A DNA stretch of 64,000 bases, from positions 18,309,001 to 18,373,000 of the forward strand of contig NC_092568.1 in the NCBI RefSeq assembly GCF_037975245.1, written 5' to 3'. A program made the position numbers and the translations under genes. The DNA comes from Apostichopus japonicus (Eukaryota; Echinodermata; Holothuroidea; Aspidochirotida; Stichopodidae). The notes below the pieces were generated by a model. The model was not told where the DNA came from and ran no database searches. It saw only the letters and a list, made by a program, of their open reading frames with translations. Below, piece by piece: positions 1 through 64,000 of this stretch (its first letter is position 1; each line of letters starts with the position of its first letter).

Positions 1-3000
1 AAAAATGATTTCCAATGAATAACAAATGCATATTAAACTGTTACACATCTTTGCATTTTTGTAGCAATTCCTCCCATATTTTGAATAGAAGAATGCTCTT
101 CACCATCTCAGCCTAGTTCTACGACACTTTCATTTCAGATGTGAATCCGTTTGACCGCATAACCTATTTATTTTAAAGAGAACGTACAAATCATTCTGTA
201 AGAGTAATTAAAGCCTCGAATATGAAAATAAATGAAACAAGACTACATCTCACTTGTAGTTTTTGTCTTCCACGATATAGTTTTGTGCCTCCATATGTTG
301 GTTCTTGCTGGAGACGGTTCCTAGATTCTTGGGATCCTCTACTCCCAGGTATCCCTTCTTCACGGCCAACGACAGAGCTCCCATACATCCCGGTCTGATA
401 TCCGGCTCTTCCTCCAGGACCGGACCGACGTCTTCCTGAAAAGATTACAAACATGCCAAAATGTCATTACAAAGACGTACTACATTGGAGATAAATTGAT
501 CCAGTATCGCATGCTATGCAAATCTGAAAGGAAAAATATGGAGTGATGTTGTGTTAATTTAAGACCAGAGATAAACAAAGGAAGGGCATTCTTCTAAGGA
601 AGGCTAAACATATCAGGTGGTTGGGGGGGGGGAGGGGGAGGAGGGGAGAGGGGGATGTATGTTTGGTGTATGACAGTTTATACTTTATAACCTTAAGGAT
701 GAGATCATCACTGAGTGGAGATTAAGACCTCCATGAAGAGATACTTCTTTGATGATCTCTCAACAAGAGAAAAGATGCACCAATGACAGATGGAGAGAAG
801 TTGTAAATATCTTAGGAATTTTTTGGTAGCATAGAAACAGAGAAGAATAAACTGACATAAAATAGATTGAGAAGTGGCGTTTTGAAGTTTCGTGTCCGGC
901 TTGGACTAGAGAATAGGCAGGGAGGATGATCGGTGCCACGAGAGAAGACGAATATTATACGTGACTATATGTGGCTACACACGTATGTTAAGATGTATAT
1001 ATATATGTAACACATGGCTACACGTATGTTCAGATGTATATATATGTAACACATGGCTACACATATGTTAAGATATATATATATGTAACACATGACGACT
1101 CATATGTTAAGATGTATGTATGTATGTAACACATGGCTACACATATGTTAAGATATATATATATGTAACACATGACGACTCATATGTTAAGATGTATATA
1201 TGTAACATATGGCTACACGTATGTTAAGATGTATATATATGTAACACATGGCTACACATATGTTAAGATATATATATATGTAACACATGACGACTCATAT
1301 GTTAAGATGTATATATGTAACATATGGCTACACGTATGTTAAGATGTATATATATGTAACACATGGCTACACATATGTTAAGATGTATATTCGATTTGTT
1401 ACACAGAACCATATGATCAGCTTCTGGTTTATACGAGAAGCAAACCTCAAAACCGCTAAACATAAATTGTGAACACTCAATTATTCCCAGCACCAGTTAC
1501 AAGCCTGGACTCACAACTTTTGCGAAACCACCGATAGCCAGTTGAAGTTAGCGACTGACAAGAACGTTTCTCATCTTGTCAAAATGGCTTCTGTAAATTT
1601 GTTGACGCTGTTGATTTTAGTCCTGCTATTAGCTATGTGCAGCCAATCTGCATAGGGTATAATGGCTGTACAACACAATAATGCTATCACCTTAGTCAGC
1701 ATACTGTTACACTTCGTTGAGCTGACATCAACAACCCATCTTGCCCATCCACTTCACATGACACTTTCCATGCCATTCATGAACAGAGACACCACACGCA
1801 AAAGCTGAAACTTTGAGAATTCTATCTTAACTACAATCTTTACACAGTCTTACATATGTAACTATAACTAAAACAATACACAGATTGCTGTGACTGGAGT
1901 CCCACCCATACAGTAACTTTGAATGGGACATGATCATTTGAAGCTACATGACAAGACACTGTACCATTGGACTATTGCGTCCACAATATAGTTTTAGACT
2001 ATTGCCTTTTGGGTGGTTTTTTTTAAATTTTTTTTAATATTTAAAATTTTTATTTTTTTAGTATCGTTTAGTATGGGTGTTTTTTATATTGTTGCTTTTA
2101 CATTTTTTGTTTTATTGGTTCTGTATATTTAATATTTCGGTTTTTGTTACTATTTGTTTTAAGGTTTAACATTTGTAAAGGGCTTTGAGCAGCTTTGCTG
2201 ATTATGCACTATATAAATATTACTTATTATCATTATTATTATTGCACTAAATGAATGACTAAAATGACAGGAACCTCTTAAACATTGAACGCAAGTTAAC
2301 ACGATCATCTGTTTCTCTTCGAACCTCTTTATTTTCATCTTCTTCATCTGGGTTGACCTGGTTCCAACCTTTGACATCGTCCATGACTTCTGCTCTGATC
2401 TCTTCATCATCTCTCTCTATGTCCATGTCATCTTCGGCATCTTCGTTCCTGTTTCCCGATGCACCTATCGTAGACGAGAAAAAAACACATGGCACTTTAA
2501 TCAAACTAAATGGGCACTGCAAAGTCACACCTTTCCCAACTTGTTTCAACACTAACACAACATTCATATGTGACCAGAAGGCCATAGGTAACAATATCAA
2601 AGTCATCAATGTGTAGTCGCCAATCTGAGAAAGCTTTCTCAAAAATGTTGTGAAAATGGTACTCTTAAAAACACACTTTCTCCTTGAAAAGCAAACTAGA
2701 AACAACTTTTCAAAAGTTCCTTTTAGTAAAGCAATAGCATTTTATACAAATGGAAAGCCCTTTATATTGAGTTTAGTTAACATCAGGATTAGCCCAGTTA
2801 TCATTCAAAACGTAGAAAGGCTCTTGAAACTCACCATATGTTGGGATATCACCCAAAGCTCTACAGAATTCTGATGTTGAATGCAAGACAATCGATCCCG
2901 TCTTTGTGTCTGTTTGGTCCTCAATCTTAACACTAGGCTCTTCTTTAATATTAGCGACAACGGCGGCAACCTAACAATATACAAAAGGAGGAGAGAGAAT

Positions 3001-6000
3001 AAAAATAAAATAGTCCATTCTGTGCTCCTAATAACCATAATCTTAACACTAGGCTCTTCTTTAATATTAGCAACAACAGCAGCAACCTAACAAAATACAA
3101 CAGAAGGAGAGAGAATAAAAATAAAATAGTCCATGCTGTGATCCTTATAACCATAATCTTAACACTTGGCTCTTCTTTAATACTAGCGACAACAGCAGCA
3201 ACCTAACAAAATACAACAGAAGGAGAGAGAATAAAAATAAAATAGTCCATGCTGTGATCCTTATAACCATATTCTTAACACTAGGCTCTTCTTTAATACT
3301 AGCGACAACAGCGGCAACCTAACAATATACAAAAGGAAGAGAGAGAATAAAAATAAAAATTAGTCCATGCTGTGATCCTTATAACCATATTAGAGGGAAG
3401 TTATATCGTTATATCGTGTATAGCAAATCTTAGCCGATAAAACTTTGGCTGAGTTTTGTGTCTTCTGTAAACATCACTGCTAGTCAGTCTAGGTTGTGTT
3501 TTCATACAGCTCTTAATTTCACAGTACGATCGAGCATTCAAGGCTCGTCAATTAAAATGGTTTGACTATCTGTCTAACATTCAAACCATTAGAACAGTCC
3601 CTCAGTTGCAACAACAATACTTGTATTGCCTCAAATGACAAGTTTCCAAAAAGATTTACAAACTTGACAAGGACAAATGGTGTTGAATGTCATCCAAGTT
3701 TCCTTCGTTGTTTATATGTTTAAAGTTAAGAAAAACATGCTTTGGTTGAGCTATTTAAATAGCGACTGATTCACATTAACATTTAAGGCCTGCACCGAGG
3801 GGGGCCAACGTCATTATCAAGTCAGCCTTAAAGGATCATTCCAGAGATTAAGCATATTTATACAGATGAGTATCTCAAAAAACCGCCAGGGAAAAAAAAG
3901 CAAAAAATAAAAGCTAAACAATGCTATGACTCTCTTTATTTTTGGCCAATGAGAAATCAAGACTTAACTTCTGTCGCCTTGAAAATGTTTCTGAAAGTCA
4001 TCCTTGAAATGTTTTTGTGAACACTGTCACTATATGTACAAGAAAGACAGTCAACAGTCAAAATCTTCTCAAGCTTGTCATTTTGGGCAGTTTGTTTTCC
4101 TTATCTTCTCTGGGTACTCTCACTCACTGAGAAGACATTCAGTAGTCTACTTGACTCTTCACTCTATCTATAAATTGCTTGTAGGGTTAGCAAGAAACTT
4201 TCAGAAGCTTTAACCAATGTTAATATGCTCCCCCCTACCCTAACCCCCCCACAATAGAAATGACACTCCCAGTGCAACACTGCTTTTCCCTCGTCAATGT
4301 GATATCTTTGTCAATATCTCACCTGTTCTTCCACCCCCCCCCCCCCCACAACAGAAATGACACTCCCAGTGCAACACTGCTTTTCCCTCGTCAATGTGAT
4401 ATCTTCGTCAATATCTCACCTGTTCTTCCACCCCCCCCCCCACAACAGAAATGACACTCTCAGTGCAACATAGGTTTACCCTCGTCAATGTGATATCTTC
4501 GTCAATATCTCACCTGCTCTTCCACGGTACATTTCTTTCTCTCTTTCTTCTGTTTCAGCTTCCTTGCCTTATTCAAGACATTTTGGAGCTCCTTTTCTGC
4601 CTCATCTTCGATGGGTGGTCCCCATTCATCCTCCATTATCTCTGGACCTTTGATTTTACCTGGCGAGAGTGATACAGAGAATTGTTACGACTCGTCTGTA
4701 CCTGATGCATTAGCCTCCGATACCAGAGCGCTGCTTTAAATCTCGGCTAAGTTATACATTTTAAGGACAAAGACTTTAGATTGCAAATGTGTCAAGTTGG
4801 TCAAATGGTGAAATGAAAAAAAAGGGGGTTAAACATTTTTACAAATTGTGGCTTTCATCATCCTTTTTGTCATTTTACTGCATGCACATATGACAGGCAG
4901 TTTTCAACTTTGAAATATCCTACCAGAACAGTTGTAGGCTGTTTTATAATAAAAACCATGGATTGCAGATGCTCAAAGGTCTATGAGCTAAGCAAATGCC
5001 AGTCGACTTTCATCAGGTGTCCAGTTTTTAACATGACAAGAACTCCACAACCAGAATGCTTAGGCCAATGTAAACCCTATGCATAAATTTGCTGCTTTAT
5101 TCAAAAGGTTTGCAAAATATTGTGGTTTGAACATGAATTTATTACAAAACCTGCCGATGAGTTTTCAATTAGTGTCTCAGCATGCAGTAGTTATCTCTTG
5201 TTAGATCTTTTATTGTATTTTTAGAATGTCTGCTCTGCTCTGCAGGCTAAAGACCTACTGACGCAACAAGCAGTTCAATGACTTCCATTCTCTATGAAAA
5301 AAACTGAAAAGGGAAATAAGTTCAGGTTAAAAGTTCATTCAGCATACAGGCAATGATCCAGGAGGGTACGGGAGAGGAGTCCCCCCACCTTTCCAACCAC
5401 GGGCCCTATAATTGAAAATAAGTTTTTAACTTGAACCAAGCAATATTTACCTAATGATAGATGTATAAATTTAAAGTCTAAATAATTATGCCTCAGAAGG
5501 CACCATTTAGGGTCTATTATATTTTAATTATTTTCAGGCCAGGACCACCATGGTGTCGGCTTCAAAGACCCCAGGGCCATGTCCTCTTTGTCTTTAAATC
5601 CTGACTCTGCCCCTGATCTGGCAATACAAGGAGTATCTGACACTTCGGTCATGATTTGACAGTTCAGAGATGAAACTTCCACCTTCAAAATTAGACTGTA
5701 TAATTACGAGCATGTCTTGTTATTTTAGCCGTATATTCGTGTCTATTATTTTTTAATTATTTCCTTGCCAGGACCACCATGGAGTCGGCTTCGAGGACCC
5801 CAGGGCCACGCCCACTCTCTTTCTCTTAAATCCTGGAACTGTCCCTGATCTGGCAATACAAGGTGTATCTGACACTTGGTCATGATTTGACAATTCAAAA
5901 ATGAAACTTCCACCTTTAAAATGCGACTGCATGATTATGAGTATGTCTCTGTTATTTCAGCCATATATTAACGACACAGAGATGTTTTGAAACACAAACC

Positions 6001-9000
6001 TTCATCTGCATTGGGCAGATCGACCTCCATATCTGTTACTTGACTGTTACTGTTGGCAGCAGCAGCAGCGGTCTTGGTGGCCGAAGCAACAGCAGCCTTG
6101 GCAGCCTCCTCTTCGTTGATCTCTCCTTCCTCCACATCAGGTCGTCGTGACCTAAATAAACAAAATAAAATAAAATTGTTAGCAAACTGCTTATCCACTA
6201 GAGAGCCTGTGTAAGAGAATGTGTAAAAGTAAGTTGGCCTGACCTTTCAATCCTAGCAAGATCTTCTCCAAAGGCTAAATGACAAGTAACAGTAACAGAA
6301 GGGACAAAAACACACACAGAACACAGACAGGTTAATGAGCATGGTGAACACAAAGAGATAGCTGTAAGGGGATTAGTAGACAAGGGATGGAGAAAAGAAA
6401 GAAAGAAAGAAAGAAACCTAAAATAAACCACTACATGAAGACAGACTTAGTCTCATGACCTCCGTCCCAGACAAAGTAACGTTTAAACAACATGACTAGA
6501 ACCCTTGTCAGGTCATTGAAGGATTCTACTACGTCTGTACTTGTTAACAACTATTTTATATTTATGAATCTAATATCACAATTAATGTTTATATAGTATC
6601 TGAATGAAGTCTATACCATATCGCTTGAGTTGCATCGCTTGCGTTATACCCCCATTGGTGCATTCATCATACAGTAAACGCACGGTAGACCGTTGATTAA
6701 CCCCTAATTCACATTTAGGTTGCCTCCCGTCTCAGACACACTAAAATAAAGAGGATGCCTATAACGAAACTTGTCAGATGCTCAGATATTGCAGCTATCT
6801 ACCATAGATCACATCTGCTTTAGTCATGAAAACCCCAAGCAGCCAACCCATAATGCCACTGTCATGTATTCAGAATACTAGTATGTATTGCCTATTCTGA
6901 CATACCGCTCTCTATTCTGTTAATTGCATGAAATGTGTTGAATGAACAAGTTGATCACAAGATGGCTTCCTAACAACACATACTTATATAATAGCTACTG
7001 CCAACAAACTGTACTTTAGGGAACAAATATATAACAAGATTTGACTTCTGGTCAGAAAACCAAACCTTTCCACAATCCATAACAGTTCTATACCCCTAGC
7101 AATAAACTCTTTTCATCTTTTATCTTCAAGGTGATAGAAGTATGACTGAACGCTACACCCCAAAATCGTTGACCTTGACCGCATTCACCCGAGTCGTGGA
7201 GAGCTTACCTAGATCCATGATCGTGTTTCTTCCTTGGCTGGCTCTGCATAGCGACAAGCTCATCCACCAAATTCTTCTTCTTCAACCGCCTTTTCTTCTT
7301 TTTGGGTTTCTTAAATGAATCCATTTCCTTTGACGTGTAGAACTCAGATGCCAAAGTGAGCGGTCCAGTCTCAAGACTTATCTACAATTGATTAATCAGA
7401 AATAGGACTCAATGAATTGAAGGTTATTCTGAGAAAAACAAAGCTTAGGCTGCTTGTAGGTTTGATTTATGGTACCTGATATTTCTCCAGAATGGTAAAA
7501 AAAATAAGGTGTGTATCCTTCTTTGGTTAAAACAGAACACAACATCAGAGCATTGCATGGGCCAATTTGGTGATAAGGTGCGATGAGTAGGGATCAGTGA
7601 GCAGGGATGTATGAATGTGAGGCACACAAAATATAGTCTTACTCTGGCAGAGCAAAACAAGATGAGTCTTGGACTACAAACTAACCTAACATCCAAAGCA
7701 AATGGAACCCATAGGCAGTCAAATATATCCTAGATAGTCAAATGGAAACTAGGCAGTCAAATGGAACCAATAGGCAGTCAAATGGAACTGATAGGCAGTC
7801 AAATGGAACCGATAGGCAGTCAAATGGAACCTAGGCAGTCAAATGGAACCCTATAGGGAGCCAAATGGAACCTTGGCAGTCAAATGGAACCCATAGGCAC
7901 TCAAATGGAACCTAGGAAATCAAATGGAACCCATAGGGAGCCAATAGAACCGATAGGCAGTCAAATGTATCCTAGATTGTCAAATGGAACAGATAGGCAG
8001 TCAAATGGCACCTAGGCAGTCAAGTGGAACCTAGGCAGTCAAATGGAACCCATAGGCACTCAAATGGCACCTAGGCAGTCAAATGGAACCCATAGGCACT
8101 CATCCTATGGGCAGTCAAAATGGAGCCTTGTCACCATACATATGTCAGGCTTGACAACAGAAGAGAACAACAGAGCACTGAATGGGGGGGGGGGGGGGGT
8201 TCTCTTTGATGATAAGAGTGGGATAGGCAGGGTAAAATTGAGGGGCAGATTAGATGAAGACCAAATGAAGCCTGGTTTTACTTCCAACATCATAACGTCA
8301 CAATGATAAACTGATCAATATAAAAAGTTTTATATCTTTGGTCCTTGTGGAAGCACACCTGAATAATTCATCTTTTCCTTGCCATATAATTATTTCCATG
8401 CGAAACAAACATTCTTCTTCCTACATCCCATCAGCTTGAGAGGTTGATAACCACACATATATATTTTAAATCAATACCAGGTTAAAAAAAAAGGAGAGAA
8501 TTCCTAAAAGAAGATACAATAAACATGAGTCCAGGGCATAATCTATCTGGTACAATGTTGCAAAATGTGATGCGACATTTGCTAGTCGTTATTCAAGTGC
8601 AAAGTTATACAGCAGCTTTTTGTACACATGAACCCTAGTATTGTTTTCTTGAAGCTAAAGTCTAGAGACCATAAAACTAAAACGGCTACACATATTTTGA
8701 AAACTAAATTATTCCCTGCATTAATATATTTTTAAATATTTTTAACATAAACAGGTTTACATATATTGATTCCCTCCCTCCAGTAGATATAACCAAAACC
8801 ACACTTATTAAACTTGAGAGAAATCTATCAAAGAGATAAGGTAAAACTCGACATTACAATTCTTAAAATATGCGCAATTCCCATAAAAGCGCCGGGGTAT
8901 TTATTAGATATCATCACAAATAAATGCACCTAAAAAAAAAAATAAAAAAAAAAACACAGAAGAGACTATGCGAAATGTAGCAAAACATTATTAAATTTAG

Positions 9001-12000
9001 AAAGGTAAATGACAAAATAGCAGAATAATGTAAATTACTCACAGCTTGAGCTTTGAGACTATCCTTAATATTAACAGTCATTCTGTCGGCCCTTGTATCG
9101 ACAGCTCCGTATTTATCCAACAGAAAAGATTTCTTTCTCTCCCCATCGATTTCTTCGTCATATTTACTGAGGAGAGCCTTTGGTCTAATCTACAGGACAG
9201 AACATAACCAAACAGAGAGACAAAGTAAAATATGGGGGGGAAAATATGAAAAATAAATATTCGATAAATATTCAGTTACGACATATCTGCTTCTCTATGT
9301 TAAATTTGTTTGAGTTTCTACTCATCAATTATCATATCAATGAACTAGCTTTACCAGGAACATTGATATACTGTACCCATCATTAAACTCAAAGAATCAA
9401 GGAATATTTTGGACAAAACAGACAACAAACCTTGCTAACTATTTGAAAAATTTGCAGATTAGACAGCTATATTACTTGGTCATTAACTGTCATTACTAAT
9501 GTTACTCAGATTTCTAGCTCCCTTTTAGCATCAAACTACACAAAAACATGCATACACAGTAGCTCTGGAAATGTTTATACAGTGAAAGTGATGTCCTTTG
9601 AAATGATCTTCTGCAAACTCACCACGTCACCAACAGTCATTGAAATGTGGCAAACATTTTCCTGTGTGAAATGATATACTATAGCACCCATTTAATTGCC
9701 TTAAAAGTAGGAAACTTGGCCAAATTACATCGCACTGTTATGTCAAAAACTTCAACAACAGAAAAAAAATTTTTTTGAAAATTTTCACAAAAGTTCCAAC
9801 AACACTATGGAGTTGTAAACTATATACTTGTCAATTTGTAAAAAGCTATAAAAATGTTCCTCTGTGCTTTCTCTATAACTTCACATCTGATCTATAGTTT
9901 CTTGATTTTCTTCTAACATTCCTTCTTCAAGCAAAAAGTAACTTTAAATAAAACTCAAATCACAAAAACAGCTGTCTTGGATACAAGCAGTGATGCAACA
10001 GTTACGATTAATTTGATAGAGCAACTCACCACCCCAAATTCATCTTCTTCTGTATCATCGTAGGCGACGTAACCAGGCATTTTCTTTTTCAGTTCAGTGT
10101 TCTTCTTGGCTTTCTCAAAATCTAACATGTTATAGTTGACAAGTACATCGCCATCGTCATTCAGTACATCTAGTAAAGATTAAACGATAAGATAATTACA
10201 CTATTAACTAACCGCATCAGGAGAACGGAAAAGATATAAACTAAATAACAGAAGTAAAACATCGAATACTGATATTCGAAACAGGTCAGTAGGAAACATC
10301 GGTCGGATGACAACGTCTCTGTTACACAATGGTGCATAGATTGTATTCTATGGGTTCAGACAGGTTGTAATTTGCGAGAGCGTGGCGGCCAACTAACTAA
10401 GGCATCGGACTTGTGATCCAAGGATTGCTGGGTTCGATTTCTGCCTAGTTCATTACGTTATGTCGTTGGGCAAGATGCTTATCTCAATACCCAAACTAAG
10501 AGCCTGTATGTATCACAAACTCACTAAGAGCCTGTCTGGATCACAAACTTGCTAAGAGCCTTTATGGATCACAGACTCGCTAAGAGCCTGTATGGATCGG
10601 ACTCTCTAAGAGCCTGTTTGTATCACAGACTCGCTAAGAGCCTGTATGGATCAGAGACTCTCTAAGAGCCTGTATGGATCACAGACTCGCTAAGAGCCTG
10701 TATAGATCACAGACTCTCTAAGAGCCTGTATGGATCACAGACTCGCTAAGAGCCTGTATGGATCGGACTCTCTAAGAGCCTGTATGGATCACAGACTCGC
10801 TAAGAGCCTGTATGGATCGGACTCTCTAAGAGCCTGTATGGATCACAGACTTGCTAAGAGCCTGTCTGGATCACAGACTCGCTAAGAGCCTGTATGGATC
10901 ACAGACTCACTAAGAGCCTGTATGGATCACAGACTCCCTAAGAGCCTGTGTGGATCACAGACTCGCTAAGAGCCTTTATGGATCACAGACTCGGTAAGAG
11001 CCTGTATGGATCACAGACTCTCTAAGAGCCTGTTTGTATCACAGACTCACAAAGAGCCTGTATGGATCACAGACTCGCTAAGAGCTTTTATGGATCACAG
11101 ACTCGCTAAGAGCCTGTATGGATCACAGACTCTCTAAGAGCCTGTTTGTATCACAGACTCACTAAGAGCCTGTATGGATCACAGACTCGCTAAGAGCCTG
11201 CATGGATCACAGACTCGCTAAGAGCCTGTATGGATCACAGACCCGCTAAGAGCCTGTATGGATCACAGACCCGCTAAGAGCCTGTATGGATCACAGACCC
11301 GCTAAGAGCCTGTATGGATCACAGACTCGCTAAGAGCCTGTATGGATCACAGACCCGCTAAGAGCCTGTATGGATCACAGACTCGCTAAGAGCCTGTATG
11401 GATCACAGACTCGCTAAGAGCCTGTATGGATCACAGACCCGCTAAGAGCCTGGATGGATCACAGACCCGCTAAGAGCCTGGATGGATCACAGACCCGCTA
11501 AGAGCCTGCATGGATCACAGACTCGCTAAGAGCCTGTATGGATCACAGACTCGCTAAGAGCCTGTATGGATCACAGACCCGCTAAGAGCCTGCATGGATC
11601 ACAGACCCACTAAGAGCCTGTATGGATCACAGACTCGCTAAGAGCCTGTATGGATCACAGACTCGCTAAGAGCCTGTATGGATCACAGACTCGCTAAGAG
11701 CCTGTATGGATCACAGACTCGCTAAGAGCCTGTATGGATCACAGACCCACTAAGAGCCTGTATGGATCACAATCTGAGCAACATGTGTCGGTATTTGCCG
11801 ACAAGTGGTTGGGCCATTACGGTCAATACTTGCAAAGAAATCATAAAAACAAATCATGGCTGATGGAATGTTTGAAGCTTATAAAAATGGTGCCTCATTG
11901 TCACAATGTACAGATCACACTGTGTTGGTTAAACGAACCACAACACTGGGTGTTATGACAATGTGTAGTGAGTGAGGGGAGCTGGGATGGGAGGGGTGGA

Positions 12001-15000
12001 AGGGGTACTGAACTTCCCTCATAATGCTTTCCACTGATAAAGAACAATTTCCGACACATCTCATACAAAGCAAATCCTTACAGTCTAACAAAACAAAGGA
12101 AAATTGTTTCATATTCAGATGCACGGATATTGGAACAAGATACACTTTTTTCACAAAATCATGTTTCTACACCCTCCTACACCTACACCTGCATCTTGAG
12201 GAAAAAAGACGATAAAATCATGAGATTAACCCACCTGCATCTTTTAGAGTCAGGATGACCTTGCTACCGTCTCGAAAATCTTTGGTATCATGTTCTACTT
12301 TGATACCCGCCATATCTTTAGCGCTGTAGGCCTGTCAAGTACAAAAATAATGCAGCATTAATTATGAATGCTGCAAATCATCCATAAATCTGATTCATCC
12401 AGAGATATCTGCATGTGAAGTGTTGGGTATAAGTCCAGCTGATCTACCTCATAGACTCTTTGCAATTTTTAAAGGTAGTCCGAGACGACCAAATATTCTG
12501 TTCGGACGACCAAAATCAGCTTCAGGAGGTCGTTGGACTCGGAACTAGCTGTTTATATCAGATTCAGATTTGCACTGTAACTGACTATCCCAGGTAAGAT
12601 GACAAATTGGTATCACCCTCTATCACTTTAGAGATACTATAATCATGTAATTAAGTAATAAAGATGAAGTAATTCAAGAATACTGTAGTGGTAGTGGCCT
12701 TTAATCTGTCCTAAAGGGGAGGTTTACTGGCCCAAAGCTGGTGTTCTATTCACCAAATCTCATACATCTCCCCTACATTGTACATATTGGTCATTCTTTG
12801 TCATCTTGCTAAGTTATTTTCTGACTACCAACTTTGCTGTTTGGACAACCAAAAAGTCAGACCTAGTTGTCCTAGGGGACAATCAGAAAAAAATCCTTCA
12901 CAATTTGCATATCTGATGAACTGATATGAAAAACCACTGTCTTATGGATTGGGCTTAACTTCTACTAGTGAGAATGCTCTTTTCATCTTCTCTTCGTTCA
13001 CTGCATCAATATTCCTTACCTCACTTTTTTCTCTTTTAAGTTCATCATCAAGGAGATCACTGATTCCAAATTCTTCATCCATTTCTTGTAAAAGTTTTTC
13101 CTGTCGAAAAAAAGTAGAAGCAATAACATTTGAGTACAATTTTGAAATGTATGTAGACTACAGTCACACCGATTAGTCCATCAAAGACTTAGATAAACGT
13201 AAAGTACTACTTAATATTAGTAGATATAGTATGTTGCTATCAGTAGTTTAGGCCAAGAACATATCGATGCATCCAACCATCATTTTTGGTTTATACGACA
13301 GTTACAGTAGATCTTTGTGAAGAACACCTCCATCAAACAGCTTAGAAATAGCTTGGGGTGGTATTTGTTAAAATGTCATGTCTTGGAGCTGTCACATTGT
13401 TAATCTGTGATGCCATAGTGACATTAGGGATCTGAAACCTTTAACTCTTTGTTTTTCTCTTCATATTTTCATGGCAGGACTTTGTGATAACAATGTTGAC
13501 ATTGAACCCAATGTCTATATTAGGTCATGTTAAACAGGCTCAACATTTAATTAAGCTTTTACAAAGTCCTTCACCTTTACTGAAAAGAAATATTTTAATA
13601 AAGAAAAACATTAAAAAAAAAATCAATTAAAATCTGAAATATTATTTCTGTATCTGTAATAATAGTTTTCTTAGCTGTGAGCGTGTTTGGAGAAGTTGTT
13701 CATGACAATTATCTCTATCGAAAGAGACTAATAATATGGTTGGGTTTGTGTCTCCTTTAAGATACCATGCATCTAGGTCTTAAGGCATTAAGGATTGTCA
13801 GAGGGAAGGGTAATGTCTTAGAACAAGTCAGAAGAAAATTGTCTCAAATTTTTATTGAAATGGCAAGGCACGGGATAAAATTGTCAGTTGTCAAAAAGGC
13901 ATGAAGGTGCAGTAGTTTTCAATTTGAATTCCCCCCCAAAGTGAGAGAATCCACATACAAATAATGACAGCCAAAACAGGAAACATATCACTTGTCAACA
14001 CAAGATACCTTACCTGTTTCTCAGCTTTCTCTCTCTCTTTTTGAGATTGTCTACTCTTCTTCACCCAAGCAGATGCATCCTCTAGCTCAGGATCATCGTC
14101 TTCTGCCAGAGTTTTAACTTTCCTGCAAACAGAGAAGAAAAATATATATATACTAATAATAAATCAAATCAAACAGAAAGCCACAATCCTTACATTCTAA
14201 TCTTTATAATTTTAAGCATAGTATAGGCTTCCTTCAGTATTGTAAAACAGACACAGTTGGTTACAGAGGAAAGCACTGTACAAACAAACTTATCTTACTA
14301 CAGCTGCTGAAGTTACTTCAATGGTCTATTAAGGTAATATTCCATAACAAAATCTCACAGCGATGATTTAAAAAATCACTGTACAAGGCGTGGAAAAATT
14401 CAGGCTATCTACTGGCTAAATGCCAGTGGATTTTGCTGTTTGTTAGTAGATTATAAAGAAACTTGCATTTTTCCGTAGCCAAACATGAGTGCCATATTAC
14501 AGCTTATTAACAGGATATATGATTGGGCTGTTCTCTCCAGCCTGACCATTTTCTCTCTCTTCTTTAGTTTTTTCGGCTCTTCTTCACGCAAGTTGATGTG
14601 TGTTTTAATGCAATAAAGTGCCAGTGAGAAACTTGATATCAGACAGTAGATTTTTTACAATTGTTAAAGCACTTCCCCTTTTCTCATTTCTTTCTTAAAG
14701 CAAGTGGCTTTAAACTTGTGAAATTCTAGACCTGTAACTAGCCAATTTACATGCCAGTCCCTGCAATTCATTTGTCTGATAAACATTGTATTATATGTTG
14801 CAGTTGCTCAATATTGCATATCATCATCAAATTATGTCAGTTTTTTTTTGCCCAGCTACCTACAGTACGTACCGTACTTCAGATATTTGTCTAAAATGCC
14901 GATATGTACTTACTGTAGTTTCTTATGAAGTCTCCTCTTTTCTCTTATCATGGCCAACTTGTCCTGTATTTTCGCTGTCTCCTTTTTGGTTGCCAGGTTA

Positions 15001-17776
15001 ACGGCAGGCTTGTGGACATCTGGTCTGTCATCGTAAGAGGTTTCTTTGCCCGCAGATGCAGATTCTTGTTTCAGTGGAGCTAAGCCCAACTTGATACGTA
15101 TTTTGCTGAGAAATGGAACAAGTAAGAAACATGAGTTGTACTTTAAAAAAAAGAATAATGAAAACTGATCATCTCTTCAGCAATACAGTTCAAGGTTTAG
15201 TGATGGAATAATGAATTAATGAAAAAACTGGAAAATCTGAGAGCTTGTCATTTTTCTATAGCTATTTCTAATACTGTGCATTTGTTAGGGGAAGACATAC
15301 ACATCAATGAGATTTGCATCTTACTTGTATTAAGCAGATGGAATTCAGTAAGTTTGCCTCAGTAAAATACTGTACACTATGGTACAGCAACAAAAATTTC
15401 TGCTGCTACTATTAATGAAGCTTTGCTAGGCAAATTCTTTTATAATGTTTAGAATTTTTGAGTAAAAAAGTTGTTAATTGTCTGAACAAGTTGGTGTAAC
15501 AGGATTACAGTTGGAATGATATTCTTCCTTAAATCTGTATGTACAGTTGACAAATCTAACGTCTACAAGGCTACGTTCTTAAGGAATCCAGTCTAGACTT
15601 ACTTGGTTTCTTCAACACTCAGAGATTCATGGAACTTTCCTTCCACAGCAGGAGCTGCTCTGCCTGTCAAAGCAAGTGGAAACATAATATTATATGTAAA
15701 TTTGGTGAGACTCAGTACAGTGAGAAGCCAGAACTTGAGAGTACTCTCTTTCTACTGTACTTACAGAAAATACCATTAGCCTAGGAAACTCCAGAAAGAA
15801 AAATGGTAACACTAGATTACATGCTATTGGACATGGCAGAATGATTTGTGAAAGTGGAAGATTACTGCCGTACAAACTACTCTATTTAACTATATTCTTC
15901 TTTGGGAAAATTCCAATAGTAAGCCAAATGCCTCATTTTTATCACAAGAAGTTCCTTGGTTTATTCATGACACCAAAAGCTGTGCAGGTTGTTTAAAGCT
16001 TCCACCCACTAAACAGCAAATTGTAGTTTGCATCCTCCAAAGCTTCCACTTTAAAGGGTGTGAAGACTCGCGCAAAAAGAAACGACTACCGCCGGTAATC
16101 TGACCTAGTTTCGAATGAGGTGTAACAGAAGTGTTAGACACCAACCATAGATCCCAGAAAATACGCACACACAACTTGCTACCATCGGTAATTAGACACT
16201 AGTCTACAGTCAGTACATACATCTGCGGTCAATACCCACAACACAGTGTACAAACAATACAGCTATGGACATCTGAGGTCCAGCTACAGATAACAAGGTA
16301 TCACGTTTCATTACTGTACTGTCTGCATTTTATAGCGACACTAACAAAACGTCACTTGCAAGCAACGGAAAGTTAACTTTTTCAGATGGCCGCAAGTGGT
16401 TTGGTGCGAGTCTCCAATGCCTTTAACGGAGTTACTGTATGTATAACAAAAGTTCGCCCTTACCAGTGTTAGCTTCTTATCAGTTGCCACAATCATCATA
16501 CTATTCATCCCCCTAACATACTACCACTTCACTTCTGACATGTAACCAATTGAAAACCCTAACTTCACATTGAACATTCTTTGTGTATGTGGCTATAGGC
16601 TATATGTGAATGGGTTTCAGTTGTTTTCCGCATACGTTACTTTCCGCTGATTACTTTCCGCTGAAAAAATTCTTCTGCGGAAAACACCTTTTTTTCACCT
16701 TCCTGTATACTATATTTTTCGCATATTTTAGGATACCAAATTCAGGCAGGATGATTAAAATAACATGAGAAAGTATCAAAGAACGTGGATAAAGGATGGT
16801 TAGACTGAGTTCATGTCAGAAAAGTTAAGCTGCTTATAATACAGAGGAGGCTTGGGGGTGTGTAATTAGGGATTATTAAAGAAGTATGTGGTGGTCGGCC
16901 GATAAAAGGGCAAAGGGACACCCGCGTTATGAAGGATTGACTATCTAATAAAGAATTAAAACTGCGGTCCGCGTAATGATAGTTTAAAAAAAAAAGTTGT
17001 AAAAGGCGGTATCTTTGATTTTCGCTGGAAATGGCTGTATAAGGGCTGTTTTAATAGTCGAACACGCATTTTGCACCACCTTTCTTACGAGTTACATCTA
17101 AAATCATGGCCGATTTATCCTGTTACAGTTACCAATCTTCTCCACCTTCCTAAATCATTCCATGTGCCTAATCAATTCAGCAAGTTATTCTGTCCCTTCA
17201 AAAAAAAAACGTTACTTTCCGCTGAAAAAAACGTTGTTTTCCGCTGACAAATTTGTTTGCGGAAAACACCGTTTTGTTTCAGCGGAATGTAACGTGTGCG
17301 GAAAACAACGGTACCCATGTGAATGCACACATTTTGTAATTGTAGATTTGCTTGCCTGGATATTAAGCAACAAGTCACATCAGTCAAAAAGCATACTGAG
17401 CAAGCCTCCAAAAAATGTTTTTAGAATGACCGTTATAGAATTGTGGGCCAAAGTTAGTCTCAGTTAGGTTAGACCTAAGTTAAGCCATAGGCAAAGTATG
17501 CTAGCTAAGAATTTACATATTTATCATACCTTGAGATTCATTTTGCACGGTAATGTCTGATTTAATCTCAGTGACAGGTGATTTGCTAAGCAAAATGGGT
17601 GAGTCAGTCTCCCTTCTTCTCTTTTTTTCACCGTCGCGCTCTTTGGATCTTGAACGACGACGCTTGTGTTTGTGATGTTTTCTGTCCTTCGAGTCCTTCG
17701 AGTCCTTGTCGCGGTCCCTGTGTTTGTGCTTTTTCTCATCTCGGTCTTTATCTTTATGCTTTTTGGACGATCCCAT
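1..17776 (-). CDS. SART1: SART1, U4/U6.U5 tri-snRNP-associated protein 1 (3' end beyond window)
   Basis: SART1 is a nuclear splicing factor that joins the U4/U6.U5 tri-snRNP and is needed for assembly of the active spliceosome. Coding exons, 5' to 3' on the minus strand: 17776-17530, 15663-15603, 15105-14914, 14122-14014, 13100-13020, 12331-12235, 10169-10030, 9189-9043, 7381-7209, 6151-6000, 4659-4514, 2970-2835, 2464-2325 and 435-254. All phases join cleanly to 667 codons plus two bases. The N-terminus MGSSKKHKDK opens a Lys/Arg/Asp/Ser-rich disordered tail. Family blocks follow in order: SLSVEETNKIRIKLGLAPL, KTLAEDDDPELED, KLLQEMDEEFG, VILTLKDA, LLSKYDEEIDGER, EFCRALGDIPTYG and LEEEPDIRPG. 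The roughly 120 C-terminal residues expected from the vertebrate length (about 800) lie left of position 1. The start is the first ATG of a family-typical N-terminus. Exon 13 ends at a weak donor (GTTCGA), so that boundary is less certain. Confidence 0.93.
254..435 (-). CDS. SART1: SART1 exon 14, last exon inside the window
   Basis: This exon encodes EDVGPVLEEEPDIRPGCMGA and then a segment ending EAQNYIVEDKNY. It aligns by eye with the vertebrate SART1 stretch STTILDEEPIVNRGLAAAL and the following CIEDK region. The acceptor TTTTCAG and donor GTGAGA are good. It leaves phase 2, so at least one more exon lies left of position 254; positions 1-253 show no further exon. Confidence 0.85.
960..1395. 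repeat. TA-rich ~40-60 bp minisatellite in SART1 intron 13
   Basis: About nine degenerate copies of a unit built from ACACATGGCTACACATATG, GTTAAGATGTATATATA and GTAAC. Some copies replace GGCTACAC with ACGACTC. The units mix the two variants in alternating order, suggesting a higher-order unit of two subunits. It lies in the 1.9 kb intron 436-2324. The rest of that intron shows a G-rich run near 621-652 and T-rich DNA near 2015-2140, nothing else. Confidence 0.85.
2923..3392. repeat. 116 bp tandem array copying the SART1 exon 12 acceptor junction
   Basis: Four units at exactly 116 bp spacing. The first contains the true acceptor and exon start (exon begins at 2970). The others place equivalent junctions at 3086, 3202 and 3318. 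Each copy repeats about 46 bp of exon 12, the AG acceptor and the intronic flank (GAGAGAATAAAAATAAAATA). The extra exon fragments lack a donor. Splicing to the outermost copy meets an in-frame stop within the next unit. Confidence 0.93.
4238..4530. repeat. 94-97 bp tandem array copying the SART1 exon 11 donor junction
   Basis: Three units, each with AATGACACTC, a CCCTCGTCAATGTGATATC block, and CTCACCTGYTCTTCCAC. On the minus strand the last block is the end of exon 11 plus its GTGAGA donor. The real donor GT is at 4513-4512; copied donors are at 4419-4418 and 4322-4321. Poly-C runs separate the units. Reading through the true donor meets TGA at once (GTG AGA TAT TGA). Confidence 0.9.
5513..5970. 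repeat. 229 bp tandem duplication in SART1 intron 10
   Basis: Two diverged copies share TTTTAATTATTT, CCAGGACCACCATGG (at 5539 and 5768), CCCTGATCTGGCAATACAAG, GTATCTGACACTT and TGAAACTTCCACCTT. The second copy runs up to the exon 10 donor at 5999. The rest of intron 10 (4660-5999) has no visible gene. Confidence 0.88.
7686..8115. repeat. ~21 bp degenerate minisatellite in SART1 intron 8
   Basis: About 20 units based on CAAATGGAACCCATAGGCAGT, with variants lacking the middle (CCTAGGCAGT) or changing CAGT to CACT or GAGC. It is followed by a poly-G run near 8185. The remaining part of intron 8 (8300-9042) is AT-rich with nothing recognised. Confidence 0.9.
10374..10500 (+). repeat. tRNA-derived SINE fragment
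   Basis: It contains an A-box-like GCGGCCAACTAACTAAGGCA, CGGACTTGTGATCCAAG as the anticodon stem region and a B box GGGTTCGATTT, then TTGGGCAAGATGCTTATCTC. This order is that of tRNA-derived SINEs common in marine invertebrates. A second related copy lies at 47330-47475. The 28 bp minisatellite begins right at its 3' end. Confidence 0.6.
10496..11771. repeat. 28 bp minisatellite, ~45 copies, SART1 intron 6
   Basis: The unit is CTAAGAGCCTGTATGG followed by ATCACAGACTCG, repeated about 45 times with little drift over 1.28 kb. Variants include shortened units (GATCGGACTCT), TTTGTATCACAG and ACCCG endings. Clustering of the variants points to recent unequal exchange. Because 28 is not a multiple of three there is no sustained reading frame. 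Confidence 0.95.
16051..16426 (-). mobile_element. TTAA-flanked inverted-repeat element, copy A (SART1 intron 1)
   Basis: Minus-strand copy of a ~370 bp family. It is bounded by TTAAAGG..CCTTTAA ends; outer TIRs read AAAGGGTGTGAAGACTCGCG and the matching GGCATTGAAGACTCGC type. Internal blocks GTTAACTTTCCGTTGC, CGTGATACCTTGTTATC and GGACCTCAGATGTCC are shared by all five copies. Confidence 0.85.
16610..17318. mobile_element. ~709 bp inverted-repeat element with TTTCCGCTGA-rich ends
   Basis: The left end reads ATGGGTTTCAGTTGTTTTCC then GCATACGTTACTTTCCGCTGA. The right end, read inward, is ATGGGTACCGTTGTTTTCC then GCACACGTTACATTCCGCTGA. Both ends carry extra copies of TTTCCGCTGA and TGCGGAAAACACC. 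The middle has no open frame. It sits in SART1 intron 1. I cannot assign a superfamily from the ends, and no clear target duplication is seen. Confidence 0.7.
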
Positions 17777-18098
17777 ACTTATTAATATTAGTTTGAATAC
17801 GATCAAAATATTCGAACTGGACAACAGATAAAAATTAGATACACTATTGACAACAGTAGGTACAGTAGGCTAGGTCCTTGTCCGTAACGTTATGAAGAAC
17901 TGTGCATGAAAAGTTCATACCATGCGTTGTATTCGTTATAAGCCAGTTGCGCGAACTTAATGCAGTATACAGTAGGTCGACAGTACACTGTACCAGTTCC
18001 AAAACTAACACTGTCACCGACCAACGATTACACGACGTGCTCTGTGGACATTCAAGAGTGCTGCCCTCACTTCAGTTATGATTGCGCAATGAAACAAG
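17777..18098. promoter_or_regulatory. Shared SART1/COX16 divergent promoter region
   Basis: The start codons of SART1 (minus) and COX16 (plus) are only 322 bp apart, head to head, so this interval must hold both 5' UTRs and both core promoters. I see no TATA box at a convincing position. A GC-containing word, GTTGCGCGAAC, near 17946 resembles an E2F-type site only loosely. Divergent housekeeping pairs at this spacing commonly use a bidirectional promoter; that is inference here. Confidence 0.6.
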
Positions 18099-21000
18099 AT
18101 GGACCCCTCCATCAGAAAGATATGGAACTCCGCGAAACGAAGCTCATTCCTGAAATATGGCTTTCCAATGCTTGTAAGATATCTAAAACTAAAATTTTAA
18201 ATGCTTTAGTAATTTTGATCAAAAAAAAATGTTAATATTTAACCGTTTATGGAATGATTTGTCAAGCCACAGTAAAAAATATACGAGCCTAGGTTAGGCC
18301 TAGGCTATTTACATACTGTACAGTTACACTTACTTACACTAGTAAGTTACAGTATTACTACTACTATATTAACCTAGTGTAAAGCCCCAACCAGGGTCTA
18401 CAGTATTTAAAGGCATTGAAGACTCGCCCCAAACGGCGTGCGGCCATCTGAAAAAGTTAACTTTCTGTTGCTTGCAAGTGACGTTTTGTTCGTGTCGCTA
18501 AAAAATGCAGACAGTACCGTAATGAAACGTGATACCTTGTTATCTTTAGCTGGACCTGAGATGTCCATCGCTGTATAGTTTGTACACTGTGCTGTGGGTA
18601 TTAACCGCAGCTGTATGTACTGACTGTAGACTAGTGTCTAATTAACGATGGTAGCAAGCTGTGTGTGTGTGTTTTTTTTTGGGCTCGATGGTGGTGTCTA
18701 ACACTTCTCTTACACCTCATTCGAAACTAGGTCAGATTACCAGCATTAGATTGCTTTTTGCGCAAGTCTTCACACCCTTTAAGCCACATGTATTGTTAAA
18801 TTCGGCAGCTCTGTGTATTACATAAGCCTAAAGTAGACCAAGCTGAATATTATTTATAATTGTGTTACTTAATTTCATGAATGTATTTTCACATTGATTG
18901 GACTTTGTCTTTGTGCAAATTGACACATCCGTTGATCATGACATTTCATATATGTAGAACATATAAAAAGCTAACAAATGAACATTGCCAGGTGTAAAAG
19001 GTACTCTATAACTTCAATCTTTCATGTGAGATTTCCTTCATATTTTGAGTTGTTCATAGAGAAGGTACAAAGATTTACTATGATCATTAAAAGTTCAAGA
19101 AAACTAATATCAAATTGAAATGTTAAATGTGCCTTGTCTAGAATTTGTGTGCACAATTTCCTGTAAGGTTCAATCAAATAACATTCTAAGCTAAATTTAT
19201 ACTTATGACCAGTTTTTAAAGTGAAGATTGAAACAAGAAGGAAAGGAACCTAATACATTTTCTCTAACTGGTTATTAATGTTCCGATAAAAATATTTAAA
19301 AGACAGTTGTAGCAATTTTGTTGAATGACAGACACCTCTAGATAACCTGCCAGAACTCTGTTTGTTTACTTCTGATCTAGATTTTAATAGTCGGCGGATC
19401 ATTTGGACTTAAAGAGTTCAGAACTCTTCGATATGATATAATCGACAAAAGGAGAAAAGTGAGTAACATTTTTGTAACAGTTTTGTGGTTTTATTTCACA
19501 TATTGCATCAGCCTTGGGTAAAATATATCTAAGTAGCGTTGTTTCCATAGAGTTTAATGATACTCTAGTGCACTATGCAAAAGTGTTAGCTCATGAAATT
19601 ATTACATGATCTTAAAACAAATTACATCTAAGTACTATACAGCAAAATAATGCTGATTTTGAATTGCTTGTCTTAGATGGAATGTTCCACCAATGTTACA
19701 AAAAATATGAAAGCTGCAGCTGTTTCACTGACTTTATGACTGGTTATGATGAGATTGTAGTACTATCAAAATCAATGCAGAAAGCTGCTGTAAGCAAAAT
19801 GTTGAAGGCTAGCTTTCTTGGTTTAAATCTTTGATTTTAGGATACTGTGGTTGTCCTCTGCTCCAAAGTTACATTTTTGATGAATCCTTTATCCTTCAAA
19901 GCCATTCATATCCTCAACTATGTCAGAATAAACCATAGCTTGATTTTTGTAAATAATTTTTCTTACTTCTTTAGTTTGCTGTTGGTTTTAGTCTCAGATG
20001 CAAACTTCCCTTGAATATATAATAAAATGCTAGACTGAAATGGCAACAAGATATAACTCACTTGCTGTTGGAGCATTTTTTACTTGCAAATTTCTGTGCA
20101 TACCGTATCATGTAGATGAGTTGGATGTGTTCATCACCTGTGGATTGGTATTGTATTAAAATAGTTCTGTGTACACTTTGTGTAACCATCTCTGTTTTAA
20201 TTCCCCCCATTTAACAATCCTTTTACTTTGTTTTTTTGTTTTTTGTTTGATGACCACTTCTCATTGATATTAACTACTGAAAGGTTGACCCAGAAACTGA
20301 AGCGGAACATAATCCAAGACGAAAAACAGAGAAAGTTTCCATAGAATCTGAGTATCAGGTAATTAAAGTGAAGATACTCTTTAAACACTTTATGAATGCA
20401 TTTAACAGTATGATTAAGTTGTGATTGAGAAAATGAATGAAGAAAAAAACATTCTGAATGAAAAAACAAGTTACATGTAAATTTATAGCAAATATCATAT
20501 TGTTAATGTGAACCTTATACGATAGGATTCTGATCACCTATGTTGATCTTCAGATTCGAGTAAAAAACCCCTACGGACTACATGCTTGTCAAAATTAGGT
20601 TTGCAGTTTTGTTTTTGGAAGTTGATAATAGTTGGTCAAAACTTTCGTCAATAGATTTTAACCTGATGAAACTCCTTATTGATTCAACTCATGTATTCTG
20701 ATATGACCTTGTAATCTTATTCTTAGAAATCACCTGGTTTCAGGGAATCATTTAGTGTTGAAATTTTGTGTCAAATTTTGAAGGCTTTTGAATTTAGTCA
20801 CCTATAAAAAAAATTATAAAAAAAATCTGTATCGAAAAGTGCTATACGTCTTTGGATTTGTATATCATTTGGATGATTTCGCATCTCATTTTGGAATGCA
20901 ATACTGGATAAATTATGCCCTGGGTTAACTAGCCCAAATTTGTTCAATTGTCAACAGAAACTCCAAGGGCAGAATTTAGACGACTGGCGTAATATCCGTG

Positions 21001-21107
21001 GGCCAAGACCGTGGGAGAATTCCAAGGAATTCCAGGAAATACTTCGTCAACACAAAGAGGAAGATCAACGCAGAGCAGAAAAGGTGTGGAAGAAACCCGC
21101 CTCGTGA
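18099..21107 (+). CDS. COX16: COX16, cytochrome c oxidase assembly factor
   Basis: COX16 is a small inner-mitochondrial-membrane protein that helps assemble COX1/COX2 modules of respiratory complex IV. Four coding exons: 18099-18173, 19381-19458, 20284-20358 and 20958-21107. All are phase 0 and total 378 bp (125 residues; human COX16 is 106). The family core is plain: FLKYGFPML then ILIVGGSFGLKEFRTLRYD forms the single membrane segment and its following basic stretch across the exon 1-2 junction, then ISIDE-like SIESEYQ, and DDWRNIRGPRPWE in exon 4. The C-terminal tail is longer and charged (KEEDQRRAEKVWKKPAS). The start is fixed by an in-frame TGA three codons upstream. It diverges from SART1; intron 1 carries a TTAA-type transposon at 18407-18782. 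Confidence 0.93.
18407..18782 (+). mobile_element. TTAA-flanked inverted-repeat element, copy B (COX16 intron 1)
   Basis: Plus-strand copy with TTAA at 18407-18410 and 18779-18782. TIRs are AAAGGCATTGAAGACTCGC and, inward from the right, AAAGGGTGTGAAGACTTGC. The interior matches copies A, C, D and E. It has no open frame of significance. Confidence 0.9.
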
Positions 21108-22319
21108 CTGCGTAACATCGAACATTCATCGACGAGGTCGAGGTGAGACCTGCCTCGTCAGCCTGGGTCGGCGACCAGAGCAGAGATGTGAAAGTAAACT
21201 GCCATCATGTTGTGTGGTGGTGTTCATCTTTCTGATGATGTATTTCAGTGATTGATAGAGGATACCGTTTTAGGATCGATAAATATGACGGATCAAGTTC
21301 TTTTTTACCTTTTCCGGAATACTGGCGATGGAGAAAGGAAGGGAGATGTCAGAGTTGTAAAGAGTCAATTCATGTTAAGGTCTATAGTCGAATTATAACC
21401 AGTGATTACCTGGACTTGAATCGAGTCAGATGTCGATGAATGCTTCAATATATTGTCTGTGTGGAGCAGAGCTTCATCGACTCATTTGGACAGTTCACTT
21501 AAGAAACTGAATGACGAGAGTCTTGATTCATTACAACACTCAGGGCAAATTATTCAAGGATTTTTTGCTGGTCGTCCGTAGGACGACCAGGTCTTCCTCT
21601 TTGGTTGCCTGAACAGCAAATTTGGTTGTCTGCAAAAAAAAAAAAAAAGGAGCAAAACAACCAAAAATTATTATTTATGTGCAATCCATGAGAGATGTGT
21701 TTGTTTGGTGTAAATAAAACACCAGCTTTGGGGCCAGTAATACTCCCCTTCAGGTGGATGGTAGGCCTTCCACGATTTTCTGTTTTATTTGAGTATTTCC
21801 AAAGTGATTGAGGGTGACGCCAATTTATCAATTTGTGGTTTGTGCTTAGTTGCAACGCAATCTTAATTTGATGTAAGCTATAAGTTGTACAACCTCCAAG
21901 CTGAGTTTGGTCGGCCAAAGAGAAATTTGGTCCACTCAGATGTCTATTAAAGATTTGCCCTGACACTGGTGCGTGCATCTACTTTATCTAGACTTTTAAT
22001 GGTGTAAAAGTGGCAGTTTCATAGAAACTGGTGAATTTAAGTTTGCTATTTGGGAGAATATTGAGAAAACCTACTATATTTCATATTTTTCGTAGGTACC
22101 ACATGGCTGAATCAACCCTGTTTAGTGCACATGTCATTATTAGCCAGTCAGTCCCTTTGAAAACAAAATAAATTTATTGGAAATGTGGAAGTAAAACACT
22201 TACTCCCTCATGATCCAGATAACATTTTTGTCAAATGACTTTCAAGAAAAGAGTAAATGAATGTTGGATTGATATCCATTGGTGACTGATTGCTGACATA
22301 TAGTTATAGGCACTTTGCC
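21108..22319. other. COX16 3' flank, no gene seen
   Basis: Likely 3' UTR followed by intergenic DNA. An antisense 142-codon open frame at 21978-21550 has low-complexity and proline-poor composition, and no family resemblance; I do not call it. A GGTCGTCC..GGACGACC hairpin lies at 21570. Confidence 0.5.
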
Positions 22320-22685
22320 TTAAAGGCATTGAAGACTCGCCCCAAACAGTGTGCTGCCATCTTTAAAAAGTTAACTTTCCGTTGCCTGCAAGGGAAGTTT
22401 TCCTTTGTCGCTACAAATGCAGATAGTAATGAAACGTGATACCTTGTTATCTTTAGCTGGACCTGAGATGTCCATCCCTGTATCGTTTGTACACTGTGCT
22501 GTGGGTATTGATCGCAACTGTATGTACTGACTGTACACTAGTGTCTCATTACAGACGGTAGCAAGCTGTGTGTGTATTTTCTGGGATCGATGGTGGTGTC
22601 TAACACTTCTGTTACACCTCATTCGAAACTAGGTCAGATTACCGGCATTAGACATTGTTTTTGCGCGAGTATTCACACCCTTTAA
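22320..22685 (+). mobile_element. TTAA-flanked inverted-repeat element, copy C
   Basis: Full-length copy downstream of COX16, with TTAA at both ends (22320-22323 and 22682-22685), the same TIRs, and the internal GATACCTTGTTATCTTTAGC block. An 83-codon open frame antisense inside it is partly shared with copy E, but stops interrupt it in other copies. Confidence 0.9.
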
Positions 22686-23171
22686 AGACAATTAATAGGG
22701 CATAAATAGCACAAGGGATATGAAGTAATCAATTTAGGCCACAATTTAGGCCACAACTTTTTACCGTACTTCAAAACAGAAATATGCATTACCTAGGGTG
22801 CTGTCATCACTTTTTTTTTTAGGTTTGATTTGATATTTACAATAAACTAATAAATCTTCATGAGGTCTTCGTAATATTTATCGTATATTCGTGATTGAAC
22901 CAAGAGAAAAGTGGTCAGCAAGAGCAGGGGGTTGTGGGGGAGGTTGGTGGGGGGGGAGGTAGCAACGATTTAAATTCCAGGGTATAAATGTTTGATCCTT
23001 GATGAAGATGAAGCAGAAAAAATAGAAACAGAAAAGATTGTTTTTTAAATTGTGAGAATGACTCAAATATAAAGAGTCGTGAGCCCAGTTACATCTTTTG
23101 ATTGATCGATTGACTGGTTTATTGATTTATTTATGTGCATCCATTCCTCCTGTTTCCCTTTTCTGGTGCAA

Positions 23172-23431
23172 GGTATGACCATATTAATCGAGACAATCAG
23201 TTTTCTTTGTATGCTGCGGCTAGCCAACTGTTGGATGCACCTAACGGGAATACATTCGTAAACGATGATGGGACGGAATACTTTTTTTGCTCCCTTCCCT
23301 TTACCCTTTATAAAGTCGATATCAACCTCATCGAGTCATCTCCCCCATCTGAAAAAGTGCCAAACAACACCGCGGGAATAATTTTCTTTAAGTTTAGATG
23401 TGGTACTTCAAAAAGCTCCACATATGTGTGA
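23172..23431 (+). pseudogene. Possible orphan exon or gene relic
   Basis: An open stretch begins after a pyrimidine-rich tract and a CAAG acceptor-like site and reads RYDHINRDNQFSLYAAASQL, followed by DAPNGNTFVNDDGTEYFF. Composition and codon choice are more gene-like than the surrounding AT-rich DNA. It ends at a stop at 23431. No family is recognised and no donor or partner exon is visible. It lies 2 kb downstream of COX16. Confidence 0.2.
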
Positions 23432-23879
23432 CCTTGGACTTTAAAGAGCAACATGAATGTGGCAATTGAGCAACTTTAGTCCGCCGCGATAGGCCTTCAA
23501 AGAGCAACGTTGGGAATTTGTTTACCAGTGATTAAAGAGGCTTGATTACACGTGACGAAAAACGTTGGCTCTCGACAGTTGGTTAATTTTTGATAAGCGT
23601 ACTACTTTGACTTCGCGTCTTCGTTGTCCAGATGAACATATAGTCACGGCACCTCACGAGATTCACAGGCCTGAAGAGAGGTTGCCAGGAGGTACAGCCA
23701 TGGGCAAGGGGTCAATTTAGGGCTTTGGGATTGATGCAGAGGTGGGTTGGCCGGGACCGTCCGGGGAGGTATATGTGGGATTAAGAACAGAGTATCTCAT
23801 TTTTGATTCCTTGCCGAAGGCCGAAAGGAATCTATGCGATGGTGATGGCGTGTGTGTGTGTGTGTGTATGTGTGTATGT

Positions 23880-25480
23880 GACGCTTTGCTTGTAAACACG
23901 GTATCTCAAGAAGTTAAAGTTGGATGAACTTCAAACTTGGTATGTGGGTAGCCCTTGGTAAGTAGATGATCCCTATTGTTTTTCATGGAGGTCAAAGGTC
24001 ATTTGAGGTCAACAGAGGTCAAAGTCTGAAAACCTTGTAAGCACAATATCCCAGGGAGAAAAAGTTTTTGGAAGTTCAAACTTAGTATGTGGGTAGCCCT
24101 TAGTGAGTAGATGGTCTCTATCTTTTTTCATGGAGGTCAAGGGTCATTTGAGAGGTCACCAGAGGTCATAGGCGGAAAAAATTGTAAACACGGTATCTCA
24201 AGAAGTACAAGATGCTTCAACTTGAAAATTAGATTGTGGATTGACCTAGGATAGCAGATGATCCCAACTCTTTTTCATGGAGGTCAAAGGTCATTTGGGG
24301 TCACCAGAGGTCAAAAGTTAAAAAACTTGTAAACACGATATCTCAAGACGTAAATGATGCATGAACTTTAAACTTAGTGTGTTGATAGCCCTTGGTGAGC
24401 AGGTAATCCCTATGGTTTTCCATGGGAGCCAAAGGTCATTTGAGGTCACCAGAGGTCAAAATCTGAAAACCATGTAAACACGATATCTCAAATAGTAAAG
24501 TTGACTTGAGCTTTAAACATAGTATGTTGGTAACTCTTAGTGATTAGATGATCCCTGTTATTTTTCATGGAGGTCAAAGGTCATTTGGGGTCACCATAGG
24601 TCAAAGGCTGAAAACAAACTCCCATTGACAGGGTCCGACATGTTTTTTTTTATAAATATGCTCATTTTAGGAGATACAAGGCAAAGAAACAAATGTTTGT
24701 CAATATTTTAATATATGATAGAGCTCTGTGTGCTCTATAGACGAAACTAACTCCCACTTCGATCGGACACCTGGTTCTTAAGTTATGAGGTGCCAACGGT
24801 TGGATTTGATACCTTTTTAGCAATAACATTGTGTATGTACATTGGAGTGCATAACAATTTAAGGATGGAGTGCACTTCATCAAGGGGAACATTTTTCATA
24901 AAATCGCCATCCAAGGTTATTCAAGGTTGCTTATGGGCAAAAAAATGTCCACTTACGTTAATTTTTGCAACAACTTCCAGTGACGAAGTCTGACATGGCT
25001 GATATATTGGGACATATTGTGAATGAAGTAGGTGCACATTTTACTAAATAACCGTTATGTAATCCAAGGTCACCAAAGGTCAATTATGGCTCTTGGGGCA
25101 ATAACTTGTGAAACTCCAACTGATGGGGTCCGACATGGTTTTTCATGTTTTCCATGAAGGTCAAAGGTCACCACAGGTCAAAGTCTGAAAACCGTGTAAA
25201 CACGATATCTCAAGAAGTAAAAGTTGCTTAAACTTGGTATATTGGTAGCCTTTGGTGTACTGATGATCCCTAGTGTTTTTCATGGAGGCTAATGGTTATT
25301 TGAGGTCACCAGAGGTCAAAGGCTGTAAACCTTGTGAATACAATATCTCACGAAGAAAAGTTTCATGAACTTTAAACTTGGTATGTTGGTAGCCTTTGAT
25401 GAGAAGATAATCCCTATTGTTTTTCATGGAGGTCAAAGGTCATTCAAGGTCAATTGTTGGTTATAGTCAGAATAAGTAGA
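23880..25480 (+). repeat. ~145 bp tandem repeat rich in AGGTCA half-sites
   Basis: At least eight diverged units anchored on CATGGAGGTCAAAGGTCA (anchors at 23984, 24129, 24276, 24421, 24566, 25153, 25281, 25425). Common blocks are AAACACGATATCTCAAGAAG, AACTTAAACTTGGTATGT, TGATCCCTATTGTTTTT and GAGGTCACCAGAGGTCAAAG. Well-conserved units have four AGGTCA words spaced 1, 4 and 4 bases apart. The block 24610-25080 is strongly diverged but keeps fragments such as GGGTCCGACATG. Confidence 0.9.
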
Positions 25481-26209
25481 ATTATACAGAAGTGAAGTTT
25501 ATTTGACCTTCGACCCTCTTTGCATAGATATGCATTACTCAATTCTGCAAGACTTGCCATTTCTGCTCAGCATTTCAGATCGTTAGAAAATCTTCTACCT
25601 ATAGTTTATTATCATATGGGCAAGGAATCACTAAGTCTTTTGACTTTCTGGTCATACTTATAAAGTTGGAAATTTGGAGAGTGCCAGGCAGTGTAGAATC
25701 AATGTGTAGCTTACTGATGTTACATCAATAGTTTACGTACCTCATACTATTAGGCTACGAGAGCGACCCCCCCCCCCCCCCGAGTTATGGCAAAAACGTT
25801 AGGGAAAGGTAAGATAAATGTATTGATACGTGAGCCACGATACAAGTATTCTTTCGAACATGAGTGGACTTAAAGCAGATAAAAAAAAGTAAACTGGTAA
25901 CGCTCAAATTCGTAGCTGCAATTTCATGATTATATCAGATTGTTCGATCCGTCATACTAGTTACTGTTTACTACACTCGCTGTTCTTAAATCGGCTTATT
26001 CAAAGATTTAGGATAAATTATTCCAATTAAGACATGAGTTTTTTTATTGAGAAGAGTTTCGTGGCAGTGCTAAGTAATTTAATGCGACTTACTGATTTCT
26101 GCTGGGTTAGCAGAAGACCTGGAAAATCGGATCATTTTTAATCCATGTCGGATCATTTTAATCCGATTCCGTCGTAACTTCTAAGGAATAGTTTTGACTT
26201 ATGGCATGT
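25481..26209. other. Intergenic, nothing recognised
   Basis: AT-rich sequence with a poly-C run near 25768; no coding exon, RNA gene or TIR element seen. Confidence 0.5.
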
Positions 26210-27946
26210 CGTTTTTACAAGAAAATTTCTGGTTTTGATACCCCCCAGATCACCGGAAATGGCACTTCTCGGGCTTGAAAATGAGCAACCAGAAGTGTAC
26301 ACTTTTGCCTGAGAACCAAGTATTTCCCAAAAGTTTTTCCCATCCATAACCTTTTTGAAGATTGTCACCAGTCACACATCATGTTCGACCTCATTGCATG
26401 TCCTATGGATGATTGCTTTTGTAGGTTATTCTACGTCACGGCCCACAATATCCGAAAGCCCCACTTTTGAAGGTTTTAAGCCCATTACTTGTTGAGAATT
26501 TGAAAATTCACTTTTCTCGTGAATAAAATCACTTGAAAACAAACCCATAATGTTGCAGAAAATTCAATCTATAGACAACCAATATAGAAAAACCTCCTTG
26601 AACCCCTAACAGACAGGTCAAAATTGAACGAGTAGAGGAAAGTATGATGAAGAATGTTGGTGAGGAAATTTTAGAAAATTCCGACACAGTTAATTTATTG
26701 GTGTAGAAATATTGCAACCTCTTATAATGGCTATTGTAAAACTTGGTTGAAGGAACAGAAAAATAGCAGATATTTCCGATATCAGGTATATCGAAACCGA
26801 ACACTTCACTCATAGGCGTAGGTCCCGTAGGAGGCGGGGGCTGCAGCCCCCCCCCCAATTGTTTTCCCATTTTTTTCGGGCACCTACTGAAAGAAAAATA
26901 AATAGCAATGAATAGCTTAAAATGATCTCCTTGGTAATTGAAATAAAGTTGTAAGCTTGGCCGACATTACTACTGTAAAAGAGAGTTTTGACATAAATGG
27001 ATCTGTATGGTTTTTCTCCATCTACATAAGACATTTGGTTGTTTACATTAGCATCCGGCGGTAAACTGTGCAACTTTGACGGACCGTGCGGTAGACGATG
27101 CCATACAATGTAATGACCGATCTTGCCTATATGATATTGGCATCGACATGTTGAATGCGCGCTTGGCGCGCGAAAAATTTTGGCTTTTTTTTCGGGCAAG
27201 TCATTACAGCCCCCAAATCCAATCTGGCTCCTACGCCTTTGACTACACATTGACAGTTTTTGAGGCTGTACATCGTGGAACATGCATTTCAATGCTCATT
27301 GATATGATGTTGTATCTGCTCTTTGCTTTACAAATTCGAACAGGCGTGTAGCGAGTAATTGCCAAGGGAGGGCGAAGCCTGTAGGCAAACTATCTAAGCG
27401 AAGCGCCACCATGAGTTGGCGCGAAGCGTACAAGAAAAATTTTGGCCGAAATGCCTCCCAGATCGCTGGAAATGACACTTCCCAGGCCTTGTAAGTTGCA
27501 TCTAAGCATTGTCTATTTTGAAATTACTAGCGATGTCATAAAGAAAATTTGCTCGGGGGGGGGGCGGTCGCCCCCTTCCCGAAATGCGTTATGTTCCCCG
27601 ACGACTCGGTCGAGTTCAAGTACATTAGTGAGAGAGGAAAAACGGAAACGTCAAAAATGGAGTTGTCGGGGTAAGGGGTAGGGTGAGGCGCACACCCCCT
27701 CCGTAATCCTTGATCTGTCACTGGCTACCCTGTGTATATAATAGGGATCTTTCTCTTCCCGAGGTCTTGGCTATCTTCTACTCCCTCCTTTTCTCCTTTT
27801 CATCTCTTTTTTCTTTTTCTTTTCGCTTCCTTCCTCTCCTCCTTTTCTTTTTTCCCCTCCTTTTCCCTTTTTTCTTCTCTTTTTTTTCTCTCCTCTTTTC
27901 CTTACCCGGGGGGCGCGCGCCCCCAACGCCCCCCCTGGATACGCAC

Positions 27947-27949
<3 letters not shown>
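26210..27949 (-). mobile_element. hAT-like non-autonomous element, minus copy, 3' end truncated
   Basis: The 5' terminus at 27949 reads inward CAGGTGCGTATCCAGGGGG, next to a (TA)n tract. A pyrimidine tract (the complement of the purine tract in the other copies), TCGACCGAGTCGTCGGGG, GCGAAGCGCCACCATGAGTTGG, the GCGCGCTTGGCGCGCGAAAA hairpin and the CCCCCCAGATCACCGGAAAT block follow in the same order as in 39878-41293. The far terminus is missing near 26210. It has no intact transposase. Confidence 0.8.
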
Positions 27950-27991
<42 letters not shown>

Positions 27992-28024
27992 TATATATAT
28001 ACATATATGGGCCTATATGTTTAT

Positions 28025-28055
<31 letters not shown>

Positions 28056-28100
28056 AATATATATATGTATATATATATATGTATGTATGTATATTTGATT
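27950..28100. repeat. (TA)n tract
   Basis: About 150 bp of TA repeat with interspersed ATAAAT and GTATGTATG units, abutting the 5' terminus of the hAT-like element ending at 27949. Confidence 0.95.
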
Positions 28101-31100
28101 TATCATTAGGGTTGTCTGTAATAACATACTAACAGGAACATGATTTCGCAAGTAAGCAGCAATGATTCTCGGACGTAGAACAGACATCTAAAGTAAAGTT
28201 ATGTTATCTTCCTAAATAAGAATTCCCACAGCCTCTGGATTTGACTACTGTGGTAGCTATTAACCCATAAGTCACACATATTAGGCAATTTCTGTCAGCG
28301 AAGTTCTGCGCTTAAACCACGTATTTTCTTGGCTGAAAAAAAAATGGCTCATACTATAGTTGGTAGAAATTGCTCGTGAATCTGAATTCTTCCAAAAAGA
28401 CAAAAATAAAATGGCTTTCGTGTCAAGTGCAGTGTACTTGAAGTAATTATAAGGTTGAAGGGCCCAATCTCTCAGTCTTGAACTGCAGAGGCGGGCCCTG
28501 CAGTGAAACTCGGGATATGACAATGCTAAACTCATTGCGCACGCGCGTTCTGGTATTCACCATCATGCTATTCCTTTAGAGCGACTGTTATGACGCACGA
28601 GCATTTTTGTCAGCGTAAGTTGCGAGTGGTCATGGTAAGTTCAAGGAATTATTCCATCTCAATGAGAACGAAAATATGTCCATGGAATTCAAATTTCAAA
28701 TCTTCAGGTTCCAAATATAGAGTAGTAATTTTGTTTTTGGTAAACATTATTGAAATTGTAATTTACTGATGGAGATAGAGGTTGAGGCAAGTTGACAATT
28801 GCGGCGCGCCCACTCTTAGCAGCCTGAAAACAGTTGTTTTACATACTTTACATATTACCCCCCCCCCACCCCACCCTCCGCCGACCCCCGGAATTGATGC
28901 AGGACATTGATACCGAGAGTCGGGTCTGTTTCGTCGTGTTTCGTTTTCCTGTATACAATTAATTCTCCCTGTTTCATTTCCATTAGTTTAATTGTTCAAA
29001 TATCTGCAAATTCTGATTCAATTAAGTACTAATTGCTTTAACTTTTTTTTTTATTACGGAATAAGATAATGTAAATATAATTACCTGAAATAGCTATATT
29101 ACACAAGAGGCGTCCGAGGAGAATCCCAATTTGTATACTTGAAAATGAATAACTTAATCAGTGGTGAAATCAGTTATGATAATGGCAAGGTCGAATTTCA
29201 TTCACCGAAGAATGATTTTGTATTCTCTTACTTTCTGCTCTTGAAGAGAGTTGAAAATGGTTGTGACTCCCCCCCCCCTCCCCGAATAAAATAAGAGGGA
29301 CCAGCACCCCCACCCTAGTGGTAGACAAAATATTACAAAAAGTCCTAGTGCACGGTGCATAAATATTCAACCTGCATGTGCTGTCCAACCTTAACAAAAT
29401 AGAAAATTCCAACAATTGCAGAATAGAGCATAAATTTTGCATCCAAGCACTCCAAATTTTACCAAAGTTTCTCAAACGGGGCTGGTGAGCCCCTCACTTT
29501 AGATCTCTCTTCCAGACAACTAGTGACAGAATTAACCTATGTAGTATTAACCTTTATAAGCTACTGTACGGACCCCGCATTTCCGAGATTTGAATTTAAT
29601 AATTAGTTGCAACATCCCTCTATATATCGAGTAAATATTGAAAACCTGCAATTTTAGAATCAATTATTTTCAACGCGCTTATAGAAAAATTAGGAATAAG
29701 TCACAAATATCTGTGCAGAAATTTGTTTTAGCGAGAGACTTTACCGATATAACAAATACTAAACAAATTGAAGCTATTATGGGTTGTTTTAATAAACTAC
29801 AAAGGAAAGATTTTTTTTGTAAAAGGTCGGCCATATATTGTCTATGTCATGAACGCCGCTCACCATTGTTCTATCTGTTACATATATTACCGTTGTGTAA
29901 AAGCATATCTCAAATCAAAAACCATTCCTCCCTCGTGTCCCCTCTCCCCTCCGACAACTCATCAAATCATCCTTTTGACATCGCAAATTAGAAGATTACA
30001 ATATTATATGTTATATTATGGTCATTTTATATTCATGGTCATTCGAGAAATTTCACTTAAGGTCACTTCTTAATGAGAAGTACTGAGCACAGCTTCCGCC
30101 GTAGTTTATATTAACTGTTATATTGTGGTGAAACGCAGATCATTCAAGCCTCTCATCAGGGAGTTGTTATGGAAACTCCATACTCTCATATCACCGGAAA
30201 TTGGGACAATTTTGTATTCGTCAAAATCACTCCCTCATCTTTTTAGAAACAGATTTCTTACATTTTCTTTATACTTAATAGAAAATTTAACAACTCGCAA
30301 GTTAAGGTTGATGCATTTTTTTCTCTTTTTAATCTGACTTGAATTGTGGTTTTCAGGATGCTCTTATATCTTTAAACCATATTTTAATTTCTTGAAACGT
30401 TCCTTTTAACTCGAAGTGTATATGATTATAACGTCGCCACAGTCCAGTCTGTTCAATGGAAATCTCATTATTTTTCATCTACATCTTTCACAGTTCTATA
30501 ACAGTAATCTTTTTCGTTTAAGGTTCGTATATAAACCGATTATCAAACCATGGCGACGGAGCGAAGTATGGGGCATATACAGATAACATAGTGTAAAGTA
30601 CGTGTAATGACAGAGAGTAAGGAAAAACAAACAAAACAAATCAAATAGATTCCGTACTTCTCTGTATGTGGTGGCAACTTTATTGGGGGTTATGTTTAAG
30701 CATGGTAAGAGAGCGGTGGATAATATCTACTCCCGGAGAAGAGTAAACTACTCTAACATGTTGACTGATGAACTACATCTCTCAATAAATGACGGTAATG
30801 AGAACAAAATAGTAAGATACAATATGGCTACCGTTGAACGTAAAGCAAGGTGATTTCGTAATGAATAGAATAAAGAGAGAACGAACAGGGCTTACTTAGC
30901 GAAACCGCAAGCACTGAACAAGGAACGCCAAGTAGAACAAAAGTATGTTGGAGAGTACATGCACATTACGTAAATAATCGGTAGCTCACTGGGCACTATC
31001 TCACATACGGGTATCTAGTATTTGTTGACAAGTAAGACGTTCATGATATTCATATTTTATTACAGAAACTTATAAAGGTGCATGTGGATTAAAAACAAAT

Positions 31101-32139
31101 CCCGTTCGTTTATTTATATCTATATCGAATGTTGTCAAGGAGTAATATCACCTAGGAAACGTCGATAAAAACACTTCTTTCTTTTAAATGTCAGATATAC
31201 TCATGGAAATATTGCAGTGCCATAATGTGGTTACAGCAATTTGAGTTTACAGATCGAGTTACCGTGTTACAAAATTCGCAATTTTTCTGTGAATATTCAT
31301 CATTTCCCGTCAATATCAATTGGGGGTCGGGGGTATTCTATAAATGATAAACCGTTATATGATTCAGGAAACTAAGAACCCCTGCATGGATTGACAATAA
31401 ACTTAGTAATTTGACATTTGTCTGCAAGGTCTCACTTATGACTGCACTTTTAGCATCGACAAAGTATCTTTAATGGTCCATAAACTTGCATCGTGTATGG
31501 CTTATTATGATTAACCGTCAGACAATATGAACATAAATATGAGTATTAATAACATTACTTGACCGGGGGGGGGGGGGCTAAGAAGTCGGTCGCGTCGTCC
31601 ATGCATATAGGATGAATCTGAAAGGAGGAACGAAGCAGGCTGATCCAACGTCCACTGATATATTTTGTTCTGTTGTTGAGATATAAAGTATCCCAATTTA
31701 TATATACTTTATTGTATGAATGCATTGTCCAAGTATCTGTGATTGTCATTCATATGGACTCTACCAAAAAACAAAGAAAAAATTCCTTCTTCTCTTTCAT
31801 CTTCTTTTCTTCTTTCTTTCATATTGTAAAATTGAAATGATTTTATAACCTTGGATTTTAATTCACTTGTGTGAAACGATGTTATTTGGCGTTGGTTGGT
31901 ATGACTTCATTAATTTAAAATGTTGTCATAAATCTGTTCAAGACGGTTTGATGTGTTGCCCCCTGTTAATTTATGAATAAAATTGATCATCTAATGAGAA
32001 TATTTAGTTCGCTAAAACGCGTTTGTCTCCATGGTTACCAGTTAGAAATACGTGAATAGAGTATACAACGTATAATAATCACCTCATGAAAAATAATAGG
32101 CTATAATACAGTGAAGATCTGCAGAGGGTCTGTAATCTG

Positions 32140-32141
<2 letters not shown>
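28101..32141. other. Intergenic desert between COX16 and the GPCR
   Basis: Four kilobases of AT-rich DNA. I see C-runs at 28856 and 29268, a G-run at 31565, and scattered short open frames without splice context or family motifs. No element with paired termini was recognised. Confidence 0.5.
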
Positions 32142-32189
<48 letters not shown>

Positions 32190-32190
32190 G

Positions 32191-32266
<76 letters not shown>
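32142..32266. repeat. (TA)n tract
   Basis: 125 bp of nearly pure TA, with a few GTA units, abutting the left terminus of the CAAGGG element at 32267. Confidence 0.95.
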
Positions 32267-32268
<2 letters not shown>

Positions 32269-33033
32269 AGGGCGGCGGAAGCACATTTAATCTGGGGGGG
32301 CACCAACGTCGAAGGGCACTTTGCAGAAATTCGATTGGACTGATGCAGCCTGATATTTAGTACCCTTCATAACTCTTATTGTATTATCTTATTTGCGTAT
32401 ACACATCACTCCATCAACGCCACCCCCCCCCCCCCTCAAGGAAACAATGCATACTAGCACTGCAGTATCTAATGTGCAAATTGGGAAACAAGGAAAAAGA
32501 CAAAATGAGGTGAAATCATTATAAAGTCCAAGTCCCTGCACACGCGATCGATACATGCATGAAAGCAAATGAAATATGTGAAAATACTGAAAGAAAAGTA
32601 ATTTTCTATGTGTTTTTCAATGGTTAAACCGATATTATTATGATGATTATTATTGTAACGACTTTGCCAATAATTCTAACCAATTTGGAAGGGTTATAAC
32701 ACGGCAAATGATTGTATGTTATTGGCATGCGATGTAATAACCAACGCATGCCTATATGATATGCACATTAAGATGTTGAACGCGCGCGTAGCGCGCGAAA
32801 AATTTTGGTTATTATTTCGGGCAAGTCGTTACAGCACCCCCAAATCAAATTGGGCTCCTACGCCTGTGGTAGTAAACATTTAAAACTTCCCGAAATATTT
32901 GATTCGACGTGGGTTTCGCTTTGTAAACTCTTTTTTTATTTAGAAATTTTTATGTAGAAAAAGGGCACATTTTTAATCTGAGGAAAAGTGGGGGGCACGT
33001 GCCCCCTGTGCCCCCCCGGTTCAGCCGCCCTTG
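32267..33033. mobile_element. hAT-like element with CAAGGGCGGCGGAA terminus
   Basis: Left end CAAGGGCGGCGGAAGCACAT, right end CCCGGTTCAGCCGCCCTTG, sharing GAAGGGCACTTTGCAGAAAT, TGATGCAGCC and AGAAAAAGGGCACATTTTTA with the copy at 43666-44318. It includes a hairpin TTGAACGCGCGCGTAGCGCG. It is embedded in a TA microsatellite (32142-32266 and 33034-33120). Confidence 0.82.
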
Positions 33034-33055
33034 TATATATAAATATATATATATG

Positions 33056-33089
<34 letters not shown>

Positions 33090-33125
33090 GATATATATAT
33101 ATATATATATTTATAAATATACATA
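33034..33125. repeat. (TA)n tract
   Basis: About 90 bp of TA with GTA, AAT and GAT interruptions, abutting the right terminus of the CAAGGG element; it mirrors the tract at 32142-32266. Confidence 0.93.
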
Positions 33126-33721
33126 CATATGACATGTGGCGTTTTATTTATATAGTTATTTATTTATAATATTAATACAGAGAGAAATCACGCACAACGA
33201 GAGTGTGAATGTGTATTCCGCTGTTGTTCTCGATACGTTATATGGGTACATAGGAAGGTGGTAGATTGCATTTCATTTACCCCACTATTCTTTCCATTTA
33301 ATTCTTTTGAATATGAAGATAAATGTTACTTCGATAAAAGATCATATGTATACCTTATTGATGACCTTCACCCATTTAGACAGTGTCGTTAGCAACTTAA
33401 ATGATTTTCCAGAAGTAAATCTATATTGCACTTATGAAAGGATAACACATTTTGTACACAGTGGGAACAGTTGCATTAATTAATTGTGATAGTGATCTAT
33501 AGTGATAGTGATAGTGCAAGTTACACAGTTTGTTTCAAAGTGATCTTCAAGCAAACAATTGAGGTGATATCATACAGATGACACAAATTGTCACACAATG
33601 TGACCGAAATTTGTATATCACTCTTTTCTTTAATTTATATACTACAATTTTCTACTTTATAATTATAGTTCCATACATTATATAAAGTACAACAGAACGT
33701 TGTGCTGCAGTCGCCACATAC

Positions 33722-33790
33722 TTAGGCCTTGGTAGCGCAGGTATCGGAACCATGGGGTCATTGGTTCGGATCCCAATTTAGCCTAATTGT
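33722..33790 (+). repeat. tRNA-like SINE head
   Basis: It has an A-box-like TTGGTAGCGCAGG, then ACCATGGGGTCATT and a B box GGTTCGGATCC in tRNA-like spacing. It lacks a convincing acceptor stem. The flanks (33130-34200) are otherwise AT-rich and empty. Confidence 0.4.
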
Positions 33791-34214
33791 TGACCTTTTC
33801 AGGTATGCCATTTTCCTAGTCACTTTTGAGTTGTTCACTTATATACTTATAGGCTAAAAGCAGATATCTTCTGGTAGCCTGCATGCAGAAACTCCGGCGC
33901 CTACCGTATACATATTTATATGCCAGAACAAAGCAAAACTGTAAGCAATGTCTAATTTTTTGGGTGGGACTAATGTAAACATGCGGGATGGGCATGAACA
34001 CAAAAGATGATTCATAGATGATCATTATATACGCCATATTGAAAAAAGCAACGACAAAAAACATTCAAAGATACCGTAATACTATCGTCAATGGACGCCA
34101 ATTAGGCAATACGATAGATAGTGTTTGTGCATTCCAGTTAATAGATATACTTTAGAACACAGATAAATGATGCATGTGGTAAACTTTATTGAGCTAACGG
34201 TAGTAATGTTTGCT

Positions 34215-36126
34215 TTAAGTCAGCGGAAAAATGAGATTAGGTTTCTTTCTTCCTTTCAATACTTTGATGTACGCGTTTCTGAAGTCAGGGCTACACCAGC
34301 CATAAATCAGAGGGTTTACTAACGAACTGACGAACAATATAAAGTCACACGCTGAAGATATCACGAACCTAGAAAAGGCGTCATAACTGCCCAATATAAA
34401 AACTACCGACTTGATTGAACTTGGCGCCCAACAAATCCCAGAAACAACAATAATCCTTGCCATAGTAACAGTGAAACGAAAGGATCTTGTAGGACTTTGC
34501 CGTTCCGGCATATGTTCCGTTGCTCTACTCCCTGTCTGTTCCGATGACGTAGTCGTCGCCGACATGGGATTACTAGGTTCATGCACCGGGCGTGAGTTGA
34601 TCCGTTTCAATGCGATCGAATATATGCGTGAATAGAATGCAACGATAGCGAGGAAGAATACCAGTACCGCGAATGCTGAATACAGCTGTGCGATACTGTG
34701 GGAGCCCCCGTCTTTGTAATAGGCTTCCCCACAAATATTAACGTCTGCTACATCCGGTCTATCTACGAGGCCACCGACAACTGGCCACATTCCGGTAATC
34801 AGACAAGCTAACCAAATGCATCCAATAAAGAACTTGACGCGAGCCAAATTCATGATCTTCTTGTACTTCAACGGCCTGGATACGGCGATGTACCTGTAAT
34901 GGGACGGAGAATGATGACGGAACAATGTTAAAATGAATAAGTTGAGTTAAGATACTAAGGAAGGAAGCAAACAATTTCCTTGTAAATCTTCGCACTAATT
35001 GTTCTGATATACTTGGGTGTAAGACACGAGTGGAACTCTAGTCCACATGTATCAGGTTTCCTTGTCTGCGAGATATCGCAACAGAAACGTACACTTATAT
35101 TTGCTGTGTCATGGCCCCCTGCACCCTTTCGTCAGTGTCAGTCGGGTATTTTTTTTTTATTACATTGACCCGGGAATGAATTAGACCAATGCTAATAGAG
35201 ATGTACATCGGCTTTGAGTACAATGTTTCAGTAAGCTGTCGTTTTTGACGAACTTATAACCGTAATAGTAAAGACTTTGCGATCTGCGGTCCCCATTACA
35301 ATTTGCAAGGTCGGTAAAAATGTATAGCACTGTCAATGAATAATGGGCCGGCATATACGCGAGTAATGCCCGTGACGGTTTTAAACCCAGTCCGATCCAG
35401 GGTATAGCTTCTGAAGAGCATTTGCCCAGATAACATCACATTGACCCTCTTACCATGCTTCAACTTCCTCCATGGAGTAGTTGAAGGTTTAACCTATGAT
35501 ATTGAGATGAGGTTTTCCAACTAGCAATGGTGTACTATTTTGTTTCCTTCGATATAATTTTCACATCGTTAGTCACCCGAAAGCGGTAATGTGTTTCTGT
35601 TTTAATCTAGATTTGAAAAAAAAAGTAATTCCATTTTACAAAGAGCTTGAATGTTATATTTCTAATAACGTAAGATGTCAGTTAAATATGTCTCTTCTTT
35701 GAGAAGAGAGCTGGACATTCAAAAAACATAACAAAACCTTCATCCCCTAATTTATTCTTAGTACCCACATGGCAAACTTATTTCATGGAAGGCAACCTTC
35801 TGATACCATCCCTGAACGCTATTTAATTTTTTTTTTAATTTAGTCATCTTGGGTTAAGTGTAACAAATTCGCAAATTGGTGAATTGAGCGAGGTACATTA
35901 GTTGCGAGAACATGTAATCTGCGAAGATTTGTTTTTCTTGATGCATTCTCAAAATTGACCGTTCGCCAATAATATTTTGACGAGGAGGTATTACCTCCTG
36001 CTGTGATCGAACTTCATGGAGAAGTCGAAGGAAACACTAATTGGAGTAAAGGGCCGGACAGAATAATAGCCTTGTTTACACACCAGATTACTTTTTATTA
36101 TACATTTTTCTCCAATACTACTACGG

Positions 36127-36169
<43 letters not shown>

Positions 36170-38735
36170 GGCGCGGATCCAGGGGGGTCCAGGGGGTCCG
36201 GACCCCCCTGTTCTTGGCCAAAAAGAAAAAAAAAGAGAAAAAAAAGAGAAAAAAAAAGAGAGAGAAAAAAAGAGAGAGGGAAAAAAATATTTAAATTAAA
36301 CGCCAATTTTAAACATGTAGGACGTCAGAAGGGCGGTTATCCTTACAAGTCAGCCAGGTGTCTCTTTTCCGTCAAATGAACTGTAGTGTGCACGCGTGCT
36401 AACGTGCAAAAAATGCCTAAAAATCTCAATTTTCAGACCGAAAAGTTTCAAAATTGAGGTGGTGTTCGAATTGTTTTGGGCGGTGAGGTGGCAGAGCGGT
36501 AGGCTGCATAGGATGCGCCGACGAATTCTTCATGAGAGATCGTTTTCTGCGGTGAGAAGGCATAAAATTGTTCTCCGATCAACAATGGGCAAGGAACGTC
36601 TTACAGCTCTTGTTCTCATGAACACGTATTATAACACTCCTATCGACACTGACGAAGTGGTCCGAAAGTTCATTGAGAAACATCCACGGCGTTTGTTCTC
36701 TCCATACTACCATGAATAGATCATCAATAAAACTAGCTAACTCGTACTGATGCAGATACATTTCGAGTGAGTTTTTGTAGGTGCTTTGAATGGCTAAATT
36801 GAAGGGGGTTCCCTGTTGTACTTAAATATCCAAGAATTTCACAACGGATAGAGGGAAACCCACTCCCCTTAGACCCTAGGATCACTGGAGGCCAAACCCC
36901 TCACCCTTCCAGAATCCTGGATCCGGCCCTGCATCAAACAGTGGTGACGGAACGGGAGGGGAATTGGTGGCTAAAGGCATTATGATTTTTGTATCATCTC
37001 AATTCATCTGATATGTATTACCATATTTCATAGATTGTTTTTTTCTCATCAATTGAGAAATTGCAGACATAAGATCCATATTTTCAGGCTAGGTACATGC
37101 AGCTTAGAATACTCGGGAAGTGCCGTTTCCGGCCATCTGGGGGGGTTTGTAAAGCCAAAACTTTTCTGGTACGCTCCGCGCCAACCGATGGTGGCGCTCC
37201 GCTTAGATAGTCTTTCGATCAGGCGCGGCTGGACCAGTCAGACCCCCCCTGTCTAAAATCCTGCATCCGCCCCTGCTACTACTACTACTACTACAACTAC
37301 TACTACTACTGCCACTGCCACTGCCGCTGCCACTACCACTACCACTACTAACGATACCACTACCACTACTACTACTGCTACTACTGCTACTACTACTACT
37401 ACTACTACTGCTACTGCCACTACCACTACTACTGATACCACTACCAATACTACTACTACTAGTACTGCTACTACTGCTACTACTTCTACCACCACTATCA
37501 CTACTATTACTACTACTACTACTACTACTGCTACTGCCACTGCCACTGCCACTACCACTACCACTACTACTGATACCACTACTACTGATACCACTACTAC
37601 CACTACCACTACCACTACCACTACTACTACTGCTACTACTACTACTACTACGACTATACTAAGACTACAACTACGGGTCCGCATAGTTATAAATGGTAGA
37701 GGTAATATCGAACTTCTGTCTGTAATTACATAGCATACTATGGATCGATAATTATTCTTTAAATTGCCTGGATGGACAGATCCGACTTTTAAAGAATGTT
37801 GGGTAAATATTTTATCCAGCATAAATATTAGTATTTTACCAAATGTGGGTAAAGTTTTGCCTCCAAACAAGTATAAATTACGATGGTCCAAGCAATTTAA
37901 TTGCCAAACAATATAATAATAAACTGGTCAAAAGTGGCTACATTTCACTTCATTGGAGGCAAAACATTAACCCAAAACATTGATACATACATACATTACC
38001 CAAGGTGGGTAAAATATTAACCCTGGTAACATATTTAGAGTGACCTGTAATTAACTCTTTTCGATCGAATATTTAGTCTGTTGCTCAATTAGGATAGCGA
38101 TAACATATATCTACGGTGGGGTTTTAAAGTGATTCCTTATTTTCCCAGCCCTGACGAGAGGGGATGGGGTCAAGGGGGTACAGCCTTGAGCCCGGAGTCA
38201 ATAAGGGTTCCCGGGAAAAGATGTGTTAAAGAAAAAATCTCATTAACGAAAAAACCTTGAATACAAAAAGAAGACTTCCAGAGGGGGGCCCGGTGACATC
38301 AATCCCTACTATATGCCCATGTCCTTACCTATCTATTGCGATAAATACCAGATGCAGCATCGAGACTCCACAAAAGAGTAGAAGTGGTAGGAAGAAGATG
38401 TACCTAGTGGAGGAGTAGCAGGTAAATGGACTGACGATGAGGCGATTGGCGACATTCAATGGGATCGCGACCATCCCCGTCAAAAGATCTGCGAAAGCCA
38501 GGCTGACCAGAAAGTGATTGGCAGGTTTCCGGTGGATTCGGTGATCCCCAAAGAAGGCAAGGACGACCAATAAATTACTTAAAACGATACCAAGGCACAG
38601 TGGGAAGAAGGCAGCCAGGTAACAGAATAAACCAAACGTTGTCACTTTCAGAGACAGGATACTCGTTTCTCCATCTTCCGTGACGGGTTGGGTCAAAGGG
38701 ATCCCAGTTATTAACACATTTGCGTTTTCTTGCAT
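34215..38735 (-). CDS. Class A (rhodopsin-like) G-protein-coupled receptor, orphan
   Basis: Two coding exons, 38735-38329 and 34893-34215, join in phase to 361 residues with seven hydrophobic segments. TM1 (about 34-62) has the conserved Asn (LGIVLSNLLVV, N54). TM2 has SLAFADLL with Asp83. TM3 ends in FIAIDRY with the intron cutting the Arg codon of the DRY motif. TM6 has CWAP (GICWAPSSIK) and TM7 has NPLIY. The third intracellular loop is moderate and Ser/Thr rich; the C-tail is short and basic with no obvious palmitoylation Cys. The residue at the aminergic Asp position (3.32) is Leu, and the only Cys near the start of TM3 lies 30, not 25, residues before the DRY Arg, so a biogenic amine ligand is unlikely. 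TM2 and TM3 look somewhat adenosine-receptor-like, but I cannot assign a ligand. The 3.4 kb intron holds a hAT element inside a CTA microsatellite. Confidence 0.88.
34894..36117. other. GPCR intron, 3' part, nothing recognised
   Basis: Single-copy looking AT-rich intron sequence between exon 2 and the CTA tract; no repeats with clear borders. Confidence 0.5.
36118..36167. repeat. (CTA)n microsatellite, left part
   Basis: About 16 trinucleotide units immediately left of the hAT element; it continues right of the element at 37276. Confidence 0.95.
36168..37275 (+). mobile_element. hAT element inserted in a CTA microsatellite, with transposase relic
   Basis: Termini CAGGCGCGGATCCAGGGGGG and CTGCATCCGCCCCTG, flanked by CTACTACT on each side (36160-36167 and 37276-37283), which fits an 8 bp duplication though the tract is itself repetitive. 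The interior holds a purine tract (36220-36290), a decayed transposase C-terminus (36531-36719) and, near the right end, TACGCTCCGCGCCAACCGATG. It lies in the GPCR intron. Confidence 0.85.
36531..36719 (+). pseudogene. Relic of hAT transposase C-terminal dimerisation region
   Basis: The frame reads HERSFSAVRRHKIVLRSTMG and then KERLTALVLMNTYYNTPIDT, DEVVRKFIEKHPRRLF and a stop. The ERSFSA..R.K..LRSTM..ERL..L.LM pattern, with the following Asp-x-x-x-Val helix, is the conserved hAT C-terminal (dimerisation) motif. The rest of the transposase, including the RNase-H-like catalytic core, is absent from the 1.1 kb element, so it cannot be active alone. Confidence 0.75.
37276..37660. repeat. (CTA)n-derived trinucleotide array, right part
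   Basis: About 385 bp of CTA with interspersed CCA, GCC, GCTA and GATACCA units. It encodes only Val/Ala homopolymers in the open minus frame. It was one tract with 36118-36167 before the hAT insertion. Confidence 0.95.
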
Positions 38736-39877
38736 GTCGGAGGTTTATCAGCACCTCACTGGTCACGAGCATCAACTATAGACACTGACGCTTTCCTCTT
38801 TAAGCATATGACTACTATCCTTCTAGTGGTATTCCCAGTGGTGATGTAACTTGACTGGCTGCCTGAATTACCAATTAATAATAATGACAGAAATGTTTAC
38901 AATCCTATATTATGCTTGTTGACAAACGTGTACTGAAAAGCTCCCTTGTTTTATTATACAGCTATACGGATCACCTCATCATCCCAACATGATGAAACGG
39001 TATACACGTGAACAACTTTCTAGCTTTTGTCAAATTCAATGCCAATATCTGTAGACAATTTTCAAAACGTTTATTTTTCGTCAATGCTTATCTCTGTTGT
39101 CAAGCGATATATTCGGCTTTCCTTTTTTTTTCTAGTTAGAATGTTTCTTCTTTCTCACCCTTTCTTGCTGTAAAGATACTTTTCCAAAGTAGATTGTCAC
39201 GCAGCAGCTAAAGAAAACTATTCAGAATTTTTCAGTGACCCAGCTGAGTATATTGGTATACCATACCGTGCGTTTTCCACTGATCCGCTGATCAAAATTT
39301 ATATACCCTGCACATTACAGTCTCACTTCATATACTGACATGAAACCTATACGCGTAAAATATTAAAATGATATTTGTTTTGTTTTAGTTTGCCAAATTC
39401 ATGCCAATATCTATATACATAGACAAATTCAAAAATTGTTCTCCCGTCAAATTGTTAATCATCAGTTGTGTATGCAGACAATTAATATGATTTAGATCGC
39501 GCATGTGCAAAACTTGCGCAATTGGCATTTATATGGATTCTTCTAGATCAGTAAACTCGTGCCACTCATGTGTGAAACACTTGGCATTCTACTATATAAT
39601 ATCGTTTTTAGTTAAAAGTCACGATTTCTGCTAATTATTAGCGAATTGAACACGATACAGTGTTTGCTGAGTACACAGGTAATTGACTTGTCTGGATTGG
39701 CAAGGACACATATATATCATCAGGATTGCACTTGATATATATCTGTTCCCTTCGCTGGTGAGAAAAATATGCCTATGTATATCTATAGCAAATGAAAAAA
39801 ATGATTACGTCTCAAAATGTCTGTATATTATTTTCGCTGGAATAGAAATAATAAAAATAATATCCAACTATATATAT
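38736..39877. other. 5' flank of the GPCR gene
   Basis: Presumed 5' UTR and promoter of the minus-strand GPCR. No TATA box or known element could be assigned with confidence; no other gene seen. Confidence 0.45.
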
Positions 39878-41293
39878 CAGGTGCGTATCCAGGGGGGGGG
39901 GGGCGTTGGGGGCGCGCGCCCCCCGGGTAAGGAAAAGAGGAGAGAAAAAAGAGAAGAAAAAAGGGAAAAGGAGGGGGGAAAAAAGAAAAGGAGGAGAGAA
40001 AGGAAGGGAAAAGAAAAAGAAAAAAGAGAGAAAAAGGAAACAAGGAGCGAGTAGAAGATAGCTAAGACCTCGGGAAGAGAAAGAGGAACAGTCATAGTTT
40101 AAACGCTGATCCCTATTATATACACAGGGTAGTCAGTGACAGATCAAGGATTACGGAGGGGGTGTGCGCCTCACCCTACTCCTTACACCGACAACTCCAT
40201 TTTTGACATTTCCATTTTTCCTCTGTCACTAATGTATCTATATAAATACTATATATGGTCTAGACTATCATAACGCGTGTGTGTGTGTATGGACGCCTTA
40301 AACAATTGTACAATTGTGCTATATGGAACCAACTGTGGCTGGTCTTGAACTCGACCGAGTCGTCGGGGTACATGACGCATTTCGGGAAGGGGGCGACCGC
40401 CCCCCCCCCCCCCGAGCAAATTTTCTTTATGACATCGCTAGTAATTTCAAAATAGACAATGCTTAGATGCAACTTACAAGGCCTGGGAAGTGTCATTTCC
40501 AGCGATCTGGGAGGCATTTTCGGCCAAAATTTTTCTTGTACGCTTCGCGCCAACTCATGGTGGCGCTTCGCTTCGATAGTTTGCCTACAGGCTTCGCCCC
40601 TCCCTTGGCAATTACTCGCTACACGCCTGTTCGAATTTGTAAAGCAAAGAGCAGATATAACATCATATCAGTAAGCATTGAAATGAATGTTCCACGTACG
40701 ATGAACAGCCTCAAAAACTGTCTATGTGTGTAGTAAAAGGCGTAGGAGCCCAATTGGATTTGGGGGCTGTAATGACTTGCCCGAAAAATAGCCAAAATTT
40801 TTCGCGCGCGAAGCGCGCGTTCAACATATCGATATATCTATATTGCTTGTCCATAGATTGAATTTTGTGCAACATTATGGGTATGTTTTCAAGTGATTTT
40901 ATTCACGAGAAATCTGAATTTTCAAATTCTCAACAAATAATGGGCTTAAAACCTTCAAAAGTGGGGCTTTCGGATATTGTGGGCCGTGACGTACAATCAC
41001 CTACAAAAGCAATCATCCATAGGACATGCAATCAGGTCGAACATGATGTGTGACTGGTGACAATCTTCAAAAAGGTTATGGATGGAAAAAAAAAACTTTT
41101 GGGAAATACTTGGTTCTCAGGCAAAAGTGTACATCTGGTTGGTCATTTTCAAGCCCGAGAAGTGCTATTTCCGGTGATCTGGGGGGTATCAAAATCAGAA
41201 ATTTTCTTGTACGCTGCGCGCCAACCGATGGTGGCGCTCCGCTTAGATAGTAATTCGCGCCCCCCGGGTTAGAAAATCCTGGATACGCGCCTG
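39878..41293 (+). mobile_element. hAT-like non-autonomous element, 1.4 kb full-length copy
   Basis: Termini CAGGTGCGTATCCAGG and CCTGGATACGCGCCTG are inverted repeats of the CAGGNGCGGATCC type seen in hAT elements. Inside: a long purine tract (39926-40090), GTCAGTGACAGATCAAGGAT, a poly-C run at 40401, the CGCGCGAAGCGCGCG hairpin at 40804, and TACGCTGCGCGCCAACCGATG / GTGGCGCTCCGCTTAGATAG near the right end. Flanked by TA-rich DNA on both sides, so a target duplication cannot be scored. Confidence 0.85.
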
Positions 41294-43117
41294 TATATAG
41301 TGACCAGATTTGAAGAACGGTTGCTCGAATTCGGTTTGGTATGGTGTATGTTACAGAGGAACATAATGGGGTTGTTGTCGATAACGATTGAAGCATGTAC
41401 GCATATAATACCCTTTTTTTTTTGCAGGTTTATAACATGATAACTCACAATAATTCCGAATGCGCAATCCGATGTACTGGCGACTTTGCTTCTTCTCATT
41501 TCTCTATAAAGTGACTGTTGTCATGGGAACTTCACAATTATACCTACAGTGTGTATAGTTAAAGTTTTAATATGAATACTAGACTATTTCAGCTAACTTT
41601 AATGTTATAATATCCCAAGTATTAAACGTAATACCACACATAGGCCTACCCGGTTTACGTCAAATTTATAATCAATTCACTACATCGCCTGTTTGGTATG
41701 ATTACAATTATAGGCTTACACTTTCATTTGTAATCGCTCTGAATTCCAAAGAGAATAACGTGTCATCTCTGTTACAGATTTTCATCCACAGAAGATATCG
41801 ATATTTTGCTACTGTACAAAACCACAATATTGACCGACATTTATAACAGCAGGAGTCACTCAGTATTACTTGCAACGCGATATCTTTTGGTTCGACATTA
41901 GCCGGTGGTCGAAGTGCCTTAATTACACGAATAATTGCCCGGCTATCATCTGAGGAAGTAATTTTACAAAATATCAGAGAGACGCTCTACCAAAAATTGC
42001 AAAACAAAGAAAAAGCTATTAGAGATTACACACATAGAGTGCAGGCTGTTGGAATTAATTCATATAGTGCCGGCGTATTGCCACTTACACGGTTTGACCC
42101 CCAAACAAATGTAGTAGAAAGGTCTGTATGTGCTTATTGTTTTTTGTGGTTAAGTTGTCGATAAACTTAAAAGGAATTGTACCAAATAAGTCATAAACGA
42201 CTAAATGTATTGATTGAAAGCATAGAAATTAACCCGGACCATTTGTTGTTACATGTATGTGTATATACACTGTATTATGTACCATGTTGATTAGGATTGG
42301 ATCAGTTAAGTTATTTAGGTTTTCGTCACCATTCTTTCTTGGGTGACTTGTCTTAAAAGAACCAAATTGGTTTCCATTTCTAAGGCACTCGTGATACACA
42401 TTTGACGATGATCACAGAGTCGTAGTCTCGATGCAACGGGACTAAGAGCGGGGGGGGGGGGGGGGGTGAAAGTGGATAAGTTAAGTATCGTAGTTTGGTG
42501 TTCGTGGACATGTTCCAGTCTTTTGGTTTTTATTGCTCATGTATGCTCTATCTTGATTATCTGCTTAAAAAGTAAAAACAATTGTGAAACGGCCTTTTCT
42601 CACAAAAAGTGCCAAATTATTTACCACGTGTAGTATCTTATCCCATTCGAACCGAATTGTGGTACCTTACTGGATGTAACACTGTAGAGAACAAACGGTT
42701 ACTTTGTCAATGGAAGGCGCATGGCTGGGGTTGAGAGTGGATCAAGTTGTATGCTTTTTGCGTGCACAGACTTTATCTTGGTTGACTTCGTTGAATCGGT
42801 CAAGTTATTTGGTTTGCGTGCCTTAAAGTAATCAATTGCTCTCAAATTTAAATTGAGAACTGTAAACTGTATACTAAAACATCTTGTTATGTGTCATGAG
42901 CTCACTGTCATTTATAGGATAAAATTCACCAGAGCTCCAATTGTACTAGAAACCTAATGGATATAGGCTACAATACCTAGTTTTTTTTTTATTATGATAA
43001 GTGGAACGCGTCTTAAAGTATCCGTCTTTAAATTTACTGTATTATCGGTTGTATGGTATAGGCCTACTCGACATATTTTCAACTTTGTTTTAAGGTACCG
43101 AGATTAATATACCTAGG
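41294..43117. other. Intergenic, nothing recognised
   Basis: AT-rich DNA between transposons, with a G-run at 42451; no coding signal or paired termini noticed. Confidence 0.5.
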
Positions 43118-43336
43118 TTAATTCGCTACTTTGGAGTCCGTGAAATGTTTTATCGTCAGAATTGTCACTAGATCTTTGTCCCGCGATTCTGCTATAGGTC
43201 TGTATTCTGATATGGCTCCCTCTTTTAAGCGGTCGAAGATATCGACGAGGATAATGGCTGAAAAAACGATGTCGGAGAGGGTTGGTGTAATTGAAATCAG
43301 AACCAAGACGACCGAGTTTACCCCATCCCAGCATTT
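43118..43336 (-). CDS. Possible orphan terminal exon with a hydrophobic segment
   Basis: After a TTCTACTCAG acceptor, 72 codons remain open: KCWDGVNSVVLVLISITP continues into a hydrophobic run (DIVFSAIILVDIFDRL), then a charged tail ending FTDSKVAN and a stop. Two other frames are open over the same interval because it is locally GC-richer, so the coding claim is weak. No partner exon was found; the flanks are transposons. It could be a gene relic or chance. Confidence 0.22.
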   Translation of the reverse strand, partial: KCWDGVNSVVLVLISITPTLSDIVFSAIILVDIFDRLKEGAISEYRPIAESRDKDLVTILTIKHFTDSKVAN

Positions 43337-43665
43337 CTGAGTAGAATTGGCACCAACAATTTAAAGGGGTGGCAACAATTTAAGGAGGGGTACAAATACT
43401 CGTGTTCTGTAACTTGTGAAACGTTTTGTTACACATGATGGTGGAACAGATGGGTTGAGGCACAGAAGTCTGCACGTGGGGAGGGAGGGGGTAAGGCCTG
43501 GATACAGGCTTGCCCCATCCCCATGGGAGTAACTCGACATTTATTTGCAAGAAACTCGTCAACATTCTGCATTAGTGAACACGTGAGTCACAGGAAACCA
43601 TTACCATATTAGAGTGTCTATTGTAACATCCCGGGTTGCGACTATACACAAAGACTATTCTGGGT

Positions 43666-44318
43666 CAAGGGCGGCGGAAGCACTTTTAATCTGGGGGGGG
43701 GGGGCACCGACATCAAAGGGCACTTTGCAGAAATTTGATTGGACTGATGCAGCCTTATATTTAGTACCCTTTATATTATTGTATTATCTTATTTGCGTAT
43801 ACACATCACTCCATCAACGCCCCCCCCCCCCCAAAGGAAAATATGCATACTAGCACTGCAATATCCAATGAGCAAATTGGGAAACAAGGAACAAGTTTTC
43901 TTTTGAGACAAAATGAGGTGAAATCATGCTAGTTGCTAATGTAGGAATCTTCCGAATTAGAGTTTATTTCTTGTCAATATCTTAACAAATTTTTTCCATT
44001 CGAAATAGCTTTGAGTTTGACCCACAGAAATTCATTAAAAGTCAGGGGCGTAGCCAGGATTTGCAAAGTTGTATGCACGACTATCTGAGTGGAGCGCCAC
44101 CATCGGTTGGCGCGGAGCGTACAAGGAAATTTTTGGTTTTACAAACCCCTCAGATGGCTGGAAACGGCCCTTCCCGAGTGTTCATTCTGGTTCCCTGGCC
44201 TCTTGCTAACTTGAGACACCTCAATTTTTATGTAGAAAAAGGGCACATTTTTAACCTGAGGAAAAGTGGGGGGGGGGGGGGCACGTGCCCCCTGTGCCCC
44301 CCGGTTCCGCCGCCCTTG
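43666..44318. mobile_element. hAT-like element with perfect 8 bp target duplication TTCTGGGT
   Basis: Termini CAAGGGCGGCGGAAGCACTT and CCCGGTTCCGCCGCCCTTG. The 8 bp TTCTGGGT occurs immediately left (43658-43665) and right (44319-44326). An internal CAGGGGCGTAGCCAGG terminus at 44044 and the GGAGCGCCACCATCGGTTGG block show a fragment of another family nested within it. Confidence 0.88.
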
Positions 44319-45710
44319 TTCTGGGTCAAGAAAAGATAACAAAGTTGAAAAAAAAAAGAGCACGATTTGGACGAACATGAGGCGCTGTTCTCATGTATTA
44401 ATTGAGAAATGTAAAAAAGCTTTCCATTCTACCTCAGTAGTCCTTTAAATTTTTATTGTAAAATGTTGATACTCTTAAATGAATAAAAAACTAATTCTCT
44501 TAATAAGCTTCATCTTAGGTCTTTTAAAGCTCACTATCGACCTAATTTATTTGATGTCTTAACTTTTAATTTTTATTTTGGCACAGAACCTCTCCTCCTA
44601 TACGGGAGTCAGCCTCAATGACCCCACTCTGTAAATTCCTTCGTCCGCCCTGTGGCTCTACCATAAAGTTTCATCCCCCAGTATGTTAATCAATCAGGGG
44701 GAATTTCGCTATGCCCCCCCCCATTCCCCTTCCACCACCTCCTAAATAATTGTGCATGTCACTGACCACTGCCCAGGCATATCCTCAAAGACTAACCATA
44801 TAGTAGAACAAATTAACTATATAATGATAGTTTTCTGTTGAAAAAAAAACTTTTCTTTTACCATTATATTTCTCACGTGTTAATTAGCTTTCCTACTATT
44901 AAAATACACATTATTTTTTGTTCACTTGTCTGTTTTCTGTTTGAGCAGGGTAGTGAGATATTTTGTCAACCTTTGAACTTGAACCATAGTTGCACATACA
45001 AAACACAAAAATAGTTATGGAATGGTTTATGTAGTATCAGGAATGTCTTAATCACTGGATCCCATATTACTTCATGGAATACAACAAATATCTGGAGCAA
45101 AGAATATATACTGTGACAAATGAATTGACACAAAGTTCGCGAACACAGCGAAAACATTCATCAAGCTGATGTATTTAAGTACATTTAAAATGACATAAAC
45201 TCTTCTATTTTGATAATATCAAATAGTTCATATCATAATATATAACAATATGTTTTTATAATATCTATTCCCAGCGAAAATAATATACAGACATTTTAGA
45301 CCGTAAAAAAGGTGAATACTGGTGTTTGAAGAGAAAGAAACAGCAAAATGGTAATCGAACACATTTAAAAGAGAATTCGATTCTGATTTTGTGTTAGACT
45401 GAATATATAGGAGGATACAGGAATTGAGTTTGATGTGTTACAATGGCTTTCACCTTCTTCAAAGTTTATTTCTTAGTAAATTTAATTGGACATATTTACA
45501 GACAACAACAAGACTGGGCTTGATAGTTTTCTTAGTTTTTGGCCTCATGCGGTACTGAGCCAAACTTTGGGTCATATAATTGATAAGACTCTGACAAATA
45601 GGGCAATAACAGAAAAGGGATGGATGGGTGGGTGGAATAAAAAAATGCTATCAAAGTTTTAGCTGAAGAGAAGCTGTAATAAGGAAGGTACAGAAAACTG
45701 TGTCAGCCTC
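44319..45710. other. Intergenic, nothing recognised
   Basis: AT-rich sequence downstream of CPQ; a C-run at 44714 and short TA tract at 45778 nearby. No gene or bordered repeat found. Confidence 0.5.
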
Positions 45711-46326
45711 TTTATTTGCTAAAATTCTGGCTATGCCAATAACTCAACCTCTTACAATCTCATTCTCTTTGTAAGGAGATATATATATATATATCATAAT
45801 AAAAAAACCTTATTTTAGCTTACTTTTGGTTTGGAAATGAAAAATTAATTCAAAAGCTAATTTACTCAAAGGTGACATCATATCTTCAGCATCAAATTTG
45901 ATATTTTGCAAAAATCCCAGTCATGATTTCAACATTTCAAACTTACATTTTCACTTTTAATAAAAAAAAATTAAAAAAACAAACAAAGACACTACATTGA
46001 AAAATGTTCAGTTTGATTACACACTAACTGAGTACAGATGATTAGTTAAATTTGAACTTTGAAAGACAGAAAAAATAATTGGTTAGTTGTTTAAGTCTTA
46101 CATTTTCTCTGTTAATAAAAAAAATATAAAAAAACAAACAAAGACATTACATTGGAAAATATTCCGTTTGATTACACACTTATTGAACTGAGTACAGACG
46201 ATTAGTTAAATTTGAACTTTGAAAGACAGAAAAAAATGATTGGTAAGAACATGATTTTTAGCGAATGATTATCTTATCACCTTTCGACGTTGTATAAAAG
46301 CCATCCGTTCCCTCCATGATATCGTT
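45711..46326 (-). other. CPQ: Possible CPQ 3' UTR
   Basis: Downstream of the stop at 46327 the first minus-strand AATAAA-type signal I noticed is at 45716-45711; another lies near 45470. The true cleavage site cannot be told from sequence alone. The interval includes the 155 bp duplication. Confidence 0.35.
45946..46255. repeat. 155 bp tandem duplication just downstream of the CPQ stop
   Basis: Two copies beginning CATTTTC at 45946 and 46101 share AAAAAACAAACAAAGACA, GTTTGATTACACACT, GAGTACAGA and GATTAGTTAAATTTGAAC. They lie within 400 bp 3' of the CPQ stop codon and so are probably transcribed in its 3' UTR. Confidence 0.88.
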
Positions 46327-49300
46327 CTACCTGGGTAGCATCTCATCCATATCGGCCACTACGTAGGACACCACTGCCCAAACGGCAGCACATAGATCCA
46401 TCATATAGGGATCCTGCACAGACATAGTATCACCTGAAATGATATTAATGGAAATAATAATAAAACCCCCCCAAAAATGGATACATTTACTCAACCAGTA
46501 GACCCAAACTTATTGACAGATAGATTAAATGCTCTCTTATAAGTGTAGGCCCTAATAATGAAATATGTAAGAAATGTATTGCATCGTTGGTAATAGTGAC
46601 AAAAATATAAATAAAAGTAACGGATTACATCCCAGAGGCTGTTCCATCAACCCTGAAACTGTCAAAGAATTGAATAAAATCATCATGTGACCACAACACT
46701 GGGCTTAGTTTGAAAAGCTTTTTTCCATGACTGGATGACATAATACAACATACCTCTTCTGCTATGATCAGGCCGAGTCAAACTCTGGTTTTTTACCCTA
46801 GAATGGGTTGCAAAACCTTTTATTATGGGTCATGAGGTATGAAGCAGATTATAAAAAAAGGTAGTGGGGGGGGGGGGGTGAGAGGGTAGGGAATGGATGG
46901 TGGTAGTGAAAAATGCAAATTTAATGAATAATAATCTACTCACCATCTGAATGATGAAACCAAAAGTAACGGTCATTTTGGTTCAGAAGATTACCCCCTG
47001 GTACCCCTGCATCCATCCATGACTGGACATCTCCGCCTTCGGTGCTTACTTGTAAGGTAGTTGCATTTATGGGAGACAGAAGGTCCAGAACTTGCTTCAT
47101 AATTTCTTGGGTCGCTGCATTACCTGTTGTTGATCAATTAAATAATAAGCAAGCTCACATAAAGTATAGCTACCTGTCACTCATATTACATCAACACGTT
47201 TTAACCTGTAGTCGTCCATTTGTGATTTTTGTCAAAAACTGTCGATAGATTAATAATCTATGAACCATTCTGGTGCAGACTGAAACACATTGTTTGTTAC
47301 ACAGTTCCATGCTGTAGTGGGTAGTTTGTCGGGAGTGTTGTGGTCAAGTGATTAAGGCAATGGACTGGCGATCTAAGAGTTGTAAGTTTGAGTCCTGGCC
47401 AGATCATTAAATTGTGTCCTTAGGCAAGGCTATTAATCTCCATTGACTCTCTTCATCCAGGTGTGTAAATATCAAAATGAAGACAAAATGAAATCAAAAT
47501 GGATTCTCTTGCAAACTTTGACTTTTACACTGTACAATAGTGTTCTTACCAGAGTTAGATATACCAGTAGGAGTGAAGGTTCCACCATCTGATTCCATCA
47601 CGAGATCGTAGTTGCTAATATTTGACTGTAAAGTATTTAAGCAGACGAAAGTTTATATCTACGATGCATTGAGGCTACGATGCATTGAAGTCTTGATGAC
47701 ATAGTAACATCCTGAATAGGTTATTAACATGTTTTTTTTGTTGTTTTAAATAAAATGAGATTTCACTTTCATGAAGAAATCATATAAGTGGGGACTGGAT
47801 TGCAGCTATACATTTTATGGGAACAATGTTCTTCACATGATTGAGTTTTGAAAGTGTGTGAGAAAGAATGACAAATATGATAACCAACAATGATTTTCAT
47901 ATTTTGAGATGTAGGTGCATACAATGAGACCCATATGAATTATTCAGATATAACCATGTGAGTGTTTGCTATAACATTTACGATGTCAAAGAAACACGAG
48001 GACTGATCTTTGATGAATCAATCAACTAATAGTGTTGGTCAGTTACTATACACACAAACACGCACACAGATATAGAATATTCCCCTTTAAGTGCCTGTTT
48101 GTGCAAGCATGATATCCATTGTTCCATGACAAGGATACAGTGCATTCCTGTGTGTTCACAATTTGAAAGGTCTTAATATGCGAGGAAGAGCCGAAAGGCC
48201 GATCATCGTTGTGATCCCTTGCCACATTTAGATGAAAACACCCAACAGTAAATGCTGCCCAGAGGATTTTCAAAAGCTGACCATTACTGAGTTCAAGTGC
48301 CATCAGCAAGGTTTTTGCACGCACGCACACTTACACCAACACACCTCATCACCATCGCATGGATTCCTTAAGTCTTTGGCAAGGAATAAAAAGAATAGAG
48401 GTTAGAAATTAGTACAAAGAGCATGACAATGTTTTATCAAGTGATGTACTCATAAATTTAGAGGTGTTCCTCCACCATGTTCTATAGTGTGATGACTAAA
48501 TAAAATTACAAGCTGCACAGATCCGACAGGTAATCACATCATCACCGATTCGCTACCGTCAAGAACCAATCACAAGTGAGAGTGAACATTCAAATGAGGA
48601 AACAAGGGTCTTGCACAATGCATTTTACAAAAAAATGAGTCTTCTGTACTAAATGGTCTAATGAGAGTTGTGTTGTGTTAAAATGATATTTTTAACTATG
48701 TATGTCTTCATGAATATCAGAGCATTGGGAAAGCAATGGATTTAAGTACAACCAGAGGATGGGCTGAAAATATGTAACGGAAATGTAAGCCTAATAACTG
48801 ATAGAATTAGATAATTAGTGGATTAGTAAAAACCATTTTACCTTGTGCTGTTCATAGTATTGCTGTGACCCTACATATCCCTGCTCCTCTCCTGTCCAAA
48901 ATACCGCCCTCATCGTTCTTTTGGGGCGTAGACCAAGCTGTCTTATGACCGACAAAGCCTATACACATGAAAAGCAAACGTAAACTGTTGAATGGCATCT
49001 TCCAAAATTTCAAGAGGGTTTTACCTTATGCTGGTCATAGTATTGTCTTGCACCGACAAGGCCTTGTTCTTCACCAGTCCAAAATACAGCTCTCACGGTA
49101 CGTTTTGGTCTTAGACCAAGTTGACGCATCACTGATAAAGCCTATAAACATTGATAAAGCATGGCAGAATAGCAAAACAATTTTTACTATCTAGCTTAAA
49201 GAGACTATTCACAGTGGTATAACTATGCAGAAGGGCCGGGCAGGGCAGCTGCCATATACTGGCTGGCTCTAAAGCAATGCATAGTTGGTTCTGAAGCCTG

Positions 49301-52300
49301 TGATTTCCTCTTGAAAAAAAAGAAAGAAAAAAGACACTAGTATCGTCTGGGGTGCTAAATGAGCTGCCAATTCCCAACTCTGCATATTGCGTCACTCACC
49401 GGGTATGAATTCATGCACCAGCCTGCCCTTATGAGGGTTACAAATTATTCCCACTCCCCCTATCGACTGCTGGTTACATGAAGACTCACAGACAAGAGAA
49501 GGGGGGAAATACCATCGTTGAGAAGCATGGGTGAAACAATTCCCAAAATTCCTACGTGTGCCCACATTACGACCATACTGTACATAAGCCACATTTCAAC
49601 AGCATTCATTGACATTGCTGGGAAGAGAAGCCCCTTTTAATAGTTAAGTTATAAACATAATATAATGATCACTGTTCCCCTACAGCCATTTAGCTGTAGG
49701 TTACACCCATTACTAGTTCTAATTCAATAGCGTCTGAAAATTTCAACTTGAATCGGGCAAACAACCAGCAATTTTCAGCCATCAAGCCTTTTAACAACTT
49801 GATAGCCTGTAAAATGTCGGTTCAAAGCACCAAGCAGACGGCAATTAGTATTTTGCGCATAGGAAAGTACAATAATATAGTGCCCACAAGGATCATCAAA
49901 CTACTTCTAACATTAAACTGAACACAAATTACACAATTGAATAAAAAGTACAAAGAACGATTTATAAGTATTGTAATTCTACAACCATAACCCACATAGT
50001 TCTCTCCGTCTCTCACTCCATATACGACGGACATGTAGAATGACTCAACGTACCTGCCAAGACACAAATGCTCCACCGCCATCATCCATCGCTCCCTGTC
50101 CGACATCCCAGCTATCCAGATGTCCGGAAACTAAAACCACCTGGCAACAGAGAGAAACAAAATGAAATCCCACCTCCAAAAAGTGACAGGCAATGTGGAC
50201 ATTAAAAAGATCAAGTTGATACTTTTGTTGGATTGTGACAGACCCTGTGGTTTCAAAGTTGCAACACACTCTGTGCATGTTCTCTTGTGGTTAAAATGAT
50301 TACTTCTATATTAGTGATAACTTTGAGAGAAGCTTGCATTCCCTAATGATTTATACTATCAACATAAAATTAGAGAAACAGATTTTTAAAGTTCACCTGT
50401 TCAGGATACTTGCTGCCAATTATCTCCGCCACAGTATTTCTGGATACTGCATCAGGTAAGGTCTGGGCCTCGAGAATTAATTTAATAACAATCTTTGTTC
50501 CTACAGAAAGTCAAAGAAGAAAGCATCACAAATTTCAATAGTGATACTGAAAGATTTGGATCCCAACTTGAGAAAATGAATTTGTTGAGGTAGAAGTTGC
50601 TTCCCAATGTAACCAACCATACTTAAAGGCATTGAAGACTCGCCCCAACAGTGTGCGGCCATCTGAAAAAGTTAACTATCTGTTGCTTGCAAGTGACGTT
50701 TTGTTTGTGTCGCTACAAAATGCAGACAGTAATGAAACGTGATACCTTGTTATCTTTAGCTGGACCTGAGATGTCCATCGCTGTACACTGTGTTCACTGT
50801 GCTGTGGGTATTGACCGCAGCTGTATGTGCTGACTGTACACTAGTGTCTACAGTAATTACCAATGGTAGCATGCTGTGTGTGTATTTTCTGGGATCGATG
50901 GTGGTGTCTAACACTTCTGTTACACCTCATTCAAAACTAAGTCAGATTACCGGCATTAGACGTTTCTTTTTGCGTAAGTCTTCACACCCTTTAACTGTAC
51001 TATACAATACCAAAACATAATGTCTATAAATTTTACTGCTTCTATACTATTGACATCCAGAGATAGTGATAATTGCAAAAATATGTCTGCTTCATATTTG
51101 ATTTGATTTCCTTTTTCAAAATTATTTCCTTTTTAAAAATGAAGGTTATAAAAAACTAAGAAACGACATATATACCTCTGGCTGCCATCCTGGATAACAT
51201 CTCAGCATCTTCAACAGCAATGCAGGCAACCGGAATCTTCTTTATGGAATCTTTATAAAACTGAAAATAAGATCCAAAAGAAATATTTCATGGCAGGAAA
51301 ATTCTTCACCTTTACAGTGGATATACTTGAGCGATTCCTTCCATGTGACATACAATAGCTATGAATAACAAGATGACAGATTTGGGTTAAAAACAATACA
51401 TGAATAACAACTTATCCTGTCAGTTAAAGCATTTTTTTTTTACTTAACAGTAAGACCAAGTAAATATCAGAATTATATAGCAGAAAAATATGAAACTAAC
51501 AATAAGATGAATATGAAAAAAAAGAAGAGTTTTTGCTAATATTCACAATATTTGAATGATGAGTTTAAGACATATACCTGCATGCCGGTGTGAGGGCTAT
51601 GAATTGAAAACGATGCAACAGATCTCACAAGGGCTGCAATTCCTCCTACTTTAGACGTCTCCTCTGCAGCAAAGTCTCGGTACTGTACAGACACACCATA
51701 GTTAACCCAGTCTTGGTCAAATACCACAATCTTTCCCTTAGCCTGTCCGGAGAATTAGCAAACACAATAGGTACGTAGTTAATACATTCCCAAACTCATG
51801 TAGCAAAATTTGGTGCCATTTGTGTAGAGTTGTATAAAGTCATGACTGGAGTTACTAAAATAAAAAATAGATAATAATTCGCACCCCCGGGTTAGAAAAT
51901 CCTGGATATGCCCCTGTATATATATATATACAGGCACGTATCCAGGGGGGGCGTTGGGGGCACGCGCCCCCCGGGTAAGGAAAGGAGGAGAGAAAAAAAG
52001 AGAAGAAAATGGGGGGAAAAAGAAAAGGAGGAGAGGAAGGAAGGGAAACAAAAAGAAGAAAGAGAGAAAAAGGAGAAAAGGAGAGAGTAGAAGATAAACG
52101 CCAAGACCTCGGGAAGAGAAAGAGGAACAGTCATAATTAAAGCACTGGTCCTATTATATACACAGGGTAGTCAGTGACAGATCGAGGATTACGGAGGGGA
52201 CGTGCGCCTCACCCTACCCCTTACAACGACAGCTCCATTTTTGACGTTTCCATTTTTCCTCTCTCACTAATGTATCTATATATATATACTATATATGGTC

Positions 52301-53439
52301 TATCATAACGCGTGTGTGTGTATGGACGCCTTAAACAATTGTACAATTGTGCTATGGAACCAACTGTGGCTGGTCTTGAACTCGACCGAGTCGTCGGGGA
52401 ATATGACTCAATTCGGGAAGGGGGCGACCGCCCCCCCCTCTAGCAAATTTTCTTTATGATATCGCTAGTAATTTCAAAAGAGACAATGCTTAGATGCAAC
52501 TTACAAGGCCTGGGAAGTGTCATTTCCAGAGATCTTGGAGGCATTTTCGGCCAAAATTTTCTTGTACGCTTCGCGCCAACTCATGGTGGCGCTACGCTTA
52601 GATAGTTTGCCAATAGTTTGAATTACCAAGGAGAAAATTTTTAAACTATTCATTTCCTTAAGCTACATCATTGCTATATTTATTTTTCTTTCAGTAGTTG
52701 CCCGAGTTTTCAGGGGAAAAGATTTGGTTGGGGGGGGGGCTGCAGCCCCCCGCCTCCTACGCCTATGTGTGTAGTGTTCGGTTTCGAAATATCTGAAATC
52801 GGAAATATCTGGGTTTTTTTCATTTCCTTCAACAAAGTTTTATAATAGCCGTTATAAGAGGTTTTAATATTTGTACACCAATAAATGAACTGTGTCTGAA
52901 CTTTCGAAAATTTCCTGACCAACATTCTTCATCATACGTCCCTCTACCCGTGCAATTTGACCTGTCTGTGAGGGGTTGAAGGAGGTTTTTCTATATTGGT
53001 TGTCCATAGATTGAATTTTGTGCAACATTATGGGTATGTTTGAAGTGATTTTATTCACGAGAAATGTAAATTTTCAAATTCTGAACAAATAATGGGCTTA
53101 AAACCTTGAAAAGTGGGGCTTTCGGATATTGTGAGCCGTGACGTAGAATCACCTACAAAAGCAATGATCCACAGGACATGCAATGAGGTCGAACATGATG
53201 TGTGACTGGTGACAATCTTCAAAAAGGTTATGGATGGAAAAAAAACTATTGGGAAATACTTGGTTCTCAGGCAAAAGTGTACATCTGGTTGGTCATTTTC
53301 AAGCCCGAGAAGTGCCATTTCCGGTGATCTGGGGGTTATCAAAACCAGAAATTTTCTTGTACGCTCCGCGCCAACCAATGGTGGCGCTCCGCTTAGATAG
53401 TAATTCGCGCCCCCGGGTTAGAAAATCCTGGATACGCCC

Positions 53440-53484
<45 letters not shown>

Positions 53485-56400
53485 GAAAATCGTAATGAGT
53501 TGGAAAATCAAGAACAGTGAAAAAACTTTCAGCCTCCACCGGGATTCGAACCACGGGCCTTCCGCTCTGTACGCGGACACCCTAACCACTAGGCTATGGA
53601 CGCTGATTGTATGTCCAGAGGTTCCAAACCGGTAAGGAAGGTCGTAATTCCACTGTAGGCGTTTGTCACCTGTATCGAGCAATACTAGTTCTGTTTTTTG
53701 GTGACATATTTTGCCTTACTCTAGAGATCAAACATGATGCTAACCAACTCGAAATCATTTGTGATTCCTAAAGCCGGATCTCGAAAGAGATACTTTGAAC
53801 AGACTTTATGTTAATGCAATGGAGGTAAACGACAAAGGCAAATGAATATATATAAATGAAAATCGTAAGTGAAAAAACTTTCAGCCTCCACCGGGATTCG
53901 AACCACGGGCCTTCCGCTCTGTACGCGGACACCCTAACCACTAGGCTATGGACGCTGATTGTATGTCCAGAGGTTCCAAACCGGTAAGGAAGGTCGTAAT
54001 TCCACTGTAGGGGTTTGTCACCTGTATCGAACAATACTAGTTCTGTGTTTTGGTGACATATTTTGCCTTACTCTAGAGATCAAACATGATGCTAACCAAC
54101 TCGAAATCATTTGTGATTCCTAAAGCCGGATCTCGAAAGAGATACTTTGAACAGACTTTATGTTAATGCAATGGAGGTAAACGACAAAGGCAAATGAATA
54201 TATATAAATGAAAATCGTAATGAGTTGGATATATATGTGACATTTTTGCCTGGATGTATTTCCTCTTTGATGCACACTGTTATAAATGCAATTTGCCACA
54301 GACACAATTTGCATCTTTATGACACGAGAGGACTTCAATTATTATTCATGGAAAATCAAGAAAGATAGAGACATGTAAAGAGGAAGAAGGCAAGGCTAGC
54401 ACAAACCGGACTTACCTCACTTGATCTGTTGTGAAGTTCATCAAAGGAATGGACCACCAGAACATCAGCTGTCATTCCTTCAACAACAAAAAAAAGTAAC
54501 AAAAGACTAATTAAACAGTTCATTCATTAAAATTATTTTACAACAACCTATGATACCCCTGACAAATTGGTTTAGAAAAAAAAAACAGCCAGTTTAAAGA
54601 TGGTCTGTTGGTTGTTCTATTCCCCCAACCCCCCCTACCCCCCACCCCCATGACCATTATTTTCAAACCATACTTTACCTTCAGGAGATGTTCCAACACT
54701 TCCCCCTAAGCTCAGCAAGGCGATGTCATAATTTCTCGGTTCCACCAAGGTAGCAGACTCCTGGCCTCTCACCCAGTGTGGTACCTAAACAGAGATAATG
54801 AATAATCTAGGTATTTTAATAATATCTTTAAAATTAATAACAACTTACTCTAGCTGAATACTTACAGTATACACCCAGGCCTAGAATTACACAATTTTAA
54901 AAACTGGCTTAAAAATTGTAAGCGCATTAATCTACATGCATGCTAAATCAAGTTCCCACTTCCACCCATCAGTTACTCAGTGAATTGAATTTCATGGCTA
55001 TGTTCTTAATGGCTACTTGCAGAACAACACAGACAAAACAAACAGAGCTAGTAAAAGGCTTCAGATCCTAAGTGACATTATGATATCACAAAGTTACAAA
55101 ATGAAAGCTACTCCCAGACATGAGTTTGGCTGTTTGGGGGTATTTCTCTTCACAACAATCTCTGTTATTAAACCAAAGTTGATGGTTTGGTTTGTGTCGC
55201 CTATATATATAGCATCACAAATAAAAACTTCAAGAGGTTTAGCTTTGGAGCTTTTACATATAATAACTATTAGAGCTTACAGTGACATTTTCTCCATGAA
55301 CATTTTCTAGGCCATCTTTCTGAAGTTCTTCGATGAGGTAATCTAAATGAAACAAAGTATACATTGTCACAATACAAATATTTTCAGCTATATAGTAATA
55401 ATCTTGTCCTAATTGTTGCATTTATAATTAACATTAGATTGTTCTTTCATACTTGGCTAATTAGGAAAAAAACATATTAAGATCTAAGTTGAATTGCACT
55501 CTTGCTAAGAATGCACAAAGCACACAGGAAGTTAAGAACCTAAAAGAATACATAGATCACCAGTGATAGCTGAGACAGGCTCAAATTGTACATGTACCAA
55601 CACAGAAAAGACTGAAAAGGGGTAATTTCCTGTAAATTTGAATACGGTTCCTGTTTGGTCAAATCAACTTACCGATTGCATTCTCTAGATTCTTTGATCC
55701 AGAGATTCTGTTACCAAATGTATCAGTGAACAAAGCCAACCTCTTGTAAGCTTGGCCTTTACCAGTTCCATTCAACAAGAATTCAATAATTTGGTTAGCA
55801 ACATCTGTCAAAATATGAAATAAGAAATATATCTATAAAGCCATTTTCCTTGAGAGGTATCTCTAGACTTAGTATAAAAATAGCCATTTTATTGTTTCTT
55901 TCAAAAGATGGTATCAAACACATTGATTGAGACCCAACTGAGCTGGTGCCTAAAACTCATCAATCTTTCACAAAACTGTTATAATTTACCTATTTAAAAA
56001 CTCATTTCATTTACAGATTGGCACTTTTATTCTCAGGCACAGCCATAAAATTCTTGCCACAGCTTACTCCTAATGTCTCTTTCTACAGTCTATCATCATT
56101 TGGAAAATTAATTACCCTGTATTTTTTTCTCTGACTATCTTAAAAAATGTAGTAGTGCCTTAACTATCAATTGACTAAACCTCTTCTGTATTATTTTACA
56201 CTTTGATTCCTTTTTTTTTGGATAATTATCAATTTTTTACAATTCACCCTGAGATGAACAAATGAAATAAAAATCTTTGGTACATTTCATTAGCAGCTGT
56301 AGTGAGATTACAGTTGGATCTTCTGATGGAACCCTACTGTAAGGCCAATGGAGCTTATAATAAGTATTTTTCATTCTTGCAAATTTGGACAAAATAAACT

Positions 56401-57563
56401 TAAGATTCCTTTATCTGTCAAAATATACCTTAGTCTTGGTCACATAGTCCTCTACAGCAAGATATGGAACAAGGTCAATTCTCTAGCAGGTTTTTTCTTT
56501 AGATCATTTTATTGCACATTGCATCACTGACACAGCTTGCATATAGTTGTAATTGGCTGGAAATGTCATCAATGGCTGTTGTAATTAATTAAAGTGACTG
56601 ATTTACCTCTGTATGATTCAATCTCTTCCTTAATGCCTGTGGTATGATTGACAGAGCTGTGCTTGTCTATGACCACTGCAACCGGAGCTGAGGTGCATTC
56701 ATAGACTGAGGAAACAAAATATAGTAACCCTAGAGATAATTGCACAATAATATCTGATACATGTCACACATTGACAACAGCTCAGTCTTTGTCTGCCTTC
56801 AAATTTCAAATGATTATATGTAACATTGGAAAATAATTCAATTGTACGACTAATGTCATTTAATGTTGGTGATGTATGATCTTAGTAACTTTAACAATAA
56901 ACAGTGATTTCAATTAATAATGATGGGAGCCTCATTGCATTAGTGAACTGAAATATAATGGAAAAACAAAAATCTTATTATATTAGTGGATAGCATTGTA
57001 TGAGCCTAGGCCTATATGAAACAAAGAAGCCAGAATATTACACTAAAAATTTATCATTGGATTGTCTGGCACTCCCTTTGTTTATACCTAGGATCCAGCT
57101 GAATGAATTATCACTGCCTTGGTATGAGCAGCATCATACCCCGGCCTACAGCAGCCCATCATTTACCCCACCAACCACTGGTTCTCAGGCCTACTGTATG
57201 TCTATAATTATGTCTATAATTATGAATAGTGACACCGAAATTTGTAGCATAGCGAGAACTATCACGTCCAGTTCTGAAACTGCGTGTGTATGTTATGTAG
57301 CGTTTGTCAGAATATTACAAGGTTTAACGTTAGTAATAGTACATCGTACAGAACTTCTAACTCGGGCTAGGCTAAGTAGCAAAACAGTTAGGCCCTAGGT
57401 CGATTTTGTGTCGAGTTCTCTAGGATATGAGATCTTCACGCTACAACGACTTAGGCTACGAAGCAGCCGACTTGCTCCTGTTAAGCAAATTTCATATCTT
57501 ACCAAGCAGAGACATACAAAGTACTTCAAACAGCGACATTAATAAGCAAATGTTAGGTCTCAT
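46327..57563 (-). CDS. CPQ: CPQ, carboxypeptidase Q (M28 metallopeptidase), with duplicated exon 11
   Basis: Carboxypeptidase Q (plasma glutamate carboxypeptidase) is a secreted/lysosomal dinuclear zinc peptidase that cleaves dipeptides. Exons on the minus strand: 57563-57503, 56705-56607, 55804-55673, 55342-55281, 54784-54679, 54477-54416, 51742-51578, 51260-51176, 50500-50397, 50140-50054, then 11a 49141-49025 or 11b 48958-48842, then 47625-47550, 47123-46944 and 46433-46327. With one copy of exon 11 the protein has 480 residues (human 472). It starts with a signal-peptide-like [20 protein letters not shown]. All expected metal and catalytic residues are present: His in SGHLDSWD, Asp in MDDGGG, Glu-Glu in WTGEEQG, Asp in MESDGG, His in WFHHSDG. 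The protein ends [10 protein letters not shown], like vertebrate CPQ. Introns carry a hAT element, a TTAA element, tRNA-like repeats and a SINE. Confidence 0.95.
47330..47475 (+). repeat. tRNA-derived SINE in CPQ intron 12
   Basis: It has an A box region GTGGTCAAGTGATTAAGGC, an ACTGGCGATCT anticodon region, a B box AAGTTTGAGTCC and the typical tail TGTCCTTAGGCAAGGC..CTCTTCATCCAGGTGTGTAAA. The organisation matches the Ser/Leu-tRNA-like SINEs with a CORE-like tail known from many marine invertebrates. Confidence 0.7.
48842..48958 (-). CDS. CPQ: CPQ exon 11b (second copy of duplicated catalytic exon)
   Basis: A 117 bp phase 0/0 exon encoding 39 residues beginning [15 protein letters not shown] and containing [10 protein letters not shown]. 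It shares 33 of 39 residues with exon 11a while 20 codons differ only synonymously, so both copies look selectively maintained. The catalytic Glu pair is intact. The differences cluster just after it: Leu to Tyr, Ala-Arg to Ser-Gln, Asp to Glu. The acceptor TATAG and donor GTAAAA are normal. Confidence 0.88.
49025..49141 (-). CDS. CPQ: CPQ exon 11a (first copy of duplicated catalytic exon)
   Basis: A 117 bp phase 0/0 exon encoding 39 residues beginning [15 protein letters not shown] and containing [10 protein letters not shown]. The Glu pair supplies the general base and one zinc ligand of the M28 active site. It has its own TATAG acceptor and a GTAAAA donor. It is followed after a 66-nt intron by a homologous exon of identical length and phase. 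It could be mutually exclusive with exon 11b, or both could be included in frame. Confidence 0.88.
50623..50994 (+). mobile_element. TTAA-flanked inverted-repeat element, copy D (CPQ intron 8)
   Basis: Plus-strand copy between CPQ exons 8 and 9, with TTAA at 50623-50626 and 50991-50994, the same ~20 bp TIRs and interior. Confidence 0.9.
51868..51916 (+). mobile_element. Solo right terminus of a hAT-like element
   Basis: The last ~48 bp of the same family (CCCCCGGGTTAGAAAATCC then TGGATATGCCCCTG) stands alone, separated from the next full element only by 14 bases of TA repeat. It suggests nested or sequential insertion at one TA tract. Confidence 0.7.
51931..53442 (+). mobile_element. hAT-like non-autonomous element, 1.5 kb copy in CPQ intron 6
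   Basis: Termini CAGGCACGTATCCAGG and CCTGGATACGCCCCTG; interior collinear with 39878-41293, with the CGCGCGAAGCGCGCG hairpin part replaced by a TTGGTTGGGGGGGGGGCTGC block. Both flanks are (TA)n. No open transposase frame. Confidence 0.85.
53443..53480. repeat. (TA)n tract
   Basis: About 38 bp of pure TA directly after the right terminus of the hAT-like element 51931-53442. Confidence 0.93.
53481..54240 (-). repeat. 352 bp tandem duplication with tRNA-like module
   Basis: Two full units (and the start of a third) at 352 bp spacing, each with AAATGAAAATCGTAA, a tRNA-like segment, CCAGAGGTTCCAAACCGG, CACCTGTATCGA and CGGATCTCGAAAGAGATAC. On the minus strand the tRNA-like part (53531-53603 and 53883-53955) has an A box TAGCCTAGTGG, a TCCGC/GCGGA anticodon stem with 7-nt loop and a B box GGTTCGAATCC, but the acceptor and T stems do not pair fully. 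It is therefore a SINE-like or tRNA-pseudogene unit, not a working tRNA. Confidence 0.8.
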
Positions 57564-58099
57564 TTTGACTGATGATCACTAAAAACAGTTTATTACGGAA
57601 TAGGTCTTAACCTTGGAAACTTCCGGAAAAAACAAAGCAGACGACAGAGAAGGGTAACCAAACTTGTAAGGGGTAAATCTGCTACATAATTTCTAATTGT
57701 CGATGCAACCCACTGAGTTAGTGTAGATCAGTGATGCAACCTCTTCTGTTCAAAGATTATATTATCTTTGTTATACCAAAGAACATAAAACTTCGTTTCT
57801 AATAACTTGCTATTGCCTTTTTATGAATCATGATGGAAAAGATCCACCAAGTCGTCTGCTAACCAAAAACAAATATGCTAAGAAGCAGATTTCTGGCCAG
57901 AAATTGTACTTCAGAAGGTCACAGTTTATGCATGACGATCATGTAAACTGCATTCTGGGATGCTTAAAAACAGATCTTCAAGTTACATTTAAAAAATAAT
58001 GTTAAGGTTCAGTGGTTCCAGTGGTTGACACGGTTTCATCGTGAAGTTCCTGTTTAAGATCCATGGGCATTGAATAACATAACAGTGTTGTGCACCATG
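57564..58099. other. CPQ 5' flank / promoter region
   Basis: Sequence just upstream of the CPQ start codon. I see no TATA box at a persuasive distance. The inverted AGGTCA-rich block begins at its far end. Confidence 0.45.
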
Positions 58100-58640
58100 A
58101 ATCAAACGAGTTTTGATCTCCACCAACAACAGTAGGTTAATCTACTCTATACAAGGCATCCACAAGCCAAACATCAAATTTACCACTGTTTATCTGGTAA
58201 GATACCGTGTTTACAAATTAAGCTTTCACAGTGTGACATGTGGTGCACCCAAAATACAGTATCCTTTGTCCTCTACCAAAAACAACCGGTTGCTTTAACT
58301 CAAAATGGGGCATGAACGTCACGCCAAGTATCAGATTCATTACTGTCTCACTCCTTGAGATATCGTCTCTACAAGGTTTTCACAATATCACCCCTGCTGA
58401 CCCCAAATGACCTTTGACCTCCACCAAAAACAATTGCGTTCTTGTTCTTAATATGCCAAGTATCAGATTCATTACCTTTCCCTGATTGAGATACCTTGTT
58501 CACAAGTTTGTCACTGTTTAACCTATGGTGACCCCAAAATGACCTTTTAACTCCAAACGAAAACTCAGTATGGTACATCTACATAAAATGGTTGAAGTTC
58601 ATGCACCTTATTGAATATTGAGTTATCATGTTTACAAGCC
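58100..58640 (-). repeat. Second, inverted block of the AGGTCA-rich repeat
   Basis: Reverse-complement copies of the 23.9-25.5 kb unit: TGACCCCAAATGACCTTTGACC at 58398-58419, a related block at 58530, and the GAGATACCTTGTTCACAAG / ATCATGTTTACAAGCC blocks. At least four weak units with 130-145 bp spacing. It lies about 540 bp upstream of the CPQ start codon. Confidence 0.75.
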
Positions 58641-58750
58641 AAAGCGTCGCATACACACGCAAACATACACGGCACCATGACCGCAAAAATGATTCCTTTT
58701 GCGTTCAGCAGGGAATCAAGAAACGAATATTTTGACCCTTGACCTCAATT

Positions 58751-59119
58751 TTAAAGTGAGTGAATACTCGCGCAAAAAGAAACGTCTAATGCCGGTAATC
58801 TGACCTAGTTTCGAATGAGGTGTAACAGAAGTGTTAGACGCCACCATCGATCCCAGAAAATACACACACAGCCTGCTACCGTCGGTAATAAGACACTAGT
58901 GTACAGTCAGTACAAACAGCTGCGGTCAATACCCACAGCACAGTGTATAAACGATACAGCGATGGACATCTCAGGTCCAGCTAAAGATAACAAGGTATCA
59001 CGTTTCATTACTGTCTGCATTTTGTAGCGACAAGAGCAAAACTTCACTTGCAAGCAACGGAAAGTTAACTTTTTAAAGGTGGCGGCACGCTGTTTGGGGC
59101 GAGTCTTCAGTGCCTTTAA
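58751..59119 (-). mobile_element. TTAA-flanked inverted-repeat element, copy E
   Basis: Minus-strand copy upstream of CPQ. TTAA ends at 58751-58754 and 59116-59119; interior matches the other copies. It borders the AGGTCA-repeat block ending near 58640. Confidence 0.88.
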
Positions 59120-59601
59120 AGGTCAAGAGCCTGTTTCTAAAGACCCCGGCCAGAAGTTGTGTACACCATCAATTCTGATCATTTCGACACCAAAATCAAC
59201 CATGTGCGGTATTTGATTCCCGAGATCGATACAATTGTCACCATTTTAGGATGAAGTCAATGACCTTCCCTACCCCTTATTTCAACTCACGTTTTTGTTT
59301 GTAAATCTTGACACCCATACCTACCAAAATCAGTTGAAAGCAGCTTCTTTAACAAAATTTTCGCAGATTGGCTCGAATAAGGCCCTATATGGTTAATTTT
59401 GGGTTACTATTTAAGTCATCTGGTCGTTATGCAAACTAAAGGTCACCAGCATCACCGTCAGTCACCCATGAGGAAAAGTACTTTGTGGCTGGCTCTGGCA
59501 GTAATTTTGCAAGTTAAAGTTGGAGCATGAATGATCATATTATATCACTTTCTAGCATATATTGACTAAATAGTAATGAGCTATAAGAAGCGAGGAGGGT
59601 A

Positions 59602-60019
59602 CGGCGGTCATAAGGTGACATGCGAGATCTAGAGTTACCATGTTAACATAACACGACATCTCGACAAAATTTTAATTTTTAGTCGAGATACCGAATTACG
59701 CTAACTTGACATTTCGGTAAAAATTCGTGAAAATGTCTAGTTGTCGAGTTTCACCTAACTCGTCATCACGACAATTGTCCAGATACCGACTAACGCTAAC
59801 TTGACATCTCGGTAAAATTTTAAAATTTGAGATGTCAAGTTAGCGTAACACGGTATCTCGAAAAAAAATCAAAATTTTGTCGAGATACCGAATTGGGTGT
59901 AACATGGCAACTCGACATTTTGACAAATTTTATGTCGACAAAAAATCAATATTTTGTAGAGATGTAATGTTATGCTAACATGGTAACTCTACATCTCGCC
60001 TGTCACCTTATGACCGCCG
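59602..60019. mobile_element. 418 bp long-TIR foldback element with TA target sites
   Basis: The ends CGGCGGTCATAAGGTGACA and TGTCACCTTATGACCGCCG are perfect inverted repeats; homology continues inward through GCGAGATCTAGAGTTACC and CATGTTA for about 60 bp per arm. It is flanked by TA on each side (59600-59601, 60020-60021). The centre holds further hairpins: TAACGCTAACTTGACATCTC against GAGATGTCAAGTTAGCGTAA. A TA duplication fits a Tc1/mariner-type mobilised MITE; no coding capacity. Confidence 0.88.
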
Positions 60020-60732
60020 TAGAGGAAGGTGCCTAATTTTTAAATGGTGGTGGTAAAAAGGAATTGCCTATAATTTCGTTTTGTTACAATGCCACGTACC
60101 AGCTGCGTGTGCGGGAAGCGGGTGGGGGAGGCGCATTCGCGATGTCAATATTCGACACAACAGATACGCTGATACTCATTTTGAAGTGTTCTTATGATAA
60201 GTTGTGTCTGTGAATAAATTTAACGTGCCTCTTAAGTTTAGCAGTTGACCGAAACTCTGGTAGTATGAGTGGGGAATGAGCATTAGTCAGCACCATGCAG
60301 TCGCAGTATATTTTGAGAATAGATAGTTGAACTTTTAAGATAATAAAAGTCGTAATATTCAGGAATAAGTCGAAATTGCGAGGATATTAAATAGTCGAAC
60401 CCTCCATAACATTTTTGAGATGGGCCAAAATTTGGAAATTTAAAGTCGACATATTGATGCAAAGTGCTCGAAAGATGGAGAAAATAGGTCAACTTTGGAA
60501 ATAAAATAAATAGTCAAAACTTTTAGATAGATACTCATTGCTGCATTTTCGAAATACAGAAGAGTCAAAATGTTGACACCTAATATTAAAATTTCCACGT
60601 TTTAATTGAAGGAATTCAATACAAAAACACACCTGTTTTCTGCCATACACTACTTTGTTGATAGCTTCCTACGTCACTAAATTAATTACTTCTTAGAAAT
60701 ATAGGATTGTATGGGAGGGGTTAGAAAGAGGC

Positions 60733-60830
60733 AGTGGCGGCGGAACCGGGGGGGGGGGGTGGGGGCTTGGGGGGGGGGGCTCAGCCCCCCAATGAAAAAG
60801 TTGAGGGGGCAAATGCATGATAAGCCCCCC
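60733..60830. mobile_element. Terminus of a hAT-like element (CAGTGGCGGCGGAACC)
   Basis: CAGTGGCGGCGGAACCGG followed by long poly-G runs and CTCAGCCCCCCAATGAAAAA looks like one end of another TIR element; the matching end was not found, so it may be truncated. Confidence 0.45.
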
Positions 60831-61117
60831 AAATATTGACCAAGGCTCCGAAACGTGCATCTGCCCATTTTTCAATGCATACTTGTCGATCTGTCCGATG
60901 TACACGTATTCTATACTGTATAGGTGTAATAATGTTAGTAATTGCTGGAGGACCCTCGGCCCGTCCCCTGGCTATAGACCACATTGTCACCCCAACCGGG
61001 TCTTCACGCCCCGTGAAAAGTGGAAGCAGTGAGTGTGAGTACCGGTAAGCGTAACACAACTTCGTCTTAGGCCAAAGACTTGTCTCATTTCAGCCAGTTC
61101 TCCAACATCCCCTTACT

Positions 61118-61512
61118 TAGTGGCGGAGAGTCCATATATACAGTCAGGGGCGGATGCCCCCCTGACGGACTCAAATGGACTGCTGGCGCCCTTTTCAGCT
61201 TTTCACTATTTTTTACTTATTCGCGATTATTGACTATTTTAATGCGCTCTCATATACCTATTGACATTTGTCATATTCTGTTGGTGTAATTTTCCGACAA
61301 AATGGCGACCACACCTATTTATTCTCCGTTTATCTGCAAATTAGCAAGGCCCGGAAAGGGTCATTTCCTGCAATCTAGGGAGTAACTTTACTCAAAAATT
61401 TTCTGTACGCTCCGCGCCAACCTGTGGTGGCGCTCCGCTTAAATAGTGTCGAAAGCGCCCCTACAGACCATTCTTGCCCCCCCCCTGACCAATACCCCTA
61501 GCTCCGCCACTA
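61118..61512. mobile_element. 395 bp hAT-type MITE with 8 bp duplication CCCTTACT
   Basis: Termini TAGTGGCGGAG and CTCCGCCACTA, flanked by CCCTTACT at 61110-61117 and 61513-61520. Inside are a nested CAGGGGCGGATGCCCCCCTG palindrome at 61146 and the TACGCTCCGCGCCAACCTGTG / GTGGCGCTCCGCTTAAATAG block shared with the larger elements. Confidence 0.88.
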
Positions 61513-61639
61513 CCCTTACTACACTCAAAAACGTCTTTGCGAGTACACTACGAGTAATAGCTACTCTCTTATAACACCATCGAATATACAAATTACAATG
61601 TTTTTACAGACTTTACGTGCAATCTGAGAAATTGCAGGC

Positions 61640-61785
61640 TTGAGACCAATATTTTAGGGCTAGGTATTCGCAGCATAAAACAATCGGGAAGTGCCGTTTC
61701 CGGCCATCTGGGGGTTTGAAAAAAACCAAAATTTTCTTGTACGCTCCGCGCCAACCGATGGTGGTGCTCCGCTTAGATAGTCTCC
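61640..61785 (+). mobile_element. Internal fragment of the CAGGNGCGGATCC element family
   Basis: A piece with GGAAGTGCCGTTTCCGGCC, AAATTTTCTTGTACGCTCCG and CGCCAACCGATGGTGGTGCT but without recognisable termini. Similar internal blocks occur at 37115-37215 and 44085-44185. Confidence 0.65.
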
Positions 61786-62419
61786 ACACATTAGCCCTCC
61801 CAATACTTGTTACGTTCCGCCGCACCTGGAAAGAGGTACATCTTACCGCTGCCATGTGTATGCCGCTGCTGATTAAATGCATTTCCATTCATGAAGGGCC
61901 CCGGGCAAGTATCGGGAAGTTTGACCCTTCAGTCCTGAAAACTGATTGACACCCCTGCCTAAATATCAAGTAAGCACTTAGAGAAATGCCTTTATAACTG
62001 GCTATTGATGGGATATTAGATGACAGTTTATCCAAGGAAAGATCTAAAATTTAGTTGCAAAGGATAATGCATTACAAATGATTGTGCACAAGGTGGAAAA
62101 GGGGGCCGGGGGCTGGAGGGGGGAAACAGATGTGGGGGAATGAGGAGTTGCAGATGACTCTCTGAAATATCCCTCCAAGTCCAAATACTGCATTTTGTAT
62201 CACAAAATTGATCGTACCTTACGCTAAAGCTTAACCTTCATTTTAAGTTTCATCTTCTACGACCAACTTCACAGGTATGTCCAACAGTTCATAGAACAGA
62301 GTTAGTTAAGCAGGGACTTCAAAGACAGAACGAGTACAGCCACGTAAGAGATCTTCTTTTTATTGTAGTTATCTCTGACATGATACTGAACATCTCCTAT
62401 ATATTATACTCATCTCAAT

Positions 62420-62790
62420 AGTCTTACTATGCTTTTCTATGCTTTACTCTTACAATGCGTTCTTCATAAAAGTTGGTCCATGCAATTTTCTCTTAATAAT
62501 TGTACTACTCTTTTCTCATAAAGATACTATGCCTTCTTATTGATAGTCACACTATGCTTTTCTTTAAATAATCATACTATGCATTCTGACTGATAGTCAC
62601 ACTATGCTTTTCCCTTAATAATCATACTATGCTTTTTGACTGATAGCCCCACTATGCTTTCTTATTCCTATTCATACTGTACTTTCCTCATTGAAATACT
62701 ATGCTTTCTTACTGATAGCCCCACTATGCTTTCTTATTCCTAGTCACACTGTACTTTCCCTCATTGACAAACTATGCTTCTTTATTAACT
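62420..62790. repeat. ~50 bp degenerate minisatellite in the 3' flank of the 62.8 kb exon
   Basis: Units alternate ACTGATAGYCMCACTATGCTTT with TTATTCCTAGTCACACTGTAC or TTAATAATCATACTATGC. About six pairs. Lies just 3' of the probable minus-strand terminal exon and so may be in its 3' UTR. Confidence 0.8.
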
Positions 62791-62808
62791 TTCTTCACAT
62801 TAATTCTT

Positions 62809-63332
62809 ACTATGTAACTTCATCATCATTAATCAATTGAATTTCTTTCATAAAATTATAAATCTGACAAAAATCAAACTCGGTCGTAACTGATTTCCCT
62901 AAAACAGAAATATATTGAGTCCTTGCAGAAATGAAATTTTGAGGAGAAAGCTTGAAATTAATATATTCTTTACACAGTAACAGAAATTCATGAAGTAAAC
63001 AATGTTTTCTCTCCTTTGTATTTAATGTTATTGAGACTTCATACGGACAATCCTTCACAGAGCACTGTTTTGTATGGTATTCTGTGTTTCCTTGACTGTC
63101 CTTCGAGCGAGACGTCTCCCTTGTATCTCTTCCATTTCTATATTGCACAGGAACAGAACGAGTTCCACCAGAAGAGCTGATGTTTACAGAATTGAATTTG
63201 TCTGTGATCTGCTCGAATGGTTTGATGGCAAGTGGTGGGGTAGTTACACAATGTGGATATATAATGCACGTCAAAGCAAAGAGATCCTTTAGAAGATGTC
63301 CAATGGCCGATATGGTTGTAGGAGTCAAATCC
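62809..63332 (-). CDS. Probable terminal coding exon of an unrecognised gene
   Basis: A 524 bp stretch stays open after a good acceptor (TTTCTTCCAG) and reads DLTPTTISAIGHLLKDLFAL at its start. It continues with a polar, Ser-rich middle and ends in a helical, hydrophobic block containing HEFLLLCKEYINFKLS and EFDFCQIYNFMKEIQLIND before a stop. I do not recognise the family. The C-terminal block has a helical, winged-helix-like rhythm, but no diagnostic motif is visible. The upstream exons should lie to the right, at or beyond the window edge; I found none in 63333-64000. Length and AT-richness of the surroundings make a chance open frame unlikely but not excluded. Confidence 0.45.
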
Positions 63333-64000
63333 TGGAAGAAACAGAAATGCTAGAGGAAATTGTGTCCATGAAAGGAAGGATGGAAAACCAGACAGCCAGT
63401 TGGCTTTGTGATTCCTTGCCATACAATTTGATAACAAAAATCCACATAACTATTTGACTAATGTAGAGCAAGTGAGTTGAATTTGTCCAAGAAGAAAGTC
63501 AGAACCAGATTAGATCAGAGATTTCTATTCTTTTTTTATAGCACTCATTTGTGGGCATCAACCAATTAATTCACCAGTAAGTATTTGACAGTATAGAAAT
63601 TTTATTCCAAAATGTTTCAATATCCAGAGAGAACAGTCTTCGTATGTGAAATATAGACACATAGATGTATGCGTAAATTACCAATTTTGAGCTACTGTAG
63701 CAATCAGCTCTGCCACCAACCATCCCTTTAATAATTTATAATGAATGGGAGTTTCATGACATTATTAAAACACTGTGAAATATTTTCACAACCTACTGCC
63801 AAAGCCATGTAATATAAATCACAGAAAACATGGCAACTTTAAAGACCAGCTGAGATAACCTGGCTTTAATGTGTCATTTCCTGGACATCTACCACAATGC
63901 TTAACAGATAGTAGGTGGGGAATGGCAGGCTACTTTGGGAGGGGGAATGGGGGGGGGAGTTTGGAGGTGTTGATTCATCTCTGATCCTGTACGGAAGTGA
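63333..64000. other. Right edge of window, presumed intron of the 62.8 kb gene
   Basis: No further exon with good splice sites was found; a G-run lies near 63940. If the terminal exon at 62809-63332 is real this is intron. Confidence 0.4.

Follow-up and report, generated by a model that had tools for sequence, protein, structure and literature searches.

The carboxypeptidase Q (CPQ) gene of this sea cucumber, which appears to be single-copy, carries two tandem versions of the exon that encodes the Glu-Glu of the active site. These two exons, 11a and 11b, are probably spliced in a mutually exclusive manner, and a functional difference between the resulting enzymes is probable; we infer both, together with a steric cause for the exclusion. 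Transcripts would then run either 10-11a-12 or 10-11b-12, each encoding a full-length enzyme.

The window analysed here, by which we mean the whole stretch of 64,000 nt (38.3% G+C), is part of contig C8; the genome, all of which was searched, totals 671,581,487 bases in 35 contigs. Within the window, the coding region of CPQ occupies the minus strand at 46327..57563, from a start codon at 57563 to a stop codon that ends at 46327. It comprises 14 exon positions, whose borders were set by hand using homology and splice signals, and its product is 480 amino acids long with 11a or with 11b. This product carries the Pfam Peptidase_M28 domain (PF04389; E = 8e-31 with 11a, 5e-30 with 11b), aligns over its full length with human CPQ (60% identity over 466 aligned residues), and is 48–50% identical to its eight closest bacterial homologues. 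When the full CPQ protein was searched against the whole genome, with only the best candidates scored, all 15 scored matches fell inside the CPQ gene, with 11a and 11b accounting for two of them; neither a second CPQ gene nor a third copy of exon 11 was found among these 15 matches. A DNA search with the exon pair likewise gave one match genome-wide.

The window holds some other features that we record here. Intron 6 of CPQ contains two tRNA-like sequences on the minus strand, at 53530-53604 and 53882-53956, 352 nt apart, each called by ARAGORN as Cys (anticodon aca) and each scoring 50 bits against the Rfam tRNA model; they look like a tandem tRNA-derived repeat. Also on the minus strand, 34215-34946 and 38325-38744 are rhodopsin-type receptor stretches matching Pfam 7tm_1 (profile positions 83-260 and 2-83, respectively), probably two exons of one gene.

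Exons 11a (49025..49141) and 11b (48842..48958), both on the minus strand, are each 117 nt long and of phase 0/0, and are separated by an intron of 66 nt (48959..49024, minus strand). On the same strand, exon 10 (50054..50140) ends in phase 0 and exon 12 (47550..47625) starts in phase 0. Rechecking returned exactly the coordinates, lengths, 66-nt gap and phases that an initial annotation of this DNA had given for the pair, as well as its codon tally (below), and its neighbouring exon ends, 50054 and 47625, were also right. Both copies possess an AG acceptor and a GT donor (tatag and AAG/gtaaaa); under a splice-site matrix built from the remaining exons of the gene, their scores are no different from the spread that those exons show. 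The two are thus adjacent, homologous, equal in length, identical in phase and equipped with their own splice sites, as is characteristic of a tandem duplicated exon pair. As both lengths are multiples of three, joining the two exons or skipping both keeps the frame, and nonsense-mediated decay is therefore not expected to remove mistakes of either kind.

Comparison of the 39 codons of 11a and 11b showed 13 to be identical, 20 to differ synonymously and six to change the residue (11a/11b, by segment position: M/I at 5, V/M at 16, L/Y at 28, A/S at 31, R/Q at 32 and D/E at 36). In all, 32 of the 117 nt differ, and the pair therefore cannot be an allelic or assembly duplicate, so that an assembly artefact and an allelic or haplotype duplicate are ruled out. 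Homology between the copies spans 133 nt at 75% identity, from 10 nt upstream of the exon to 6 nt downstream of it, as is expected for an old duplication.

Several measures support the view that this tandem duplication is old and that purifying selection has acted on both copies. Synonymous sites are saturated (pS 0.81, against pN 0.12), and 10 of 15 four-fold sites differ, giving a Jukes-Cantor distance of 1.65 with a 95% lower bound of 0.54; age is judged here from saturation alone, within one genome. When 32 differences were scattered randomly over either copy (20,000 trials), they produced a mean of about 20 amino-acid changes and a minimum of 12, and a stop codon arose in 75% of the trials that started from 11a and in 82% of those that started from 11b, while the observed copies differ by six amino-acid changes and contain no stop. 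In a one-sided test, a single copy drifted alone for half of the observed changes, and six or fewer changes with no stop were obtained in 0.2% (from 11a) or 0.1% (from 11b) of trials; multiple hits were ignored, which makes the test conservative. The scatter and drift tests therefore indicate that both copies have been kept, and together with pS and pN they agree with the reading proposed in the initial annotation.

The 66-nt intron is shorter than every other intron that we surveyed, as none of the 106 others was shorter than about 126 nt. These comprised the 13 other CPQ introns (201–2673 nt), 40 distinct myosin introns (minimum about 241 nt) and 53 kinesin introns (minimum about 126 nt). 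For myosin, 53 of 70 rows were taken, 52 of them in fetched loci, and these gave 43 adjacent pairs, three of which occurred twice in overlapping loci, leaving 40; for kinesin, 130 matches gave 53 adjacent pairs. Pairs that were non-adjacent in profile coordinates were left out, and lengths were estimated to about 30 nt. A very short intron might go unnoticed within a single match, and a scan for excess length covered the kinesin matches. It found three with more than 45 excess bases; the reading covered one of these, where the intron is about 136 nt, and the two others have 51 and 366 excess bases. Of the loci fetched at this stage, L112 alone was read.

Partial copies of myosin exons turned up in the surveyed loci. 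At L092:6820-7393, four near-identical partial exon ends with a 5′ splice site follow a full exon, one every 137–163 nt and without an AG acceptor at the start; they look like a recent repeat array and not like full exons. At L096:4691-5092, in a myosin heavy chain gene that is presumably of the muscle type, two partial exon starts, about 125 nt apart, stand before the full exon with the acceptor present and the 3′ end cut off. At L110:4987-5374 there is a nearly identical partial duplicate of an exon end and the intron that follows it. The partial copies at these three loci, each cut at one end, look like recent repeats, unlike the CPQ pair. EST-supported mutually exclusive exons have been reported for muscle myosin genes of sea urchin and hemichordate, among them two exclusive exons in the sea urchin myosin heavy chain cluster 8, where the ESTs are from Strongylocentrotus (PMC3912159). 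At L097:851-913 and L097:1944-1996 we observed short, exon-like versions of myosin loop 2, KATVGKKKKGGSFQTVSALHR and GLPGKQKKIKTISGGHR, with borders drawn by eye, which may represent the cluster-8 exons in sea cucumber.

Within the 66-nt intron, the best branch-site motif match is TTTAC; 44 nt separate its A from the 5′ splice site, and 22 nt lie between that A and the 3′ splice site. At +57 there is a further match, 9 nt short of the 3′ splice site. Work with human extracts has put the minimum distance between 5′ splice site and branch site at about 50 nt, and an intron cut down to 70 nt, with 46 nt between the two sites, was no longer spliced in HeLa extract (PMC6692369). If, by analogy, the human-extract limit of about 50 nt carries over to sea cucumber, the 66-nt intron would leave too little room between 5′ splice site and branch site for the spliceosome to assemble, and the joining of 11a to 11b would thereby be hindered. 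Such hindrance by a very short intron had been argued in the initial annotation, and at the level of sequence the argument has support, both in the length of the intron, which falls below 106 of 106 others, and in the best branch-site match at 44 nt. Of the pairings that competing RNA structures would call for, between a docking site and selector sequences, none was kept: six tests of pairing between introns against shuffled letters gave best P values of 0.01 and 0.05 before correction, and none was significant after it. As for a hairpin in the 66-nt intron, the intron folds no better than its shuffles (z = 0.73).

Turning to the protein, we take the first Glu of the Glu-Glu to be catalytic and the second to bind metal. 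Both are present in 11a, in 11b and in all 79 bacterial homologues that cover the segment (from a set of the best 80 of 217 loci), and the other residues invariant among these homologues are also kept in both exons. A structural model of a bacterial homologue shows the exon-11 segment as the end of a helix, a strand leading to the Glu-Glu and then a further helix, and four of the six changes lie just before, or on, the helix after the Glu-Glu. At all six sites the residue of 11a outnumbers that of 11b among the 79 bacterial homologues drawn from the best 80 of 217, with counts of 36 v 21, 36 v 5 (of 78) and 44 v 0 at sites 5, 16 and 28, and of 28 v 0, 15 v 0 and 48 v 6 at sites 31, 32 and 36. 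The commonest bacterial residue is Gly at site 31 and Asn at site 32, neither of which is that of 11a. The Tyr, Ser and Gln of 11b occur in none of the 79, and four of the 33 residues common to 11a and 11b are likewise absent from them. Relative to bacterial homologues only, then, 11a looks like the more ordinary form. Comparison with human CPQ does not support the idea that 11b is clearly derived, as the human sequence matches 11a at 27 of 39 positions and 11b at 27 of 39.

The Leu/Tyr site, residue 349 of the protein, aligns, weakly (E = 0.1), with Leu428 of glutamate carboxypeptidase II (GCPII), a residue listed in the S1′ site of that enzyme (PMC9976286). This alignment gives some support to the suggestion, made in the initial annotation, that the two isoforms could differ in substrate choice. 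The 11b form would keep the catalytic machinery, would place a bulkier Tyr in lieu of Leu where a related enzyme has an S1′-pocket residue, and would carry further changes along the helix after the Glu-Glu; its substrate preference or rate would probably be different.

Against this reading stand three others. It is unlikely that only one of the exons is used and that the other survives as an old relic, out of use though intact in appearance. The three residues of 11b that are unseen in 79 bacterial homologues are what a decaying copy might show, but unseen residues alone are no mark of decay, since four of the 33 shared residues are unseen in bacteria too. Moreover, both copies retain intact splice sites, an intact frame and the Glu-Glu, only six residues differ despite saturated synonymous sites, and drift of one copy alone gave so few changes and no stop in just 0.1–0.2% of trials. 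Even less probable, to our minds very improbable, is that both exons are included together to yield a protein of 519 amino acids with its catalytic segment doubled. The frame would be open in such a transcript and both splice-site pairs are ordinary; however, a second copy of the segment would be expected to break the alpha/beta core, and the intervening intron, at 66 nt, is far below the 106 others surveyed.

A third possibility is that the exons are alternative but interchangeable, a mixture being tolerated with neither functional difference nor regulation. That there are only six changes, most of them mild (M/I, V/M, D/E, A/S), speaks for this, as does the equal likeness of the two copies to human CPQ. 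We nonetheless consider it quite unlikely, as the long upkeep of two copies that differ at an S1′-equivalent site would be easier to explain if they differed in function. Mutually exclusive splicing of 11a and 11b, with a probable functional difference, is therefore the explanation that we favour. A more far-reaching version of it is conceivable, but we advance it only tentatively: the duplication may be ancient, perhaps echinoderm-wide, and may allow one dipeptidase gene to switch S1′ specificity by exon choice, with the 11a form acting on the usual substrates and the 11b form (Tyr at the GCPII Leu428 position, Ser/Gln on the next helix) acting on others in certain tissues or states (evisceration, regeneration and aestivation would be examples). 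If the exons are exclusive, the animal can probably make two CPQ forms from one gene, and the pair then amounts to a clean natural experiment, in which two enzymes are set one exon apart by six amino-acid differences, one of them at a relative's pocket position.

Mutually exclusive exons that arose by tandem duplication have been described before, and the CPQ pair would be a new case of them, its exclusive splicing and functional difference both predicted. To our knowledge, vertebrate CPQ has a single version of the exon. A search of open-licence papers found no literature on duplicated CPQ exons among the matches listed. Among M28 relatives, such as the solved 3iib and the more distant GCPII, the sea cucumber CPQ differs in having two versions of its catalytic exon in one gene.

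CYP4F3, whose alternative exons are 3 and 4, is unlike CPQ in being a cytochrome P450 regulated by tissue. It is like the CPQ proposed here in that one splice choice switches the substrate of an enzyme (PMC7434440). The nearest parallel in function is coq-2, which in nematodes and other rhodoquinone makers has two mutually exclusive internal exons, 6a and 6e, of 134 nt each; 6a is described as the pan-eukaryotic form, 6e differs from it at two conserved residues close to the substrates and changes the product that is made, and when exon 6a was deleted, one product rose and the other fell (PMC7434440). As in CPQ, this is an enzyme gene with an equal-length exon pair, one member ordinary-looking and the other changed near the active site. 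The enzymes are different, however, and splicing and function have been demonstrated for coq-2, whereas those of the CPQ pair are predicted.

With respect to mechanism, exons 4a and 4b of OGDH are reported to exclude one another through branch sites too near the 5′ splice site, at 25–41 nt in human, with a threshold of about 50 nt (PMC7969005). In OGDH the branch sites have been located by experiment and lie far from the 3′ splice site, whereas the CPQ intron measures 66 nt in all and its branch site is a motif match. Human substitution events involving homologous tandem exons are described as mostly old, with mostly conservative changes that keep the core function, as in CPQ, but are enriched in ion channels, unlike CPQ; the words 'CPQ' and 'peptidase' do not occur in the main text of that survey (PMC9741552). 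The coq-2 authors describe exon choice that alters the core of a catalytic site as rare and name CYP4F3 as another instance (PMC7434440). The CPQ pair would place such a choice in an apparently single-copy peptidase gene.
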